DNA of 64,000 nt from Herbiconiux moechotypicola (GTDB lineage: Bacteria > Actinomycetota > Actinomycetes > Actinomycetales > Microbacteriaceae): the NCBI RefSeq assembly GCF_024979255.1, contig NZ_JANLCN010000011.1:62001-126000 (forward strand). The letters run 5' to 3'. Below, piece after piece: positions 1 through 64,000 of the stretch. Within the stretch, counting starts at the first letter, position 1, and the number at the start of each line of letters is the position of its first letter. The notes beneath the pieces are model-generated. The model made no database searches and was not told where the DNA came from. It saw nothing but the letters and a program-made list of their open reading frames with translations. The position numbers and the translations under genes are program-made.

Positions 1-91
1 AGGCGGCGAGCGTGTTCTCGGTGGCGTGCGTGGCCAGTCCGCGGTGGGCGAAGATGCGCGGGCGCGCGGGGTCGAAGTACGCGGTGGTCAC
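1..91 (-). CDS. Glycerophosphodiester phosphodiesterase, N-terminal fragment
   Basis: Only the first 30 codons are inside the window; the gene continues past base 1. It starts with GTG at 89-91, 10 bases after the stop of the SPFH gene, so it is probably the third gene of the same leftward operon. The visible residues include the GDPD signature: FAHRGLA (the general acid/base His of the HRG motif) followed by ATENTLAA, which carries the metal-binding Glu of the family's ENT motif. Known members hydrolyse glycerophosphodiesters to glycerol-3-phosphate and an alcohol. The assignment rests on this short but diagnostic segment. Confidence 0.7.
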   Translation of the reverse strand, partial: MTTAYFDPARPRIFAHRGLATHATENTLAA

Positions 92-101
92 GGGGCCAGG
101 G

Positions 102-1166
102 TCACTGCTGCGGTGCAGGCGGCGCGGGCGGAACCGGCGGTGCAGATCGCTCGGCCGGTGGAGCGGGAGGTGCCGCCTGCGGCACGACCGGCGCAGCAGG
201 CCCGGGGGCCGCAGGGGGCGCATCCGGTGCTGCCGCGGCGGGCGCCGCGGGGGTGGCCGCCTGGGGTCTCACCGCCGCCGTCGCTCCGCCGAGCGCCGAG
301 CCGATGCCCTTCAGAGCCTCGGTGAGCTCGCTCGGGATGACCCACAGCTTGTTCGCCCCGCCCTCGGCGATCTTCGGCAGGGTCTGCAGGTACTGGTAGG
401 CCAGCAGCAGGTTGTCGGGCTCGCCGCGGTGGATGGCGCCGAACACCGTCGTGATGGCCTCGGCTTCACCCTGCGCCCGCAGCACCTGGGCCCGGGCGTC
501 GCCCTCGGCGCGCAGGATCTCGGCCTGCCGGTGGCCCTCCGCCTCGAGGATCGCGGACTGCTTCGTGCCCTCGGCGGTGAGGATGACCGCGCGGCGCTCC
601 CGCTCCGCGCGCATCTGCTTCTCCATCGAGTCCTGGATCGAGGCGGGCGGATCGATGGCCTTGAGCTCCACCCTCGACACCCTGATGCCCCACTTGCCCG
701 TGGCCTCGTCGAGCACGATGCGCAGCTGCCCGTTGATCTCGTCGCGGCTGGTGAGCGCCTCCTCGAGGTTGAGCCCGCCGACGACGTTGCGGAGCGTGGT
801 GGTGGCCAGCTGCTCCACCGCGCCCAGGTAGTTGGAGATCTCGTAGGTCGCGGCCCGCGCATCCGTCACCTGGAAGAACACGACCGTGTCGATGGAGACC
901 ACCAGGTTGTCTTCGGTGATGACCGGTTGCGGCGGGAACGACACGACCTGCTCGCGCATGTCGAGCAGCGGGCGCAGGCGGTCGATGAACGGCATGAGCA
1001 CGTTGAGACCGGGGGAGAGGGTCTTGTGGTAGCGCCCGAGCCGCTCGACGATGCCGGCGTTGGCCTGCGGGATGATGCGCACCGACTTCGCCACCACGAC
1101 GAGCACGAAGACGACGATGATGACGAGCACCACGATGAGGATGACCTGGCCCACGACGTCGTTCAC
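102..1166 (-). CDS. SPFH/band-7 (stomatin-prohibitin) membrane protein
   Basis: 354 residues. One N-terminal membrane anchor (about 5-27, very rich in Val/Ile) is followed by a band-7 domain starting at SVRIIPQANAGIVERLGRYHKTLSPGLN. A charged coiled-coil with repeated AEG/EAEGHRQAE motifs comes next, and then a roughly 60-residue Pro/Ala-rich tail ending PPAPPAPQQ. SPFH proteins of the QmcA/paraslipin type scaffold membrane microdomains and proteases. The GTG at 1166 is chosen because it overlaps the stop of the upstream NfeD gene as GTGA and precedes the membrane anchor directly; the reading frame stays open further upstream, but that stretch is antisense to NfeD. The pairing with NfeD is the classic family context. 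Confidence 0.9.
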   Translation of the reverse strand: MNDVVGQVILIVVLVIIVVFVLVVVAKSVRIIPQANAGIVERLGRYHKTLSPGLNVLMPFIDRLRPLLDMREQVVSFPPQPVITEDNLVVSIDTVVFFQVTDARAATYEISNYLGAVEQLATTTLRNVVGGLNLEEALTSRDEINGQLRIVLDEATGKWGIRVSRVELKAIDPPASIQDSMEKQMRAERERRAVILTAEGTKQSAILEAEGHRQAEILRAEGDARAQVLRAQGEAEAITTVFGAIHRGEPDNLLLAYQYLQTLPKIAEGGANKLWVIPSELTEALKGIGSALGGATAAVRPQAATPAAPAAAAPDAPPAAPGPAAPVVPQAAPPAPPAERSAPPVPPAPPAPQQ

Positions 1167-1669
1167 GGCTGCTCCTTCGGGTCGGTGGCGGAATCGGTGG
1201 TCGTGACGGCTTCCGAGGGCTCCACGAGGGCGGTCGCACCATCGATGGCGGCGACCCTCACGCGCTGACCGCGCGAGAGACCCGCCGCGACCACGGAGGG
1301 GGAGATCCGCGCCGTCCAGGTGTCGCCGTTGGAGAGCTTCACGTGCCCCGCCACCGCCGTGACCTCGTCGAGCACGAGACCCTCCAGGCCCAGCAGCGCG
1401 TCGACGTTGCTCTTGGCCGGGTCGCCGCCGCGTTTCAGCAGCCGCAGCAGCGGTGGCCGGAGGGTCAGGATGAGCAGGACCGAGAGCACGGCGGCGATGA
1501 CGATCTGCAGGTACCAGGGGGCACCGAGGGCACCAGAGATGAGGCCGCCGAGGCTGCCGACGGCGATCATGAGGAAGGTGAACTCGAGCGTGAGCATCTC
1601 GACCACGATGAACAGGAGGATGAGGCCCAGCCAGAAGATCCAGGCGTAGGAGTCGAGGAACTCGGACAC
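1163..1669 (-). CDS. NfeD-like membrane protein
   Basis: 168 residues with two or three membrane segments (about 9-27, 31-50 and 53-72). A soluble OB-fold-like C-terminal domain (about 85-150) contains GLEGLVLDEVTAVAGHVKLSNGDTW, typical of the short NfeD1b class without the ClpP-like protease domain. The GTG start at 1669 follows a strong Shine-Dalgarno GGAGGTG (about 1673-1680). It is translationally coupled to the SPFH gene. NfeD proteins partner with band-7 proteins in membrane quality control; that role here is inferred from pairing and family. Confidence 0.88.
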   Translation of the reverse strand: MSEFLDSYAWIFWLGLILLFIVVEMLTLEFTFLMIAVGSLGGLISGALGAPWYLQIVIAAVLSVLLILTLRPPLLRLLKRGGDPAKSNVDALLGLEGLVLDEVTAVAGHVKLSNGDTWTARISPSVVAAGLSRGQRVRVAAIDGATALVEPSEAVTTTDSATDPKEQP

Positions 1670-1807
1670 GGCGCACCTCCTCAGCTCGTGGCATCCGTGT
1701 CTTCGACGCTAGCAGGGATCGCCGCCCGCCCGCGGGGCAATCTGCGGATCGGGCGATCGGCAGCTTGGTAGTCTCGTGGGGTCGTTCCGATCCACGAGGA
1801 GTCAGCT

Positions 1808-2578
1808 GTGTCCAATCCACTCGCCCCCGGTTCGCTCGCAGGCAAGCGCGCCCTGGTCACCGGCTCCTCGCGCGGCATCGGCGCCGACACCGTCGGCTAC
1901 TTCGCCGACGCAGGCGCCTCCGTCGTCATCAACTACCGCAACAAGGAGGCCAGGGCCGCGAAGCTCGCGAACGGCATCCGCGAGGCCGGCGGCACCGCCG
2001 TCGTGGTGGGCGCCGACCTCACCGACCCCGCCTCGGTGGCCGCGATGTTCGACACCGTGCAGGCCGAACTCGGCGGGCTCGACGTACTCGTGCTCAACGC
2101 CTCGGGCGGCATGGAGAGCGGCATGGCCGCCGACTACGCCCTGCAGCTCAACCGCGACGCGCAGGTGAACGTGCTGAACGCGGCGCTGCCCCTGCTGGCG
2201 CCGGGCTCGCGTATCGTGTTCGTCACGAGCCACCAGGCGCACTTCATCGCCACCACACCCACGATGCCCGAGTACGAGCCCGTCGCGCTGTCGAAGCGGG
2301 CCGGTGAGGATGCGCTGCGTGCGCTCATCCCGAAGCTCGACGAGCTCGGCATCGGCTTCGTCGTGGTGTCGGGCGACATGATCGAGGGCACCATCACGGC
2401 GACACTGCTCGAACGTGCCAACCCCGGTGCCATCGGCGCGCGCAAGGAGGCGGCAGGCCGCCTCTACAACGTGAGCGAGTTCGCGGCCGAGGTGGCCGCC
2501 GCCGCCGTCGACCCGATCCCCGAGAACCACACGCGGTACGTCGGTGACGTCTCCGACTTCGGCGTCGCCTCCGCATGA
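1808..2578 (+). CDS. SDR family oxidoreductase with atypical active site
   Basis: 256 residues, GTG start after an ACGAGGAG ribosome site. The N-terminal Rossmann motif TGSSRGIG (18-25) and the LNAS segment mark a classical-length short-chain dehydrogenase that binds NAD(P)(H). The usual YxxxK pair is not present in register: the region reads MPEYEPVALSKRAGED, with Tyr seven residues before Lys and Val in the normal Tyr position. Substrate unknown. Its stop overlaps the start of the Nudix gene (ATGA), so the two form an operon. Confidence 0.85.
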   Translation: MSNPLAPGSLAGKRALVTGSSRGIGADTVGYFADAGASVVINYRNKEARAAKLANGIREAGGTAVVVGADLTDPASVAAMFDTVQAELGGLDVLVLNASGGMESGMAADYALQLNRDAQVNVLNAALPLLAPGSRIVFVTSHQAHFIATTPTMPEYEPVALSKRAGEDALRALIPKLDELGIGFVVVSGDMIEGTITATLLERANPGAIGARKEAAGRLYNVSEFAAEVAAAAVDPIPENHTRYVGDVSDFGVASA

Positions 2579-3078
2579 GTGGCGCCGCCGACGCGGCCAC
2601 GCCCGCTGGCGGCGTCATCCTGAAGTCGCGCGTGCTGCTGGTCGACCGCACCGGGCGCACCCTGCTGTTCTTCACGCGCGCCGACGTGGCGGCGCATCCG
2701 ACCCGCTGGCTGACGCCCGGCGGTCACCTCGAACCGGGGGAGACCCATCACGAGGCCGCGGTGCGGGAGCTCCGCGAGGAGACCGGCTTGGTCGTGGCGA
2801 CGGTGGGTGAGCCCGCGTGGTCGCGCGATTTCGTGGGGGAGCCCGCATCCGGGGTCTTCAGGGACTACCACGAGGAGTGGTACCGGCTCGTGGTCGACCG
2901 GTTCGAGCCCGCCGACGCGGAGTGGACGCCCGAGGAGCGCGTCGACATCGAGGCGTGGCGGTGGTGGAGCGCCGACGAACTCGCCGCCACCCCAGACGCG
3001 GTCGAGCCCGCCGAGCTGGCCGCGGTGATGCGGCGCCTGCTCGACGGGCTCGACGGGCTCGACGGGCTCGACGGCTGA
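2575..3078 (+). CDS. Nudix hydrolase
   Basis: 167 residues. A complete Nudix box occupies about 49-72 (GGHLEPGETHHEAAVRELREETGL pattern, with the catalytic REXXEE Glu residues), as expected for Mg-dependent hydrolysis of nucleoside-diphosphate-linked compounds. Such proteins often clean oxidised or excess nucleotides; the substrate here cannot be read. The start ATG overlaps the SDR stop. The C-terminus is an odd tail of repeated Asp-Gly-Leu encoded by tandem 9-bp units, likely a slippage product rather than a functional domain. Confidence 0.92.
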   Translation: MSGAADAATPAGGVILKSRVLLVDRTGRTLLFFTRADVAAHPTRWLTPGGHLEPGETHHEAAVRELREETGLVVATVGEPAWSRDFVGEPASGVFRDYHEEWYRLVVDRFEPADAEWTPEERVDIEAWRWWSADELAATPDAVEPAELAAVMRRLLDGLDGLDGLDG

Positions 3079-3116
3079 GCCGGGGCTCAGACCACCTTCG
3101 GCTCAGACCACCTTCG
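3043..3116. repeat. Two adjacent short tandem repeats at convergent gene ends
   Basis: A 9-bp unit GACGGGCTC is repeated three times from 3043 to 3069 with a partial fourth copy, encoding Asp-Gly-Leu repeats at the Nudix C-terminus. Immediately after it, the 16-bp unit GCTCAGACCACCTTCG occurs twice in tandem (3085-3100 and 3101-3116). The second copy contains the stop codon and last codons of the convergent HdeD-like gene. Both repeats look like replication slippage at a gene-end junction. Confidence 0.9.
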
Positions 3117-3714
3117 CCTTGGGCGTGCGGCCGAGAGTGACAGCGGTGACGGCCGACATGATGCCGGTGACGATGAGCAGGATGCCCGTGAACAGCACGA
3201 GGATGCCGATCGACTCCAGCGGCAGGAAGATCACGACGATTCCCGCGATCACCGAGACGACGCCGAGGATGGTGCCGAACCACTTCGAGCTGTCCTTCGC
3301 CGTCTCGATGACGGCCATCACGCCCTCGATGATCCACGAGAAGCCGATCACGAGCGCGAGCGCGATGAGCGAGACGACGGGGTTGCGGATGGCAACGACG
3401 CCCGCGACGATCAGCAGCACGCCGAGGATGATCTGGAGTGCCCGGATGCCGCCCGAGACCGTGTTGTTGACGATGCCCTGCACTATGCGCACGAGGCCGA
3501 CGATCCAGAAGTAGATCGCGAACAGGAACGCGATCGTGTAGACGATCGCGTCGGGGTTGTTGAAAGCCAGCACGAGCACGACCACGCCGAGTACCACCGA
3601 AAGGATGGCGCGGATCCAGAGCCCGCCCTTCAGCCAGCGCACGGCCGTGCCGGAGAGGTCTCCCGGGAAGAGCCAGAAACCGAGCGGATCGGTGTTGACG
3701 GTGGGTGTGGTCAT
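3103..3714 (-). CDS. HdeD-like (DUF308) membrane protein
   Basis: 203 residues with six predicted membrane helices arranged as three hairpins, the pattern of the HdeD/DUF308 family, whose members are associated with acid or general stress. The first helix follows VRWLKGGLWIRAILSVVLGV, and the protein ends PKAKVV. The ATG at 3714 has a GGGGG ribosome site a few bases upstream. The gene faces the Nudix gene tail to tail, and its upstream region (3715-3869) is shared with the divergent lipoprotein gene. Molecular function of the family is unclear. Confidence 0.85.
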   Translation of the reverse strand: MTTPTVNTDPLGFWLFPGDLSGTAVRWLKGGLWIRAILSVVLGVVVLVLAFNNPDAIVYTIAFLFAIYFWIVGLVRIVQGIVNNTVSGGIRALQIILGVLLIVAGVVAIRNPVVSLIALALVIGFSWIIEGVMAVIETAKDSSKWFGTILGVVSVIAGIVVIFLPLESIGILVLFTGILLIVTGIMSAVTAVTLGRTPKAKVV

Positions 3715-3869
3715 GTCGCCCCCTGTGTGATGCGGATGTTCACTCACTGTATCGCTGCGCTGGCACCTCCGTGCGAATCGGCTGTGAGCGTCGTGACCAT
3801 GCGTGACGATGTCGGCGGCGCGATCTAGTCTCAGGCGAGCAATATTCATCTTCTTGATCGAGGAGTGAC

Positions 3870-4889
3870 ATGAACCACCTGAATCGCGCACGAGTGGGCC
3901 TGGGCGTTCTCGCGCTCGGGCTGGCACTGTCGGGCTGCACCGCTGCCGGCGCCGGCAGCAGCACGCCGAGCGCCGAGGAGAGCCCACTGGCGCCCTACTC
4001 CGCGGTGTACGGCGCCGCGACCAGCCAGGAGGAGCTCGACGCCCAGAACGCGCGCGTGCAGGAGAAGGCGGCCGCGTGCATGAAGGAGCAGGGCTTCGAG
4101 TACACGCCCGACACCGCGTCGACCCCCATGGTGTCGAGCGAGTCGCTCGGGATGGAGTGGGGCAGCGACGAGTTCGTGCAGAAGTACGGCTACGGCATCT
4201 CGACCGACCCGTTCGGCGACCTGCAGGGCGACCACGGAGAGTACGTCGATCCGAACACCGACTACCTGGAGTCGTTGAGCGAGGCGGAGGCGGCCGCCTA
4301 CAACGAGGCGCTCTGGGGCATTCCTGCAGACCCCGGTGCCGCCGAGGGGGGCGAGGTCACAGAGAGCGAGTCCACCGAGCCACTCGCCTACGACTGGACG
4401 AAGGCCGGGTGCATGGGGGCGGCCCAGCACGAGGTGGACGGAGGGCAGCATGTGTGGGACGACCCGGAGTTCGCCGATCTGCTCGAGGGGATGAACGCGA
4501 CGACGACCGAAGCCCAATCCTCGCCCGAGCTTGACGGCCCGAACGAGGACTGGTCCGCGTGCATGGCAGAGGCGGGCTTGGGAGGCTTCACCGCCAAGCT
4601 CGACGCGCCGAACGCCGTGACCGAGCGCTACGGCGAGATCACGGGGAGCGACGCCCAGTTCGAGTCGAACGGCATCACCATCTCGGGGCAGGCCGACGAC
4701 GTCGACACCGCCGTGCTCGCTGAGGTGCAGGCGTGGGAGATCGAGGTCGCGACGGCGGATCTCCGGTGCGCGACCGAGACGGGGTACCAGGAGGTGGCCG
4801 ATCGAGTGGAACGGGAGATCGAGCAGCGGTTCGTCGACGAGCACCGGGCCGAGCTCGACGCGATGCTCGCGAAGTACGGCTCGCGATGA
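3870..4889 (+). CDS. Lipoprotein of a MacAB-like efflux operon
   Basis: 339 residues. A type II signal peptide ends in LALSGC, with lipidation expected at Cys23. The mature part is acidic and Ser/Glu-rich and has spaced cysteines in AACMKEQGF, AGCMGAAQ, SACMAEAG and DLRCATE, probably two disulfides outside the membrane. There is no recognisable enzyme domain. The stop overlaps the start of the fusion-protein gene (ATGA), so it is translated as the first gene of a four-gene unit with an exporter. A role as accessory, immunity or target-binding lipoprotein of that exporter is inference from context. Confidence 0.85.
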   Translation: MNHLNRARVGLGVLALGLALSGCTAAGAGSSTPSAEESPLAPYSAVYGAATSQEELDAQNARVQEKAAACMKEQGFEYTPDTASTPMVSSESLGMEWGSDEFVQKYGYGISTDPFGDLQGDHGEYVDPNTDYLESLSEAEAAAYNEALWGIPADPGAAEGGEVTESESTEPLAYDWTKAGCMGAAQHEVDGGQHVWDDPEFADLLEGMNATTTEAQSSPELDGPNEDWSACMAEAGLGGFTAKLDAPNAVTERYGEITGSDAQFESNGITISGQADDVDTAVLAEVQAWEIEVATADLRCATETGYQEVADRVEREIEQRFVDEHRAELDAMLAKYGSR

Positions 4890-6399
4890 GCGCGGGCGGA
4901 CCCGTGGTGCGGCGCCGGGTCCGGCTCCGCGGTGCACGTCTCGTGATCGTGATCGCGGGGGTCGCCGCACTGTCGCTCGCGGCGGGCCTCGTGCTGAGCA
5001 GGTTCGTGGTGTCGCCGGCCGAGCTGCAGGCCTCGGCGAAGGCGCCGGTGGCGGGGCCCATCACAGCACCGATCGAGAAGCGGGTGGTGCGCAACACGCT
5101 CACCCTGCGGGCCGACGTGACTCACGCCGACGCGGTCGACCTCAAGGTCGACACGACCGGGTTGGGAGGCCCTGCCGTGGTCACCGGACACGTTCCGGAG
5201 GTCGGCGCCACGCTCGAGGCCGGCTCGGTGGCGCTCGAGGTCGCCGGGCGGCCGGTGATCGTCATGCCCGGAGACCTCCCCGCCTACCGCACGCTTCGTT
5301 CGGGGATGTCGGGTCCCGACGTCACGGAGCTCAAGACCGCACTGGCGGCACTCGGCATCGATCCGGGCGATCGGGGCTCCGACCGCTACGACGCCGCAGC
5401 CGCGGCCGGTGTCGCCGAGCTCTACCGCCGGGCGGGCTATCCGGCGCCCTCCGTCCCCGATGCCCAGCAGCAGCTCGACGCCGCCCGGCAGGCCGAGCGC
5501 GCCGCCGCCGCGGGGGTCGACCAGGCCCAGTCCGCTCTGGCCACGGCGTCGAACCCCGCCTCCGGTGCAGCCCTCCTCGAGGCCGACAACGGGGTGCGCC
5601 AGGCCCAGCGCGAACGCGACGGCGCAGCGGCCGAGGGCGCGGCACCTGCGGAGCTCGACCGTCTCGACGACGCGCTGGCCCTGGCGCGAGCCCTCAGGGC
5701 CGAGCTCGACCGCGCCCCCGACACCACCGCGGAGATCGCTGCTCTCGACTCCGCCCGGGATCAACTCGACGACGCCCGAGAGCAGCTCGGTCGCGCCGAG
5801 GAGCAGGCCATGACACCGGTGCCCGCAGGGGAGATCGCCTACCTCTCGTCGCTCCCGCGCCGGGTCGACGAGGTGAAGACCGAGCGCGGCGCCATTCTGC
5901 AGGGGGCCGCCCTGCAGGTCTCCGGCGCGGAGCTCGTGCTGCAGGCCTCGATCGACCAGCGCACCGCCGATGCCCTTAAACCCGGCATGACCGCCGAGTT
6001 CACGGCGGCCGACGGCACGGCGTTCACGGCGACGGTCCGATCGATCGATGCCCGGAGCGCCGCCGCTGCCGGCCAAACGGGGAAAGACGGCGCAGATGCG
6101 AAGACGTACGACCTCGTGCTCGTGCCTCAGCCGCTCAGCAGTGAGCAGGCCGAATCATTGCGAGGCACCAACGTCCGGGTGGGAGTCCCGATCCAGGCGA
6201 CCGAGGGAGAGGTGCTCGCCGTGCCCGTAGCGGCGCTCACGGCCGGAGCCGACGGCGCGAGCCGCATCGAGTTGCTCGCCGACGGCGAGGCCACCTCGCG
6301 GCTGATCACCGTGACAACCGGCCTCTCTGCGGGTGGCTTCGTGGAGATCCGCTCCGACGATCCCGAGGTCGTCGCCGGGGCGCGGGTGGTGGTCGGCCG

Positions 6400-6403
<4 letters not shown>
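4886..6403 (+). CDS. Periplasmic adaptor-like protein with peptidoglycan-binding domain
   Basis: 505 residues. An N-terminal signal anchor lies at about 18-40. A putative peptidoglycan-binding domain (about 136-184, LRSGMSGPDVTELKTALAALGI) is followed by an Ala/Glu/Gln-rich coiled coil (about 190-310) and a C-terminal beta-barrel/HlyD-like part. This layout matches the membrane-fusion subunits found with ABC exporters in actinobacteria. The start at 4886 is fixed by the ATGA overlap with the lipoprotein. It overlaps the ATPase gene by ATGA as well. It probably links the MacB-type permease to the cell wall. Confidence 0.85.
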
Positions 6404-7073
<670 letters not shown>

Positions 7074-7077
<4 letters not shown>

Positions 7078-8312
7078 AGACCTGGGACCGGTCGTCCGCC
7101 GCCGCTCGATTCGGGTTCCGCGACGTGCTGGCGGAGGCTCTCTCGGGCGCCGCGGCCCGACCAGGGCGGCTCATCGTCGGAACACTCGGCACGGCCGTGG
7201 GCATCGGCGCCCTCGTGCTCGCACTGGGACTCGGCGCGACCGCGTCGGGACAGGTGTCGGCCCACTTCGACGCCGTCGCCTCCACTCACGTCGAGGTGAC
7301 GCCCGCCGAGCGGGCGGGCGCGGACGGTCAGCAGCACGCGGTCTCCACCCTTCCGACCGACTCGGTCGACCGCGTCGACGGGCTCGCCGGCATCCGGTCG
7401 GCCGTGCTGCTCGGTGCGGTCGAACCCGGCCCCGCGGTGCGTGCGGTCCCGATCGACGACCCCTCGGCGCCCGCGGTGACCGACCCGCCCGTGCGGGTCG
7501 CCTCGGGCGAGCTGATGGAAGCGATCGGTGCCCATGTGGTGCACGGCCGAGCCTTCGACCGCGGGCACGAGCTGCGGGGCGATCGGGTCGCCGTGCTCGG
7601 CGCCGAGGCGGCCGAGCGGCTCGGCGTGCGCGGTGCGGAGTCGGCACCCTCGATCTTCCTGGACGGGATCGCCTACACGGTCGTCGGCCTGCTCGACTCC
7701 GTGGAGGTCGAGCAGTCGCTCCTCACGGCGGTGATCATCCCGTTCTCCACCGCCCGACACGATTTCGGCTCCGCGACGAGCGCCACGGGACTGATGATCG
7801 CGATCGAGCCGGGTGCCGGGGAGGTGGTGGCGCACCAGGTTCCGATCGCCCTGGACTCGGGTGCGCCCGACGCGTTCACTGCCGCGGCCCCCGCCGCGCC
7901 GGCGGTGCTGCAGGGCGAGGTGGCGGGCGACCTCGATCTGGCCTTCCTCGCGATCGGGGTGATCACCCTCGTCGCGGGCGGTCTCGGCATCGCCAACGTG
8001 ACGATGCTGAGCGTGGCCCAGCGGCGGGGCGAGATCGGGCTCCGGCGCGCACTCGGCGCGACCCGCCGGCAGATCGCGGCCCAGTTCGCCGTGGAGACCG
8101 TGCTGGTCGGCGCGCTCGGCGGGCTCATCGGAGCGGGATGCGGCGTGCTGATCGTGGTGGCGATCGCAGCCGCTCAGGGCTGGACACCGGTGCTCGATCC
8201 GCTGTCGACCCTCGGCGCGACCGTCGCGGGTGGCGTCATCGGCCTCGTCGCGGGCGCCTATCCCGCCCTTTCGGCCGCCCGGATCGAACCCGCCGACGCA
8301 CTCCGGGAGTGA
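7074..8312 (+). CDS. ABC transporter permease (MacB/FtsX family)
   Basis: 412 residues, GTG start overlapping the ATPase stop. One N-terminal membrane helix (about 38-58) is followed by a large extracytoplasmic domain with a MacB_PCD-like region, then three C-terminal helices (FtsX domain, about 285-405), including GLGIANVTMLSVAQRRGEIGLRRALGA, a strong FtsX-family motif. With the ATPase, adaptor and lipoprotein it makes a complete exporter that probably acts on cell-envelope substrates or antimicrobial compounds. The cargo cannot be read from sequence. Confidence 0.93.
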
Positions 8313-8338
8313 CCCGGGCGACGGCGGTGACGGGTCAC
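8309..8338. terminator. Candidate bidirectional terminator
   Basis: A perfect 8-bp inverted repeat, GTGACCCG (8309-8316) and CGGGTCAC (8331-8338), with a 14-base loop, sits exactly between two convergent genes and overlaps both stop codons. There is no T-run, as is common in high-GC actinobacteria. Confidence 0.5.
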
Positions 8339-8763
8339 GAGCTCAGCGCGGCGATCTCGGCTCGGGCGGCGGCGACGAGCTCGGCGTTGGTGTGGGCGAC
8401 TCCCTGGAGACCCCAGCCTCCCTCCGCAGCCTCGGTGAGGAGCACCCAGGTGCGGTCGGCCAGGCCCGGATCACCCGCCGACTCGCTCACCAGCTCGGTG
8501 AGCCGGCGCACCACCTCGAGCTGCTTCGCGCGGTCGAGGGCACCGGCGTTGGTGAGCACCTGAACCCGCACGTAGTCGCTCGCCCCCTCCGTGTTGGAGA
8601 GAGCCGCCGACGGCAGCTCGTGCACGAACGCGGCGGTGTTGCGCCGGAACATGGGGATGTCGGGCACGGCCTCGACCTCCTTCACGATCTCGGCCGCGCG
8701 GCAGGCGAGCGCGTGCGTGTCCGCGAAAATTCCCGCCGCGGCGGTGATGTCGATCATGGGCAT
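8335..8763 (-). CDS. Tautomerase family protein
   Basis: 142 residues. The mature N-terminus would be Pro (start MPMIDITAAAGIF), the catalytic Pro1 of the 4-oxalocrotonate tautomerase superfamily. The C-terminal half has a second beta-alpha-beta unit (YVRVQVLTNAGALDRAKQLEVVRRLTELV; TWVLLTEAAEGGWGLQG), matching the longer, fused-type tautomerases of about 130-145 residues. The ATG at 8763 is chosen over the ATG two codons later because only it leaves Pro next to Met. A TetR-type gene is divergent and appears to overlap its 5' end. Confidence 0.85.
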   Translation of the reverse strand: MPMIDITAAAGIFADTHALACRAAEIVKEVEAVPDIPMFRRNTAAFVHELPSAALSNTEGASDYVRVQVLTNAGALDRAKQLEVVRRLTELVSESAGDPGLADRTWVLLTEAAEGGWGLQGVAHTNAELVAAARAEIAALSS

Positions 8764-9315
8764 GGAGACCACACCAGCACCGCCCGTCTCCTCGCCGAGC
8801 GGGGACTGCAGGGGACCTCGTTCTCCGAGGTGCTCGAGGCCTCCGGTGCGCCGCGGGGATCGCTCTACCACCACTTCCCGGGCGGCAAGGACGAGCTCGT
8901 GCTCGCGGCGGTGGGGGTGGCCGGCGACCGGGCCGTCCGCATCCTCGACTCGCTCGCCGGACAACCGGCCCCCGAGATCGCGACGGCGTTCCTGGCGCTG
9001 TGGCGCGCCGTGCTGGTGCACTCCGAGTACGCCGCCGGATGCGCGGTGGCGGCCGTCACGGTCGCCGCCGGTGACGGGGCGCTGCTCGACCGCGCGGGCG
9101 AGGTGTTCCGCACCTGGCGTGCCCGGCTCGCCGAGCTCCTCGCCGAGGGCGGGGTCGATCCCGCTCACGCCCCGGCGCTGGCGGTCTCGCTCATCGCCGG
9201 AGCCGAGGGCGCCGTGGTGCTCGCCCGGGCCGAACGCGACATCTCCGCCTTCGACCTGGTGGCGGGCGAGCAGCTGGCCGCGGTGGAGGCCGCCGTGGTG
9301 CGGGGCCGGGGCTAG
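8713..9315 (+). CDS. TetR/AcrR family regulator, start uncertain
   Basis: About 200 residues if the in-frame GTG at 8713 is used. The HTH is clear from about residue 25: ARLLAERGLQGTSFSEVLEASGAPRGSLYHHFPGGKDEL, the LmrA/YxaF-like subgroup of TetR repressors, with a normal all-helical C-terminal ligand domain. No ATG or GTG lies at the expected place: family members have about 15 residues before ALLAERG, but here that segment falls inside the antisense 5' end of the tautomerase gene. An ATG at 8756 or 8762 is in another frame. Either the start is the GTG used here or the 5' end has a small deletion or frameshift. Confidence 0.72.
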   Translation: MRVRENSRRGGDVDHGHGDHTSTARLLAERGLQGTSFSEVLEASGAPRGSLYHHFPGGKDELVLAAVGVAGDRAVRILDSLAGQPAPEIATAFLALWRAVLVHSEYAAGCAVAAVTVAAGDGALLDRAGEVFRTWRARLAELLAEGGVDPAHAPALAVSLIAGAEGAVVLARAERDISAFDLVAGEQLAAVEAAVVRGRG

Positions 9316-9360
9316 CTCCGCGTGCGGCGGCTGTCGGAGGCCGCCAGTAGGCTGTGCGGC

Positions 9361-11751
<2,391 letters not shown>

Positions 11752-11769
11752 GCTGACCGCTCGGCGCCG

Positions 11770-12720
11770 TCAGATCCCGAGCGTGAGGGTGCCTCCGGGC
11801 GCCCGCGACACGCAGGGGTAGACCACCCCCGACGCCGCGTCCGCGCCGAGCGAGTCGCGGTGCTCGGCGGCGCCGTCGAGCAACGGCACCACGCAGGTGC
11901 CGCACACGCCGCGCCGGCACGAGGCCGGCAGCTCGATGCCCGCCTGCGAGAGCGCGACCAGCATCGAGGTGTCGGGATACACCTGGAGGGTGATGTCCGA
12001 CTCCGCGCACACCACCGTGAACGCCTCGTCGGGCAGTGTCTCGCGCTGCACCGGCTCGAACCGCTCGAGGTGCAGGCTGCAACCGGCCGGCAGCACCCCG
12101 CCGGCCTCGGCCGCCGACAGCGCATCCGAGAACCGCGCGGGCCCGCACGCGTAGACGGCCGTGCCAGGATCGAGGCCCGCGAGCATGCCCGCGAGGTCGA
12201 GCCGCCCGTCGCTCGCGCCCGAGTGCACCCGCACCCGATCGCCCCACTCGGCCAGCTCGTCGCCGAACGCCACCTCGCTCTCGTCGCGCACGAGGTACAC
12301 CAGCGTGAACGGCTCGCCCCGCGCATCCAGTTCTCGCGCCATCGCGAGCATCGGCGTGATGCCGATGCCGGCCGCGACGAGCAGATAGCGCTCGGCGGGC
12401 CCCAGCTCGAACAGGTTGCGCGGCGGTCGCACGTGCACCCGCGAGCCGACCCGCAAGAACTCGTGCACGTAGTGGGAGGCTCCCCGCGAGAGCTCCGCGC
12501 GGCTCACCGCGATGCGGTAGCGACGGGCGTCGGCGGGGTCGCCGCAGAGGGAGTACTGCCGCTCATGCCGGGTGACGAGCTGCACGTCGATGTGCGCACC
12601 CGCCTTCCAGTCCGGTAGCTGCTCGCGATCGGGATGCTCCAGCACCACGCTCACGATCGACGGCGTCTGCCGGTCGATCGACGACACCACCAGCGGCAGC
12701 ATCCCCTCCCGTCCCCGCAT
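11770..12720 (-). CDS. PDR/VanB-type oxidoreductase (flavin reductase with 2Fe-2S)
   Basis: 316 residues. It has an N-terminal FMN/FAD-binding barrel (RQYSLCGDPAD), a central NAD-binding domain (LVAAGIGITPMLAMA) and a C-terminal plant-type ferredoxin domain whose cluster ligands are visible in CRRGVCGTC and a later YPC. This is the reductase of Rieske or other two-component oxygenases (phthalate dioxygenase reductase, vanillate demethylase VanB). No oxygenase subunit is adjacent; the neighbouring PPOX flavoprotein could be the electron acceptor. Last gene of the catabolic operon, overlapping the stop of the PPOX gene. Confidence 0.9.
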   Translation of the reverse strand: MRGREGMLPLVVSSIDRQTPSIVSVVLEHPDREQLPDWKAGAHIDVQLVTRHERQYSLCGDPADARRYRIAVSRAELSRGASHYVHEFLRVGSRVHVRPPRNLFELGPAERYLLVAAGIGITPMLAMARELDARGEPFTLVYLVRDESEVAFGDELAEWGDRVRVHSGASDGRLDLAGMLAGLDPGTAVYACGPARFSDALSAAEAGGVLPAGCSLHLERFEPVQRETLPDEAFTVVCAESDITLQVYPDTSMLVALSQAGIELPASCRRGVCGTCVVPLLDGAAEHRDSLGADAASGVVYPCVSRAPGGTLTLGI

Positions 12721-13364
12721 CAGTACAGCTTCCGGTAGGCCAGTCCCACGCCCCGGCCGATCTCGTCGCCCACCTCCTCGTCGAGCCCCGACATGCTCGC
12801 CCAGATGCGGCCCGCCGGAGGCACCTCGTCGGCGAGGTCCTGCATCTCGGCGTCCCAGAGCCCGGCCCTGAGGATGGCGCGGCCGCAGTGCAGGTAGACC
12901 TGCTCGGTGCGCACCACGATCGCGAGGTCGGGCACGGAGTGGTCCTGCTCGAGCATGGCGAGCACCGTGGGGTCGTTCGTCACCATGGCGCGCCCGTTGA
13001 TGCGCAGGGTCTCGGTCATGCCGGGCACGAAGCTCAGGATGCCGATGCGCCCGGTGGCCGCGATGTTCTGCATCGAGTCGGCGAGCTTGTTGCCCACGCG
13101 GTCGGGGATGGCGACCGTGCGCTCGTCGAGCACCCGCACGAAGCCGGGGTAGTCGCCGCGCGGCGAACAGTCGCAGGCGCCGTCGGCGCCCACGGTGGCG
13201 AGGCAGCAGAACGGGGAGTGCGCGAGGAAGCGGAGGCAGTTCTCGTCGAGGTGGTCGGTGATCTTGTCGAAGGCACCCTGGGCCGGAGTCCCGAGCGTGG
13301 CGCGGATCTCGGCCAGGTCGACCTCGTGCAACTCGTGACCGAAGGCCTCCAGCGCCCCGCTCAC
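12720..13364 (-). CDS. FMN-binding PPOX-type flavoprotein (DR_2398/MSMEG-like)
   Basis: 214 residues. Pyridoxamine 5'-phosphate oxidase-like split barrel; the stretches SPFCCLATVGADGACDCSPRGDYPGFVRVLDERTVAIPDRVGNKL and FVPGMTETLRINGRA are characteristic of the FMN-dependent PPOX subfamily found in actinobacteria and Deinococcus. The GTG start overlaps the upstream hydrolase stop as GTGA. Family members are FMN oxidoreductases of poorly known substrate. Its place between a hydrolase and a VanB-type reductase suggests a redox step in the same catabolic route. Confidence 0.85.
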   Translation of the reverse strand: MSGALEAFGHELHEVDLAEIRATLGTPAQGAFDKITDHLDENCLRFLAHSPFCCLATVGADGACDCSPRGDYPGFVRVLDERTVAIPDRVGNKLADSMQNIAATGRIGILSFVPGMTETLRINGRAMVTNDPTVLAMLEQDHSVPDLAIVVRTEQVYLHCGRAILRAGLWDAEMQDLADEVPPAGRIWASMSGLDEEVGDEIGRGVGLAYRKLY

Positions 13365-14179
13365 GCCGGCACCGCCTCGGCCGCCCGCTCGAACGCCTCC
13401 GTCAGCGGCCCGGCGTCGACCGTGAACCCGTAGCACTGCCGGGTGTTGTAGAGCGTGGCGTCGTGGCAGTAAGCGGGGGAGGTGGTTCCGGATGCGCCGT
13501 CGACGAGCACCACGTCGTAGCCGAGCGACGCGGCGTCGATGAGGCTGGAGTACACGCACTGGTCGGAGTTCACCCCGGCGAAGAACACCGTGTCGACCCG
13601 GAGGGTGCGGAGGATGGAGTCCAGCGGGGTGTCCCAGAACCCGCTCAGCCGGTGCTTGTCCACGTCGATGTCGCCGGGAGCGCGTTCGAGGCCGTCGACG
13701 AGCGCCGCACCCCAGCTGCCCCGGGTCATGGCCCGCGAGTCGTGCGCGCCCACCGAGCCGATGCCGCGGCCGTCGCCGAACGGGTCCATGCTGTGGCGCA
13801 CGCCCGCGGGCAGGTTGGCCTGGTCGAGGCGGGTGCCCCAGTTCACCCAGATGACGGGCACCCCGGCGGCTCGCGCCGCGGGGACCAGGCGGCCGACCGC
13901 CTCGATCACCGGCGCGGCCCCGCTCACGTCGACCCCCCATCCGGCGAGCCACCCCTCGGGCGAACAGAAGTCGTTCTGCATGTCGATCACCACGAGGGCA
14001 CTGCGCGCGAGGTCGGCCGTCACGGGGGAGGGAAGGGTGTCGAGCTCGGCGGGCCGGGGGTCGAGAGCCTGCCTGCGAAGGTCGACACGGCCGTCCGCGA
14101 CGCTCCAGCTGTCCCGCGCGGTCGCCTCGGGATGGGTGGGGGGCAACGCCTCCGCGGGGGAGGTCGTGGTCTCGCTCAT
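13361..14179 (-). CDS. Isochorismatase-like cysteine hydrolase
   Basis: 272 residues. The catalytic triad of the amidase-type isochorismatase fold is present: Asp66 (VVIDMQNDF), Lys175 (VDKHRLSGF) and Cys208 (NSDQCVYSS). Such enzymes hydrolyse C-N bonds in amides and ureides (maleamate, biuret, N-carbamoyl compounds). The ATG at 14179 has a GGAG site six bases upstream; a GTG two codons earlier is possible. An N-terminal extension of about 60 residues precedes the core, longer than usual. It probably releases ammonia or an amine in the operon's pathway; the substrate is not identifiable. Confidence 0.9.
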   Translation of the reverse strand: MSETTTSPAEALPPTHPEATARDSWSVADGRVDLRRQALDPRPAELDTLPSPVTADLARSALVVIDMQNDFCSPEGWLAGWGVDVSGAAPVIEAVGRLVPAARAAGVPVIWVNWGTRLDQANLPAGVRHSMDPFGDGRGIGSVGAHDSRAMTRGSWGAALVDGLERAPGDIDVDKHRLSGFWDTPLDSILRTLRVDTVFFAGVNSDQCVYSSLIDAASLGYDVVLVDGASGTTSPAYCHDATLYNTRQCYGFTVDAGPLTEAFERAAEAVPA

Positions 14180-14194
14180 CTGCACTCCGATCGT

Positions 14195-15748
14195 TCAGTC
14201 ATGGTAGACGACCGCCTCGAGAACAACCGGCCCCGGCGTCTCCAGTGCCTCGGCAAGCGCCCGGTCGAAGTCGGCCACGGTGTCGGCCCGCACGGCGGAC
14301 ACGCCGAGTCCGCGGGCGAGCGAGGAGTAGTCGATGTCGGGGTCGCCGAGCTCGAGCGTGGAACGCGCCTTGGGCCCCGCGGTGCCACCGCCCACCCAGG
14401 CGAGCTCCTCCTCCAGCACCGCATAGGCGCGGTTCACGAACACGACCGTCACCACGTCGAGGCGCTCCCGCGCCTGCGTCCAGAGCGCCTGCAGCGTGTA
14501 CATCGCGCTCCCGTCGCCCTCGAGGGTCACCACCCGGCGGTCGGGGCAGGCCACGGCGGCACCGACGGCGAGGGGCATGCCGTCGCCGATGGCCCCTCCG
14601 GTGAGGAACAGCACGTCGTGCGGTGCCGCTCCCGCGAGGTGGGCGTAGCCGGAGTACGCGCTGGTGAGACCCTCGTCGCTCACGATCGCCCCCTCGGGCA
14701 GGCGCCGGGCCAGGATGCGCATGGCGGCGTCGGCCGTGAGGGGCCCGTCGGCCGGGGCGGTGGGCAGCTGCGCCGGCGAGAGCCGGGGCACCGCATCGGG
14801 CGCGACCGCAGAGGCGAGCTCGAGCAATGCCGCAGCGCCGTCCTCCTGCTCGGTGGCCAGCACGAGCACCTCGGTGCCCTCGGGAGTGAGCTCGCTCGGC
14901 TGGCCGGGATAGGAGAAGAACGCCACGGGCGCCTGGGTGCCCACCACGATGAGCGTCTGCAGTCCGGCCAGCGCCGCCGTCGCGTCGGCCGCGCGGTACG
15001 GCATCCGTTCGACGGGCACCCGGCCGGCGCCGCGCTCGAGACGGGGCGCGAAGGTGTCGCAGAAGAGTCTCGCCCCGGTGGCGGCGGCGATCCGGCCCGC
15101 GGCCACGAGGGCCTCACCGCGCAGCGCCGGACCTCGCAACAGCAGCGCGACCGGCCCGCCCCGGCGCAACGCCGCACGGGCCGCGTCGAGGACCGCTCCG
15201 CGCACGGCGGCCGGCGGCGTGCCCGCACCCGCCACGGCCGGTACGCCCCCGTCGCCCCACGCCGTGTCGGCCGGCAGCACGAGCGTGGCGATGCGCCCGG
15301 GAGCGCTCCGGGCCGCCTCGACCGCCCGGGCCGTCGCGGCGCCCACCTCGGAGGAGAGCACGGGCTCCTCCACCCAGTGCGAGACCGTCGCCGCGAACGC
15401 CTGCACGTCGGCGGTGAGCGGCGCCTCGAAGCGCTGATGCGCCGTGGCGTGGTCGCCGACGAGGTTCACCATCGGCACCTGCGCCTTGCGCGCGTTGTGC
15501 AGGTTCGCCAGCCCGTTGCCGAGCCCCGGACCGAGGTGCAGCAGGGTGGCCGCGGGCTCGCCCGTCATGCGCGCGTAGCCGTCGGCCGCGCCGGTGACCA
15601 CGCCCTCGAACAGGCCCAGCACCACGCGCATCCCGTCGACCCGGTCGATCGCGTCGACCAGGTGCATCTCCGAGGTGCCCGGGTTGGCGAAGCACACCCG
15701 CACCCCGGCGTCGGCCAGGGTGCGGATGACGCTCTCGGCTCCGTTCAC
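14195..15748 (-). CDS. ThDP-dependent acetolactate synthase-like enzyme
   Basis: 517 residues. Thiamine-diphosphate enzyme with the N-terminal catalytic Glu48 (GLFEGVVTGAADGYAR) and a C-terminal ThDP/Mg motif GDGS (411-414) ending at Asn439. It resembles the stand-alone large-subunit-like proteins (IlvB/MdlC relatives) outside the branched-chain amino acid operon, so it is more likely a 2-ketoacid decarboxylase or carboligase in catabolism than acetolactate synthase. Its GTG start overlaps the permease stop, an unusual direct coupling of an enzyme to transporter genes. Confidence 0.88.
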   Translation of the reverse strand: MNGAESVIRTLADAGVRVCFANPGTSEMHLVDAIDRVDGMRVVLGLFEGVVTGAADGYARMTGEPAATLLHLGPGLGNGLANLHNARKAQVPMVNLVGDHATAHQRFEAPLTADVQAFAATVSHWVEEPVLSSEVGAATARAVEAARSAPGRIATLVLPADTAWGDGGVPAVAGAGTPPAAVRGAVLDAARAALRRGGPVALLLRGPALRGEALVAAGRIAAATGARLFCDTFAPRLERGAGRVPVERMPYRAADATAALAGLQTLIVVGTQAPVAFFSYPGQPSELTPEGTEVLVLATEQEDGAAALLELASAVAPDAVPRLSPAQLPTAPADGPLTADAAMRILARRLPEGAIVSDEGLTSAYSGYAHLAGAAPHDVLFLTGGAIGDGMPLAVGAAVACPDRRVVTLEGDGSAMYTLQALWTQARERLDVVTVVFVNRAYAVLEEELAWVGGGTAGPKARSTLELGDPDIDYSSLARGLGVSAVRADTVADFDRALAEALETPGPVVLEAVVYHD

Positions 15749-16719
15749 GAGGAGGCCGGCCTCACCATGTTGTTCCAGCTGGCCTTGAGCAGGCGCTGGA
15801 TGGAGCTGTCGAGGAGGATCGCCACCACCAGCGTGGCGCCGATGAGGATGGTCTGCAGGAACTGCGACACCCCGAGGATGACGAGCCCGTTGCGGAGCAC
15901 GCCCACGAAGAGCAGGCCGGCGATGACGCCGCTGATACGCCCGGCGCCACCCTCCATCGCGACGCCACCGAGCAGCACCACGGTGAGCGCCTGGATCTCC
16001 ATGCCCGTGCCCACCGTCGGCGGGGCCGACTGCAGCTTGGCCGTGAGCAGGAAGCCCACGACCGCCGCGGCCACACCCGTGATGATGAAGAGCACGAACC
16101 GAGTCTGCCGCACCTTCACACCCATGAGGCGGGCGGCCTTGGCGTTGCCGCCGATGGCGAGCACGTTGCGGCCGAACGGGCGGCGGTTGAGAACGAACCA
16201 GCCGAACACCAGCACCAGGATGAGCACGATGAGCTGCAGGTTCGCCGGGCCCAGCCGCCACAGACCGAAGTCACGGAAGGCCTGTCCCATGCCGGTGACC
16301 GTGGCCCCGTTCGTGAGGAAGAGCGCCAGGCCTCCCCACACGCTGAGGAACCCGAGCGTGACCACGAGCGGATTCAGCCCCAGGAACGAGACGAGGAAGC
16401 CGTTGATGGCGCCCGTGACCAGACCGACCGCCACCGCGGCCAGCAGCCCCAGCAGGATGTTCTGGGTGCCCACCACGGTGAACGCCGAGATCACCGCGCC
16501 GAGGCTCGCCACCGACCCGATGGACAGGTCGAGCGTGCCGGTCATCACGAGGAAGGCCAGCGGGATGGCCACGATGCCGAGCTCGGCGATCTGCAGCAGC
16601 ACGGTGGCGCCGTTCTGCAGCGAGAAGAAGCGCGGGTTGAGCGTGGCGAACACCGCGATGAGGACGAGCAGCGCGAACAGGGTGCCGTTCTGCGCCAGGA
16701 TGATGCGGAACCGGTTCAT
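15745..16719 (-). CDS. ABC sugar-type importer permease (RbsC family)
   Basis: 324 residues, about nine or ten membrane helices. The RbsC/AraH family motif region is present: LVMTGTLDLSIGSVASLGAV early, GRNVLAIGGNAKAARLMGV in the cytoplasmic EAA-like loop, and MEIQALTVVLLGGVAMEGGAGRISGVIAG later. Translation is coupled on both sides (TGATG with the ATPase gene, GTGA with the ThDP enzyme). A single permease gene suggests a homodimeric channel, as in ribose importers. Confidence 0.93.
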   Translation of the reverse strand: MNRFRIILAQNGTLFALLVLIAVFATLNPRFFSLQNGATVLLQIAELGIVAIPLAFLVMTGTLDLSIGSVASLGAVISAFTVVGTQNILLGLLAAVAVGLVTGAINGFLVSFLGLNPLVVTLGFLSVWGGLALFLTNGATVTGMGQAFRDFGLWRLGPANLQLIVLILVLVFGWFVLNRRPFGRNVLAIGGNAKAARLMGVKVRQTRFVLFIITGVAAAVVGFLLTAKLQSAPPTVGTGMEIQALTVVLLGGVAMEGGAGRISGVIAGLLFVGVLRNGLVILGVSQFLQTILIGATLVVAILLDSSIQRLLKASWNNMVRPASS

Positions 16720-18203
16720 CAGGCTGCACTTTCGTTGGGGGTCGATTCGAGGAGGATGCGGAGGAGGTTCTCCTCCATGTGCTCGTCGCGCTCCACCGGC
16801 ACCGCACGGTCGCCGGTCACCACGTAGGCGCGGTCGCACATCGACGCGATCTCGTCGCTCTCGCTCGAGGCGACGAGCACGGGGGTGCCTGCCGCGGCGA
16901 GACCGCGGAGGGCGCGGCGGATGTCGACCTTCGCGCCGACGTCGACGCCCTGGGTGGGTTGCGCGAGCAGCAGGAGCTCTGGTCTGCGGGGGAGCGTCCA
17001 GCGGGCGAGCAGGTGCTTCTGCCGGTTGCCGCCGCTGAAGGCGGCGATGGCGGCGTCGCCCGAGGGGCCCAGGATGTTGTAGGTCTCGCGCGCTTCGGCG
17101 TAGCCCTGGTGCGCGGCGCGGGCGCCCATCCTGAGCCGGCCGCGCCACGGCAGGTAGACGTTGTCGAGCGCGCTCATGCCGGCGATGAGGCCGTCCCGCT
17201 CGCGGTCGGCGGGCACGTAGTGCACCCCGCGCGCGATGGCGGCGGCCGGGGCCGAGAACGACAGCGGGGAGCCGGCCAGGGTCGCCTCGGGCACGGGACC
17301 CGCGCCACTGCGGAGCCCGTAGAGCTGCTCCAGGATGCGGAACTGCGGCCCGGCCGCGATGCCGTACAGCCCCACGATCTCACCGGCCCGGCACGAGATG
17401 CCGAACGGGGATCCGAGCTCGAGGCCGGGGCCGGCGGCGGTCGACTCCCAGCTCGCCTCGAGATCGACCTGCGGCGCGAGCGCGTGCGAGAGGTCGCGCG
17501 AGTCGAGACCCTCGACCGGGCTGTCCATCACGACGGCACCGCCCTGCAGCACGACCACGCGGCGGCAGACGTCGATGATGTCGGGCAGCCGGTGCGAGAC
17601 GTAGACGATGGTGGTGCCCTGCTCCGAGAGCTCCCGGATGAGGCGGTGCAGCACCCGGGTCTCCGCCTCGCCGAGCGCCGCGGTCGGCTCGTCGAGCAGC
17701 AGCACCTTGAGGTGGCCGCGCAGCTGGGCGCGCACCAGGTCGACGATCTGCCGGTTGCCGAGCGGGAGCATCCCGACCGGCGAGTCGAGCCCGATGCCGC
17801 GGGCCCCGACCGCGTCGAGGGCGGCACGCGCACGGGCACGCCTCGACGAACGCGACGAGGTGTCACCGCTGGCGAGGTAGAGGTTGTCGAAGACCGAGAG
17901 GTTCGGTGCGAGCGCCGGCTCCTGATGGATGACGGCGATGCCGAGCCCGGCCACCCGGCCGGGGGTGACGGGCTCGGGCAGCTCGTCGCCGTCGAGCCGC
18001 ATGCTGCCCTCTGTGCGGGGCACCGCACCGGTGGCGACGTTCAGCAGGGTCGACTTGCCGGCGCCGTTGTGCCCGAGCAGGCCCACGATCTCGCCCGGGG
18101 CGAAGGAGAGCTCGATCGCGTCGAGGGCGACCGTGGAGCCGAAGCGCACGGAGAGGCCGGAGAAGCCCAGCCGTTCGGGAGAGGTGCCTTCTGGAGAGAT
18201 CAT
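16719..18203 (-). CDS. ABC sugar-type importer ATPase, tandem domains (RbsA-like)
   Basis: 494 residues with two ABC domains. The first is intact: Walker A GHNGAGKS (44-51), LGNRQ in place of the signature, and LLLDEPTAALGEAE. The second is degenerate: the Walker A region reads GLYGIAAGPQFRIL, without the Lys, and the Walker B is AQPTQGVD instead of DEPTRGVD, although SGGNRQK is kept. An AQPT motif also occurs in nucleoside-type tandem ATPases. The ATG at 18203 has an AAAGGA ribosome site. It powers import of the ligand captured by the downstream-facing lipoprotein. Confidence 0.92.
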   Translation of the reverse strand: MISPEGTSPERLGFSGLSVRFGSTVALDAIELSFAPGEIVGLLGHNGAGKSTLLNVATGAVPRTEGSMRLDGDELPEPVTPGRVAGLGIAVIHQEPALAPNLSVFDNLYLASGDTSSRSSRRARARAALDAVGARGIGLDSPVGMLPLGNRQIVDLVRAQLRGHLKVLLLDEPTAALGEAETRVLHRLIRELSEQGTTIVYVSHRLPDIIDVCRRVVVLQGGAVVMDSPVEGLDSRDLSHALAPQVDLEASWESTAAGPGLELGSPFGISCRAGEIVGLYGIAAGPQFRILEQLYGLRSGAGPVPEATLAGSPLSFSAPAAAIARGVHYVPADRERDGLIAGMSALDNVYLPWRGRLRMGARAAHQGYAEARETYNILGPSGDAAIAAFSGGNRQKHLLARWTLPRRPELLLLAQPTQGVDVGAKVDIRRALRGLAAAGTPVLVASSESDEIASMCDRAYVVTGDRAVPVERDEHMEENLLRILLESTPNESAA

Positions 18204-18266
18204 GGGCGTCCTTTCGGGGTACGGCGAGTGCCCGTCGCGCCGGGGCGGGACGGGCACTCGCGGGGA

Positions 18267-19262
18267 TCACTCGCTGTAGAACTCGTCGGCGTTGGAGCCG
18301 TCGACCACGTTGTAGGTGAGCACGATGTCGTCGACCTCCTCGCCGTTCGCGGCCTGCAGCAGCAGCTTGATGTTCGCCTCCGCGATCTCCTTGGCGGTGA
18401 TCGAGTAGCCGAAGCGCCAGATGGTGTCGGGGATCTTGATGACGTCGAGCGTCTCGTTGGTGGCGTCGAGCGAGCCGAACGCGTACGTCGGGTCGTCGGC
18501 GGCCACACCCGAGTCCATCACGGCCTGGTAGGCGCCGAGCAGCACGCCGTCGGTGGTGCCGAGCCACACCTTGGTGTCGGGCTCGGCGATCATCTGGCTC
18601 TGCGCGGTGGAGTAGCCCTCGTCGCGGGTCTGGGCGTCGATCTCCGCGATCGAGACCCCGCCCTCCACCAGCTCGTTGAGCGCGTCGCGGGTGCCCTCGG
18701 CGTGACCTCGGCCGAGGTCGGAGGTCTGCTCGCCCATGATGACGACCGGCACATCCGTCTCGCCCGCCATGTTCTCGTTGATCCACGCGGCGGCGGCCTC
18801 GCCCACCATGTAACCGTCGGCGTAGTAGTCCGAACCGAGGCTGCCGGTGGTGCCTTCCCAGACGTTGGCGTAGCCCACGACGGGGATACCGGCGGCGACC
18901 GCCTCGGCGGTGACGGGGACGATCGCGTCGGCCTGCACGGGGAAGCCCATGATGGCCTTGACGTCGCCGCGCTGGATCCAGGCCTGCCAGTCGGCGATCT
19001 GCTTCTGCACGTCCCACTGCGGGTCGTCGCTCAGCAACTCGTAGCCGGCCTCCTCGGCCAGCTCCTTCATGTAGACGAGCTCGGCGTTCCAGATCGGCAC
19101 GTCGAGGCCGCCGAAGCTCATGGCGAGCGCGCCCTTCGACTCGCCGGAGGCGGAGTCGGTGCTGGAGGCGGCGCCGGAGGAACAGCCCGCGAGGGCGATG
19201 GAGGCGGCCGCAGCGGCCGCGAGCGCGACGGTCGCGCGTCGGAGGGTGGTGCTGCTGAACAT
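18267..19262 (-). CDS. ABC substrate-binding lipoprotein (RbsB-type fold)
   Basis: 331 residues. Lipoprotein signal with Cys27 (SIALAGC), then a periplasmic-binding-protein type 1 fold: AMSFGGLDVPIWNAELVYMKELAEEAGYELL, then IMGFPVQADAIVPVTAEAVAAGIPVVGYAN, the hinge-type segments of sugar/purine binding proteins. The AAAGGAC ribosome site precedes the ATG at 19262. With the next two genes it forms a complete importer. The ligand need not be a sugar, given the surrounding amidohydrolase and dehydrogenase genes. Confidence 0.92.
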   Translation of the reverse strand: MFSSTTLRRATVALAAAAAASIALAGCSSGAASSTDSASGESKGALAMSFGGLDVPIWNAELVYMKELAEEAGYELLSDDPQWDVQKQIADWQAWIQRGDVKAIMGFPVQADAIVPVTAEAVAAGIPVVGYANVWEGTTGSLGSDYYADGYMVGEAAAAWINENMAGETDVPVVIMGEQTSDLGRGHAEGTRDALNELVEGGVSIAEIDAQTRDEGYSTAQSQMIAEPDTKVWLGTTDGVLLGAYQAVMDSGVAADDPTYAFGSLDATNETLDVIKIPDTIWRFGYSITAKEIAEANIKLLLQAANGEEVDDIVLTYNVVDGSNADEFYSE

Positions 19263-19342
19263 GGTCCAGTCCTTTCGGTAGCGGTGCGGGATGGTTGCGG
19301 TTGGGGATGGGGTGATGCGCGGTGCGGGGTGGAACGTCGAGG

Positions 19343-20449
19343 TCACGCGGCGAAGTCGACGACGGTGCGTCCACCGGTCGCGTGGGGGAGGTCGAACAGG
19401 GCGGTGATGGTCTCGGAGTAGGGCACGTGCCGCCCCACCAGCCGGTCGAGCTCGAGCTGACCGGAGAGGTAGAGCTCGGCGATGAGCGGGAAGTCGTGCT
19501 GGATGTTCGACGAGCCGTAGTGGCAGCCCAGGATGCGCTGGTTGGCCGCCACCACGGGCCACGTGGGGATGGCGGCGGTGGCGTCGCGCCGGGGCAGACC
19601 GACGAGAACGGATGCGCCGCCCTGCTTCACGAAAAGCGGGAGCGAGGCCGAGACAGCGGGCTGCCCGATCGCGTCGAAGGCGAAATCGGCGCCGCCGCCC
19701 GTGATCTCCACGATCTTCGCGGCGAGCTCCGGGTCGTCACCGCGCAGCGCGTGGGTCGCGCCGAGGGCGAGCGCGCCCTCGAGCTGAGCGTCGTTGATGT
19801 CGACCGCGATGACGGTCGAGGCGCGCACCAACCCGAGGCCGAGCAGGATCGCCTGGCCGACGCCGCCGCATCCCACCACCACGGCGGTGTCGCCGATCTT
19901 CACCTGGGCGGTGTTGACGACCGCGCCGAAGCCGGTGAGGATCGAGCATCCGATGAGGGCCGCCACGTCGGCCGGGAACGACTCGGGGATCTTCACCACC
20001 GAGCGACGGCCGGTGAGCACATACTCCGAGAAGGTGCCCACGCCGAGGTAGGGACGCACCTCGACGCCGTCGGGGGAGCTGAGAGGGGTGCCGCCGTCGG
20101 GCGCGGCGTTGCCGACCGTGGTGCTGCGGCTGCAGAGCCAGGTGGTGCCCTCGAGGCACGCGGGGCAGCGGCCACAGGTGGCGAACCAGCTCAGCAGCAC
20201 GTGGTCGCCCACCTCGAGGCCGGTGGCGTCGGGGCCGAGCGCGGTGACGACGCCCGTGCCCTCGTGGCCGAGCGCCAGCCGGTGGTCGTAGGGCCAGTCG
20301 CCGTTCACGACGTGCAGGTCGGAGTGGCAGATGCCGGCGGCGGTCATGCGCAGCACGACCTCCTCGCCCACGGGCTCGCGCAGCGACACGGTGTCGAAGC
20401 GGGGCTCGGTGCCCGGGCCGTCGTAGACGACGGCGGTGAACTCGGTCAT
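19343..20449 (-). CDS. Zinc-dependent alcohol dehydrogenase (class III-like)
   Basis: 368 residues. Catalytic zinc ligands Cys41 and the GHE motif (His62-Glu63), a structural zinc site with Cys92, Cys95, Cys98 and Cys106, and the coenzyme motif VVGCGGVGQAILLG are intact. This is the long-chain/class III-like group of NAD-linked alcohol dehydrogenases. It lies between the binding protein and the aldehyde dehydrogenase genes, consistent with oxidation of a terminal alcohol to an aldehyde that the neighbour then takes to the acid. Confidence 0.93.
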   Translation of the reverse strand: MTEFTAVVYDGPGTEPRFDTVSLREPVGEEVVLRMTAAGICHSDLHVVNGDWPYDHRLALGHEGTGVVTALGPDATGLEVGDHVLLSWFATCGRCPACLEGTTWLCSRSTTVGNAAPDGGTPLSSPDGVEVRPYLGVGTFSEYVLTGRRSVVKIPESFPADVAALIGCSILTGFGAVVNTAQVKIGDTAVVVGCGGVGQAILLGLGLVRASTVIAVDINDAQLEGALALGATHALRGDDPELAAKIVEITGGGADFAFDAIGQPAVSASLPLFVKQGGASVLVGLPRRDATAAIPTWPVVAANQRILGCHYGSSNIQHDFPLIAELYLSGQLELDRLVGRHVPYSETITALFDLPHATGGRTVVDFAA

Positions 20450-20473
20450 GGTGGTCTCCTGGGTGCTCTCGGG

Positions 20474-21898
20474 TCAGATGTGGGCGCTCGTGACGGACTT
20501 GATGCGGGTGTAGTCCTCGAGGCCGTAGTAGCTGAGGTCCTTGCCGAAGCCGGAGTGCTTGAAGCCGCCGTGCGGGGTCTCGGCGGGGATGATCTGGTGG
20601 CAGTTGATCCACACGGCACCGAAGTCCAGGCGCGTGCTGAGGCGCGTGGCCCGGCCGTGGTCGCGCGTCCACACGCTCGACGCGAGCGCGTACTCCACGC
20701 CGTTGGCGAGCTCGAGCGCCTCCTCCTCGGTCGAGAAGGTCTGCACGGTGAGCACGGGCCCGAAGATCTCGGTCTGCACCACCTCGTCGTGCTGCTGCAC
20801 GCCGGCGACCACGGTCGGCTCGACGAAGTAGCCGGGGCCGTGGGTGGTGCCCCCGGCGATCACGCGTGCGTGGGCGGGCAGCCGGTCGAGCACACCGCGG
20901 ATGCGGTCGAACTGCGCGGCGCTGTTGACGGGCCCGAAGTAGGCGTCCACATCGGGAGCGCCGACGGGCAGGGCGGCGGCCTGGGCCGCGAGCAGCTGCT
21001 CGAACCGCTCCGCGACCGACTCGTGCACGAGCACGCGGGTGGCCGCCGTACAGTCCTGGCCGGCGTTGAAGAAGGCCGCGCCCGCGATGCCCGCGGCGGC
21101 GGCCTCGAGGTCGGCGTCGTCGAACACCAGGCAGGGCGCCTTGCCACCGAGTTCGAGGTGCACGCGCTTGAGGTCGGCGGCGGCCGTCACCATCACCTGC
21201 GACCCGGCTCGGGTGCTGCCCGTGATGGCCACCATGTCGGCCTCCGGATGCGCGGAGAGCAGTTCACCCGTCGCCCGGGCACCGCACACCACGTTGAGCA
21301 CGCCGGCCGGGAGCACCTCGGCGGCGAGCTCGGCGAGCCGCACCGTGGTGGCCGGCGTCGACTCGGCGGGCTTCAGCACGACGGTGTTGCCCGCGGCCAG
21401 GGCGGGCGCGATCTTCCAGATCGCCATCATGAACGGGTAGTTCCAGGGCGTGACCTGCGCGATCACGCCGACCGGCTCGCGGCGGATGGAGCTGGTGAAC
21501 CCCTCCCAGTACTCGGTCTGGGTGAGGCCGGTCGTCACCCGCACCGCTCCGGCGAAGAAGCGCAGCACGTCGGCGCCGCGCTCGATCTCGACCGCCCTCG
21601 TGAACTCGCGGCGCTTGCCGGTGAGGCGGATCTCGAGCTCGGCGAGCTCGTCGGCGTGCTCCACGATCAGCGCCGCGAGCGCGAGCAGGCGCTCGGAACG
21701 ATGTTGCGGCGTGGTGCGGCCCCAGCTCCCGAAGGCTCGGCGCGCAGCAGCGAAGGCCGCGTCGACCTCGGTCGCCCCCGCCACCGCGGCGGAGCCGATC
21801 GTCACCCCGCTCGCCGGGTCGACGAGGAGGAGGGCATCCCCCGTGCCGGGGATCGACTCCCCGTCGATGACATGGCCGATGCTCAGTGTGTCCGTCAT
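20474..21898 (-). CDS. NAD(P)-dependent aldehyde dehydrogenase
   Basis: 474 residues. Catalytic Cys283 (FFNAGQDCTAATR), general base Glu249 (LELGGKAP), Asn153 (PWNYPF) and the GSTRAG cofactor loop are all present. The overall wording is close to betaine/gamma-aminobutyraldehyde dehydrogenases. The ATG at 21898 has an AGGAG site about nine bases upstream. It probably oxidises the product of the adjacent alcohol dehydrogenase or of the amidohydrolase-released fragment. Confidence 0.93.
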   Translation of the reverse strand: MTDTLSIGHVIDGESIPGTGDALLLVDPASGVTIGSAAVAGATEVDAAFAAARRAFGSWGRTTPQHRSERLLALAALIVEHADELAELEIRLTGKRREFTRAVEIERGADVLRFFAGAVRVTTGLTQTEYWEGFTSSIRREPVGVIAQVTPWNYPFMMAIWKIAPALAAGNTVVLKPAESTPATTVRLAELAAEVLPAGVLNVVCGARATGELLSAHPEADMVAITGSTRAGSQVMVTAAADLKRVHLELGGKAPCLVFDDADLEAAAAGIAGAAFFNAGQDCTAATRVLVHESVAERFEQLLAAQAAALPVGAPDVDAYFGPVNSAAQFDRIRGVLDRLPAHARVIAGGTTHGPGYFVEPTVVAGVQQHDEVVQTEIFGPVLTVQTFSTEEEALELANGVEYALASSVWTRDHGRATRLSTRLDFGAVWINCHQIIPAETPHGGFKHSGFGKDLSYYGLEDYTRIKSVTSAHI

Positions 21899-21927
21899 CT
21901 CGATGCTCCTGTCGTCAGCCGTCGTGG

Positions 21928-23580
21928 TCACGAGCGTGTCACCGCCCCCGAGTCGTGCACCAGCTCGCCGCCCACGATGGTGGCGCCCACGCTCACTCCG
22001 TCGAGGCGGTCGGGCGCCACGGCGAGCAGGTCGTCGCTCAGCACGGCCAGGTCGGCGAGCATCCCGCGCGACAGCGTGCCCTTGCGGTGCTCCTCGTGCG
22101 CGGCGTAGGCGGAGCCGTAGGTGTAGGCCCGCAGCGCCTGGGCGGGTGTGATGCCCTCCTCGGGCGCGATCAGCTGCCCCTGCTCGGTGCGGCGGTTGAC
22201 CATGGCGTGGATGCTGCGGATGGGGTCGGCCGCCACGATCGGCGCGTCGGTCGACCCGGGCAGCACGATGTCGCGCTCGAGCCAGCTGGCCATGCGGTAG
22301 AGCATCTCCATGCGGTCGGGCCCGACGGCCGCCAGGAGGCCGTCGCCGGTCTCGAGCAGGAAGGTGCCCTGCGGGTCGGGGATGAGGCCGAGAGCGGCCA
22401 CCCGGTCGAGCTGGTCGGGCCGCGAGATGCCGCAGTGCTCGATGCGGTGCCGCGGATCGGCGCGCGGGTGCAGTCGCTGCGCCTCGTCGACGGCGTCCAT
22501 CACGAGGTCGAGGGCGTGGTCGCCGATGGCGTGCATCGCCACCTGCCAGCCGTTGCGGTGCGCGCCCACCACCATGCGCTTCAGCTCCGACTCGTCCTGG
22601 ATGAGCAGGCCCGTGTTGCCGGGGGCATCGTGGAACTCGCAGCACACGGCCGCGGTGCGCCCGATCAGCGAGCCGTCGGTGAGCACCTTCACGCCGGTGA
22701 GGCGCAGCCGGTCATCGCCGAGGCCCGAACGGATGCCGAGGTCGAGCCCCCAGCCCTCCTCGCCGCCACCAATCTCGCCCAGCTCGTGGAAGGCCCGGAT
22801 GTAGGGCATCACGTTCAGCCGCAGGTTGATCTCGCCGGCGTCGATGCCGTCCTGGTAGGCGCGGATCTCGATCGGCGTGCGGCCGATCTGCCCGGGCACG
22901 CCCACGCCCGGCTCGGTGATGCTGGTGATGCCGAGGCTCAGCAGCTCGGCCGAGGCGAGCCGGGAGCCGCGACGGTGCGTGGCGAGGGTCACCGGGAGGA
23001 AGAGCTCGTTCACCAGCTCTTGTGCGCGCTCCTGGAGCAGACCCGTGGGCAGACCCTCCGCATCCGTCTCCACCAGGCCGCCGTCGATGCGGGGGAGCAG
23101 TCGCAGGTCGCCGTGCCCGCCCGCCCGGAAGGCGGCGCTGTTCGCCACGCCCATGTGGCCGGACGTGTGCTCGAGGAAGACCGGGTTCTCGGGAGCGACG
23201 CGGTCGAGCACCGAGAGCAGCGGATGCGCGCCGAGCTTGTTCTGGTCGTAGCCGGTGCCGAGAACCCACTCGCCAGGCTCCGCGGCCTCGGCGGCCGTCT
23301 GCACGGCGCGGTAGAGGGAGTCGAGATCGGGGCACGCCGTGATCGAGAGGTCGACCTGCAGCAGACGGTGGCCGTAGAGGCTGAAGTGGAGGTGGGCGTC
23401 GTGGAAGCCGGGGACGGCGGGAGCACCCCCGAGGTCGAGCCTCGTCTCGGCGTCGGTGCCGTCGAGCTCGTCGTCGACCCCGATCACGCGGCCGGCGAAG
23501 ACGCCGATGCGCGTGGCCCAGGGGCGCCGGGCGTCGCCGGTCCAGATCCTGCCGTTCTCAATGAGGGTGTCGAGCTTCAT
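21928..23580 (-). CDS. Amidohydrolase (YtcJ-like, metal-dependent)
   Basis: 550 residues. Amidohydrolase superfamily with the first metal motif HDAHLH (His63, His65), later His residues in HAIGDHAL and RIEHC, and the final Asp in PGSTDAPI. The C-terminal composite domain carries GTLSRGMLADLAVLSDD. YtcJ-like proteins hydrolyse amide or ester bonds of varied small molecules. It is the first gene of the leftward operon, and a LysR gene diverges 108 bases away. Confidence 0.92.
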   Translation of the reverse strand: MKLDTLIENGRIWTGDARRPWATRIGVFAGRVIGVDDELDGTDAETRLDLGGAPAVPGFHDAHLHFSLYGHRLLQVDLSITACPDLDSLYRAVQTAAEAAEPGEWVLGTGYDQNKLGAHPLLSVLDRVAPENPVFLEHTSGHMGVANSAAFRAGGHGDLRLLPRIDGGLVETDAEGLPTGLLQERAQELVNELFLPVTLATHRRGSRLASAELLSLGITSITEPGVGVPGQIGRTPIEIRAYQDGIDAGEINLRLNVMPYIRAFHELGEIGGGEEGWGLDLGIRSGLGDDRLRLTGVKVLTDGSLIGRTAAVCCEFHDAPGNTGLLIQDESELKRMVVGAHRNGWQVAMHAIGDHALDLVMDAVDEAQRLHPRADPRHRIEHCGISRPDQLDRVAALGLIPDPQGTFLLETGDGLLAAVGPDRMEMLYRMASWLERDIVLPGSTDAPIVAADPIRSIHAMVNRRTEQGQLIAPEEGITPAQALRAYTYGSAYAAHEEHRKGTLSRGMLADLAVLSDDLLAVAPDRLDGVSVGATIVGGELVHDSGAVTRS

Positions 23581-23688
23581 GCCATCCGATTCGTCGTTCT
23601 GCCGGAACCGATTCCGACAGCGACGAGTCGACTACACCGCGCCCACGATCTCAAATGCATGAAGGTTCACAGTCTATGCTTTGGTTGC

Positions 23689-24594
23689 ATGCTCGACCTC
23701 CGCGTCTTCGCCTCCTTCGTCGCCGTCGTGCAGGAGGGCTCCATCTCGCGCGGGGCCCAGCGCACCGGTATCACGCAGCCCGCCATGAGCCGCCAGATCA
23801 GCGGGCTCGAACGCGACCTCGGCGTCGAGCTCCTCATCCGCGGGCCGGGGCCGCTCAGAACCACGCCCGCAGGCGCGAGATTTTACGAACGCGTAACAGA
23901 TCTGCTCTCCCACGCCGAGAACGTGATCGGCCGCACCAAGCAAGAGGGAGGGGAAGGGGCGCGCACCCTCCACGTGGTCGCACCCTCCGCCACGATCGAC
24001 TCGGGTATCGTGCCGTTCCTGGTGTCACGGGGCACGACGGCACCCCTGCTCGACTGCGAACCGGCCGACCCGTTCCTCGTCTTCGACATCGCCACGGCAC
24101 GGAACGCCGACATCGCGATCTCGACCAGGAACCCGCCCCCGGGCTGGGAGCGGATGCGCCTCTCCGACGGCCTCGTGCGGGCGCACATGCCGCGGCGGCA
24201 CCCGCTCGCCGGCCGGGCGTCGCTCACGCTCGAGGAGCTCTCGCCCGAGCCGCTCATCCTGCTCACGCCCAACAACGCGGCGCGGCGGGTGGTCGACCAC
24301 GCGGCATCGCAATCCGGGATCGAGTGGCAGCAGGCGCCACTCATCGTGCGGCACCCCTCGGTGGCGGCCGGGCTCGCCGCGGGCGGACAAGGGATCGCGC
24401 TGCTCACCGACGACTCGGCCCGGGGATGCGTGGCCGTGCCGGTCGTCGGCCCCGACGGTCCGCTGCTCGTGCCCGTCATCGCCGCGTGGAGCGCCACCCA
24501 TCCCCGCCGCGAGTACATCGAGACGGTGCTCGCCGAGCTCGTGCGCTTCCTCGACGTGCGGCACCGCCGTATCGTGCGCGCGAGTCGCGAGTGA
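23689..24594 (+). CDS. LysR family transcriptional regulator
   Basis: 301 residues. The N-terminal winged HTH (LRVFASFVAVVQEGSISRGAQRTGITQPAMSRQISGLERDLGVELLIR) is typical, followed by a LysR substrate-binding domain. The ATG at 23689 lies about eight bases after a TATGCT -10-like element (23675-23680), so the transcript may be leaderless. The shared region 23581-23688 is AT-richer than its surroundings. As the divergent neighbour of the amidohydrolase gene it is the likely activator of the whole 11.8-23.6 kb operon. Confidence 0.92.
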   Translation: MLDLRVFASFVAVVQEGSISRGAQRTGITQPAMSRQISGLERDLGVELLIRGPGPLRTTPAGARFYERVTDLLSHAENVIGRTKQEGGEGARTLHVVAPSATIDSGIVPFLVSRGTTAPLLDCEPADPFLVFDIATARNADIAISTRNPPPGWERMRLSDGLVRAHMPRRHPLAGRASLTLEELSPEPLILLTPNNAARRVVDHAASQSGIEWQQAPLIVRHPSVAAGLAAGGQGIALLTDDSARGCVAVPVVGPDGPLLVPVIAAWSATHPRREYIETVLAELVRFLDVRHRRIVRASRE

Positions 24595-24596
24595 AC

Positions 24597-25697
24597 TCAG
24601 TCGGGGCCGTTCACCCCGATTCGGCCGCGACGCAGCCCCTGCGACAGGCGGTGGGCGGGGCCCTCGACGACGCGCTGGAAGACTACGGCGACGGCGAGGC
24701 ACAGAAGGAGCGACACCCCGACCGTGAGCGGAACCGGACCCGCCAGGCGCGCCGCCGCGATCAGGACGGGCTCGTGGATGAGGTAGAGGCTGAACGAGAT
24801 CGTGCCGAGCCACAGGAACGGCGGGCTGGAGAACAGGCGCTGAAGAACCGGGTCGAAGCCCACCACCAGCGTGACGACGACGGCGGCCAGGAGCGAGGCG
24901 ACCGCATCGGCGCCCACGGCGAGGGCGTTGACGACGCTCGGCGTGAAGCCCGCTCGGAGGAGCTGACCGGTCGCCCAGGGCTGGCACGCCGCCGCCGCGA
25001 GTGCCGCTACGGCGATCGCGGTGGCGGGTCCGCCCGAGACCACGCGCCGGAACCTCGCGATCGCGGAGCCGAGGCGCTCCCATCCGAAGGCGAGCCCCAC
25101 GCCGATCGCGAACATGGGCAGGTACTGGAGCAGGGCCGAGCCGATCGCGGCGCCCGCGGCGCTCGTCACGACCCCGGCCGCCACGGCGCACCACCAGGGC
25201 GCGCGCCTGAGCACCGTCACGTACAGCACCAGCAGCATCGAGAACAACACCTCCCACTGGAGGCTCCACAGCGGCGACAGGTTACCGCTCACCCCGCTCA
25301 CGAGCGTGAGGTCGGCGACGACGTCGGTGACCCTGAACCGCTCGGGGTGGGTGTCGATCCAGGGTCCGAATCCGGTGCCCGTGCGCGGGACGAGCAGCAT
25401 GGTGACGATCGTGAAGGCCACCGCCGCGGCCACCGGGAGGTAGAGCCTCACGAGCCTCGAGAGCAGGTACGGGCCGTACTCGAAGCCGGAGCGCTGCGCC
25501 AGGCGGGTGAGTACGAGGCCGGAGAGCACGAAGAAGAGCCAGACCGCACGCCCGCCGACCGCCGACCCGGCCTCCACGAGCTCGGCCGGCACCGGCCACA
25601 CGAACGTGGGGTCGCCGAGGAGCACGAGCCGGGCGTGGCCCACCACCACGACCACGGCCGCGAGACCGCGCAACCCGTCGAGCGAAGCCAGTCGCAT
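24597..25697 (-). CDS. Acyltransferase 3 family membrane protein
   Basis: 366 residues, about ten membrane helices. The N-terminal signature LDGLRGLAAVVVVVGHA includes the catalytic His of the OafA/Acyl_transf_3 family. Members O-acylate cell-surface polysaccharides, lipids or antibiotics. The ATG at 25697 is preferred over an upstream in-frame start 16 codons earlier, because the family begins at RLASLDGLRG and a GGGG-rich site precedes it. It ends two bases from the LysR stop (convergent). Confidence 0.88.
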   Translation of the reverse strand: MRLASLDGLRGLAAVVVVVGHARLVLLGDPTFVWPVPAELVEAGSAVGGRAVWLFFVLSGLVLTRLAQRSGFEYGPYLLSRLVRLYLPVAAAVAFTIVTMLLVPRTGTGFGPWIDTHPERFRVTDVVADLTLVSGVSGNLSPLWSLQWEVLFSMLLVLYVTVLRRAPWWCAVAAGVVTSAAGAAIGSALLQYLPMFAIGVGLAFGWERLGSAIARFRRVVSGGPATAIAVAALAAAACQPWATGQLLRAGFTPSVVNALAVGADAVASLLAAVVVTLVVGFDPVLQRLFSSPPFLWLGTISFSLYLIHEPVLIAAARLAGPVPLTVGVSLLLCLAVAVVFQRVVEGPAHRLSQGLRRGRIGVNGPD

Positions 25698-25832
25698 CCC
25701 TGCCCCGTCGCTCTCGTTCGCCGATCGGCGACGCGGATGCGCCACCGCGCACGCAGACGAGAGCGACGGATAGGGATGGAAGCCGGGTCAGGTGCTCAAG
25801 CAGTATGACACAGCCCCCGAGACTTCCTCACC

Positions 25833-26660
25833 TCAGACGGTCTCGCGCGGGGAGACGGGACGGGCGTGCGCCAGGGTCCACTCCAGGGCGTAGTCGGCGA
25901 CGGACTCCCAGCCGGGGGCGCCACAGGTCCAGTGATCACGCCCCGGGAACTCGTGGTACTCGGTCAGCGCGGGCGACTTGCCCCAGTGCTTGGCGTTGGA
26001 CTTGTTGACCGCCGGCGGCATGATGTGGTCGGAGCCGCCGCCGATGAACAGCAGGGGAGCGCGGTCGACCGAGAAGTCGACCCAGGTGGCCTGGTGCCCG
26101 GGCTGGAAGTTCGCCAGCAGCCCGTACGCCCACACCCAGTTGCCGGGCGCGGCGATCGCGTAGCGCTCGTAGGCCGCATCCGACTCCTCGCGGCTCAGCG
26201 TATTCGTGAAGGCGTAGTGCCACTCGTCGGGGGTGAAGCCCACCGCACGGTGGTAGTTCGCCGGGTTCTTGAGGGCGGGGAAGAGCGATCGCGCCTGCGA
26301 GAGCGGCGTCACGCGCACACCCTCGACGGGGGCGGAGTCGATCGCGGCGCCCGCGACACCGAGGCCGCGGGCCAGCAGCATCTGCGTGAACAGGCCGCCG
26401 AAGGAGTGACCCATGATGATGGGCGGCGTGGGCAGCGCCTCGATCACGCCGGCCAGATGGTCGAGCGTCTCGGGCACGGTCAGCTTCGCGATCACCTCGG
26501 GGTTCTCGCGGAGCTCCTCGACCTCGATCTCGAAGCCCGGGTAGGTCGGGGTGACGACGGTGAAGCCCTGCGCCTCATAGCGGGCCTTCCACTCCTCCCA
26601 GCTGCGCGGGGTGACCCAGAGGCCGTGGACGAGGACGATGGTGTCGGGGGCGGTGCTCAT
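25833..26660 (-). CDS. Alpha/beta hydrolase
   Basis: 275 residues. Oxyanion-hole segment LVHGLWVTPRSWEEW, nucleophile Ser86 in GHSFGG, and the late Asp (GGGSDHIMPP) and His (GRDHWTCG) complete the triad. An AAAGGTACC ribosome site precedes the ATG at 26660. The upstream gene on the same strand is also an alpha/beta hydrolase; the two may be co-transcribed (79-base gap). Substrate unknown. Confidence 0.9.
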   Translation of the reverse strand: MSTAPDTIVLVHGLWVTPRSWEEWKARYEAQGFTVVTPTYPGFEIEVEELRENPEVIAKLTVPETLDHLAGVIEALPTPPIIMGHSFGGLFTQMLLARGLGVAGAAIDSAPVEGVRVTPLSQARSLFPALKNPANYHRAVGFTPDEWHYAFTNTLSREESDAAYERYAIAAPGNWVWAYGLLANFQPGHQATWVDFSVDRAPLLFIGGGSDHIMPPAVNKSNAKHWGKSPALTEYHEFPGRDHWTCGAPGWESVADYALEWTLAHARPVSPRETV

Positions 26661-26739
26661 GTCGGTACCTTTCGTGAGGGTGGAGTTGCCGGTGGATGCG
26701 GTCGGTGCGGTGCGGTCGAAGGGCGGCGGATGTGCGTCG

Positions 26740-27567
26740 TCAGCTGCGGAGGAACGCGAGAAGATCGGCGTGGAGGCGGTCGCGCTCGGTGTCGGGCAAC
26801 CCGTGCGCTCCCCCCTCGTAGACGAGGAGGCGGGCACCGGGCACCAGCTCCGCCGAGAGCCGGCCGCTCAGCTCGAAGGGCACGATCTGGTCGTCGTCGC
26901 CGTGTACCACGAGCGTGGGCACGTCGACGTCGGCGAGGTCGGCCCTGAAGTCGGTGGCGCTGAACGCCTCGATGCACTCGTAGGCGTTGCGGGTACCCGA
27001 GGCCAGCCCCTGCGACCAGAACGCGTCCCGGGTGCCCTGGGGCACATCCGATCGCCGGTTGTGCCCGAAGAAGGGGCCGTCGGCCAGCTGCCGGTAGAGC
27101 TCGGAGCGGTTCGCCGCCTCGCCGGCGCGGAGGCCGTCGAAGACCTCGGGCGGCACGCCGCCGGGGTTGTCGTCGCCGCGGCGGAGGAACGGGGGCACCG
27201 CCGAGACGAGCACGAGACGCGCCACCCGCACGCTGCCGTGGCGGGCGAGGTAGCGCACCACCTCGCCGCCGCCCGTCGAGTGGCCGACGAGCGTCACGCC
27301 CGACAGGCCGAGCGCGGTGAGCAGGCAGTCGAGATCGTCCGCATAGGTGTCCATGTCGTTGCCCGACCAGCTCCGGGTCGACCGGCCGTGGCCCCGCCGG
27401 TCGTGCGCGATCGCCCGGTAGCCCTCACGGGCGAGGTGGTGCGCGGCGGCCTCCCAGGCGTCGCCGTTGAGCGGCCAGCCGTGGCTGAGCAGCACCGGCT
27501 CGCCGTCGTCGGGGCCCCAGTCGCGGTAGAACAGGCGGGTGCCGTCGTCGGTGGTCACGTGCGGCAT
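26740..27567 (-). CDS. Alpha/beta hydrolase (cofactor-free perhydrolase/haloperoxidase type)
   Basis: 275 residues. Catalytic Ser97 in GHSTGGGEV, Asp in VHGDDDQIVP and His in EGGAHGLPDTERDRLHADLLAFL follow the pattern of non-heme chloroperoxidase/perhydrolase esterases. These are serine esterases with perhydrolase side activity. Divergent from the large LuxR-type regulator, with only a short shared upstream region. Confidence 0.92.
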   Translation of the reverse strand: MPHVTTDDGTRLFYRDWGPDDGEPVLLSHGWPLNGDAWEAAAHHLAREGYRAIAHDRRGHGRSTRSWSGNDMDTYADDLDCLLTALGLSGVTLVGHSTGGGEVVRYLARHGSVRVARLVLVSAVPPFLRRGDDNPGGVPPEVFDGLRAGEAANRSELYRQLADGPFFGHNRRSDVPQGTRDAFWSQGLASGTRNAYECIEAFSATDFRADLADVDVPTLVVHGDDDQIVPFELSGRLSAELVPGARLLVYEGGAHGLPDTERDRLHADLLAFLRS

Positions 27568-27640
27568 GGGCGGCCCTCCCTCGGTGTGCGATCAGACAAG
27601 CGGATGCGGGCGGGCCGCGCACCACGTGAAGCACGTAGTC

Positions 27641-30475
27641 GTGCCGTCGCGGTGTGTCACCGGGACTACGAGGCTCCGAGGGCGGGCGGGGTTTCGGCGG
27701 TGTCGTCGCGACCGCTACCGTGAACGCATCGACCATTCCGAGCTCCTGGGGCGCGCCGCGGAACGAGAGCGACTCCGCGCGCTGCTGTCGAGCGCCCGCA
27801 ACGGCAGCGGGGGAGCGGTGCTGCTGCACGGCGAGCCCGGCGTCGGCAAGACCTCGGTCGTGTCGGCCGCGCTCGACGACCTCGAGGGATTCCTCGTACT
27901 GCGGGCCGACGGTGTCGAGGTCGAGACCGCCGTCGCCTACGGGGCACTGCAGCGGCTGCTCCGTCCGTTGGCGCGAGACGTCGACGAGATCCCGGAGGGT
28001 CAGCGCGCGGCCCTCGGAGTCGCGCTCGGGCTCGAGGAAGGGGAGCCGCCGCAGCTCGCCCTCGTCGGCCTCGCCGTGCTCTCGGCGCTCGCGCGCGCGG
28101 GAGACGCCCGCCCGGTGGTCTGTGTCGTCGACGATGCGCACGACGTCGACGCGGAGTCGCTGCTCGCCCTGGGCTTCGTGGCGCGCCGGCTCGCGGCCGA
28201 CGCCGTGTGCATCGTGCTCGCGTCCCGCCCGCACGAGGTGGTGGACCGCATGCTCGCCGGGGTGCCGCGCATCGAGCTCGGCGGGCTCGACGACGAGTCG
28301 GCGGCCGCCCTCCTGCAGCGATCCGTGGAGGGCAGGCTCGACGCGACGGTGGTGGACGGGTGCGTGAGCGCCACGGGCGGCAATCCGCTGGCGTTGCGCG
28401 AGATGGCCGCCGGCAGGAAGGCCGAGCAGCTCACCGCCACGGTGCTGGGCCACGCGCCGCTCCCGATCGGGCGCCGGCTCGAGCAGGTGTACACGGCGCG
28501 CATCCGGTCGCTGCCCTCCGGCACCCGCACCTGGCTGCTCATCGCCGCCCTCGAGTCGACCGGATCGACCGCCGTCGTCGACGAGACGGCCCAGGCGATG
28601 GGAGTGACCGACGACGCGCCCGCCGCCGCCGAGGAGGCAGGGTTGGTGACGGTGCGCGACGCGATCTCGTTCCGGCATCCGCTCATCCGCTCGGCCGTCT
28701 CGCTGCAGGCGACCGACTCGGAACGGCGCCGCGTGCACCGGTTGCTCGGTGAGGTGGCGACCGCACGGGGGCGCGACGGAATCGCCGCCTGGCACGCCGC
28801 GGCGGCCGCGGCAAGGCAGGACGAGTCCATCGCCGCGGCGCTCGCGGTCGCGGCCGACGACGCCGGCGCCCGGGGAGGGATGCTCTCGCGGGCACAGCTG
28901 CTGACGCGCGCGGGGGAGCTCAGCCCTGACGCGGCCGCTCGCCACGAGCACTTCGTGGCGGCGGCCGAGGCCGCGATCAGCGCGGGTGCAGCCACGCTCG
29001 CCCTGCAGATGCTCGATCGAGTGGAGGTGGCGTCACTCGACGACGTGGGGCGCGGGCGCCGGCTCATCGTGGAGGCCATGTGCGGCATGTTCCTCGCCGA
29101 CTCCGATGCGCTCAGGGCCGGAATGGCGCGGCTCATCGAGGCGGCGTCGCTGCTGCGCGGCACGGCACCCCACCTCGCACGGTATGCGCTGCTGCTCGCC
29201 GTGAACGCGGCCACCGTCACCGAGGAGAGGGCGACCGGTGCGACGCCTGCCGACGTGGCGGTCGCGATCCGCTCCCTTCCGCCCGCGCAGGCCGACGCGA
29301 GCGGACGCGGCGATCCCGCAGCCGTGGTGCTCGATGCGGTGGCGTCGTTCGTGCTCGATCCCTACGAAGATGCCGTGCCGCGGCTCCGGGCCGCGGTCGC
29401 CGCCCTCGACACGCTGCACGACGACGAGGTGGTGCGCTTCGCGTTCGCGGTCACCGTGCCGAGCCTCGCGCTCTGGGACTGGGAGGCCGCAGCCCGTCTG
29501 CTCAAGCGGGTGGTGTCTGTGGGTCGACGGCGCGGGGCGCTGCGCGAGGTCGACGGGGCGCTGTGGATCCTCAGCGCCGTCGAGATCAGCCGCTCCGACC
29601 CCGCCTCGGCCGCCGCCTACATCGCGCAGTCGATCGAATTGCGCCGCGCCCTGGGATCGGCCGACGATCAGGCCGTCAACGCGGCACTGCTGGCGTGGCA
29701 GGGCACACCGGCGGTCGTGGTCGATCAGATCGCCCACACGCTGCGCGAGGCCGGATGGGGAGGGGTCGCCCGGATGGCGGTGGCGGCCGTCGCGGTGCAG
29801 GACATCGCCGAGGGGGCGGCCGAGCCGGCGTTCGAAAGGCTGCGTGGGCTGCTGCGGCAGCCCTTTCTCCAGGCGTCCTTCCACCACTACGCCGAGCTCG
29901 TGGAGGCCGCGGTGCGCAGCGGGAACCGCGGGGCGGGAGAGGAGGCGGCGCGCGCGCTCGGCCGGTACGCCTCGGCGAGCGGGTCGGCGGTGGCGGCGGG
30001 GCTGCACGAGAGGGCCCGTGCGCTGCTCGCCGACGACGTCGCCGTCGCCGAGCGGCACTTCCTCGCGTCGCTCGCGGCGCTCGACCGGCCTGGGCACCTC
30101 GGAGACCGCTCGAGAACGCGACTGCTCTACGGCGAGTGGCTGCGGCGGCAGCGGCGTCGCGCCGAGGCCGCGGTGCAGCTGCACGAGGCGCTCCGCGGGC
30201 TGACGACGGTGGGCGCGGAGAGGTTCGCCGCCCGTGCTCGGCGGGAGCTCGAAGCCGGGGGAGTGCGGGTGGTGGCTCCGGCCGACGCGGCATCGCCTGA
30301 GCTCACGGCGCAGGAGAGCGAGGTGGCCCGGCTGGCCGCGCGAGGCGCCACGAACGGCGAGATCGGGGCGGCGCTCTTCATCAGCGCGAACACGGTCGAC
30401 TACCACCTGCGCAAGGTGTTCCGGAAGCTCGGCATCTCGTCGCGGCGGCAGCTGGCCGATCGTATGAATCGGTGA
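27641..30475 (+). CDS. LuxR family regulator with AAA ATPase domain (LAL/MalT-like)
   Basis: About 944 residues. ATPase domain: Walker A GEPGVGKTS near residue 70 (LLGRAAERERLRALLSSARNGSGGAVLLHGEPGVGKTS), Walker B-like VCVVDDAHDVD. A long helical repeat region follows, then a C-terminal LuxR HTH (LTAQESEVARLAARGATNGEIGAALFISANTVDYHLRKVFRKLGIS). Large ATP-binding LuxR regulators integrate a ligand signal with ATP binding. The start is uncertain: no ATG or GTG precedes ELLGRAAERE at the usual short distance in frame, so the GTG at 27641 is a default. A GTG at 27720 is in a different frame and would need one inserted base. Confidence 0.85.
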   Translation: MPSRCVTGTTRLRGRAGFRRCRRDRYRERIDHSELLGRAAERERLRALLSSARNGSGGAVLLHGEPGVGKTSVVSAALDDLEGFLVLRADGVEVETAVAYGALQRLLRPLARDVDEIPEGQRAALGVALGLEEGEPPQLALVGLAVLSALARAGDARPVVCVVDDAHDVDAESLLALGFVARRLAADAVCIVLASRPHEVVDRMLAGVPRIELGGLDDESAAALLQRSVEGRLDATVVDGCVSATGGNPLALREMAAGRKAEQLTATVLGHAPLPIGRRLEQVYTARIRSLPSGTRTWLLIAALESTGSTAVVDETAQAMGVTDDAPAAAEEAGLVTVRDAISFRHPLIRSAVSLQATDSERRRVHRLLGEVATARGRDGIAAWHAAAAAARQDESIAAALAVAADDAGARGGMLSRAQLLTRAGELSPDAAARHEHFVAAAEAAISAGAATLALQMLDRVEVASLDDVGRGRRLIVEAMCGMFLADSDALRAGMARLIEAASLLRGTAPHLARYALLLAVNAATVTEERATGATPADVAVAIRSLPPAQADASGRGDPAAVVLDAVASFVLDPYEDAVPRLRAAVAALDTLHDDEVVRFAFAVTVPSLALWDWEAAARLLKRVVSVGRRRGALREVDGALWILSAVEISRSDPASAAAYIAQSIELRRALGSADDQAVNAALLAWQGTPAVVVDQIAHTLREAGWGGVARMAVAAVAVQDIAEGAAEPAFERLRGLLRQPFLQASFHHYAELVEAAVRSGNRGAGEEAARALGRYASASGSAVAAGLHERARALLADDVAVAERHFLASLAALDRPGHLGDRSRTRLLYGEWLRRQRRRAEAAVQLHEALRGLTTVGAERFAARARRELEAGGVRVVAPADAASPELTAQESEVARLAARGATNGEIGAALFISANTVDYHLRKVFRKLGISSRRQLADRMNR

Positions 30476-30489
30476 TTCGTCAAGATAGC

Positions 30490-30518
30490 TTGACAATTCA
30501 CATCTCCCGAACTATCCT
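30490..30518 (+). promoter_or_regulatory. Sigma-70-type promoter of a leaderless gene
   Basis: A perfect TTGACA (30490-30495) and TATCCT (30513-30518) are separated by 17 bases. The expected transcription start falls at about 30525, on the A of the second ATG of the following gene, so translation is probably leaderless from 30525 rather than from the ATG three bases earlier. Confidence 0.75.
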
Positions 30519-30524
30519 CAGATG

Positions 30525-31073
30525 ATGGATCCCGCTCTGGACATCCGCCGGGCCGCGGCCGATTTGAAGGCGTCGGAGAACCGCCTTCGCGAGTCGGTCA
30601 CGGCCGCCCGCGCCGCCGGAGCATCGTGGCGGGAGATCGGCGATGCGCTCGGGACGAGTCGCCAGGCGGCGTTCACGCGGTTCGGCGACGAGACCGGCCG
30701 GTCCGGCGATCAGCTCGCACTGCGCACCACGCAGCTGTTCGAGTCGCTGTCCGCGGGCGACTACGAATCCGTTCGCACGATGATGAGCTACAGCTGCGCG
30801 CGGGCGCTCACCAAGCGGAAGCTGCTGGGCGCCTGGGCCGATGCCGTGCGCGCATCCGGAGCCTTCGTCGGCTGCGCGAACGCCGTTCCCCAGCAGCCCG
30901 ACGGCAGAACGCCGATCGAACGCTGGGCGCATCGCCAGCTGGTCACCCACGTCTTCCAGACCGCGCTGCACTTCGCTCGCGACGACCTCACGGGCCGCGT
31001 CGCCTACGACTCCGCCGGCCGCGTGATCGGCATCCTGATGCTCGCGGACGACGCTCCGGACCGCCTCTTCTGA
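30525..31073 (+). CDS. HTH protein with C-terminal DUF3887-like domain
   Basis: 182 residues from the ATG at 30525, chosen because of the promoter position. The N-terminal part has a helix-turn-helix (SWREIGDALGTSRQAAFTRFG, about 34-54) of the type seen in small actinobacterial Trp-repressor-like or sigma-like proteins. The C-terminal domain (about 65-180) resembles DUF3887/ketosteroid-isomerase-like accumulation domains (TTQLFESLSAGDYESVRTMM, GRVIGILMLADD). This combination is common in actinobacteria; a role as a ligand-responsive regulator is inference. Confidence 0.75.
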   Translation: MDPALDIRRAAADLKASENRLRESVTAARAAGASWREIGDALGTSRQAAFTRFGDETGRSGDQLALRTTQLFESLSAGDYESVRTMMSYSCARALTKRKLLGAWADAVRASGAFVGCANAVPQQPDGRTPIERWAHRQLVTHVFQTALHFARDDLTGRVAYDSAGRVIGILMLADDAPDRLF

Positions 31074-31094
31074 CAGATCGATTCCGAACCACCG

Positions 31095-31108
31095 ATAATG
31101 CACATTAT
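31095..31108. repeat. AT-rich palindrome upstream of the island
   Basis: ATAATG-CA-CATTAT, a perfect 6-bp inverted repeat with a 2-base centre, lies 17 bases before the left 18-bp inverted repeat. The surroundings are much lower in GC than the flanking chromosome. Confidence 0.5.
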
Positions 31109-31124
31109 GTCAACAAGAATGAGC

Positions 31125-31142
31125 ATTATTGCATCTGATGCA
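31125..31142 (+). repeat. 18-bp inverted repeat, left copy
   Basis: ATTATTGCATCTGATGCA. It matches the reverse complement of 31862-31879 at 17 of 18 positions, so the two copies bracket the TPR-like gene. The left copy also contains a perfect 8-bp palindrome with a one-base centre (ATTGCATC, T, GATGCAAT; 31128-31144), the shape of a repressor site. Confidence 0.8.
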
Positions 31143-31206
31143 ATCGCACCATTTCAGTCTCGGCGCGTCTTGCCTCTCATCCCCCACGAGCCGAGATGAT
31201 CCGACT

Positions 31207-31836
31207 GTGAGCGATGACTGGTTTAGAGGTCCCGAGTGGGACGCAGACACCCGAGATTTGTTCGAGTCCAAGCTCCGAAGAGCTCTCAGGTCAAATCGTC
31301 AACAGTATCTGAGGATCAAAGCGCTCGGACTTTTGGGCGGCGGTCGTGAAAGCGATGCCGTAGAGCTGTTTCATCGATCGATCGCCGAAGGCACATACTT
31401 CTTTCAAACCGTGTCGGCATGGGAGAGCCTCGGGGAGATCGCTGCGCATCGAGGCGATCGGGAAGAAGCGATCAAGTACTTTCGAAAAGTCATCATCGAG
31501 CAACCTTCGCTCAGTGGCACATCTGGTGCGACCGAGATCTCTCTCGCCGAAGTCCTCCTCGACTCAGGGCGACCAAACGATCTCGACGAGTCTCGCGCCT
31601 TACTCGATTCGTGGATGAGCCGCGACCAGTTGAAGTTCAACTCGACCCTCTTCCGCTGGCACCTGGCTCAAATTCGGATCGCTGAGCGTGTTGGCGATCG
31701 TAATGCTGCCCGCTCGCTGGCATTGAAGGCTCTCGAGTTGGCAGCCAGCGGACCCCAACTCCCCCGCCACAAAGACGTCGGACTGGTGAAAGTGGAGAAG
31801 GCCACGCTCCGACATCTGAAGCATCTTAGTAGGTGA
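31207..31836 (+). CDS. TPR-like hypothetical protein on the recombinase island
   Basis: 209 residues from the GTG at 31207 (preceding bases GATCCGACT carry no strong ribosome site); the frame is open from an ATG at 31129, but that would read through the left inverted repeat. The sequence is helical with tetratricopeptide-like pairs: LGGGRESDAVELFHRSIAEGTYFFQTVSAWESLGEIAAHRGDREEAIKYFRKVI, and later RIAERVGDRNAARSLALKALELA. No enzyme motif. GC and codon use are lower than in neighbouring genes, pointing to acquisition with the recombinase genes downstream. Function unknown; TPR proteins usually mediate protein-protein contacts. Confidence 0.7.
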   Translation: MSDDWFRGPEWDADTRDLFESKLRRALRSNRQQYLRIKALGLLGGGRESDAVELFHRSIAEGTYFFQTVSAWESLGEIAAHRGDREEAIKYFRKVIIEQPSLSGTSGATEISLAEVLLDSGRPNDLDESRALLDSWMSRDQLKFNSTLFRWHLAQIRIAERVGDRNAARSLALKALELAASGPQLPRHKDVGLVKVEKATLRHLKHLSR

Positions 31837-31860
31837 GTATTTTTCGACACTTTAGTCATC

Positions 31861-31895
31861 GTGCATCAAATGCAATAATCATGCAACTGATGCAC
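31861..31895 (+). promoter_or_regulatory. Operator-like palindromic site upstream of the recombinase; right 18-bp repeat
   Basis: Outer inverted repeat GTGCATCA (31861-31868) and TGATGCAC (31888-31895) with two direct ATGCAA copies between them. The first 18 bases from 31862 are the inverted copy of the left repeat at 31125-31142. The site ends 14 bases before the recombinase ATG, where a bound regulator would control the recombinase operon. The small HTH protein encoded in the operon is a candidate ligand. Confidence 0.65.
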
Positions 31896-31909
31896 TGCGG
31901 AGGCCTACG

Positions 31910-33013
31910 ATGACCGTCGATTTCCGAGGGATTGCTTCTCCCCCGCCTCGGATCACTCTGCTTCACCCTGAGGATCAGATCGTCCAGGAGATGCTCGATG
32001 GGTGGCGGAATCAGCAACTGTCACGGGCGTTGAGTTTCCAAACGATCGCGCAGCGGGAGCAGATCATTACCCGCTTCCTGGCCTTCACGAATGAGCATCC
32101 CTGGAACTGGTCACCCGCACTCGTCGACGAGTTCTTCGGAGATCTCCGCTCCACGAGCGGGGTCAAGCAGACGACTCTCCGGAACTATCAGAACACATTG
32201 AGCCTGTTCTGCGGCTACGTGAGCGACCCCGGCTACGGCTGGACGAGGGTCTGCCTCGAGCTGTTCGGCACTCACCCGACGCAGGTCTGCTTCGAGTGGA
32301 ACACCGCGACCCACGTTCAGGAGGCCGAGGCAGGCCCGGGCAAGCGAGCCTTCACAAAGGTCGAGCTGCAATCGCTGTTCGACCGCGCCGACGACGAGAC
32401 GATCCGCATCGCCCGTCACAACAGGAAGGGGTGGCTGCCGGCGTTCCGAGACAGTGTCGTGTTCAAGATCGCCTATGCCTACGGTCTTCGCCGCAACGAG
32501 GTCCGTCACCTCGAGACCGTCGATTTCACCCGCAACCGGCACGCGAGGGAGTTGGGGTCGAAGGGTGTTTTCAACGTCCGGCACGGCAAGGCGATGAAGG
32601 GTTCGGCGCCGAAACGCCGCAGTGTTCTGACGGTGTTCGATTGGACGCCCGAGATCCTCGACGAGTGGGAGGAACGCGGCCGCACCCGGATGACCGATGG
32701 CCACGAACTGTTGCCGAGCGAACGCGGGACCCTGGTCGCCGAGGCAGCGTTTAGCCCGAGGTTCCGCCGCTACCGTGACGAGCTCGCCCTCTCCCCCGGA
32801 CTCGATTTCCATTCGCTGCGCCGCTCTTACGTCACGCACCTGATCGAGGACGGCTACGACGCTCTCTTCGTCCAGCGGCAAGTCGGCCACGAATACGCCT
32901 CGACCACGGGTCTCTACACCTCCGTTTCCAGCGACTACCGCACCCGAACACTCCGCCGCGTGCTCGACCAGACCATCACTGACGCCCTCAACAGGAAGGC
33001 CCCCACACCATGA
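31910..33013 (+). CDS. Tyrosine recombinase/integrase
   Basis: 367 residues. A SAM-like N-terminal core-binding domain (about 25-125) is followed by a catalytic domain with the full set of active-site residues: Arg194 (YGLRRNE), Lys227 (RHGKAMK), His301 and Arg304 (HSLRRSY), His327 (VGHEYA) and nucleophile Tyr336 (TGLYTSVS). It should be an active site-specific recombinase. The stop overlaps the start of the HTH gene (ATGA); together with the next two genes it resembles recombinase-operon mobile elements of actinobacteria. No att site or tRNA is visible nearby. Confidence 0.93.
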   Translation: MTVDFRGIASPPPRITLLHPEDQIVQEMLDGWRNQQLSRALSFQTIAQREQIITRFLAFTNEHPWNWSPALVDEFFGDLRSTSGVKQTTLRNYQNTLSLFCGYVSDPGYGWTRVCLELFGTHPTQVCFEWNTATHVQEAEAGPGKRAFTKVELQSLFDRADDETIRIARHNRKGWLPAFRDSVVFKIAYAYGLRRNEVRHLETVDFTRNRHARELGSKGVFNVRHGKAMKGSAPKRRSVLTVFDWTPEILDEWEERGRTRMTDGHELLPSERGTLVAEAAFSPRFRRYRDELALSPGLDFHSLRRSYVTHLIEDGYDALFVQRQVGHEYASTTGLYTSVSSDYRTRTLRRVLDQTITDALNRKAPTP

Positions 33014-33342
33014 CCAGCCGTGCCGTCGACTACCAGTGGCACCTCACCGAGCTCATGGCCCGCAACGCGATGCACAACACCACCGACCTCGCCTCCCACC
33101 TCACAGAACGCGGCATCACCCTGTCGGCCTCACAGGTCTATCGCCTCGTCACGAACCGGCCTGAACGCATTTCCCTGCCGATCCTCTCGGCGCTCTGCGA
33201 CATCTTCGGCTGCACCCCCGCCGAACTCATCACCGTCACCGCCGAGAACGCGAAGCCCACCAAGAAGATCGTGAACTCCGAAGTCATCGACCTCAACACC
33301 CAGGTCCGCCCACGACGGGCACGCGTCGTCAGCGATGACTAA
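33010..33342 (+). CDS. Small Cro/C1-type HTH protein
   Basis: 110 residues. A Cro/C1 helix-turn-helix (TDLASHLTERGITLSASQVYRLVTNRPERISLPILSALCDIFGCTPAELI, about 25-75) is followed by a basic tail (RPRRARVV). Overlaps both neighbours (ATGA at the start; the downstream ATG lies eight bases inside its 3' end), so stoichiometric expression with the two recombinase-like proteins is likely. Probable regulator or directionality factor of the element; the palindromes at 31128-31144 and 31861-31895 are candidate targets. Confidence 0.85.
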   Translation: MTSRAVDYQWHLTELMARNAMHNTTDLASHLTERGITLSASQVYRLVTNRPERISLPILSALCDIFGCTPAELITVTAENAKPTKKIVNSEVIDLNTQVRPRRARVVSDD

Positions 33343-34832
33343 GCAGCAGCCAAGGCCGGCTGAACGACGAGGTCGGCCCCGCTCGACCGGGAACCTGCAC
33401 TGCGACCGTTGCGGCCGCGACTGCAACAGGATCGCCGCCCGCTGGCCCGACAGGGATCTCTGCGGGATCTGCTTCACCGCCGCCACCAACACCCGCGGAA
33501 CCTGTCCCGGATGCGGCGTCGACCGGATGCTGCCCGGACTAGACACGCAGGGCCGGAGCATCTGTGTTGAGTGCGCCGGCATTCCTACCCAGTTCCACTG
33601 CGGGACCTGCCGCGAAGAACAACCCCGCTATCGCAAAGGCACCTGCGCCCGCTGCAGCCTCCGCATCGACCTCGCAGGTCTCCTTATCCCCGACGGCGCC
33701 GCGAAGCCAACCGCGATGGCGCTCTTGGAATCGCTGGTCACCGCCGACCGTCCCGAGAGCATCATCACCTGGATGCGACACCCCGGCGTGATCGACGTCC
33801 TCACCCAGCTCGGAAGCGGCACCCTCTCGCCCACCCACGAAGCCTTCGACGCACTCCCTCCCGGCCGCCACATGGAACACATCCGCGCCATCCTCATCGA
33901 CACCGGACAACTCCCGCCCCGAGACGACGCCCTCGCCCGCTTCGAACGCTGGCTCGCCGACAAACTCGCACCGATCACCGACGCCACGATGCGCCGCCCA
34001 GTCGAACAATTCGCCCGCTGGCATCACCTCCGCAGCATCCGGAAACGATCGTCCGCCGACACGACCAGCCAAGCCGCGACTCACAACGCGAAACAAGAGA
34101 TCACTGCAGCGATCACCTTTCTCGCCTGGCTCACGGACGACGCCAATCACACACTGTCCACCTGCACCCAAAGCGACATCGACCGCTGGCTCTCGAGCGG
34201 ACCAACGACCAGATTCAACATCCGCACGTTCATCATCTTCGCCGTGGACGAACGACTCAGTCCGCCACTTGTCGTCCCGCATCGATCCGCGCGCAGCAGC
34301 AGGCGCCTGACGCCAGAAGACCGATTCGACGGCATCCGGAACTGTCTTGAGAACACAACCATCCCGGTCTCCACCCGAGTTGCGGCCCTGCTCCTGCTGC
34401 TCTTCGCACAACCACTCTCACGCGTCTGCTCACTCACGACCGATGCCGTCCAAAGAGAGCCGAACGGCATGACCATCACCTTCGACGCCCAGCCCAACGA
34501 GCTCCCGGCGCTCTTCGCCACTCTGATCGATCAGCACCTCGCCCACCGCTCACCAGCCAGAACAAGAAATGCCGACCACTCCCCCCTGGGTCTTTCCCGG
34601 AGGCAAGGCCGGCCACCACATCACCCACAGCTATCTGCTCACCCAGATCCGCGAACTTGGCCTCAACCCACTCGCCACCCGAAACCGGGCCCTCGACGAC
34701 CTCGTCACCGCCATGCCCGCACCACTCGTCGCAGAACTCTTCGCCTACAGTTACCAAGGCACCACAAAACACGCCAACGAGAACGCAGTCGAGTTCGCTC
34801 GCTACACAGCCGCCCGCCAAGAATTTCGGTGA
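33335..34832 (+). pseudogene. Zinc-ribbon recombinase-like protein, frameshifted in a C6 tract
   Basis: The N-terminal part, about 416 codons, reads MTKQQPRPAERRGRP and then many CxxC pairs (HCDRCGRDC, CGIC, CPGCG, CVEC, CGTC, CARC), i.e. several zinc ribbons. A helical region and the recombinase-like LLLLLFAQPLSRVCSLTTDAV follow. At the run of six C (34581-34586) the frame is lost. Removing one C joins it to the downstream frame, PWVFPGGKAGHHITHSYLLTQIRELG, and TRNRALDDLVTAMPAPLVAELFAYSYQGTTKHA, ending at 34832. The joined protein would be 498 residues. The C-terminal half resembles a degenerate tyrosine-recombinase domain. Sequencing error, true inactivation or phase-variable tract cannot be distinguished here. 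Confidence 0.8.
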
Positions 34833-34842
34833 ATCGTTGGCC

Positions 34843-35367
34843 TCATAGCGCCGATGGCGGGAAGGAACTCTCCTCCCAAATCAGACCTGACTCTGACGCC
34901 TGCGATTCAAGAGCATCGCGGACTGTCGTGATTCTGTCCTCCGGGCACGCAAGCGCAATCAACTTCTCCGAATAGACGTCGATGAGACAGCCGAGTTCCC
35001 GATACTTCTCGGCAACCGATTTCCACTTCGTAGTAAGCGCCTCATCTTCACCAAGCCAGATCCGGAACGCTCCGAACGAACCCCGCTCGCGAATCTCGTT
35101 CACAACAAGTGAGCCCTCTGCGGAGCGGATCACGCTCACCCTGTCACCAAAGGCGACCCCATAGGCGAGGGCTGGAGCAGCACGAACCTCGACGAGCCCG
35201 GTCTCAGTGAGCCGGCCGTTCAGCGCTTCCCAGATTTGGTCCCCGTCGCCCTCCCTAGGGAGAGCGAACCAGACCTCGGAATCGGACTCCGCAGCCAGTG
35301 GCGATGGCACGAGTTCCCGCCCAGACCACTCCGCAGTTTTGCTGGCATGACGGCGATAGATCGGCAT
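34843..35367 (-). CDS. DUF4265-like protein
   Basis: 174 residues from the ATG at 35367; a GTG at 35445 would add 26 residues, and neither has a strong ribosome site. The body (EVWFALPREGDGDQIWEALNGRLTETGLVEVRAAPALAYGVAFGDRVSVIRSAEGSLVVNEI, then YRELGCLIDVYSEKLIALACPED) follows the DUF4265 pattern: two linked alpha/beta subdomains of unknown function, often found next to polymorphic-toxin or mobile genes. It faces the recombinase operon with a 10-base gap. An immunity-like role is possible but not supported by a visible toxin. Confidence 0.65.
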   Translation of the reverse strand: MPIYRRHASKTAEWSGRELVPSPLAAESDSEVWFALPREGDGDQIWEALNGRLTETGLVEVRAAPALAYGVAFGDRVSVIRSAEGSLVVNEIRERGSFGAFRIWLGEDEALTTKWKSVAEKYRELGCLIDVYSEKLIALACPEDRITTVRDALESQASESGLIWEESSFPPSAL

Positions 35368-35462
35368 CTTTGGACTCTGACGGGCGGCCTCGATAGCTAT
35401 ACGCCAGGGATTACCATGGACTCGAATATTGCTCGCTACCAGCACTACGGATTAGCAGCCGG

Positions 35463-35699
35463 CTAGTCGCCGAGGTCGTGCAGGAATTCCCCCCAACGCG
35501 TGTCGGCGTCAGCTCCAGAGTCGAATTCACCCAGCCATGTGTCGAAGGCCGGCGTGCCCAGAATCTCAACCCGCAGAATGTGGTGGGTGCCGTCTCGGTG
35601 CACTTTCGGCACGACCGAGACGACGTGTTCGGGATTAATCCACATCCGTGCGCTTCCAGCAGGACCGTCCCTGTCAGGCAGTGGAACGAATCGCGGCAT
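35463..35699 (-). CDS. Small hypothetical protein
   Basis: 78 residues, start ATG at 35699 without a clear ribosome site. The sequence (MWINPEHVVSVVPKVHRDGTHHILRVEILGTPAFDTWLGEFDSGADADTRWGEFLHDLGD) has the alternating pattern of a small beta-rich fold with a C-terminal helix. No known domain recognised. It precedes the DUF4265 gene on the same strand by 95 bases. The 165 bases upstream of it contain no further gene that I can support. Confidence 0.45.
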   Translation of the reverse strand: MPRFVPLPDRDGPAGSARMWINPEHVVSVVPKVHRDGTHHILRVEILGTPAFDTWLGEFDSGADADTRWGEFLHDLGD

Positions 35700-35864
35700 A
35701 GCGCCAACTGTGCCGCTCCTTCACGCCTTCCCGCAATACCGATCATCGCAGCCGGCAATGGCGCGGACCGGCCCGTGGGTGCGTGGTCGGAATCGTTGAT
35801 GCCAACCACGCACCGTAGTACCCGCAACCGACTGCCTCCGCGCCACGAACCGAGCAGCAATGAC

Positions 35865-36902
35865 TCAGGCGGGGCCACCGCCCGTTGCAACGTCGATAAG
35901 TACCTTTCCTGTGACGTGACGCTCCACTGCCAGGTGCGCTGCCGACGCTTGGGAAAGCGGAAACCTCGTTATCGGCAGACCTGCATCCGAGCCTACGTTC
36001 AGGGCCCCGCTCGCGACGGCTAATCCGACGGATCGGAGTGCAGCCTCCTTCTGCACCTGGGCCGTCGTATAGGTAAGAATGAAAGAAAATTGCACATTCT
36101 TTGTCATCGCCTGATACGAAGGAACGCGCGTCTCGCCGCCACCCGCCGTGTAGATAGAGATTCCCCCGTGCGGGGCGATGACGGACATGTCCGTAGGCAG
36201 ATTGCTACGAGCATTCACCTCGACGATGATGTCCACTCCCCCGGGACGCACTCGCTTTATCTCATCGCGAATGTTTCCGTCCCGATAGTTGATGACATGG
36301 TGCGCTCCGGCAGTTCGCGCGAGAGCCTCCTTGGTGGAGTCACCCACGGTGGTGATTACCTCCGCGCCGGACCACACTGCGAGTTGTACGGCACTGTGCC
36401 CGACGGCACCGGTCCCGCCCTGGATGAGAACGGTCTTCCCACGCAGCGCACCGGGTATGAGTTCGGCAGGACCATCGGCGAAGCTCGTTAGGGCCCGGTG
36501 TGCCGTCAGCGCAGGGATACCCAAAGATGCACCCAAGTCGAAGGTGGCTTCGGCGGGGAGATGCTCAACCTGATGGGACGGCAGGACGACGTATTCCTGC
36601 GTGGTGCCTTCATGGCGCCGCCAGGCCGCATCCCACACCCAGACGCGATCACCGACGGCGAAACCCTGGACATCATGGCCAAACGCATCGACGACGCCAG
36701 CGCCGTCCTGGCCGGGAACATGAGGCTCGCGGAAGTGCTGTATCTTTCCGGTGCGACTGCGGCGTGCATCAATGTCTGTCGGGTTGACCCCAGCGACCTT
36801 GATATTGACCCGAATGTCAGTTGGGCCGACATCCGGGAGCGGACGGTCGATGAGCTCAAGGACATCAGCGTCGCCCGGTTTGAAGTGGACGATTGCATTC
36901 AT
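35865..36902 (-). CDS. Zinc-binding-type quinone oxidoreductase (NADPH-dependent MDR family)
   Basis: 345 residues. GroES-like N-terminal domain (VAGVNPTDIDARRSRTG; VPGQDGAGVVDAFGHDVQGFAVGDRVWVW), then a Rossmann domain with TVLIQGGTGAVGHSAVQLAVWSGAEVITT. The QOR/zeta-crystallin type needs no zinc; the catalytic zinc cysteines are absent. The ATG at 36902 overlaps the upstream stop (ATGA), so it is coupled to the SMP-30-like gene. Likely reduces a quinone or enone. Confidence 0.9.
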   Translation of the reverse strand: MNAIVHFKPGDADVLELIDRPLPDVGPTDIRVNIKVAGVNPTDIDARRSRTGKIQHFREPHVPGQDGAGVVDAFGHDVQGFAVGDRVWVWDAAWRRHEGTTQEYVVLPSHQVEHLPAEATFDLGASLGIPALTAHRALTSFADGPAELIPGALRGKTVLIQGGTGAVGHSAVQLAVWSGAEVITTVGDSTKEALARTAGAHHVINYRDGNIRDEIKRVRPGGVDIIVEVNARSNLPTDMSVIAPHGGISIYTAGGGETRVPSYQAMTKNVQFSFILTYTTAQVQKEAALRSVGLAVASGALNVGSDAGLPITRFPLSQASAAHLAVERHVTGKVLIDVATGGGPA

Positions 36903-37972
36903 GCGGAGGTCTTCGTCAGCCGGATCGGAGCCGCGTGCACCTGAGCCCGGACGATGAGATAGGGCCCGACACGATCGTCCACCCCGTTGAACAGCGGCGA
37001 CCGAGGCAGCTGATTCACGCTCAGGTACAGGTTCCCATCCGCAGCCAGAGCGAGAGTGTCGGGCCACAGCAGCTCGGGGCCGTGCATCACGGTCGACCAG
37101 ACACCGCGGGCATCGAGCTTGAGGACCGCGGAGTGCTCGTAGGAGGTGACGTAGAGGTTGCCGTCGGTGTCGGACTCCATGCCGTCCGACGCGCTCTTGT
37201 CGCCGTGATCGGTGACGGTGGCGGCCACGAGGTCCTCAGAGAGCTCGCGGTCGAGCAGAGCGGCGGTGGACACCGAGTACAGGCGCCTGCTCGACAGCGG
37301 CGAGTACCAGAGACGGGACCCGTCGGCGCTCAGGGCGATACCGTCCGCCCCGACCCGGTAGCCCTCGCGGACCACCCCCTGGACGACCGCCCGGAACTGG
37401 TCGACGGCTTTGGTAGACGTATGCCCCCTCAGCCGGGACCACGATTCTCCTGTGGCGAGGTCGACGACGATCAGGGCCCCCACGGCCTGGGAGTCCGTGA
37501 TGTAGGCGACGCCGGCGTCTCCGCGCGAGAAGTCGAAGCGCACGTCGTTCAGGTATGTGGTCGCCGTCATCGCGTCCTGCGAGGGTTCGATCACCCGGAC
37601 GACCCTGTTAGTGCTGAGGTCGATCTCCACGAGCTTCGGGCCGTGTGAGACGAAGGGCTCGAAGCTCGGCGCGCCCGTGTCGAGCAGCCACAGGTGACCG
37701 TTCGGATCGACGATGACGCTCTGCACCGAGACCAGGCGCCCCGAACCGTCTCCCTCGGTCCAGGTGTTGCTCTCGAGGTCCGGATACGCGATGGGCCTGC
37801 CATCGACGATCTCGGCGACGGTGAAGGGGACGTCGTCGCCCCACCGCGGGAACGACACGAAGAGACGTCCGTCGTCCGCCACCGTCAGTCCAGTGGGCAT
37901 GTTATCCGCGATCTCCGCGACCACGTCGTAGTCGTCGGCGACCCAGGATCCGAGCGAGGTAGGACGGTTCAT
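36899..37972 (-). CDS. SMP-30/major royal jelly-like beta-propeller protein
   Basis: 357 residues from the ATG at 37972, which has an AAGGAG site; an in-frame start 25 codons earlier is less likely. Repeated beta-propeller blades: NMPTGLTVADDGRLFVSFPRWG, VIVDPNGHLWLLDTG, DGIALSADGSRLWYSPLSSRRLYSV, DGNLYVTSYEHSAVLKLD. It matches the MRJP/Yellow and SMP-30-like family, whose bacterial members include lactonases and dopachrome-related proteins. No signal peptide is seen, so it is probably cytoplasmic. Coupled to the quinone oxidoreductase. Confidence 0.85.
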   Translation of the reverse strand: MNRPTSLGSWVADDYDVVAEIADNMPTGLTVADDGRLFVSFPRWGDDVPFTVAEIVDGRPIAYPDLESNTWTEGDGSGRLVSVQSVIVDPNGHLWLLDTGAPSFEPFVSHGPKLVEIDLSTNRVVRVIEPSQDAMTATTYLNDVRFDFSRGDAGVAYITDSQAVGALIVVDLATGESWSRLRGHTSTKAVDQFRAVVQGVVREGYRVGADGIALSADGSRLWYSPLSSRRLYSVSTAALLDRELSEDLVAATVTDHGDKSASDGMESDTDGNLYVTSYEHSAVLKLDARGVWSTVMHGPELLWPDTLALAADGNLYLSVNQLPRSPLFNGVDDRVGPYLIVRAQVHAAPIRLTKTSA

Positions 37973-38492
37973 GCGAAACTCCTTCTGTTGTCGGGCCGGC
38001 CACCATGACAATCGGTTCGGGGGTTGATGAGGTAACGGCCGGCTCAAGGCGGGTGAAATGGACCGTCCGACGCGGGTTAGGCCAGTGGCGGTTGCGAAGG
38101 TCCATACGGGAGACGCTAGAAGTGATGACCGTGGTCAGCCTGCTCTCTCCAGGGCTATGCAGTCCCGGAGCGCTGTCGGCACGGGCAACCTAACCCCGGC
38201 ATGGCCAGCTTGCATACAAGACAGAGACGGGGCGGACGCGTTGAGCGCCACACGATCGGATCTCACCTGCACTTCGTTCACGGCGACTTGCCCGCCACAT
38301 GCTCGCCATGATCGCCACCGCTGCGACTGTGTCACTAGCCATCTACACGCGCGAATGGGAATGTGAAAACTGGTCGCGGCGTCCGCCGTCTACGGCACTG
38401 CTCACGCTCCACATCGCAGTCATTTGACCGAAGCATCACCGGTCGCCGAATGAGATGATCTCCAGTGGGCATTCGTGATGAATAAGGAATCG
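37973..38492. other. 520-base intergenic region between divergent genes
   Basis: Separates the SMP-30-like gene (leftward) from an XRE regulator (rightward). I find no protein-coding pattern on either strand: the short open frames here lack recognisable similarity and ribosome sites. A TTGACC element near 38425 could be a -35 for the regulator, but no matching -10 is convincing. The sequence shows no large inverted repeat. It may hold divergent promoters and regulator sites, or a gene remnant I cannot recognise. Confidence 0.5.
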
Positions 38493-39290
38493 ATGGGCAC
38501 GGGATCACCATTAGGCGACTATCTGAAGGCGCGGAGAGCTTCTATGCGCCCCGAGGACGTCAATCTGGTCGCAATCGGACAGCGGAGAGTCGCTGGACTA
38601 CGTCGCGATGAGGTGGCGCGTCTCGCCGGCATCAGCCAGGAGTACTACATCCGCCTTGAGCAGGGTCGCGACCATCAACCCTCAGATCAGGTGCTGCGGG
38701 CGCTGGCTCGGGCGCTGAGGCTGGGCAGTGACGGCGTTGAGTACATGCATCGGCTGGTTCGAATACAGTCCGGAGGTGTAAGGCTGCAGGATTCGGAGGA
38801 ACTCGCAGCGGCCGTAGATGAGGGTCTGCGATCGATGCTGGCGCAGTGGCCCTCCACGCCCGCGATGATCGTGGACCGGAATCTTGGTATCCGAATGTCC
38901 AATGAGTCGGCGCGTTCCGAACTGCCCGGTCGATGGGAGCCCGGATCCAACGCAGCTTTGGTCGTGTTCGGCGACGACTGGAAGCGATGCGACCTGCAGT
39001 GGGAGCGTTCAGCTCGGACGACTGCTGCTGCTCTTCGCTACTCGAGCGACCCTGGTGACCCAGAGCTTCATGATCTGGTTGGTGTCCTGTCGCTGCGTGA
39101 CGCCACGTTCCGTGGACTGTGGGGAAACCATCTGGCTGCCCCACCGGTGGTGACAGAAGTCGATCTCGTGACCTCAGATGGGGAAGAGTCTTCGTTCACG
39201 CAGCAGGCGTTTCAGGTGCCGGGTGACCGGGGACTTGTCCTGATCGTTCTTCATCGCGGACAGCTGGGACAGGCTGCGCGGAGCGCGTAA
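38493..39290 (+). CDS. XRE regulator with MmyB-like ligand-binding domain
   Basis: 265 residues from the ATG at 38493 (AAGGA just upstream; starts at 38475 and 38478 are possible). The HTH LGDYLKARRASMRPEDVNL ... GLRRDEVARLAGISQEYYIRLEQGRDHQPSDQVLRALARAL is the signature of the actinobacterial XRE/MmyB class, and the C-terminal half (LAQWPSTPAMIVDRNLGIRMSNESARSE ... LHDLVGVLSLRDATFRGLWGNH) is the PAS-like MmyB ligand domain. In this class the regulator usually controls the adjacent oxidoreductase or transporter, here the SMP-30/QOR pair or the MFS gene. Confidence 0.9.
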   Translation: MGTGSPLGDYLKARRASMRPEDVNLVAIGQRRVAGLRRDEVARLAGISQEYYIRLEQGRDHQPSDQVLRALARALRLGSDGVEYMHRLVRIQSGGVRLQDSEELAAAVDEGLRSMLAQWPSTPAMIVDRNLGIRMSNESARSELPGRWEPGSNAALVVFGDDWKRCDLQWERSARTTAAALRYSSDPGDPELHDLVGVLSLRDATFRGLWGNHLAAPPVVTEVDLVTSDGEESSFTQQAFQVPGDRGLVLIVLHRGQLGQAARSA

Positions 39291-39296
39291 CCAGCG

Positions 39297-40670
39297 TCAG
39301 TCCCGCGCCACCGCGGGCTGGCCCGGCCTTCGCGCGAACAGTAGGACACCGAAAAGCAACGCAGATGTCAGCATCATCACCGAGAGAAGCCGGAGCTGAT
39401 CAGCTCCGTGGCCTCCGGAGAATGCGATGCCACCGAGTGCCGATGATGTAATCGCTCCCAGGTACATGAACGCGCGCAGCAACCCGGCTGCTGCCCCCAG
39501 CTTCTCTTGGTCTGCAAGCTCATAGACAGCGCTCTGTGTTCCGACGTTCACGAGGCCCTGGGGTATCCCCATTACGATCGCGATCAGGATCAGGTACCAC
39601 AACTCGGCACCGTCGCGGACCAGAAGCAGCATGATCACGCCCACGATCTGAGCAACGGCCGAGACCACCAACTTGCCTCTGAAGCGCTTGCTCCTGCCCG
39701 TGACAGCAGCGATGAGCAGTCCGGATGCGAACGACGGAAGGAGGATCAGCCCGGCGACCGCGGGGCTGAGTCCCCGTCCACCCTCCAACCATTGAGTGAA
39801 GCCGAAGATGAACGAGTACGTGACGATCGCCGACAGGAACATCTGCAGATAGACCACGAGCAGCTGTCCGCTCCCGGCAAGGACACGTAGGTCGATGAAC
39901 GGATCGACGGTCCGGAGTTCCCTCGCGACGAAGCAGGCGGCGGCCGCAACGGCAACCACGAGCAGCCACAGCCCGATTGCGGAAGGCTGCTTGATGAAGA
40001 TGAGGATCGTCACGAGCGTGACGGTGAAGAGGAGGACGCCGACCACATCAACGCGCGGACCAGCACCGGTGCCGGTTCCCCGCGGTCGATCTCGAGGCAA
40101 CCAGAGAACGCCGAGAATGAGGCTGAGTAGTCCAAGAGGGACGTTGAGAGCCAACGTGGCGCGCCACCCTCCGAGCTCTATGAGTGCACCACCCAGCGTC
40201 GGACCGACGACGGCCACGGTCTGGCCTGCGATCGCGAGAAGTGTCAGGACTGAGCCTGGCGTTGGCCGTCCGCTTCGTCTGCTCTCCTGACCCAACATGG
40301 CGATCGAGGCGGGGTAAGCCGCGCTTGTGCCAAGCCCGAGCACAACGCGAGCCCCGACCAAGACCCAGATCGTCGGCGCCAGCGCGCCGATGACCCCGGC
40401 CACCACTGTGAGGATGGCGCCCGCGAGGTACAGCCTGCGAGGACCGAGGGTGTCGGCGAGCCGGCCGGCGAGAGGTTGACCAACGGCGGTCGCGATGAAA
40501 AGGGCTGAGATGAGCCACGCCGTCTCATCGGCGGGGGCCCCGAGAGCCACCCCGATAGGCACCAGAGCGACGGCGATGATCGAGGTGTTGACAGGGTTCA
40601 GCACCGCCCCGATTACCATCGGTACGGCAAGACGCCGTGGAAACGGGGGTGTCTTCGGCTGATCGGCCAT
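39297..40670 (-). CDS. MFS transporter (DHA2-like drug efflux)
   Basis: 457 residues, about 14 membrane helices. Motif A-like LAGRLADTLGPRRLYLAGA lies between helices 2 and 3, and GARVVLGLGTSAAYPASIAML and motif C-like GPTLGGALIELGGWRATLALNVPLGL follow, all typical of the DHA2 drug:H+ antiporters. The start at 40670 follows GAAGAGAG. Convergent with the XRE regulator (6-base gap). The metallo-hydrolase gene upstream is on the same strand (68-base gap) and may be co-transcribed. Confidence 0.92.
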   Translation of the reverse strand: MADQPKTPPFPRRLAVPMVIGAVLNPVNTSIIAVALVPIGVALGAPADETAWLISALFIATAVGQPLAGRLADTLGPRRLYLAGAILTVVAGVIGALAPTIWVLVGARVVLGLGTSAAYPASIAMLGQESRRSGRPTPGSVLTLLAIAGQTVAVVGPTLGGALIELGGWRATLALNVPLGLLSLILGVLWLPRDRPRGTGTGAGPRVDVVGVLLFTVTLVTILIFIKQPSAIGLWLLVVAVAAAACFVARELRTVDPFIDLRVLAGSGQLLVVYLQMFLSAIVTYSFIFGFTQWLEGGRGLSPAVAGLILLPSFASGLLIAAVTGRSKRFRGKLVVSAVAQIVGVIMLLLVRDGAELWYLILIAIVMGIPQGLVNVGTQSAVYELADQEKLGAAAGLLRAFMYLGAITSSALGGIAFSGGHGADQLRLLSVMMLTSALLFGVLLFARRPGQPAVARD

Positions 40671-40738
40671 GGGGAAACTCTCTTCGGCGGCGCGGCGCCC
40701 CTCGGGTTGCGGCCAGGGGCACCGCGCTGGGCGTGCGG

Positions 40739-41590
40739 CTAGTTGTGCGTGGCGTCAGTCCAGGTGTCATCGGCGCTGATGCGCCGGAACACGGGGTTGT
40801 CGAGATGGGCAGCAGCGATCACGATCGACTCCTCCTTCGCCTGAGCGAAGAGGCGTGCTCGCTCGCTCGCCGCTCGGTCACGGTCGACATCCGTCATGAA
40901 GTGGATGCCCGAGTCGGTGAGCTGTCCCGGGTGCTCGATGAGGTCTCCGACGAACCAGAGCTTCTCGCCCTTGGACTCGAGTTGGATCATCATGTGTCCC
41001 GGGGTGTGCCCGGGGACGTGCATGGCTGTCACGCCAGGAAGCACCTCGACGTCCTCCGGCTCGTACGTTCGAAGAATGCCAGCGTTCTCGGCCTCATGCA
41101 TGAGAACTCGTGCCGGGTCGTCCTGGGGGACGTTGTCGACGAGCTCCGCCCAGTCCTCGCGACCGAAGTACGCGGTCGCGCGCGGGAAGAACGGTTGGCC
41201 GTTCTTCATCAGCCAGCCGACGTGGTCGAGGTGAAGGTGCGTGATGAAGATGTGCTCGATTTCATCGACAGTGACGCCGGCGTCGGTCAGGGCACTCGGC
41301 AGCGCACCGGCGGAGGCCATGTTCGGGGGCGGGTCCTGGAGGTCGTTCGCGGCGGCGAGCTCCGGGGGGAAGGGGAGCACCAGTTCACCAGCCCCGGCGT
41401 CGATGAGGAAGGTACCCGCCGGCCCCTGCACGAGGTGGGCGCCGATGCGGATCTTGTGGGTTCCGTGATCGTCCAGCAGACCCGGATACTGCGAGAAGTC
41501 GGCACCGGGGTACGCGGACGGCGGCAGGTATGACGCACCGTCGGTGAGCACGGTGACGGTGAAGTCACCGATCTGGATCGTGTCGGCCAT
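40739..41590 (-). CDS. Metallo-beta-lactamase-fold hydrolase
   Basis: 283 residues. The zinc-binding signature THLHLDH (His118, His120, Asp122, His123), later HVPGHTPGH and VGDLIEHPG, and a final AAAHLDN supply the usual metal ligands. The overall pattern is like quorum-lactonase/glyoxalase II relatives; the substrate is unknown. A GGAGCAAC site precedes the ATG. Divergent from a TetR repressor with an operator-like inverted repeat between them, so it is probably repressed by that regulator. Confidence 0.9.
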   Translation of the reverse strand: MADTIQIGDFTVTVLTDGASYLPPSAYPGADFSQYPGLLDDHGTHKIRIGAHLVQGPAGTFLIDAGAGELVLPFPPELAAANDLQDPPPNMASAGALPSALTDAGVTVDEIEHIFITHLHLDHVGWLMKNGQPFFPRATAYFGREDWAELVDNVPQDDPARVLMHEAENAGILRTYEPEDVEVLPGVTAMHVPGHTPGHMMIQLESKGEKLWFVGDLIEHPGQLTDSGIHFMTDVDRDRAASERARLFAQAKEESIVIAAAHLDNPVFRRISADDTWTDATHN

Positions 41591-41636
41591 GTTGCTCCAA
41601 TCTCTGTGACTGCCTTCGTGTCAGTCAATGCCATAT

Positions 41637-41669
41637 CGACAGTGAGAGACTATGGCAGATAAACTGTCG
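41637..41669. promoter_or_regulatory. TetR operator candidate and overlapping promoter
   Basis: Perfect 7-bp inverted repeat CGACAGT (41637-41643) and ACTGTCG (41663-41669). A TCGACA/TAAACT pair (41636-41641 and 41660-41665, 18-base spacer) overlaps it and would start transcription at or next to the TetR ATG (41672). Binding of the TetR protein would block its own promoter and the divergent metallo-hydrolase promoter. Confidence 0.55.
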
Positions 41670-41671
41670 TG

Positions 41672-42280
41672 ATGGAAACCTCGAAGGTGACCCCCTCGGG
41701 GGGCGTCAGGGAGCGGATGCGTGACGCGATTCGTGCCGAACTCATGACAGCAGCCTTGGCTTCCATTCGGGAGGTGGGTTTCGCGAACACAACCGCGGCC
41801 GCAATAGCTGCAACGGTCGGAGTGTCCGAGCGAACCTTCTTCCGGTACTTCCCGACCAAGGAGGACGCCGTCCTGCAACGTGTCGAAGCAATGGGCCCCG
41901 CCATAGCCGCCGCGCTAGGCCGGCGGCCCTCCGCGGAGACAGCCTTTGAGGCGCTCCGCGGAGCATTCGATGTCGCCGTCGCCGCCGTCGCCGAGGACCC
42001 GACGACCATCGCCGTGATTATGAGCGTCAATCGGGCCGAGCCGGCGCTGCGGAGACGGCATCTTCAGCAGCAGGACGAATGGATCACACGCTTGCGGTCA
42101 GCCCTGCTCGAGCGATCACCTGACCGAGGGGACTCCCTTCTCGCCGGGATGCAGTGCGCTCTGATGTTGCAGGCCTGGGAGAAGGCGCTGCTGTCATGCT
42201 TCGAAAAGGATGACTTCGCCGTCATTGGTGCAGAGCTGGACCTAGCACTCGAGCAGATGCGAACCTTCCTGGGCCGCTGA
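41672..42280 (+). CDS. TetR family regulator
   Basis: 202 residues from the ATG at 41672; a GTG three bases earlier is also possible. HTH: ELMTAALASIREVGFANTTAAAIAATVGVSERTFFRYFPTKEDAVL, a canonical TetR_N domain, with an all-helical C-terminal domain ending LEQMRTFLGR. Probably autoregulated through the adjacent inverted repeat and controlling the metallo-hydrolase/MFS pair. Ends one base before the convergent TetR gene. Confidence 0.9.
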   Translation: METSKVTPSGGVRERMRDAIRAELMTAALASIREVGFANTTAAAIAATVGVSERTFFRYFPTKEDAVLQRVEAMGPAIAAALGRRPSAETAFEALRGAFDVAVAAVAEDPTTIAVIMSVNRAEPALRRRHLQQQDEWITRLRSALLERSPDRGDSLLAGMQCALMLQAWEKALLSCFEKDDFAVIGAELDLALEQMRTFLGR

Positions 42281-42281
42281 C

Positions 42282-42845
42282 TCAGGGGTGGCGCACGATC
42301 GACTCCAGCACAAAGCGGAGGGCCTTGCCCCTGTGTCGCGGCTCATCTGCGTCAGGACGGAAAACGGACGCTCCACCGATCATGGTCAGCAGCGTGATGA
42401 TGTCGTCCGCGTCCAGGTCCGGTCGGACCAGCCCTGCCCGCTTCGCCGCAGAGAGCGGTTCCCGGATGATCTGTCCGAATCGGCGGTCGATCTCGCGGAG
42501 CACATGCTCCGGCGCGGTCCGGTTCAGCGCCGAGGCAAAAGGGAAGACTTCCTTCTGCATCGGCGCGGCCGCTCGAATGATCGCCACCAGCCTCTGCTCC
42601 GGCGGGAGATCCTGCCCCACCGCCGTCAGCCGATCGAGTGCTTCGTCGTAGAGCGCCACGAATAGGGCATTTCGATCCTGGAAGTGGCGATAGAAGGTAC
42701 CCCTTCCTAGCGACGCCTTCCGAAGGATCACATCAATTGCAACGCCCGCCCCGTGCTCGGCGACGACCTCTCTCGTCGCAGCCAAGATCCGTGCGCGATT
42801 CGCCCGAGCATCGCTTCGCGAGCCTGGTCCTCTCGACTCAACCAT
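42282..42845 (-). CDS. TetR family regulator
   Basis: 187 residues from the ATG at 42845; in-frame ATG (42851) and GTG (42863) starts exist just upstream. TetR_N: NRARILAATREVVAEHGAGVAIDVILRKASLGRGTFYRHFQDRNALFVALYDEAL. The C-terminal region resembles the SbtR-like group (PMQKEVFPFASALN). Divergent from an SDR gene with an inverted repeat between the two starts, so it is the likely repressor of that enzyme. Confidence 0.9.
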   Translation of the reverse strand: MVESRGPGSRSDARANRARILAATREVVAEHGAGVAIDVILRKASLGRGTFYRHFQDRNALFVALYDEALDRLTAVGQDLPPEQRLVAIIRAAAPMQKEVFPFASALNRTAPEHVLREIDRRFGQIIREPLSAAKRAGLVRPDLDADDIITLLTMIGGASVFRPDADEPRHRGKALRFVLESIVRHP

Positions 42846-42882
42846 GCACATAGCCAACAGCACCGGGCGTAGAGTTCGGAAT

Positions 42883-42898
42883 CGGACACTTTCGTCCG
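42883..42898. promoter_or_regulatory. TetR operator candidate
   Basis: Inverted repeat CGGAC (42883-42887) and GTCCG (42894-42898) with a 6-base centre, placed between the divergent TetR and SDR genes, 18 bases before the SDR start. Confidence 0.45.
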
Positions 42899-42915
42899 TT
42901 TAAGATTGGAGCACC

Positions 42916-43713
42916 ATGACAGCCCGTCTCGAGGGAAAGATCATCGCCATCTCCGGCGCCGCGTCCGGCATCGGACTGGCGACCGCCAAGCGCATAGCCA
43001 GCGAAGGCGCGATCGTCGCAATCGGCGACCTCAACACCGAACGCGCAGCCCAGGCTGCAGACGAGATCACCGCGTCTGGCGGAACCGCTCGCGCATATTC
43101 TGTCGACATTGGTGTCGAAGAGCAGATCCAGGCATTCATCGATTCGGTCGCGTCCGATTTCGGAGGACTCGATGGACTCTTCAACAACGCTGCCGACCTC
43201 AGGCCGAGCATGCAGTCCCAGGACACCGACGCCGTCACCATCCCGAACGACATCTGGTGGAACACCCTTACGGTCAACCTCACCGGGTACATGTGGAGCA
43301 TCCGCTACGCAGTACCCCATCTCCTCGCACGCGGCGGGGGCAGCATCGTCAACACCGTCTCCGACGCAGTCTACTTGGGCGAACCTGTCAGGCTCGCGTA
43401 TGCCGTCAGCAAGGCAGGAATCGAAGCCCTCTCGAAGAACACGGCGTCTCGCTGGGGAAAACAGGGCATCCGCAGCAACTGCGTCGCGCCCGGGGTGACC
43501 CTTACACCCGGCGGCATGGATCTGATGCCGGTCGAGATGCGCGAGTGGATGCTCAGCCTGATGCCCGCAGCACGTCTGGGCACACCGGACGACCAGGCGG
43601 CCGTCGCCGCGATGTTGCTCTCCGACGACAGCGCCTGGATGACGGGTCAGACGATCCGAGTCAACGGCGGCAACCAGCTCGGCACACCGCAGACCGACCC
43701 CCGAACTCGCTGA
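42916..43713 (+). CDS. SDR family oxidoreductase
   Basis: 265 residues. Cofactor motif SGAASGIG (13-20), NNAAD, and the active-site YAVSK (Tyr162, Lys166) are intact, and the C-terminus has the usual GQTIRVNGGNQ. The ATG at 42916 follows a GGAG site. A classical NAD(P)-dependent dehydrogenase of unknown substrate, most likely repressed by the divergent TetR protein. Confidence 0.92.
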   Translation: MTARLEGKIIAISGAASGIGLATAKRIASEGAIVAIGDLNTERAAQAADEITASGGTARAYSVDIGVEEQIQAFIDSVASDFGGLDGLFNNAADLRPSMQSQDTDAVTIPNDIWWNTLTVNLTGYMWSIRYAVPHLLARGGGSIVNTVSDAVYLGEPVRLAYAVSKAGIEALSKNTASRWGKQGIRSNCVAPGVTLTPGGMDLMPVEMREWMLSLMPAARLGTPDDQAAVAAMLLSDDSAWMTGQTIRVNGGNQLGTPQTDPRTR

Positions 43714-43777
43714 GCTCGAACGGGACTCGAGCGCCGGGGACCTCGTCAGAGCTCTCCCGACCCTCGAGTTCCGGGTT

Positions 43778-43812
43778 GGTATACATTGGCTACTTAGAGC
43801 TATTCTTATACC
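43778..43812 (+). promoter_or_regulatory. HxlR-type operator and promoter
   Basis: GGTATA (43778-43783) and TATACC (43807-43812) form a perfect inverted repeat around a TATTCT -10 candidate (43801-43806). An AAGGAG ribosome site follows and then the HxlR ATG at 43828. HxlR regulators commonly bind GTATAC-like half-sites, so autoregulation is likely. Confidence 0.6.
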
Positions 43813-43827
43813 GGTAAGGAGCAACCT

Positions 43828-44199
43828 ATGTCACTGCTCGCCGAACACGTGCACTCCCCTCACGAAGCCGCCTGCGATCGCAATGACGTGTACGCGGCGG
43901 CGTGTCCGTGCCGGGACATGCTCGATCTTCTGGCGAACAAGTGGACTGCGCTGGCCATCGGTGCGTTGGAGGACGGTCCGCTCCGGTTCGGGGAGTTGAA
44001 GCGCACGCTCGAGGGCGTCACGCCGAAGGTGCTGTCCGCGACGCTGAAGCGTCTGGAGAGTGCCTCTCTCGTCAATCGGGTCGTGTTCGCGGAGGTGCCG
44101 CTCCGTGTCGAGTATTCGCTCACCCCGTTAGGTGTGAGCGCGGCGTCCCCGCTCGCTCACCTGCGCGACTGGGTGAACGAGACCATCACCCGACACTGA
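43828..44199 (+). CDS. HxlR family regulator
   Basis: 123 residues. Winged-HTH with CPCRDMLDLLANKWTALAIGALEDGPLRFGELKRTLEGVTPKVLSATLKRLESASLVNR, including the redox/electrophile-sensing-type Cys residues before the DNA-binding core (Cys26, Cys28). HxlR proteins often sense aldehydes or quinones and control nearby reductases; the convergent SDR-PEBP-QOR operon just downstream fits that pattern. Confidence 0.92.
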   Translation: MSLLAEHVHSPHEAACDRNDVYAAACPCRDMLDLLANKWTALAIGALEDGPLRFGELKRTLEGVTPKVLSATLKRLESASLVNRVVFAEVPLRVEYSLTPLGVSAASPLAHLRDWVNETITRH

Positions 44200-44222
44200 G
44201 GAGCGGGAACGCCGCGTGGCAG

Positions 44223-44927
44223 TCAAGCCAGTCGGCCTCCGCCGTCGATGTGGATGGTCGTCGCGGTGAGGAACGGGTTGGTGAGTGCGAGCATCACCAC
44301 GTCCGTGACGTCTTGAGGGGACCCGATGCGTCGCGCCGGGTTCGCAGCCGCGGTGGAGGCGAAGAATCGGCTTTTCTGCTCTGCTCCCATCGTGTCCCAC
44401 GCCCCTGAATCGATGATGCCGGGCGAGACGGCGACGACGCGGATGGGCGCGAGTTCGACGGCGAGTGCGTCAGCGAGCCCCTCGGCGGCTCGATTCCCGG
44501 TCGCCATCACGACCAGATCGCGGCTGGGCCGGCTGGCCGCAACACCGGAGAAGAGAACGATCGCGCCGTCTTCCGGCATTGTAGGGGCGAAGTGCTTCGC
44601 GAGGAGGATCGGTCCGACCACCTTCGCGTCGAGTGCACGTCGCACGCGATCGACGTCAAGGGTCACGAGCGGTCCGTTGGCGTGATCGGCGGCCAGGGCG
44701 ACGATCGCGTCGATCGCACCGAGGTCGGCGGCGGCGCGCTCGATTGACGACTCATCGGTCAGGTCCAGCGCGATGGCGCGGATGCCTGCGGACACCTCGA
44801 CCTTCTCCGGATGTCTGCCCGCGATGACGACATCGGCGCCGTCGGCGACGGCCCGGGACGCGATCTCACGACCGATCCCAGAGCCGCCACCGACGATCAG
44901 GACCCGACGCCCTCGGAGCGACGTCAC
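44223..44927 (-). CDS. SDR family protein lacking the YxxxK pair
   Basis: 234 residues. Rossmann motif GGGSGIG near the start, but the catalytic region reads VVMATGNRAAEGLADAL: Met replaces the active Tyr and Asn the Lys. Some related SDR subfamilies share such substitutions, so this may be a family trait. The C-terminal ends ATTIHIDGGGRLA, as in classical SDRs. The GTG start overlaps the PEBP stop (GTGA). Third gene of the QOR-PEBP-SDR unit. Confidence 0.85.
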   Translation of the reverse strand: MTSLRGRRVLIVGGGSGIGREIASRAVADGADVVIAGRHPEKVEVSAGIRAIALDLTDESSIERAAADLGAIDAIVALAADHANGPLVTLDVDRVRRALDAKVVGPILLAKHFAPTMPEDGAIVLFSGVAASRPSRDLVVMATGNRAAEGLADALAVELAPIRVVAVSPGIIDSGAWDTMGAEQKSRFFASTAAANPARRIGSPQDVTDVVMLALTNPFLTATTIHIDGGGRLA

Positions 44928-45442
44928 CGCCGTCCGATCACGGTGATGACACCGCGGGCAACGACGTGCGGGAGGATGTTGAACGACACGAAGGCCGGCG
45001 TGGCTTCGGCGTCGAGTCCGAGCTCGGTGATGCTGGCGACATCGAGGGCCTGCACGGCGATGGCGTAGTGGTCGGTCGCACCGGCGGGCGGCGCCGATCC
45101 GATGAACTGCGCAGCTCGTGCATCGTTCTTCACCGTCCACGCCTGGCCAGGAAGCTCGGTCACGCCGGAGGGCAGTTCGGTCGTGTCAGCGGGGAGGTCG
45201 ACGACCATCCAGTGCCAGAAGCCCGACGGCGTGGGCGCCTCGGGGTCGTACACCGAGACAACGAAGCTCTTCGCCGCCTCCGGCGCACCGCTCCAGCTGA
45301 GCTGGGGCGAGCGATCTTCTCCGCCCGGCACGCCGAACATCGCGGAGTACTGCGCGGTCGCGAACTCGCCGCCGTCCTCAACATCGGCGCTGGTCAGGGT
45401 CAGCGCGGGAACGGCGGGCAGGTGATCGTAAGGAGTGGTCAT
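44924..45442 (-). CDS. YbhB/YbcL family PEBP-like protein
   Basis: 172 residues from the ATG at 45442 with an AAGGAAAA site. Phosphatidylethanolamine-binding-protein fold: SPQLSWSGAPEAAKSFVVSVYDPEAPTPSGFWHWMVVDLP, the anion-binding DP...HW motif of the family, and DHYAIAVQALD. Bacterial YbhB/YbcL proteins are of unclear function. Coupled to the SDR gene. Confidence 0.92.
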   Translation of the reverse strand: MTTPYDHLPAVPALTLTSADVEDGGEFATAQYSAMFGVPGGEDRSPQLSWSGAPEAAKSFVVSVYDPEAPTPSGFWHWMVVDLPADTTELPSGVTELPGQAWTVKNDARAAQFIGSAPPAGATDHYAIAVQALDVASITELGLDAEATPAFVSFNILPHVVARGVITVIGRR

Positions 45443-45522
45443 AGTATTTTCCTTCTGGATTCGTGAGTGGGCCGACGCACGGGTGCGCACCGGACGTTAG
45501 TGGCGGCAGGGGGACGGTCGCG

Positions 45523-46569
45523 TCACTCGTCGGAGACAACGACCTTGCCGATCGCACGACCCGACTCGACGATCCGGTGGGCGGCGATGAGGTTCTGAGG
45601 GCCGATCGGCGAGAGACGCTCGGTGGCTGTCGTGCGGACGCGCCCCTCGTCGACGAGTTCGGCGACACGGTCGAGGATGCGGTGCTGCTCGATCATGTCG
45701 GCTGTCTGGCGGAGCGATCGAGCGAACATGAACTCCCAGTGCCACGACAGCGCCTTGCCCTTGAGGCTGACGACGTCGAGGTGGTGGGGGTCGTCGATAG
45801 CGACGATCTGCCCGAACGGCTTGGCGATCCGCACGTACGAGTCGACCGCGCCGGGCTTGGCCGATGCGGCGGTGAAGATCCAATCAACGCCGTCCGGCGC
45901 TGCGGCGAGGACGTTCTCCGCCAGATCCCCGGCGTGGTCCACGACCTCGTCGGCACCCAGCGACCGCACCCAGTCCTGCGTCTCGGGACGCGAAGCGGTC
46001 CCGATCACACGGACCCGGGGCGCGAGCACCTTGGCGAGCTGGATCATGATCGAGCCGACCCCGCCTGCAGCTCCGACGATCAGGAGCGTGCCCGAGCTCG
46101 TCTCGGTCAGCTGGAGCTTGTCGAACAGCGCCTCGTACGCCGTGAGAGCGGTCAGCGGCAAGGCGGCTGCATCGGCCCAGGAGAGGGAAGCCGGCTTGCG
46201 TCCGACGATACGCTCATCCACGGCCTGGTAGTGCGCGTTGGAACCGGGCCTGTCGATCGCTCCCGCGTAGTAGACGTGGGCACCCTCCTCGAACAGGGTG
46301 ACCGACTCGCCTCGTGCGACCACGACGCCAGCCGCGTCGTATCCCAGCACGCGGAATCCGCCGGGGTTCGCGTGGGCGCGCTGCTTTACATCGACGGGGT
46401 TCACGCTGACGGCACGCACCTCGACGAGGAGGTCGTGGGGGCCGATCTTCGGTACCGGGATGGTGCTGGAGATAAGCGCATCCGGCGCATCGATCGGTCG
46501 GTTGGCGCTGTAGCCGACCGCCGCCATCGACGAGGGCAGCGGCTGCTCTGGGTTCCGTGTACTGGTCAT
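45523..46569 (-). CDS. Zinc-type alcohol dehydrogenase-like / quinone oxidoreductase
   Basis: 348 residues. GroES-like domain (VRAVSVNPVDVKQRAHANPGGFRVLGYDAAGVVVARGESVTLFEEGAHVYYAG) and Rossmann motif LLIVGAAGGVGSIMIQLAKVL. The protein matches the zinc-binding-dehydrogenase/QOR class (ZADH1-type) that reduces enones or quinones. First gene of a leftward three-gene unit. Its upstream region (46570-46705) is shared with the 3' end of the XRE gene transcribed in the same direction. Confidence 0.92.
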   Translation of the reverse strand: MTSTRNPEQPLPSSMAAVGYSANRPIDAPDALISSTIPVPKIGPHDLLVEVRAVSVNPVDVKQRAHANPGGFRVLGYDAAGVVVARGESVTLFEEGAHVYYAGAIDRPGSNAHYQAVDERIVGRKPASLSWADAAALPLTALTAYEALFDKLQLTETSSGTLLIVGAAGGVGSIMIQLAKVLAPRVRVIGTASRPETQDWVRSLGADEVVDHAGDLAENVLAAAPDGVDWIFTAASAKPGAVDSYVRIAKPFGQIVAIDDPHHLDVVSLKGKALSWHWEFMFARSLRQTADMIEQHRILDRVAELVDEGRVRTTATERLSPIGPQNLIAAHRIVESGRAIGKVVVSDE

Positions 46570-46705
46570 GACCTCATGCTTCTCCCGGGATAGTGGTTAC
46601 CCGCAAGGGCATCGAGTACCCCTTAGATACCGATGCACTGCGTCCACTTCGAGGATCGCCAGGTCGAGAGAGGTCGTCGTGCCCCAGAGAGGGCCACCAC
46701 CGCGC

Positions 46706-47527
46706 TCAGGGTGGCGTCTCAGAGAAGAGGCGCTCGAGTGCGTGCGCCGACGCCGACCCGGGCGCCGCGTGGTAGATGACGAGGACGAGCCCCTCGGGGT
46801 CTATGGAGAGCTTCTCCCGCAGGAGATGGAGCCGGCCGAGCTCGGGATGGTCGATGAGAGCCGCGTCGGACCCGCCGATGCGCACCTCATGACGCGACCA
46901 CAGCATCAGGAAGCGATCGCTCCGGAGCGACAGCTCCCCGACCAAGGACTGGAATCGCGGATCGCTGTAATCCGTGCCGATGTCGGCGCGGAGCTGGGCC
47001 ACGACGGAGGCCGTGCTCGACTCCCAATCGGGATGGTACGACCGGGCGATCTCGTCGGTGAACAGCGAGATCAATCGATTCCGTCCGACCTGCAATGACG
47101 GCTCGAGGGCGGACGCCATCCGATTCACCGCCAGGACGTCTCGGTAGCGGTTCATCACGAACGCAGGGACGTTCAGGGTCTCGAGCAGCAGCGCGATCCC
47201 CTTCGGCACGACCGACGTCGACTCATGTGCACGGTCGGGCCGACGTCGTCCCCTGTCGCGTGCGAGCTCGTTCGAGTGAGCCCGGCTCTCTCGATCCAGG
47301 AGCAGCGCATCGCCGAGGGCGTCGAGGACCTGCTGCGAGGGATGCTTGTCTCGACCCTGCTCGAGCCGCAGGTAGTACTCCGCGCTGATCCCCGCCAGAG
47401 TGGCGACCTCCTCACGCCGCAGCCCCGGAACGCGACGGCGCGACCCGGAGGGCAGCCCGACCTCATCCGGTCGGATCAACTCGCGGCGAGCCCTCAGAAA
47501 CTCTCCGAGCAGGTTGTCCTTCTCCAT
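46706..47527 (-). CDS. XRE regulator with MmyB-like ligand-binding domain
   Basis: 273 residues. N-terminal HTH (LGEFLRARRELIRPDEVGL ... GLRREEVATLAGISAEYYLRLEQGRDKHPSQQVLDALGDALL) and a MmyB-like sensor domain (LETLNVPAFVMNRYRDVLAVNRMASALEPS ... FLMLWSRHEVRIGG). Divergent from the SDR at 47663, its probable target. The intervening 135 bases include a TTAC-TAG-GTAA palindrome near 47580-47592. Confidence 0.92.
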   Translation of the reverse strand: MEKDNLLGEFLRARRELIRPDEVGLPSGSRRRVPGLRREEVATLAGISAEYYLRLEQGRDKHPSQQVLDALGDALLLDRESRAHSNELARDRGRRRPDRAHESTSVVPKGIALLLETLNVPAFVMNRYRDVLAVNRMASALEPSLQVGRNRLISLFTDEIARSYHPDWESSTASVVAQLRADIGTDYSDPRFQSLVGELSLRSDRFLMLWSRHEVRIGGSDAALIDHPELGRLHLLREKLSIDPEGLVLVIYHAAPGSASAHALERLFSETPP

Positions 47528-47662
47528 GCGATCACGATACGGCCGCGTGCACCTCGCGCACCGCTCAGCCTGCCCCCGCTTTTACTAGGTAATCCCGAGG
47601 CCTGGATGCCCCGCCGAGCCGGGCGCACGATGAGGTCGTCAACCTAAACGAAGGGAATCGAA

Positions 47663-48499
47663 ATGGAACGACGTACCTGGCTGATCACCGGTGCCAGCAG
47701 CGGATTCGGTCGCCTGATGACCGAGCAGCTCCTCCGCCGCGGCGACCGCGTGGCCGCGACCGCACGACGCACGGAAGCCCTGGACGATCTCGCCGCCACC
47801 TACGGCGACGCGCTCTGGACCGCTCACCTGGATGTCACCGACACTGAGGAGCTCCGCGCCGTCGTCGAGCGCGCCTTCGCCGAGCTCGGGCGCATCGACG
47901 TGATCGTGAGCAACGCCGGCTACGGCCTCTTCGGCGCCGCCGAGGAGCTCTCCGACGAGCAGATTCAGGCTCAGCTGGCGACGAACCTGATCGCGCCGAT
48001 CCAGCTGCTGCGCGCCGCGGTGCCGTACCTCCGTGAGCAGAACGGCGGTCGCATCATCCAGGTGTCGACCTACGGCGGCCAAGCCACCAACCCCGGAGCG
48101 TCGCTCTACCACGCGAGCAAGTGGGGCGTGGAGGGCTTCATGGAGGGCAATGCCCGCGACCTCGCCCCGTTCGGCATCGGGGTCACGATCGTCGAGCCCG
48201 GCAGCGCTGCGACCGGCTTCCGTGTCGACAGCTCCCAGCTCCCCACCCCGCTGGAAGCCTACGACGGCACCCCCGCCGCGATGAGCCGCGGCATCCAGAA
48301 CCCGGCACTGCCTTCGGTCAGCGACCCCGAGAAGGTCGCCGCCGCCATCATCGCCTCGGTCGATGTGTCCCCGGCTCCGCTGCGCCTCGTGACCGGCAGC
48401 GACTCGCAGAAGTACATCCGCGACGCTCTCGCCGAGCGGCTGGCCGACATCGACGCGCAGAAGGCGAGCGCAGCGACGACCGATCTGGCCAGCGCATGA
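47663..48499 (+). CDS. SDR family oxidoreductase
   Basis: 278 residues. TGASSGFG (9-16), SNAGYG and YHASK mark an intact classical SDR, close to the group with a long C-terminal tail (here SQKYIRDALAERLADIDAQKA). Ribosome site GAAGGGAATC precedes the ATG. The stop overlaps the start of a second SDR gene (ATGA). Probably controlled by the divergent XRE regulator. Confidence 0.93.
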   Translation: MERRTWLITGASSGFGRLMTEQLLRRGDRVAATARRTEALDDLAATYGDALWTAHLDVTDTEELRAVVERAFAELGRIDVIVSNAGYGLFGAAEELSDEQIQAQLATNLIAPIQLLRAAVPYLREQNGGRIIQVSTYGGQATNPGASLYHASKWGVEGFMEGNARDLAPFGIGVTIVEPGSAATGFRVDSSQLPTPLEAYDGTPAAMSRGIQNPALPSVSDPEKVAAAIIASVDVSPAPLRLVTGSDSQKYIRDALAERLADIDAQKASAATTDLASA

Positions 48500-49266
48500 C
48501 ACCCACGGAATCCGACTCCCCTCGCGTGGCCGTCGTCACCGGTGGCACGCAAGGGATCGGATTCGCCATCGCGGCATCGCTGGCACAACGCGGATTCGCC
48601 GTAGCCATGCTCGGGCGCTCGATCGAGACCGGGAGCGCCGCGGCGAAGAGGCTCGGAGCCGGACACCGCTTCTTCTCGTGCGACGTCGGCGACGAACAGC
48701 AGATAGTCGACACGTTCGGCGCCATCGAGCGCGAGCTCGGACAGGTGCAGGTCCTGGTCAACAACGCGGGTGTGGGACGGGCGGCGTCGATCGACGACCT
48801 CACGAGCAGCGACTGGGACGCGCTCATGTCCGTCGACCTGAAAGCCGCCTGGCTGTGCACCCGCGCCGCGCTCCCCGCGCTCCGCGCCGGCGGCGGCTCG
48901 GTGGTCAATATCGCCTCCATCCACGCCCACCTGACCCGGAAGGGACTGTTCCCCTACGCCGCGGCCAAGTCGGGCATGCTGGGGCTGACACGATCGATGG
49001 CGCTGGAACTGGCCGCCGACGGAATCCGCGTGAATGCCGTGTGTCCCGGTTACGTGCGCACGCCACCCATGGTCGCGCAGTACCAGGAGCGCCCCGACCC
49101 CGAGGCGGCGTGGGAGCACCTTCAAAGCGTCCAACCCCTCGGGCGGGTCGGCGAACCGGAGGAGATCGCCTCGGTGGTCGCGTTCCTCGCATCACCGGAG
49201 GCAAGCTTCGTCACCGGCGCATCCTGGGATGTGGATGGCGGCTTGGGGGCGCGCTTTGCCACCTGA
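48496..49266 (+). CDS. SDR family oxidoreductase
   Basis: 256 residues. TGGTQGIG, NNAGVG, catalytic YAAAK and the terminal FVTGASWDVDGG are all canonical, close to the FabG/glucose dehydrogenase-like group. The ATG at 48496 is fixed by the overlap with the previous stop. A YCII-like gene overlaps its end, making a three-gene operon. Confidence 0.93.
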   Translation: MTPTESDSPRVAVVTGGTQGIGFAIAASLAQRGFAVAMLGRSIETGSAAAKRLGAGHRFFSCDVGDEQQIVDTFGAIERELGQVQVLVNNAGVGRAASIDDLTSSDWDALMSVDLKAAWLCTRAALPALRAGGGSVVNIASIHAHLTRKGLFPYAAAKSGMLGLTRSMALELAADGIRVNAVCPGYVRTPPMVAQYQERPDPEAAWEHLQSVQPLGRVGEPEEIASVVAFLASPEASFVTGASWDVDGGLGARFAT

Positions 49267-49576
49267 GAGACGGGCGCTCCATGTCGTGGAGTACAGCTGG
49301 ACAAAAGACCGAGAATCAGCCGTCCGCGCCGCGTACCCGCGACACCGCGCCCATGTCGACACCCTCGAAGGCCTCTGGTTGATCGGCCTCCTCAACACCG
49401 AGAACGAGACCGACGAGCCGCTCGTGACGCGCGCGATGGCCGTCTTCACGGACGACCGCTCAGCCGCCGAGTTCGCGGAGAACGACCCCCTCTTCCGCGA
49501 GGGACTGGCCACCGTGACGGCCGAGACCGGTTGGAATCCGCTCGACTACGGGTCAGGCAAGGAACGGTCACTCTGA
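49256..49576 (+). CDS. YCII-related (YciI-like) protein
   Basis: About 106 residues from a TTG at 49256; a GTG at 49286 would cut into the first strand (ALHVVEYSW), so the TTG is preferred. The fold pattern VVEYSWTKDRESAVRAAYPRHRAHVDTLEGLWLIGLL ... AMAVFTDDRSAAEFAENDPLFREGLATV is that of the YciI/dimeric alpha-beta barrel family, including the conserved His of RHRAH. Members can be small lyases or dehydrogenase partners; with two SDRs upstream it probably acts on the same compound. Its last nine bases overlap the convergent LysR gene. Confidence 0.8.
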   Translation: MPPERRALHVVEYSWTKDRESAVRAAYPRHRAHVDTLEGLWLIGLLNTENETDEPLVTRAMAVFTDDRSAAEFAENDPLFREGLATVTAETGWNPLDYGSGKERSL

Positions 49577-50503
49577 GCGCTGAAGGGTAATCGGCAGGTC
49601 GCCGCGAAAGCCCGTGTAGTCCCGTATGAACCGCTCCATCTCGAGCGTGGCCGGGGAGAGCTTCTTGCCGGCCACGTGAGCGATGACCACCCGCCTCACC
49701 GCGTGATCGTCTTCGATCGCCAAAGTCGCCAGCCCACTTTCGCCCACGAGCGACACACCCAGGGCGCTCATCACCCCCACACCCAATCCCGCTCGCACCA
49801 TCGAAGCCAAGGTGCTCGGTGAAGCGACGAGTCGACTCGACGCCGGAACCACCCCAGCACGGGAAAGCAGATGACCGATCTCCGGCGATATCCCTCCGGC
49901 ACTCCGTCCGTCACCCGGAGTGATGATGTCGAGCCCGGCGAGACTCGACAGGCCGACGCTGCCCTCACCTGCCAGGTCATGGCCGGTGTGGACCAGCACC
50001 AGGAGCGGCTCCGTCCACAGCTCGGTCCACGAGAGCTCCGGAAAGGACTCGACGTGGGCGCGAGGGATCAGAGCCAGATCGGCGGTGCCGGTGAACAGCA
50101 GCTCCGCGAGCGAAGCGGTCGGCATCTCGATGACATCGACGGACACGGCACGATGCAGGCGGGAGAACCGTTCCAGGACGTCGGGCAGCACCAGGCTCGC
50201 CACGCTCGAGATGCTCCCCAGCCGAACGGCGCCATACGCCTCGCCTCCCAGCGCGGCCACCTCGACGCGCGCCTTGTCGAAGCTCGACAGGATGTCCCGA
50301 GCATGCCCGAGGAAGGCCTCCCCCGACGCTGTCAGCGTGACAGGCCTTCGACTCCGCTCGACCAGCACGCTTCCGAGCTCACGCTCAAGGCTGCCCACGT
50401 CTGCGCTCACTCTGGACTGCGCCCGGCGAAGGTGCAAGCCCGCGCGGACGAATCCCCCATGCTCGACGACGGCGACGAACGAGCGAATCCAGCCGAGCTG
50501 CAT
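49568..50503 (-). CDS. LysR family regulator
   Basis: 311 residues. Winged-HTH GWIRSFVAVVEHGGFVRAGLHLRRAQSRVSADVGSLERELGSVLVERS, then a LysR substrate-binding domain with GAVRLGSISSVASLVLPDVLERF. Divergent from the malonate/maleate-like decarboxylase gene with a near-perfect LysR box between the starts, so it is the likely activator of that gene and of the transporter behind it. Confidence 0.92.
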   Translation of the reverse strand: MQLGWIRSFVAVVEHGGFVRAGLHLRRAQSRVSADVGSLERELGSVLVERSRRPVTLTASGEAFLGHARDILSSFDKARVEVAALGGEAYGAVRLGSISSVASLVLPDVLERFSRLHRAVSVDVIEMPTASLAELLFTGTADLALIPRAHVESFPELSWTELWTEPLLVLVHTGHDLAGEGSVGLSSLAGLDIITPGDGRSAGGISPEIGHLLSRAGVVPASSRLVASPSTLASMVRAGLGVGVMSALGVSLVGESGLATLAIEDDHAVRRVVIAHVAGKKLSPATLEMERFIRDYTGFRGDLPITLQRSE

Positions 50504-50512
50504 AGCTCGACC

Positions 50513-50535
50513 CTACATCCGATTTTCGGATGTAG
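50513..50535. promoter_or_regulatory. LysR box (T-N11-A) in a 23-bp inverted repeat
   Basis: CTACATCCGA (50513-50522), three T bases, and TCGGATGTAG (50526-50535) form a perfect 10-bp inverted repeat that contains TCCGATTTTCGGA, the T-N11-A core recognised by LysR proteins. It lies 10 bases upstream of the LysR start and 80 bases upstream of the divergent enzyme start. Confidence 0.75.
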
Positions 50536-50614
50536 ATGATCCGCATTGAGCGGGGTCCGCGCAAAGAGGCCGTCGATAGCGTCGAACGACCGACACATCT
50601 CGACGAGGAGAATC

Positions 50615-51400
50615 ATGACCGACACCATCACCGGCACCACTCACGACCGCACGCGCTACGTCAACTCGATGGGACCTCGCGGCGTCATCGGCATCATGAC
50701 GCCTGGGCCCAATGTCATCGTCGAGAACGAGATGATGGACATGCGACCCGCCGGCGTGATCAATGCCGTGGACCGCTACTACGTACCCAACCAGTCGATC
50801 GACGCCGACGAGGACTGGGCGATCATCATGAAGCACGTCGCCGCGAACCTCGACGAGTCCGTCCGACGACTCAACGAAGCACTCATCGACCATCTGATCC
50901 TCGGCATGTCCTCCCAGAGCTTCATGGGCGGGGTCAAGGGCAGCTTCGCGCTGCAAGAGCACCTCGAAGAGGTATCAGGAGTGCCCGTCACGATGGGCGC
51001 TCAGTCTGCAGAAGCTGCCTTCGAGGCCGTCGGGGCCAGAAAGATCGCCCTGGTGACGCCCTACTACCCGATCATCGAGAAGCAGGCCGCCTCGTACTTC
51101 TCCGATCGCGGCTACGACGTCGTGCACATCGAAGGCCTCAAGTGCAAGAGCATCATCGAGGTCGCCTCCCAGACCGCGGAGACGCTGGAACGCGCCGTCG
51201 AGGTCGCCGACTCGCACAAGCCCGATGCCATCATTCAGCTCGGCACCAATCTGCACTTCGCCCAGGTCGCTGCCACGATGGAGGAACGGCTTAACAAACC
51301 CGTCTTCGCGGTCGGTACCGCCATCTACTGGAACGCGCTCCGCAAAATGGGCATCACCGACCGGTATGCCGGATTTGGCAGCCTCCTCGCTGCACACTGA
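50615..51400 (+). CDS. Maleate isomerase/arylmalonate decarboxylase family protein without catalytic Cys
   Basis: 261 residues, ATG after GAGGAG. The two-domain Asp/Glu-racemase fold is clear: GVIGIMTPGPNVIVENEMM at the start, HLILGMSSQSFMGG in the first active-site loop, ARKIALVTPYYPIIEKQAASYF, and DAIIQLGTNLHF in the second loop. In maleate isomerase and arylmalonate decarboxylase one or both loops carry the catalytic Cys; here both positions are Ser/Gly/Thr, and the only Cys is Cys177 (GLKCKS), elsewhere. The enzyme may use a different mechanism. Next to a dicarboxylate transporter and under a LysR box. Confidence 0.85.
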   Translation: MTDTITGTTHDRTRYVNSMGPRGVIGIMTPGPNVIVENEMMDMRPAGVINAVDRYYVPNQSIDADEDWAIIMKHVAANLDESVRRLNEALIDHLILGMSSQSFMGGVKGSFALQEHLEEVSGVPVTMGAQSAEAAFEAVGARKIALVTPYYPIIEKQAASYFSDRGYDVVHIEGLKCKSIIEVASQTAETLERAVEVADSHKPDAIIQLGTNLHFAQVAATMEERLNKPVFAVGTAIYWNALRKMGITDRYAGFGSLLAAH

Positions 51401-51435
51401 CCCCCCCCAGAGCCTGACTGCATTCGGAGCCGATG

Positions 51436-52689
51436 ATGCCTCTCGAACTCATATCCATAGCCGTACTCGTCGTCATCTTCGTGGCGTCCGCGCTCCTGAA
51501 GATCAACATGGGAGCCATCGCGCTCGTCGCCACCTTCCTCGTCGGGACACTCCTGGCGGGGGAGGGAATCGACGATGTCCTCTCCGGATTCCCGACCGAC
51601 CTGTTCGTCATCCTGGTGGGAGTCACGTTCCTCTTCGCCATAGCCCAGAACAACGGCACGATCGACTGGGTCGTCGAACGCGCCGTGTTCCTCACCGGAG
51701 GACGAACCTGGGCGCTGCCCTGGGTGATGTTCACCATCGCGGCCGCTCTGGGCGCGGCGGGCGCGGTTCCTCCCGCTGCCGTCGCGATCATCGCACCGAC
51801 CGCTCTGAGCCTTGCACGACGCAATGGCATATCACCCCTGTTCATGGGGCTGATGATCGCCAACGGGGTCAGCGCCGGCGAGTTCTCACCGATCGGCGTC
51901 TTCGGCATCATCGTGAACGGACTGGCAGATCAAGCCGGCCTCGCATACTCACCAGGGCTGCTCTTCCTCAGCACGTTCACCTTCAACCTGCTGCTCTGCC
52001 TCGTGCTGCACCTCTGGTTCACGCGCCGCAACGCACCGAAGGTCGACGTCGTGGACACAACGAGCATCCCCGCGTCGAGAGCAGACCTGCCGGCGACGAC
52101 CGTTGCCGTGGTTCTGACGCTGTGCGCGATCCTAGGAATGGTCGCATCCGTTCTGTTCTTCGCAGTCAACATCGGCTTCGCCGCACTGACCGCAGCAGTC
52201 GTGGTCTCCATCGTCTCGCCCCGCGCGGGCAAAGCAGCGGTCCCGATGATCGCATGGCCCACGGTCTTCCTCATCACCGGCATCGTCACGTATGTCGGAC
52301 TGCTGGAGAGGGTCGGGGCGATCGACTACCTCGGAAACGCCGTCGGATCCGTAGGAGCACCCCTGCTCGCCGCACTGCTCATCTGCCTCCTCGGCGGCGT
52401 CGTCTCCGCGTTCGCCTCGACGACCGGCATCTTGGGTGCGCTGGTGCCCCTCGCAGTTCCGTTCATGCTCGCAGGCGACGTCAACTCCGTGACGATGCTG
52501 ATCGCACTGTCGATCGCATCCTCAGTCGTCGACGCCTCGCCTTTCTCGACCACAGGTGCGCTCATCATCGCCAACGTGCCCGCCGAGCACCGCGACCGGC
52601 TCTTCAGTCAGCTTCTGCGGTGGGGTCTCTCCATGATCGTCGTGGCACCGGTGCTCGCCTGGACAATCTTCGTCCTCCCGGGGTGGTAG
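51436..52689 (+). CDS. Dicarboxylate transporter (SLC13/MatC-like)
   Basis: 417 residues, about 11 membrane helices. Two inverted halves with AGAVPPAAVAIIAPTALSLARRNGISPLFMGLMIANGVSAGEFSPIGVFG and GGVVSAFASTTGILGALVPLAVPFML resemble the MatC/ArsB-like dicarboxylate carriers. Ribosome site GGAG precedes the ATG; a second ATG starts three bases earlier. Together with the upstream racemase-fold enzyme it suggests uptake and conversion of malonate- or maleate-type diacids. Confidence 0.88.
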   Translation: MPLELISIAVLVVIFVASALLKINMGAIALVATFLVGTLLAGEGIDDVLSGFPTDLFVILVGVTFLFAIAQNNGTIDWVVERAVFLTGGRTWALPWVMFTIAAALGAAGAVPPAAVAIIAPTALSLARRNGISPLFMGLMIANGVSAGEFSPIGVFGIIVNGLADQAGLAYSPGLLFLSTFTFNLLLCLVLHLWFTRRNAPKVDVVDTTSIPASRADLPATTVAVVLTLCAILGMVASVLFFAVNIGFAALTAAVVVSIVSPRAGKAAVPMIAWPTVFLITGIVTYVGLLERVGAIDYLGNAVGSVGAPLLAALLICLLGGVVSAFASTTGILGALVPLAVPFMLAGDVNSVTMLIALSIASSVVDASPFSTTGALIIANVPAEHRDRLFSQLLRWGLSMIVVAPVLAWTIFVLPGW

Positions 52690-52728
52690 CCCGTATCAAG
52701 GTGTTGGATACGGCTCGCGGCTGAGCCC

Positions 52729-53271
52729 TCAGTTCGAATCTAGATGAGAGTTGAGGCGACCCAAGCTCTCCAGGGCTACTCGGCCGCTGTCGTCCGCAGG
52801 GCTCCATATAACAAGAGTGTCGTCGGCTGAACCACCGATTGTAAAGAGATGAAACACGAGCGAGTAGACCCCGACGGCAGGGTGGTTGAATTCCAGCCTT
52901 CCCGACATGCTTGGCGACGGCTCTTTCGCCCACTCTGTTGAGAACGAAGTGCTCCGAGCCACCAACTCTCCAATAAGGTCGAGGTAGGTCCCGTCTTCAG
53001 CATTCCGCAGCAGTGATTCCCTCAGGAGCGCCACAAGCTGGGCGCGCCCGATCGCAAGATCTTCAGGGCTCGCATGAGCAGCAGCTGAGAAAAACGCAGT
53101 CCTCACGAGATTGCTGCCCGCCGAGAATCCTGCCGCCACCTCCCTGGCCAACTGATTGGACTCAACCACATTCATGTGCTTGTCATAGACGAAAGCGGGA
53201 TGAAAAGTCAGGGAATCCACGAGCGATTTCAGCTCACTTCGTCGGCTCTGGTCGTACTGAAAAGTGCTCAC
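52729..53271 (-). CDS. MmyB-like sensor domain without HTH (truncated XRE regulator)
   Basis: 180 residues from a GTG at 53271. The sequence ELKSLVDSLTFHPAFVYDKHMNVVESNQLAREVAAGFSAGSNLVRTAFF ... YLDLIGELVARSTSFSTEWAKEPSPSMSGRLEFNHPAVG is the C-terminal sensor half of an XRE/MmyB regulator, but the N-terminal HTH is missing: upstream codons in frame carry no HTH pattern. Together with the facing hydrolase remnant it suggests a deletion that removed the divergent 5' ends of both genes. It may not be translated. Confidence 0.6.
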   Translation of the reverse strand: MSTFQYDQSRRSELKSLVDSLTFHPAFVYDKHMNVVESNQLAREVAAGFSAGSNLVRTAFFSAAAHASPEDLAIGRAQLVALLRESLLRNAEDGTYLDLIGELVARSTSFSTEWAKEPSPSMSGRLEFNHPAVGVYSLVFHLFTIGGSADDTLVIWSPADDSGRVALESLGRLNSHLDSN

Positions 53272-53330
53272 TGTGCAGACGCTACGGTCACGCGCTAGAG
53301 GCGGCGTGCTCCTCACAGGACCACCCAACG

Positions 53331-53820
53331 CGGTACGTGCCGGCCGCTGGCATGAGTGCGGGTGGCGGACTCGCTGCGGGGATTGCGTTGCTTGCCCGGG
53401 ACCGTCAGGGCCCGGCGCTTCTTGGTCAGCTACTGATCTGCCCGATACTCGACGATCGCGACAGTACGGTATCCACTTTGCAGTTCGATGGTGCAGGAAC
53501 CTGGGATCGCAGCTCCAACCTGACAGGGTGGACAGCGTTGCTGGGGAGCAGGCGAGGCACCCCGGAGGTGTCCATCTACGCCGCGCCCGCACGAGCTACC
53601 GACTTGACCGGTCTGCCGTCGACGTACATCGACTGTGGGAGTGCAGAGGTGTTCCGGGACGAGGACGTGGCGTATGCGAGCAGCCTGTGGGCCGCCGGAG
53701 TGCAGGCCGAGCTCCATGTGGGTGGGCGGCTTTCACGGCTTTGAGCTGATGGCTGACGCGGCGATCTCGCAGGCTGCGGTCGCTGCGCGACAGACCTGGG
53801 TCGACCGCCTGCTGGGGTGA
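53331..53820 (+). pseudogene. Alpha/beta hydrolase remnant (HSL family)
   Basis: The nucleophile motif AGMSAGGGLAAGIALLARDRQGP and GLPSTYIDCGSAEVFRDEDVAYASSLWAAGVQAELHV belong to the C-terminal half of a hormone-sensitive-lipase-type hydrolase. The N-terminal HGGG part is absent. Around 53715-53725 the frame shifts by one base: after ELHV the reading frame runs into a stop at 53742-53744, while another frame gives GGFHGFELMADAAISQAAVAARQTWVDRLLG to 53820. Both defects mark a pseudogene. Confidence 0.8.
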
Positions 53821-53823
53821 TGG

Positions 53824-54093
53824 TCAGGAGAAGGCTGGGAGGCCGCTGGCGGCGGTGAGGCCGCCGTCGACAGGGAGAATCAGCCCGGTGATGAATCGGG
53901 CGTCGTCGGAGGCGAGAAACGCGGCTGCGGCAGCGACGTCATCCGGGGCGGAGTGACCCTTCAGCGCTTGTTTGTCGCTGGATCGTTCCGCCCAGGTGCG
54001 GTAGGGGTCACGTCGGGCGAGTTCGTCGGTCATGGTAATGCCGGGGGCGACGGCGTTGACGCGGACCCCGGCGGGGTCGAGGTCGAAGGCGAG
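53824..54093 (-). pseudogene. SDR C-terminal remnant
   Basis: About 89 residues, LAFDLDPAGVRVNAVAPGITMTDELARRD ... DDVAAAAAFLASDDARFITGLILPVDGGLTAASG, the last third of a classical SDR. No Rossmann or YxxxK segment lies upstream: the frame continues to 54177 without SDR similarity. The gene has been cut at about 54095. Ends three bases from the facing hydrolase remnant. Confidence 0.75.
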
Positions 54094-54199
54094 TGGCGTA
54101 CTTCCAGTCGCTCCACGCCCATGGATTCGATGTGAATCCGACTCTCCACACGAGTCCTGGGTCGTTCCGGAGCTCAAGACCTGCTCCTTGCATGCTCAC

Positions 54200-54589
54200 T
54201 TAGCCGTGCGCGATGAAGGATCGGGCGGCCGACAGCACTGCCGGCCCAGCGTCGTCGAGATCCCGCTCGCGGAGCACTCGGGCCGGCGCCACGTCGTCGA
54301 GCTCGGGGTTCAAGCCCTGAAACCAGCTCGCCACCGTCGACGGCGACTCTCTATCCCGAAGCATGGCCATCACATAATAGGAGGTCCGGAGTCGCTTGAT
54401 GACCTCGCTCGAGGGAGAGCGTGAACCTTCGGCCCACTCGCGGACCGCTCGTGTCTCCTGCACACCGCCGAGGTAGGCGACAAGGGTGGCACCGAGCGTC
54501 TCGCGCAAGGCAGAGATGATCTCGCCGGGCGCCAGCCGCAGCGAGTCCTCGTAAGCACGAAGGCCAGGACGTGAGGTAGCGATAGCCAT
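54200..54589 (-). CDS. Small XRE/antitoxin-like protein
   Basis: 129 residues. It has an atypical HTH-like N-terminus (APGEIISALRETLGATLVAYLGGVQETRAVREWAEGSRSPSSEVIKRLRTSYYVMAML) and a C-terminal segment (ASWFQGLNPELDDVAPARVLRERDL) that resembles the MbcA/ParS/Xre-type antitoxin domain (SWF..GLNP.LDD..P). Such proteins usually pair with a RES-domain toxin, but none is adjacent, only the SDR remnant downstream. Orphan antitoxin-like gene or regulator. Confidence 0.65.
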   Translation of the reverse strand: MAIATSRPGLRAYEDSLRLAPGEIISALRETLGATLVAYLGGVQETRAVREWAEGSRSPSSEVIKRLRTSYYVMAMLRDRESPSTVASWFQGLNPELDDVAPARVLRERDLDDAGPAVLSAARSFIAHG

Positions 54590-54681
54590 GCATCCATTTC
54601 ACCCCACTACAGCCAAAAAGGCAATCAGAACCCAAATGAATGCCAGACAAATCACAGTCTAAAACACACCTGAAAGCACCG

Positions 54682-54978
54682 ATGTGCACATGGGGAATCC
54701 TCTACGGATCGACCGAGCTGGCGGGCGCCGCGATCGACAGCCAAGACACCTCCGTCATATCACCCGCCGAAGAGCTCGCCTTGCAGGGTCGAGCCGGCGC
54801 GGTCGCGGCCATCAACCTGATCGGTACCGCGCTCGGCATCACCGCTCTGGTGATAGGAATACGAACGAGGAAGACCAGCACGTTCTCGGCCCGCACGATC
54901 ATCGCCGCACTCCTCGCTCCCCTGCTGTGCTTCCTTCCGTCGATCTGGCTCCTCTCGGCCGCCTCGACCCCTGAGTAG
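54682..54978 (+). CDS. Small membrane protein (uncertain)
   Basis: 98 residues from the ATG at 54682; an ATG at 54640 would add 14. Two likely membrane helices (AAINLIGTALGITALVIGI and IIAALLAPLLCFLPSIWLLSA). No similarity recognised. It overlaps most of a leftward gene candidate on the other strand, so at most one of the two is likely real across 54702-54978. Confidence 0.4.
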   Translation: MCTWGILYGSTELAGAAIDSQDTSVISPAEELALQGRAGAVAAINLIGTALGITALVIGIRTRKTSTFSARTIIAALLAPLLCFLPSIWLLSAASTPE

Positions 54979-55214
54979 CGCGCCAGGCGGTTCGCCCTCT
55001 CGCGTCGTTCTGCGGCCATCTGGGCCCTCATATCGACCCACCAGACAGAGATTCTCACCGGCAGTCCAAGGACTGCGAAGACGAGTCCGATCTGCATCAC
55101 CCAGTCCTGACGGGTCACGAAGAACACTGCGATGCAGAGCAAGGAGATTAACGTACAAGCTAGTGCCGTCCACACGATGGCGTTTCGCGCCCTCGCCGTG
55201 CAGGGTCGCTTCAT
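54702..55214 (-). CDS. Small membrane protein (uncertain)
   Basis: 170 residues from the ATG at 55214. The N-terminal part (NAIVWTALACTLISLLCIAVFFVTRQDWVMQIGLVFAVLGLPVRISVWWVDMRAQMAAERRERANRLARY) looks like a real two-helix membrane protein with a basic tail. The rest, from about residue 80, overlaps the opposite-strand candidate and lacks a coding-like pattern, suggesting that the true stop near 54970 has been lost. Confidence 0.4.
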   Translation of the reverse strand: MKRPCTARARNAIVWTALACTLISLLCIAVFFVTRQDWVMQIGLVFAVLGLPVRISVWWVDMRAQMAAERRERANRLARYSGVEAAERSQIDGRKHSRGARSAAMIVRAENVLVFLVRIPITRAVMPSAVPIRLMAATAPARPCKASSSAGDMTEVSWLSIAAPASSVDP

Positions 55215-55298
55215 GAGGGCAGAGTAGCAAGACCTCTCTCCCCCGTGCCCCAGCGGCGCATCCGTGCGGTTCTGCGTGACCGGCTTAGGCTCGGGCGC

Positions 55299-55904
55299 AT
55301 GATCACGAACCAGCGTCTCGCGCCTCTGCTCGAGCAGTACGACTGGGCGGTCGAGCGGCTGCTCGCTCGGCTGACCGGCCCCACCAGCAACTCCGGTGAC
55401 GATGTCGAGGTGAAGGTGCCGGCACTGACAGACGCCGAGTACCTGTGGGAGCCCGTGGACGACTGCTGGTCGGTGCGCCGGCGCGTCGACGGCCCTGGCA
55501 CGGGTGCAGCGAAGCTCATCGGCGCCGGCGACTGGGGTCGCGATGCCGCTCCGCAGAGCCCGTGGCCTCCACTCGTGACCACGATCGCCTGGCGTCTCGA
55601 CCACCTCACAGAGACGCTCACCGGCCGGGCCGATCACCTCGGGGGCGACCATTCATTCGACCGTGCGCGCTACTAACCGCTGGGAGATGTCGCCGGCGCC
55701 ATCGACTCGTTCCGCAGCGCGATGCTCGGCGTGCCCGAGAGCGACTACGACCGCACCGGACTGAGCAGCTATCCCTACGGCAGCGACACCGACGAGACCT
55801 TCACCTCGATCGTGTGGTGGCAGAACCACGAGATCCTCCACCACGGCGCCGAGATCGCGCTCCTCCGCGACCTCTTCGCCCGTGGTGGCACCCGCATCCG
55901 CTGA
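55299..55904 (+). pseudogene. DinB family protein with in-frame stop
   Basis: Starts at the ATG of MITNQRLAPLLEQYDWAVERLLARLTG and runs to ARGGTRIR, 201 sense codons, with a single in-frame TAA at 55674-55676 (codon 126, after SFDRARY). The downstream part, PLGDVAGAIDSFRSAMLGVPESDYDRTG ... FTSIVWWQNHEILHHGAEIALLRDLF, completes a DinB_2-type four-helix bundle with a metal-site His pair. DinB-like proteins act as thiol transferases or damage-inducible metalloproteins. One base change (for example GAA to TAA) would explain the break; a sequencing error is possible. Confidence 0.8.
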
Positions 55905-55911
55905 GCCTAGG

Positions 55912-55940
55912 TTGATTAATACAGCGCATGCTGTATTAAT
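55912..55940 (+). promoter_or_regulatory. cmtR: CmtR operator and leaderless promoter
   Basis: A perfect 11-bp inverted repeat, ATTAATACAGC (55915-55925) and GCTGTATTAAT (55930-55940), with a 4-base centre, ends six bases before the sensor's ATG. TTGATT (55912-55917) and TATTAA (55934-55939) are spaced by 16 bases and would start transcription at about 55946-55947, so the mRNA is probably leaderless and the repressor covers the promoter. Confidence 0.8.
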
Positions 55941-55946
55941 GGCGTC

Positions 55947-56303
55947 ATGGAGATCGTGACGAGCAGGCTCGACGTGATGAACCGGCTGGGGCGCGCCATG
56001 GCCGACCCGAGTCGGTCGCGCATCCTGTTGCTGCTGCTCGAGGCTCCGGCGTATCCCGCAGCGATCGCCGAGAGCCTCGGGATGACGCGGCAGAACGTGT
56101 CGAATCACCTCACCTGCCTCCGCGACTGCGGGATCGTCGTGGCCGAGCCGGAGGGGCGGCATCAGCGTTACGAGATCGCGGATGCGCACCTCGCACGGGC
56201 CCTGAACGACCTGGTGGGCGTCGTGCTGGCGGTCGACACGTCGGCGCCGTGCAACGACGAAGCGTGCACGGTACCCGGATGCTGCGGGGCGGCGGCCCGA
56301 TGA
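55947..56303 (+). CDS. cmtR: CmtR-type ArsR/SmtB metal sensor
   Basis: 118 residues. Winged-HTH SRSRILLLLLEAPAYPAAIAESLGMTRQNVSNHLTCLRDCGIVVAEPEGRHQRYEIAD. Cys57 and Cys61 in the recognition-helix motif HLTCLRDC and Cys102 near the C-terminus occupy the positions of the Cd/Pb-binding site of Mycobacterium CmtR (Cys57, Cys61, Cys102); three more Cys follow (107, 112, 113). It should derepress the exporter gene in Cd or Pb. The stop overlaps the exporter ATG. Confidence 0.92.
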   Translation: MEIVTSRLDVMNRLGRAMADPSRSRILLLLLEAPAYPAAIAESLGMTRQNVSNHLTCLRDCGIVVAEPEGRHQRYEIADAHLARALNDLVGVVLAVDTSAPCNDEACTVPGCCGAAAR

Positions 56304-57001
56304 CGGCGGCGGTCGCACAGCTGGGCGACGCGCGCCGAACGGTGCTGCAGCGACGCATCCGGCTCATCGTCACCGCGACCATCGGGTACAACCTGATCGA
56401 GGCGGTGGTGGCGATCGCCGCGGGCTCGGCCGCGTCGTCCGGGGCGCTCATCGGGTTCGGGCTCGACTCCACCATCGAGGTGCTCTCCGCGGGCGCCGTC
56501 GCCTGGCAGTTCACGCGCCGGGATCCGGAGCACTGGGAGAAGGGGACGCTGCGGGTGATCGCGGTGGCCTTCTTCGCGCTGGCCGTCTATGTGAGCGTGA
56601 GCGCGGTGCTCGCCCTCACCCGGGTCATCGAGCCGGAGCACAGCACGGTGGGAATCGTGCTCACCGCACTCAGCGTCGTCATCATGCCCTTCCTCTCGCT
56701 CGCGGAGCGCCGCACCGGGCGAGAGCTCGGGTCGGCCACCGCGGTCGCGGATTCCAAGCAGACCCTCGTGTGCGCCTGCCTCTCAGCGGCGGTTCTGCTC
56801 GGCCTGCTCCTCAACACTCTGTTCGGCTGGTGGTGGGCCGACCCGGTGGCCGCGCTCGTGATCGTGGTCTTCGCCGTGCGCGAGGGCGTCGAGGCCTGGA
56901 AGGGCGACGCCTGCGCGACCTCGGTCGGGATGCTGCTCGACGACGACGACCACGGCACCGACGACGATTGTCACCACGACGGCGCGCACCACGGCCGGTG
57001 A
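56300..57001 (+). CDS. Cation diffusion facilitator (CDF) metal exporter
   Basis: 233 residues, about six membrane helices. FGLDSTIEV and VADSKQTL carry the transport-site Asp residues of CDF proteins. The C-terminus ends in a metal-binding-looking tail of Asp, Cys and His (DDDDHGTDDDCHHDGAHHGR). Translation is coupled to the CmtR gene. Probably exports Cd, Zn or Pb under control of that sensor. The cytoplasmic ferredoxin-like domain of long CDFs is missing. Confidence 0.9.
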   Translation: MTAAVAQLGDARRTVLQRRIRLIVTATIGYNLIEAVVAIAAGSAASSGALIGFGLDSTIEVLSAGAVAWQFTRRDPEHWEKGTLRVIAVAFFALAVYVSVSAVLALTRVIEPEHSTVGIVLTALSVVIMPFLSLAERRTGRELGSATAVADSKQTLVCACLSAAVLLGLLLNTLFGWWWADPVAALVIVVFAVREGVEAWKGDACATSVGMLLDDDDHGTDDDCHHDGAHHGR

Positions 57002-57002
57002 C

Positions 57003-57067
57003 TTCTGCATAAGAATTCGGGGTGGCGAGCTCTCACAGGGCTTGCCACCCCGAATTCTTATGCAGAA
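57003..57067. terminator. Long perfect inverted repeat between convergent genes
   Basis: A 24-bp perfect inverted repeat (arms 57003-57026 and 57044-57067, each containing AAGAATTCGGGGTGGC or its complement) with a 17-base loop fills the gap between the CDF stop (57001) and the TatB stop (57069). It is too long for an ordinary terminator hairpin and could also be a dispersed palindromic element; a bidirectional terminator role is inferred from position. Confidence 0.75.
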
Positions 57068-57068
57068 C

Positions 57069-57506
57069 CTACGCCGCGCCCCGCGAAGAGGGCCCGACGC
57101 GGGCGAGCATGGCCTCCTGCCAGCCGCCCGGGGCTATGGGCTTCGCGGGCTTGGGTGGAGCGGATGCGGCGACGGGGGTGACCCGAGGAGCGGACGACGG
57201 CGCGTCGAACGACGCGGACGGCTCCCGTTCGGGCGACCCCTCCCCCGCCGACTCCTCCGGGGCGAGGGCGTCGCGCACGATCCGGCGCGGGTCGTACTGC
57301 CGGGGATCGAGCTTCTTCCAGTCCTCCGCATCGAAGTCGGGGCCGAGCTCCTCGGCCACCCGCGACTTGGCGGTCTCGGTGAAGCCGCGCACGGCCCTCA
57401 CGAAGGACCCGAGCTTCTCGGCGTACAGCGGCAAGCGCTGCGGCCCGATGATGAACGCCGCGATCACACCGATCAGCAGCAGCTTCTCGAAGGTCAGTCC
57501 GAACAT
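57069..57506 (-). CDS. tatB: Sec-independent translocase subunit TatB
   Basis: 145 residues. A short N-terminal membrane helix (FEKLLLIGVIAAFIIGPQRLPLYAEKLG) with the TatB-type GP hinge is followed by an amphipathic helix (VRAVRGFTETAKSRVAEEL) and a long Pro/Ser/Ala-rich tail. Overlaps the tatC end by 13 bases. Confidence 0.88.
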   Translation of the reverse strand: MFGLTFEKLLLIGVIAAFIIGPQRLPLYAEKLGSFVRAVRGFTETAKSRVAEELGPDFDAEDWKKLDPRQYDPRRIVRDALAPEESAGEGSPEREPSASFDAPSSAPRVTPVAASAPPKPAKPIAPGGWQEAMLARVGPSSRGAA

Positions 57507-58312
57507 GCGATCATCCTTTCGTCGAGCACCGAGGCGAGCTCACGATCGAGCCGCCGGGCCACAGTCCGGTCGTGCAGCACCGCCACCACCGCGGCCGCCG
57601 CGTAGAGCGCGGCCATCGGCACGGCGAGCAGGAACATCGACACCACGTCGGCCGACGGCGTCGCCAGGGCGCTGAACACGAGGATGCCGAGCACCGCCAC
57701 CCGCCAGCCCTTGACGATCGCGCGGCCCGGCAGCAGCCCCACGAAGTTGAGCAGCACCACGAACACCGGCAGCACGAAGGCCACGCCCACCGCCAGCACG
57801 AGCTTCAGCACGAAGTCGACGTAGTACGACGCCACCAGCACCGTGCTGTCGTCGCTCGGCGCGAAGCTCGCGAGCATCTCGACGACGTGCGGGAAGAGGT
57901 CGAAGCCGGTCACGCACCCCGCCACGAACAGCGGCGCGGCGGCGAAGAAGAAACCCAGCGTGTAGCGTCTCTCCCTGCGGGTGAGCCCCGGCACGAAGAA
58001 GGCGAACAGCTGGTAGAGCCACACCGGGCTCGACAGCGCGATCCCGGCGTAGAGCGCGATGCGCACCTTGAGGTCGAAGGCCGCGCTCACGCTGTCGTAG
58101 TTGAGGCTCGCGTCGCGCGATTCGGCGAGGGCGGCGATCGGCGCCCTCAAGAGCTCCAGGATCGCGTCCGAGAGCAGGTAGCCCGCCACCGCACCCAGCA
58201 GCACGGCGAGGGCGGCGCGCAGCAGGCGCCTCCGCCCCTCCCGGAGGTGCGCGGCCAGCGTCATGCGGCCTCGCACCTCCGGGGCGCTCCGTTCAGCAGC
58301 GGCGACGGACAC
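57494..58312 (-). CDS. tatC: Twin-arginine translocase subunit TatC
   Basis: 272 residues with six predicted membrane helices. Starting MTLAAHLREGRRRLLRAALAVLLG, it has the TatC order of helices: SSPVWLYQLFAFFVPGLTRRERRYT between helices 2 and 3, GFDLFPHVVEMLASFAPSD in the periplasmic loop, and SALATPSADVVSMFLLAVPMAALY in the last pair, where the family's conserved Glu in the first loop is replaced. The GTG at 58312 lies three bases from the tatA stop. Membrane receptor for twin-arginine signals. Confidence 0.9.
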   Translation of the reverse strand: MSVAAAERSAPEVRGRMTLAAHLREGRRRLLRAALAVLLGAVAGYLLSDAILELLRAPIAALAESRDASLNYDSVSAAFDLKVRIALYAGIALSSPVWLYQLFAFFVPGLTRRERRYTLGFFFAAAPLFVAGCVTGFDLFPHVVEMLASFAPSDDSTVLVASYYVDFVLKLVLAVGVAFVLPVFVVLLNFVGLLPGRAIVKGWRVAVLGILVFSALATPSADVVSMFLLAVPMAALYAAAAVVAVLHDRTVARRLDRELASVLDERMIACSD

Positions 58313-58314
58313 GG

Positions 58315-58560
58315 TCAGGCCTTCTGCGCGACGGGCACGGCGACCGGCACGGCAGCAGTCACAGCGACCGATTCGGCGGCCGTCTCAGAAGCCGCCTCCG
58401 CATTCGCCGTCTCGGGCGCCGACACCTCCGACTTGAGGATGCGCGCCGACTGCCCCAGGCTCTTGGCCAGGCTCGGCAGCTTGGCCGCGCCGAAGAACAG
58501 CAGCACGACGGCGAGCAGGATGAGCGCGTGCCATCCGGTCAGGTTCTGCAGGAATCCCAT
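58315..58560 (-). CDS. tatA: Sec-independent translocase subunit TatA
   Basis: 81 residues. N-terminal membrane helix ([38 protein letters not shown]) with the FG hinge and KLP motif of TatA, then an Ala/Val/Glu-rich tail. First of the tatA-tatC-tatB set, 35 bases after the stop of the Tat-signal protein gene. Confidence 0.92.
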
Positions 58561-58595
58561 GGTCTTGTCTCACTTTCTCGAGGAATGGATGAAGG

Positions 58596-59630
58596 TCACT
58601 GGCCGGGAGGGGTTCCGCCGCCCCCGCCGCCCGACGGAGGGGTGCCACCCTGGCCACCGCCGCCGCCCTCTCCCCCGCCCGACGGCGCGGACCCGGAGGT
58701 GGGCGTGGTGCTGGTGTCGACGCGCACGGTGAGCGACACCACGTAGCCGGAGTCGATGTCGCCGCTCACCGTCGCCAGTTGCAGCGCCCCGCCGTCCTCG
58801 CCGAAGACGTTGTCGGAGTCGAGGCTGACCTGCGCCAGGTTCTCGGTCGATCCGGCGTACTCGTCGAGCGCGTAGACCGCCTCGCTGACGTCTTGCGGCA
58901 GCGCCACCTGCGAGGTGGCGATCGCGTTCGCCGAGTCGTTGATGTCGTCGACGCTCGGGTAGACCTCGAAATGGATGTGCGGCCACCGGCCGCTGTAGCA
59001 GGCGGGGTAGATGGAGGTGTACGACACGGTTCCCGTGCTGTCGGCCACCTGCACGCCGCGCAGGTAGGTCTCGTCCTCGATCCCGTCGGAGTACATGGAG
59101 TACCCGCCGGCGGCATCGCAGTGCCACACGTAGACGGCCACGTTCTCGAACGGCACGTCGTCGTTCGCCATGTCGAGGATGGTCAGCGAGAGCGCCATCG
59201 GCACGCCCGTCGCTGTGGTGCCGCCGCCGATGCTCGACCGGATGTCGCTGCGCACGACGCCGGACTCCTCGAGCACGTCGGGCCCGTTCGACCCGTCGCC
59301 GGGGTACGGTCCCGCGGTCTCGTCGGGGATCTCGCCCGAGGGCAGCTCGCCCGTCGTGGTGGTGCCGCTCGTGCCCGAGTCCGAGGAGCCGGAACCGGTA
59401 GAGGCCGAACCGGTCGAGGACGACGAGTCGGACGTTCCGGTGGTGCAGGCGGCCAGCGCCGCGGCGCCCACGCCGAAGCCGACTACGCTCAGCACGGTCC
59501 GTCGGCTGATGAGGGTGCGGATGTCGAAGGCGACGCCCTGGTCGACGACCTCTTCGTCCGCCCGGTCGAGCAACCGGCCTTCGTAGGCCGGGCCCTCAGG
59601 GGTCTGTTCGGGTTCGGGGATTCTGCTCAT
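58596..59630 (-). CDS. Tat-exported intradiol dioxygenase-like lipoprotein
   Basis: 344 residues. After a 40-residue cytoplasmic lead comes a twin-arginine signal (Arg43-Arg44 in ISRRTVLSVVGFGVG) ending in a lipobox with Cys62 (ALAAC). A Ser/Thr/Gly-rich linker (63-95) leads to an intradiol ring-cleavage dioxygenase domain (about 125-290). Candidate iron ligands are Tyr177, Tyr212, His218 and His220 (CYSGRWPHIHFEVY), as in protocatechuate 3,4-dioxygenases. The C-terminus is a Gly/Pro-rich tail. It starts the operon containing tatA, tatC and tatB, and is their obvious cargo. Confidence 0.88.
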   Translation of the reverse strand: MSRIPEPEQTPEGPAYEGRLLDRADEEVVDQGVAFDIRTLISRRTVLSVVGFGVGAAALAACTTGTSDSSSSTGSASTGSGSSDSGTSGTTTTGELPSGEIPDETAGPYPGDGSNGPDVLEESGVVRSDIRSSIGGGTTATGVPMALSLTILDMANDDVPFENVAVYVWHCDAAGGYSMYSDGIEDETYLRGVQVADSTGTVSYTSIYPACYSGRWPHIHFEVYPSVDDINDSANAIATSQVALPQDVSEAVYALDEYAGSTENLAQVSLDSDNVFGEDGGALQLATVSGDIDSGYVVSLTVRVDTSTTPTSGSAPSGGGEGGGGGQGGTPPSGGGGGGTPPGQ

Positions 59631-59750
59631 GGTGTCCTCGCTCTCATCGGATTGCCCACAGTCTCCGCGAGGGATCCGAAGGGTTTCGATGACCCGCCTA
59701 TGAGTCGACTATGAGCCTCGAGGAGGCGTGGTGCGAGGGCGAGCAGGCGC

Positions 59751-60812
59751 TCAGAGAGGGTAGGCCGCGGTCTCCGAGCGGGCGAACACGAACCAGACCC
59801 GCGATCCCGGGGCGAGGTCGAGCGCAGCGAGCGCGGCCGGAGGCAGGTCGGCACTGAGCTCGTCGCCCCGCACCCGCACGAGGTCGCCCCGTGGCTCCAG
59901 GTCGGTGACCGTGACCGACAGCGCGTTCATCCCCTCGCCCGGCGCCCCCGGATCCTCGCCCGTGACCGACACGCTCACCGGCCGCACCGCCACCCCGACG
60001 CGGGCCCCGGATCCGAACGCCTCGGTGGGTCGCACCCGCACGACATGCCCGGAGTCCGTGCGCACCGACTCCGCGTCGACCGCGATGCCGGTGAGCAGGT
60101 TGAGCCCCGCGAGCCCGGCCGTGAAGGGTGTCGTGGGCGAGTCGAGCACCGCACGCGTCGGCCCCTGGTCGACGACCCTGCCCCCCTGCAGCACGATCAC
60201 CCGGTCGGCGAGCGTGTAGGCGTCGAGCACGTCGTGGGTGACGATGAGCGCGGCCCGGTCGGCGAGCACCTCACGGAGCGTGCGGCGCAACGCGGGCGCG
60301 GCCGACACGTCGAGAGCGGCCATGGGCTCGTCGAGCAGCAGCAACGAGGGGTCGGAGGCGAGGGCCCTGGCCACGGCGACGCGTTGCGCCTGCCCCCCGG
60401 AGAGCTGGGCGGGCTTGCGGTCGGCGAGCGCAGCCGCGTCGACCCGGTCGAGCCAGGTCTCGGCCAGCGTGCGCGCCGCGCCTCCGGCGACACCCTTGCT
60501 GCGCGGGCCGAAGGCCACGTTCTCGGCCGCGGTGAGATGCGGGAACAGCAGGGCCTCCTGCGCCAGCATCGAGACACCTCTCTGATGCGGCGGCGACCAC
60601 GAGCGGCGACCACCCGCACCGAGGGAGAACAGGGTGCGCTCCCCCAGCACGGCCTCCCCGGTGTCGGGCCTCAGCAGACCGGCGATCAGGTTGAGCAGCG
60701 TCGACTTGCCGGCCCCGTTGGGGCCGAGCACCGCGACGGTCTCCCCCGCTCCGACGGTGAGTCGCACCTCGAATCCCCGTTCGGCCACGGTGGCCGCGAA
60801 CTCCAGACTCAC
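59751..60812 (-). CDS. modC: Molybdate ABC transporter ATP-binding protein
   Basis: 353 residues. Walker [10 protein letters not shown] (30-38), signature LSGGQAQ, Walker [13 protein letters not shown] and H-loop [12 protein letters not shown] are intact. The C-terminal TOBE/Mop domain (about 275-340: [44 protein letters not shown]) is characteristic of ModC. The GTG at 60812 overlaps the modB stop (GTGA). Confidence 0.93.
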
Positions 60813-61633
60813 GCCGACCGCCTCCGCCAGAACCTCAGTCCCTCCGACTCCCCCGCCTGGTGCGCGAGCGCCACCACGACCACCGCGACGGCCACGAGCA
60901 CGAGCGAGAGCGCGACCGCCGCATCCGGATCGGTCTCCCGCTGCAGGTAGATCTCCAGCGGCAGGGTGCGGGTGACCCCCTGCAGCGACCCGGCGAAGGT
61001 CAGTGTGGCCCCGAATTCGCCGAGCGCCCTGGCGAACGACAGCACCGCACCCGACACCAGCGCGGGCAGCACGAGCGGGAGCGTGACCCGCCGCAGCACC
61101 GTGGTCGGGCGCGCCCCGAGGGTGGCCGCCACCGCCTCGTAGCGGGTGCCGACGGTGCGCAGCGCGCCCTCGAGGCTCAGCACGAGGAACGGCAGCGCCA
61201 CGAAGGTCTGCGCCAGAACGACCGCGGTGGTCGAGAAGGCGATCGTGACGCCGAGCACCTCGACGCTCTGACCGAGCAGCCCCCGCCGGCCGAAGGTGTA
61301 GAGCAGGGCGATGCCACCGACCACGGGCGGCAGCACCAACGGCAGGAGCACGAGGGAGCGCAGCACCTTCTGCCCCCAGAAGCTGGTGCGCGCGAGCACG
61401 ATCGCCATCGGCACCCCCAGCAGGATGCACAGGGCCGTCGAGATCACCGAGGTGCGCAGGCTCAGCCAGAGGGCGTCGACCGAGGCCGGCGAGGTGATGA
61501 GCGGGATGAACTCGGCCCAGTTCACGCGCACCACCATCGCGGCCAGCGGCAGCACCACGAAGGCGGCGCCGATGACCGCGACGGCGACGATCCACCGCGG
61601 CACCCCGGAGTAGGACGCGGTCGCGCGCGACAC
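60809..61633 (-). CDS. modB: Molybdate ABC transporter permease
   Basis: 274 residues with about six membrane helices. The conserved cytoplasmic EAA loop is [50 protein letters not shown], typical of ModB. GTG start at 61633, 17 bases after the modA stop. Confidence 0.92.
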
Positions 61634-61650
61634 GAGCGGGTGACCCTCGG

Positions 61651-62469
61651 TTACGGCTGGCCGAAGCCCGCGGCGGCGAGCACGCCGAGCCCCACCTCGC
61701 CGGTGACGAAGTCGATGAAGGCCTGGGCCGCATCCGGGTTCTCGGTGGCGGTGACCGGGGCGATCGGGTAGACGTTCACGGCCTCGCTCGACTCGGGGAA
61801 CTCGATGCCCTCGACGGCGTCGCCCGCGGCGATCACGTCGGTGACGTACACCAGGCCCGCGTCGGCCTCGCCGCTGGTGACCTTGCCGAGCACGTCGGTG
61901 ACCGACGACTCCTCGCTCACGGGGGTGATGTCGACGCCGGTCGCCTCCTCGACGGTGAGCGTGGCCGCACCGCAGGGAACCTGGGGGGCGCAGATGACGG
62001 TCTTGACCGCGGGATCGGCGAGGTCGGCGAACGAGGCCACCCCGGCGGGGTTGCTCGGCGGCACCGCGATCTCGAGCACGTTGGTGGCGAAGTCGACCGG
62101 GGCCGAGCTCTCGATGAGGCCCGCGTCGGTGAGCTTCGTCATGTTCTTCTCGTCGGCCGAGGCGAACACGTCGGCCGGTGCGCCCTCGGTGATCTGCGTG
62201 ACGAGGTCGCTCGACCCGGCGAAGTTGAGCTCGACGGTGACGCCGGGATTCGCCGCCTCGAACTCCTCGGTCAGCTCGGTGAAGGTCGACTTGAGCGACG
62301 CCGCCGCGAACACGGTGATGGAGCCCTCGAGCGCCGCCGCCGTCGCGGTGGGCGCGGCGGTGGTGTCTTCTCCGGAGTGGGTGGAGGAGCTCGTGCCGGC
62401 GCAGGCCGCCAGCGACAGGGCGACTCCTCCGGCGAGCAGAGCGGTGGTGAGCTTCGTGGCGAGTGACAT
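61651..62469 (-). CDS. modA: Molybdate-binding lipoprotein
   Basis: 272 residues. Lipoprotein signal (ALSLAAC, Cys23), then a ModA domain starting [60 protein letters not shown]. These are the oxyanion-contacting segments (AAASL, GSSD) of molybdate/tungstate receptors. Starts one base after the regulator's stop. Confidence 0.93.
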
Positions 62470-62470
62470 G

Positions 62471-62875
62471 TCAGGCCTTTCCCCCAGGGGTCTCGATGAT
62501 GACGGTCGTGGCCTTCACGACCGCGATGGCGACCGAACCGGGCTCCAGACCCAGTTCGCGCACGGCTTCACTGCTCATCAGGGAGACGACCCGGTGGGGG
62601 CCGCACTGCAACTCCACCTGGGCCATGACGGTGTCGACGATCACCTCGGTGACCACGCCGACGAAGCGGTTGCGCGCCGACCGCCCGATCTCGGACGGGT
62701 CGACCGGGATGACGGCCGAGCTGCGCGCGAGATGCGCGACCGCCAGGCCGTCGACCACGGTGCGCCCCGACTCGTCTTTCTCACCCTCGAGAAGGCCCTG
62801 CTCGATCCAGCGGCGCACGGTGTCGTCGCTCACCCCGAGAAACGTGGCGGCGTCACGAATCCGTATCTGCGACAT
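62471..62875 (-). CDS. HTH-Mop (TOBE) molybdate-responsive protein
   Basis: 134 residues. A MerR/excisionase-like N-terminal HTH (IRIRDAATFLGVSDDTVRRWIEQGLLEGEKDESG) is fused to a single Mop/TOBE domain (SARNRFVGVVTEVIVDTVMAQVELQCGPHRVVSLMSSEAVRELGLEPGSVAIAVVKATTVIIE). The combination is common in actinobacterial mod operons, where it acts as a molybdate-sensing regulator in place of ModE. First gene of the modABC operon. Confidence 0.9.
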   Translation of the reverse strand: MSQIRIRDAATFLGVSDDTVRRWIEQGLLEGEKDESGRTVVDGLAVAHLARSSAVIPVDPSEIGRSARNRFVGVVTEVIVDTVMAQVELQCGPHRVVSLMSSEAVRELGLEPGSVAIAVVKATTVIIETPGGKA

Positions 62876-62905
62876 GAACGACAGGCTAGCACCGCAGATG
62901 CGGAA

Positions 62906-63433
62906 TCACTGCAGACCTTGAAGTCTGGCCAGTGCCAGCCGCGAGTCTTCATCGGCGGCCCGCCACACCACCAGCACCAGGTCGTGGTGGTTCTGGATGC
63001 CCAGTTCCATGGAGGTGAGACGAACCACGCCACCGTCGGCCTGCGTGAAACCGAGGGTCACCGACGGTGCGTCCGCGCCGGGTGACTCACGCCGCTCCAC
63101 GCCGAGCGCGTCATCGCTCAGCGCCAACCGCGCGAGCAGAGCCTCGAACCGCGCATCCGTCTCGTGCCGGGCGAGCGACTCCCTGAGTCGCTCCATCACG
63201 CGGTCCCGGGCGAGCGGACGGTCGCCGGCCTCCCGCAGCAGGTCATCGTCTTCGAAGGCCGCGACGGCGAGGTTCACTCCCTGGTGGAAAGCGGTCGACA
63301 CTGCCCGGGCGAGTCGGTTGGCGGCGACCACCGTGAGATAGCGGTCGCGCACGAACGCGGGGGTCGCGGGCCACGAAGCGATCATGGCGGCGATGTCGGG
63401 CGGCACGCCCCTCTCCTGATCCTCCTCGGTCAT
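62906..63433 (-). CDS. HTH-less MmyB-like sensor protein
   Basis: 175 residues from the ATG at 63433; an ATG at 63514 would add 27 residues of low-complexity sequence. The body (IASWPATPAFVRDRYLTVVAANRLARAVSTAFHQGVNLAVAAFEDDDLL ... DARFEALLARLALSDDALGVERRESPG ... LGFTQADGGVVRLTSMELGIQNHHDLVLVVWRAADEDSRLALARL) matches the ligand-binding half of XRE/MmyB regulators, but there is no HTH. It diverges from a full-length-type XRE/MmyB gene, so the pair may work as a co-regulator and its partner. Confidence 0.75.
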   Translation of the reverse strand: MTEEDQERGVPPDIAAMIASWPATPAFVRDRYLTVVAANRLARAVSTAFHQGVNLAVAAFEDDDLLREAGDRPLARDRVMERLRESLARHETDARFEALLARLALSDDALGVERRESPGADAPSVTLGFTQADGGVVRLTSMELGIQNHHDLVLVVWRAADEDSRLALARLQGLQ

Positions 63434-63617
63434 GCCGCCCACGCTACCCAGACCCGGAGCCGGCGCGGCTGGTGTCGCCAGGGACACCCGGATGTCCGGT
63501 TCTGCACCATTCATGGCCTGATCGTGTCTCCCGGATGCACGGTCCCGGTGCCCACAATGAAAAGGCCCCCGGCCAGCGACCACATCCGGCCACCTATACG
63601 TGAGGAGCCCACCGACC

Positions 63618-64000
63618 ATGACCCCGTTCACTCCAGGGTCGCAGCTCGGTGATTACCTCCGGGCCCGGCGGCAACGCACGACGCCCGAGCAGGTCGGTCT
63701 CGTCGCGAAGCCCGGGCGCCGGGTACCCGGCCTCCGCCGCGAAGAGGTCGCCGAGCTCGCGGGGGTCAGCCCCGACTACTACCTCCGGCTGGAGCAGGGC
63801 AAGGACCGCCGGCCGTCCGACCAGGTCATCGCCGGGCTCGCGCGGGCGCTCCGGCTCGACGACGACGCCCGTCGCTACCTGGTGAGACTCGCGGCGCCGC
63901 GACCGTTCCTGCGCCCTGCCACCGAATCCCACCCCTTGAGCGCCTCGGTCACCGCGCTGCTCGACCAGTGGGCCACCCTGCCCGCCTATGCCACCGACGC
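63618..64000 (+). CDS. XRE regulator of the MmyB class, 3' truncated by the window
   Basis: First 127 codons visible. HTH: LGDYLRARRQRTTPEQVGL ... GRRVPGLRREEVAELAGVSPDYYLRLEQGKDRRPSDQVIAGLARALRLDDDARRYLVRLA, then the start of a MmyB sensor domain (LLDQWATLPAYATDA). The sequence ends in the window's last bases. GAGGAG lies 12 bases before the ATG. Divergent partner of the HTH-less MmyB protein. Confidence 0.9.
   Translation, partial: MTPFTPGSQLGDYLRARRQRTTPEQVGLVAKPGRRVPGLRREEVAELAGVSPDYYLRLEQGKDRRPSDQVIAGLARALRLDDDARRYLVRLAAPRPFLRPATESHPLSASVTALLDQWATLPAYATD

Follow-up and report, generated by a model that had tools for sequence, protein, structure and literature searches.

The window analysed here, a stretch of 64,000 nucleotides from Herbiconiux moechotypicola (contig NZ_JANLCN010000011.1, positions 62,001 to 126,000), carries three overlapping genes on the + strand. 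The first (31910..33013, +) encodes a tyrosine recombinase (YR) of 367 amino acids, identified from the list of open reading frames, from Pfam (Phage_integrase, E 2.8e-16) and from a five-row alignment in which R194, K227, H301, R304, H327 and Y336, i.e. the complete R-K-H-R-H-Y set, are invariant. The second (33010..33342, +) encodes a Cro/C1-type helix-turn-helix (HTH) protein of 110 amino acids, likewise recognised from the list of open reading frames and from Pfam (HTH_26, E 7.6e-16). The third gene is in two parts: the first (33335..34582, +) specifies zinc ribbons and most of a catalytically dead YR fold, while the C-terminal part (34587..34832, +) continues in another frame, with 40% identity to residues 404-480 of the corresponding protein of Herbiconiux sp. 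SALV-R1. A preceding sequence-only reading had described all three genes at these coordinates, with a recombinase complete in its six catalytic residues and a small Cro/C1-type protein, and had taken them for the operon of a mobile element whose layout recalls multi-recombinase elements; in each of these respects it proved correct. It had also named the separate occurrence of the HTH and third genes as something that would weaken the idea of a trio. What we found instead is that the YR and HTH genes are both present in 70 of 72 relatives of the third gene (those with at least 1.5 kb of upstream sequence), and the trio is therefore not a chance assembly.

The third gene gave no match to Pfam up to an E value of 1. 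Among 47 homologues of the window clade (the window protein and 46 of 50 intact ones), 12 cysteines arranged in three CxxC..CxxC pairs are invariant. In the modelled structure of one relative, compared by VIA-align, the C-terminal half adopts a YR fold, and by this prediction the third protein would possess both the core-binding and the catalytic-domain fold of a YR. The nucleophilic tyrosine and the R-H-R-H set of a catalytic YR are, however, absent: at places set by motif alignment, the first arginine is replaced by proline in 46 of the 47 homologues, the second histidine by tyrosine in 45 and the nucleophilic tyrosine by alanine in 44. R457 is retained in 46 homologues, and Y498, present in 45, is off-register relative to the place of the catalytic tyrosine. 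Sequence profiles alone provide no link to YRs, in that a profile-profile comparison with the YR gave no match, a comparison of the third-protein profile with solved structures retrieved no recombinase, and Phage_integrase matched only two of the 47 members, weakly. Taken together, the invariant cysteine pairs, the modelled fold and the lost residues establish the third protein as a zinc-ribbon protein with a predicted YR fold that is devoid of its catalytic residues, in agreement with the earlier description of a zinc-ribbon protein whose C-terminal half looks like a degenerate recombinase. The length of 498 residues that the earlier reading gave for one restored frame fits the relatives as well, which measure 455-633 amino acids from match start to stop (median 504; 46 of 50 proteins).

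The interruption of the third gene falls at six consecutive C (34581-34586). The stretch 33374-34543 matches residues 3-389 of the SALV-R1 protein and 34587-34817, in a different frame, matches residues 404-480; this switch means that the break is real in the window assembly, as had been reported from the sequence. What is the nature of this break? The sequence-only reading had raised, among other options, a slippage switch, by which the C tract would set the amount of full-length third protein. Such programmed slippage finds some encouragement in the six C at the very point of the break, in the intactness of the YR and HTH genes, and in two relatives that break nearby, one at the equivalent residue (L080) and one six residues further on (L077, which also breaks near its start). 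Both of these, however, have C runs of only four in the break region, and 11 runs of six C or G occur in the window. Moreover, the third gene is uninterrupted, in one piece of at least 430 amino acids, in 71 of 80 relatives (in an earlier subset of 52 of these 80 loci, 50 were uninterrupted), the other nine comprising one cut by a contig end and eight that are interrupted or short. A C run of six at the equivalent place is found in none of the 72 relatives with the local motif (eight of the 80 lack it, as do four of 50 in the smaller set); the longest run there is five, the length that one extra C in the window would imply for intact copies, and it occurs in just four. Given the 71 uninterrupted genes and the lack of a six-C run among these 72 relatives, a conserved slippage switch is very unlikely. 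The copy in a second genome of the same genus (G004) likewise gives no sign of a common switch, as its third gene is broken at a different place and the first part of its YR gene is missing. The break position that the window and L080 have in common stands against this conclusion.

A second account of the break, an error of sequencing or assembly in an element that is in fact fully active, is decidedly less probable than a genuine defect but has an appreciable chance of being right, and it would be compatible with our preferred account of the family as a whole. The genome is a draft in 51 contigs, the tract is a homopolymer, and the YR, the HTH protein and both element ends look sound; on the other side, the G004 copy has decayed as well. 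Judged against its relatives, the break in the window looks like a lesion. With its third gene broken, the element in the window can probably not move unaided; other copies, e.g. those of SALV-R1, have an intact third gene.

The operon is part of a larger unit with recognisable borders. On its left lies the chromosomal dif site of 28 bp (31088..31115, +), in which positions 31092-31113 (CCGATAATGCACATTATGTCAA) are identical to the 22-base core of the predicted dif of Frankia alni, as given in the relevant part of that report (PMC3025954). The 5' end of the element (31116..31146, +) follows directly, with the palindrome TATTGCATCTGATGCAATC at 31127-31145, and similar ends occur right after dif in relatives. 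Next come a passenger gene for a tetratricopeptide-repeat protein (31207..31836, +; TPR_2, E 5.8e-08; frame open from 31129) and, just upstream of the YR start, two operator-like palindromes (31862..31894, +), TGCATCAAATGCA at 31862 and TGCAACTGATGCA at 31882. Beyond the trio, a second passenger open reading frame (34843..35445, -) matches DUF4265 (E 2.5e-13), and the probable 3' end of the element is located at 35422..35442 (+), where 18 of 21 bases are identical to the 3' end at a tandem junction in a relative (L121). This is the single match to the L121-type end in the window at up to four mismatches, compared with two matches in 200 shuffled windows; a weight matrix built from other 3' ends gave no match in the window above shuffled scores. 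A 78-amino-acid open reading frame (35463..35699, -) belongs to the next unit, and DNA homologous to the start of that unit is found just to the right of dif-like sites on other contigs (G001, G010 and G014). The G+C content per kb is 0.70-0.76 at 25-31 kb, falls to 0.56-0.70 at 31-56 kb and is then mostly at least 0.70, as expected of an accretion island to the right of dif; at the far edge of this low-GC region sits a pair of genes for an ArsR regulator and a cation-efflux transporter (55947..57001, +) homologous to cargo of the SALV-R1 elements. The sequence-only reading, then, was right about the operon, the YR and the degenerate third protein, whereas the switch that it offered found no support. 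It had not noticed that dif forms the left border, where the ends of the element lie, that units stack or that XER modules are a published precedent.

A search for the trio at other positions, proposed in the earlier reading, was rewarding. The third protein was found in nine of 60 genomes searched, the window genome included, and Herbiconiux sp. SALV-R1 (G006) contains the element four times, in copies of some 4.3 kb that are 99.86-99.98% identical over the aligned stretch, one at dif on the chromosome-size contig and three on a plasmid of 124,450 bp (NZ_CP053345.1). The cargo of all four comprises an ArsR regulator and a cation transporter; their sharp ends are identical and their flanks differ, and the plasmid copies lie at dif-like sites of the form CGATA-N7-TTATGTCAA with other centres. 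The dif site itself, allowing up to two mismatches, is matched in all 16 Herbiconiux genomes, once in 13 of them and with a second match of different centre in the remaining three (G003, G012 and G013), and it forms the left border of the element in the window genome (G000), in G004 and in SALV-R1. In G003, a 740-bp unit with both ends and without the trio sits at dif. A blastn comparison across dif between the window genome and other, element-free Herbiconiux loci yielded no long match and hence no clean pair of empty and occupied sites with the same flanks, as the terminus is too variable. The SALV-R1 ends were at first read with TTATGTCAA as the beginning of the element and CCGATA as the target. 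This reading was dropped because element-free dif and dif-like sites carry TTATGTMA and because the second copies of tandem arrays lack it; since no element can be recognised at those sites, TTATGTMA is assigned to the target.

Does the association with dif extend beyond the genus? A contig scan with an alignment of four third proteins found 128 relatives, of which 80 were kept, nearly all from actinobacteria; two exceptions, Vibrio cholerae 35D and an Acidobacteria MAG, probably reflect contaminated or misbinned sequence. The 1.24 Mb of these 80 loci contain 53 dif-like sites (up to two mismatches), and none after one base shuffle of each locus. Among the 54 loci with at least 1.9 kb of upstream sequence (26 of the 80 were not eligible), 43 have a dif-like site on the + strand within a 220-bp slot, 1,640-1,860 bp before the third gene, and the others have one elsewhere in the locus (seven) or none (four); when loci are pooled at 95% identity, the slot is occupied in 40 of 48 clusters. 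An exact GATAAN6TTATGTMA is present in 27 of 30 trio genomes (a search covering 30 of 32 loci), exactly once in 21 and two to four times in six, and was not found in three. Likewise, 47 of 61 genomes of the Pseudarthrobacter group contain exactly one GATAATCTACATTATGTMA, in some of them near the middle of a chromosome-size contig (position 2,064,104 of 4,250,414 in G127 and 2,110,554 of 4,362,309 in G144). In the flanks of 30 of these 47 sites, the element palindrome lies within 70 bp to the right of dif in 12 and to the left in none, and a YR of the family lies within 1.5 kb to the right in nine and to the left in one. A profile search in 20 genomes of this group, hand-picked among those with dif, detected the third protein in 14; all ten matches of at least 600 bits fall within 6 kb to the right of dif or a dif-like site, and weaker, distant matches occur on the other side of dif (G138 and G080) or away from it (G144). 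Three copies that are 99.8-99.9% identical occur in a single genome (G127): one is beside dif, one beside a second dif-like site of the chromosome, and the third lies on a different, plasmid-size contig.

Could all this reflect an ordinary transposon, similar to Tn554 or to RIT elements, that is found near dif by chance or through a terminus tolerant of insertions? The variability between genomes of the region to the right of dif and its low GC content in the window would suit such an element, as would the location elsewhere of more distant trios. The fixed spacing and single orientation in the 43 slot loci, plasmid sites included, and the one-sided placement of the palindrome nevertheless leave it scarcely credible, and chance location is rejected on these counts together with the absence of sites from the shuffled loci. 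The distant trios, six in number, come from plasmids (among them pA40H2, L199, and two linear replicons) and encode third proteins of 28-36% identity; they show the same gene order, and a dif-like site is absent from the expected place in all six, although one (L203) has a dif-like match with two mismatches 627 bp before the YR. The dif habit is consequently a trait of the window clade.

Within this clade most elements begin with a stretch resembling TCTGCGTATTGCATCAGATGAATCA, a few bases after TTATGTMAAGTAG; copies of the Arthrobacter group end in AATCCGCAGGGATGCCAGTA or similar, and the cargo between the third gene and the 3' end varies among relatives. Palindromes of the CATCNGATG type are found in the 5' zone of 43 of 55 elements, in the YR promoter zone of 24 and in both of 21, as compared with one, none and none of the 55 in three control zones (L077 and loci with less than 1.8 kb upstream were left out); by the strict pattern, the promoter-zone palindrome is absent from 31 of the 55. 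By eye, such or similar palindromes also precede the YR in the six distant trios. The HTH protein of the trio may well bind these palindromes. Elements accumulate on the XerD side of dif, which itself stays intact: in tandem arrays no dif precedes the second copy, and a plasmid dif-like site in Paenarthrobacter ureafaciens AT is followed by two copies repeating every 4,714 bp. Plasmid pD of the same strain (4,712 bp) corresponds to the element, carries no replication gene in its annotation and was considered as an excised circle. It was not taken as proof of one, for its record begins and ends where the repeats meet and its length falls 2 bp short of the tandem period; it may be a repeat contig made by the assembler.

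The position, borders and stacking of these copies are most readily explained if an integrative element has the trio as its recombination module and attaches at the outer, XerD-side edge of dif, or of dif-like sites on plasmids, and keeps dif whole, a reading that we consider probable. A different division of labour, in which mobility at dif comes from the host XerC/XerD recombinases and the trio is mere cargo or a helper, as in integrative mobile elements exploiting Xer recombination (IMEX), would account for the location at dif, which known IMEX use according to the relevant part of the literature (PMC5357621), and for the 740-bp G003 unit, which has both ends and lacks the trio. That unit, however, could have been moved in trans, and the element borders on the outer edge of the 28-bp dif rather than on its 6-bp centre. 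Furthermore, the plasmid sites differ in their centres, the trio is retained in nearly all relatives, and no copy of dif is seen at the 3' ends and tandem junctions read. We thus regard host-driven movement as unlikely, and as the sole explanation it is disfavoured by the tandem junctions and by 3' ends without a copy of dif.

If the trio is indeed such a recombination module, the YR would most likely cut and join DNA across a short stretch resembling A(G/C)TA(G/A) that is common to the edge of dif and the 3' end of the element, conceivably by way of a circular intermediate. The third protein might supply DNA recognition or fill subunits of the synapse, and the HTH protein, sitting on CATCNGATG-type palindromes near the 5' border and ahead of the YR gene, might control expression and perhaps excision. 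New copies would enter between dif and older copies, and as a result cargo would stack on one side of the terminus.

It is tempting, if still tentative and perhaps a little more than the data will bear, to go one step further and to view dif as a docking port shared by chromosomes and plasmids across Actinobacteria, beside which a self-sufficient recombinase and its dead zinc-ribbon partner, reading the XerD arm, insert without harm to the site, each new copy pushing older ones away and building islands of cargo at the terminus. If this were true, such islands could pass through plasmid dif-like sites. The trio, hitherto only a putative module, can now be assigned a target, borders and probable roles for its proteins, and dif becomes a hot spot that can be checked in any genome. 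The presence of the palindrome directly to the right of dif in Pseudarthrobacter-group flanks bears on the evolution of the terminus and on gene exchange between plasmids and chromosomes. How can a foreign recombinase share a site with XerC/XerD and leave cell division undisturbed? The elements described here bear on this question too. The trio family was found beside dif across many soil actinobacteria, and a literature search over titles and the beginnings of abstracts, with most subscription papers outside its coverage, turned up no publication on the trio in this position.

How does the element compare with known systems? Tn554 and its actinobacterial relatives, as characterised in part of one survey, combine a YR with a larger YR and often a small third protein and are mobile on chromosomes and plasmids; their long recombinases measure 611-828 amino acids and have a potential catalytic motif (PMC3414803), whereas the large protein of the window type has zinc ribbons and lacks the catalytic residues. 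In place of a catalytic TnpA and TnpB plus TnpC, there is only one catalytic YR. RIT elements likewise consist of three adjacent overlapping genes, all three of them, in the sections that describe them, YRs with a possible catalytic motif (PMC3414803, PMC8138268); here, by contrast, gene 2 belongs to HTH_26 and the homologues of gene 3 are without catalytic residues. Strand-biased circularizing elements (SEs) and GInts come closer, in that they, too, encode a protein of YR fold whose catalytic motif is incomplete (Tfp and GinC, respectively) and, like the window-type element, insert site-specifically, although the portions of the reports concerned give them four core genes, two with the catalytic motif (PMC10214605, PMC9345347, PMC5385486), as opposed to three genes, of which one codes for a catalytic YR and one for an HTH protein. 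No dif-like motif is mentioned where this literature describes the targets of SE-6945. IMEX resemble the window-type element in integrating at dif and in leaving a dif site after insertion, as stated in the pertinent passages (PMC5357621, PMC9765430), but in these passages IMEX depend on the Xer enzymes of the host and on an attP similar to dif, whereas the window-type element encodes a YR itself and joins at the outer edge. The nearest precedent is provided by the XER modules of Antarctic Arthrobacter plasmids, under which name the gene trio was already published in 2018: the main text of that report describes a XerD tyrosine recombinase, an XRE regulator, a XerC site-specific recombinase and variable cargo (PMC6305408). 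The phrase 'dif site' is absent from that main text, its section on the modules names neither ends nor a dead recombinase, and pA40H2 has no dif-like site at the corresponding end. According to the same text, the modules of three plasmids lie between umuC and umuD (PMC6305408), and the window element is at dif instead. The window trio nonetheless shares with XER modules the three-gene core of a YR, an XRE/HTH protein and a second recombinase-like protein together with variable cargo, albeit with its third gene broken, and the gene order of the pA40H2 module is that of the window.

In the genome of the window itself (G000), two additional dif-like sites were found (L190, on contig C17 near 7826, and L191, on contig C19 near 55), each of which lies at a contig end and is followed by the same element-like 5' end, so that additional copies of the element have probably been collapsed in the assembly. 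Beside dif there are also units that lack the trio. In another Herbiconiux genome (G003), a 740-bp unit placed directly to the right of dif (L039:7955-8697) carries both element ends without the trio, and is a non-autonomous or decayed element. At the chromosomal dif of one Pseudarthrobacter-group genome (L159), the sequence after dif consists of a few bases from the element 5' end joined to an apparent 3' end, a remnant from which nearly all of the element has been deleted. Short repeats similar to part of the element 3' end, many of them spaced 15 bp apart, occur at G009:C1:3497779-3498074 and probably belong to an unrelated repetitive gene. The 4,712-bp 'plasmid' pD of Paenarthrobacter ureafaciens AT (L167, NZ_CP094493.1) consists of the element alone, without an annotated replication gene, and represents either the element excised as a circle or an artefact of assembly.

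In two Arthrobacter relatives (L080 and L077), the third gene is broken at, or no more than 6 residues from, the break point in the window. Stretches of 3.6-13 kb containing the whole or part of the trio are 99.97-100% identical among records titled Tessaracoccus, Agrococcus, Leucobacter, Kocuria, Gulosibacter and Microbacterium (L086, L087, L088, L089, L090, L094 and L134), reflecting either very recent transfer between genera or shared contamination; between L089 and L134, identity falls to 88% over 8.4 kb. The Arthrobacter-type trio on a contig titled Vibrio cholerae 35D (L073) is probably contamination.

In several Herbiconiux genomes, an ArsR gene is found repeatedly at up to about 5 kb from dif or a dif-like site (window 55947-57001; L040, L041, L042, L197 and L198), also where there is no trio. 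Some of these genes are accompanied by a cation-efflux transporter gene, as in the window, where the pair is homologous to cargo of the SALV-R1 element.
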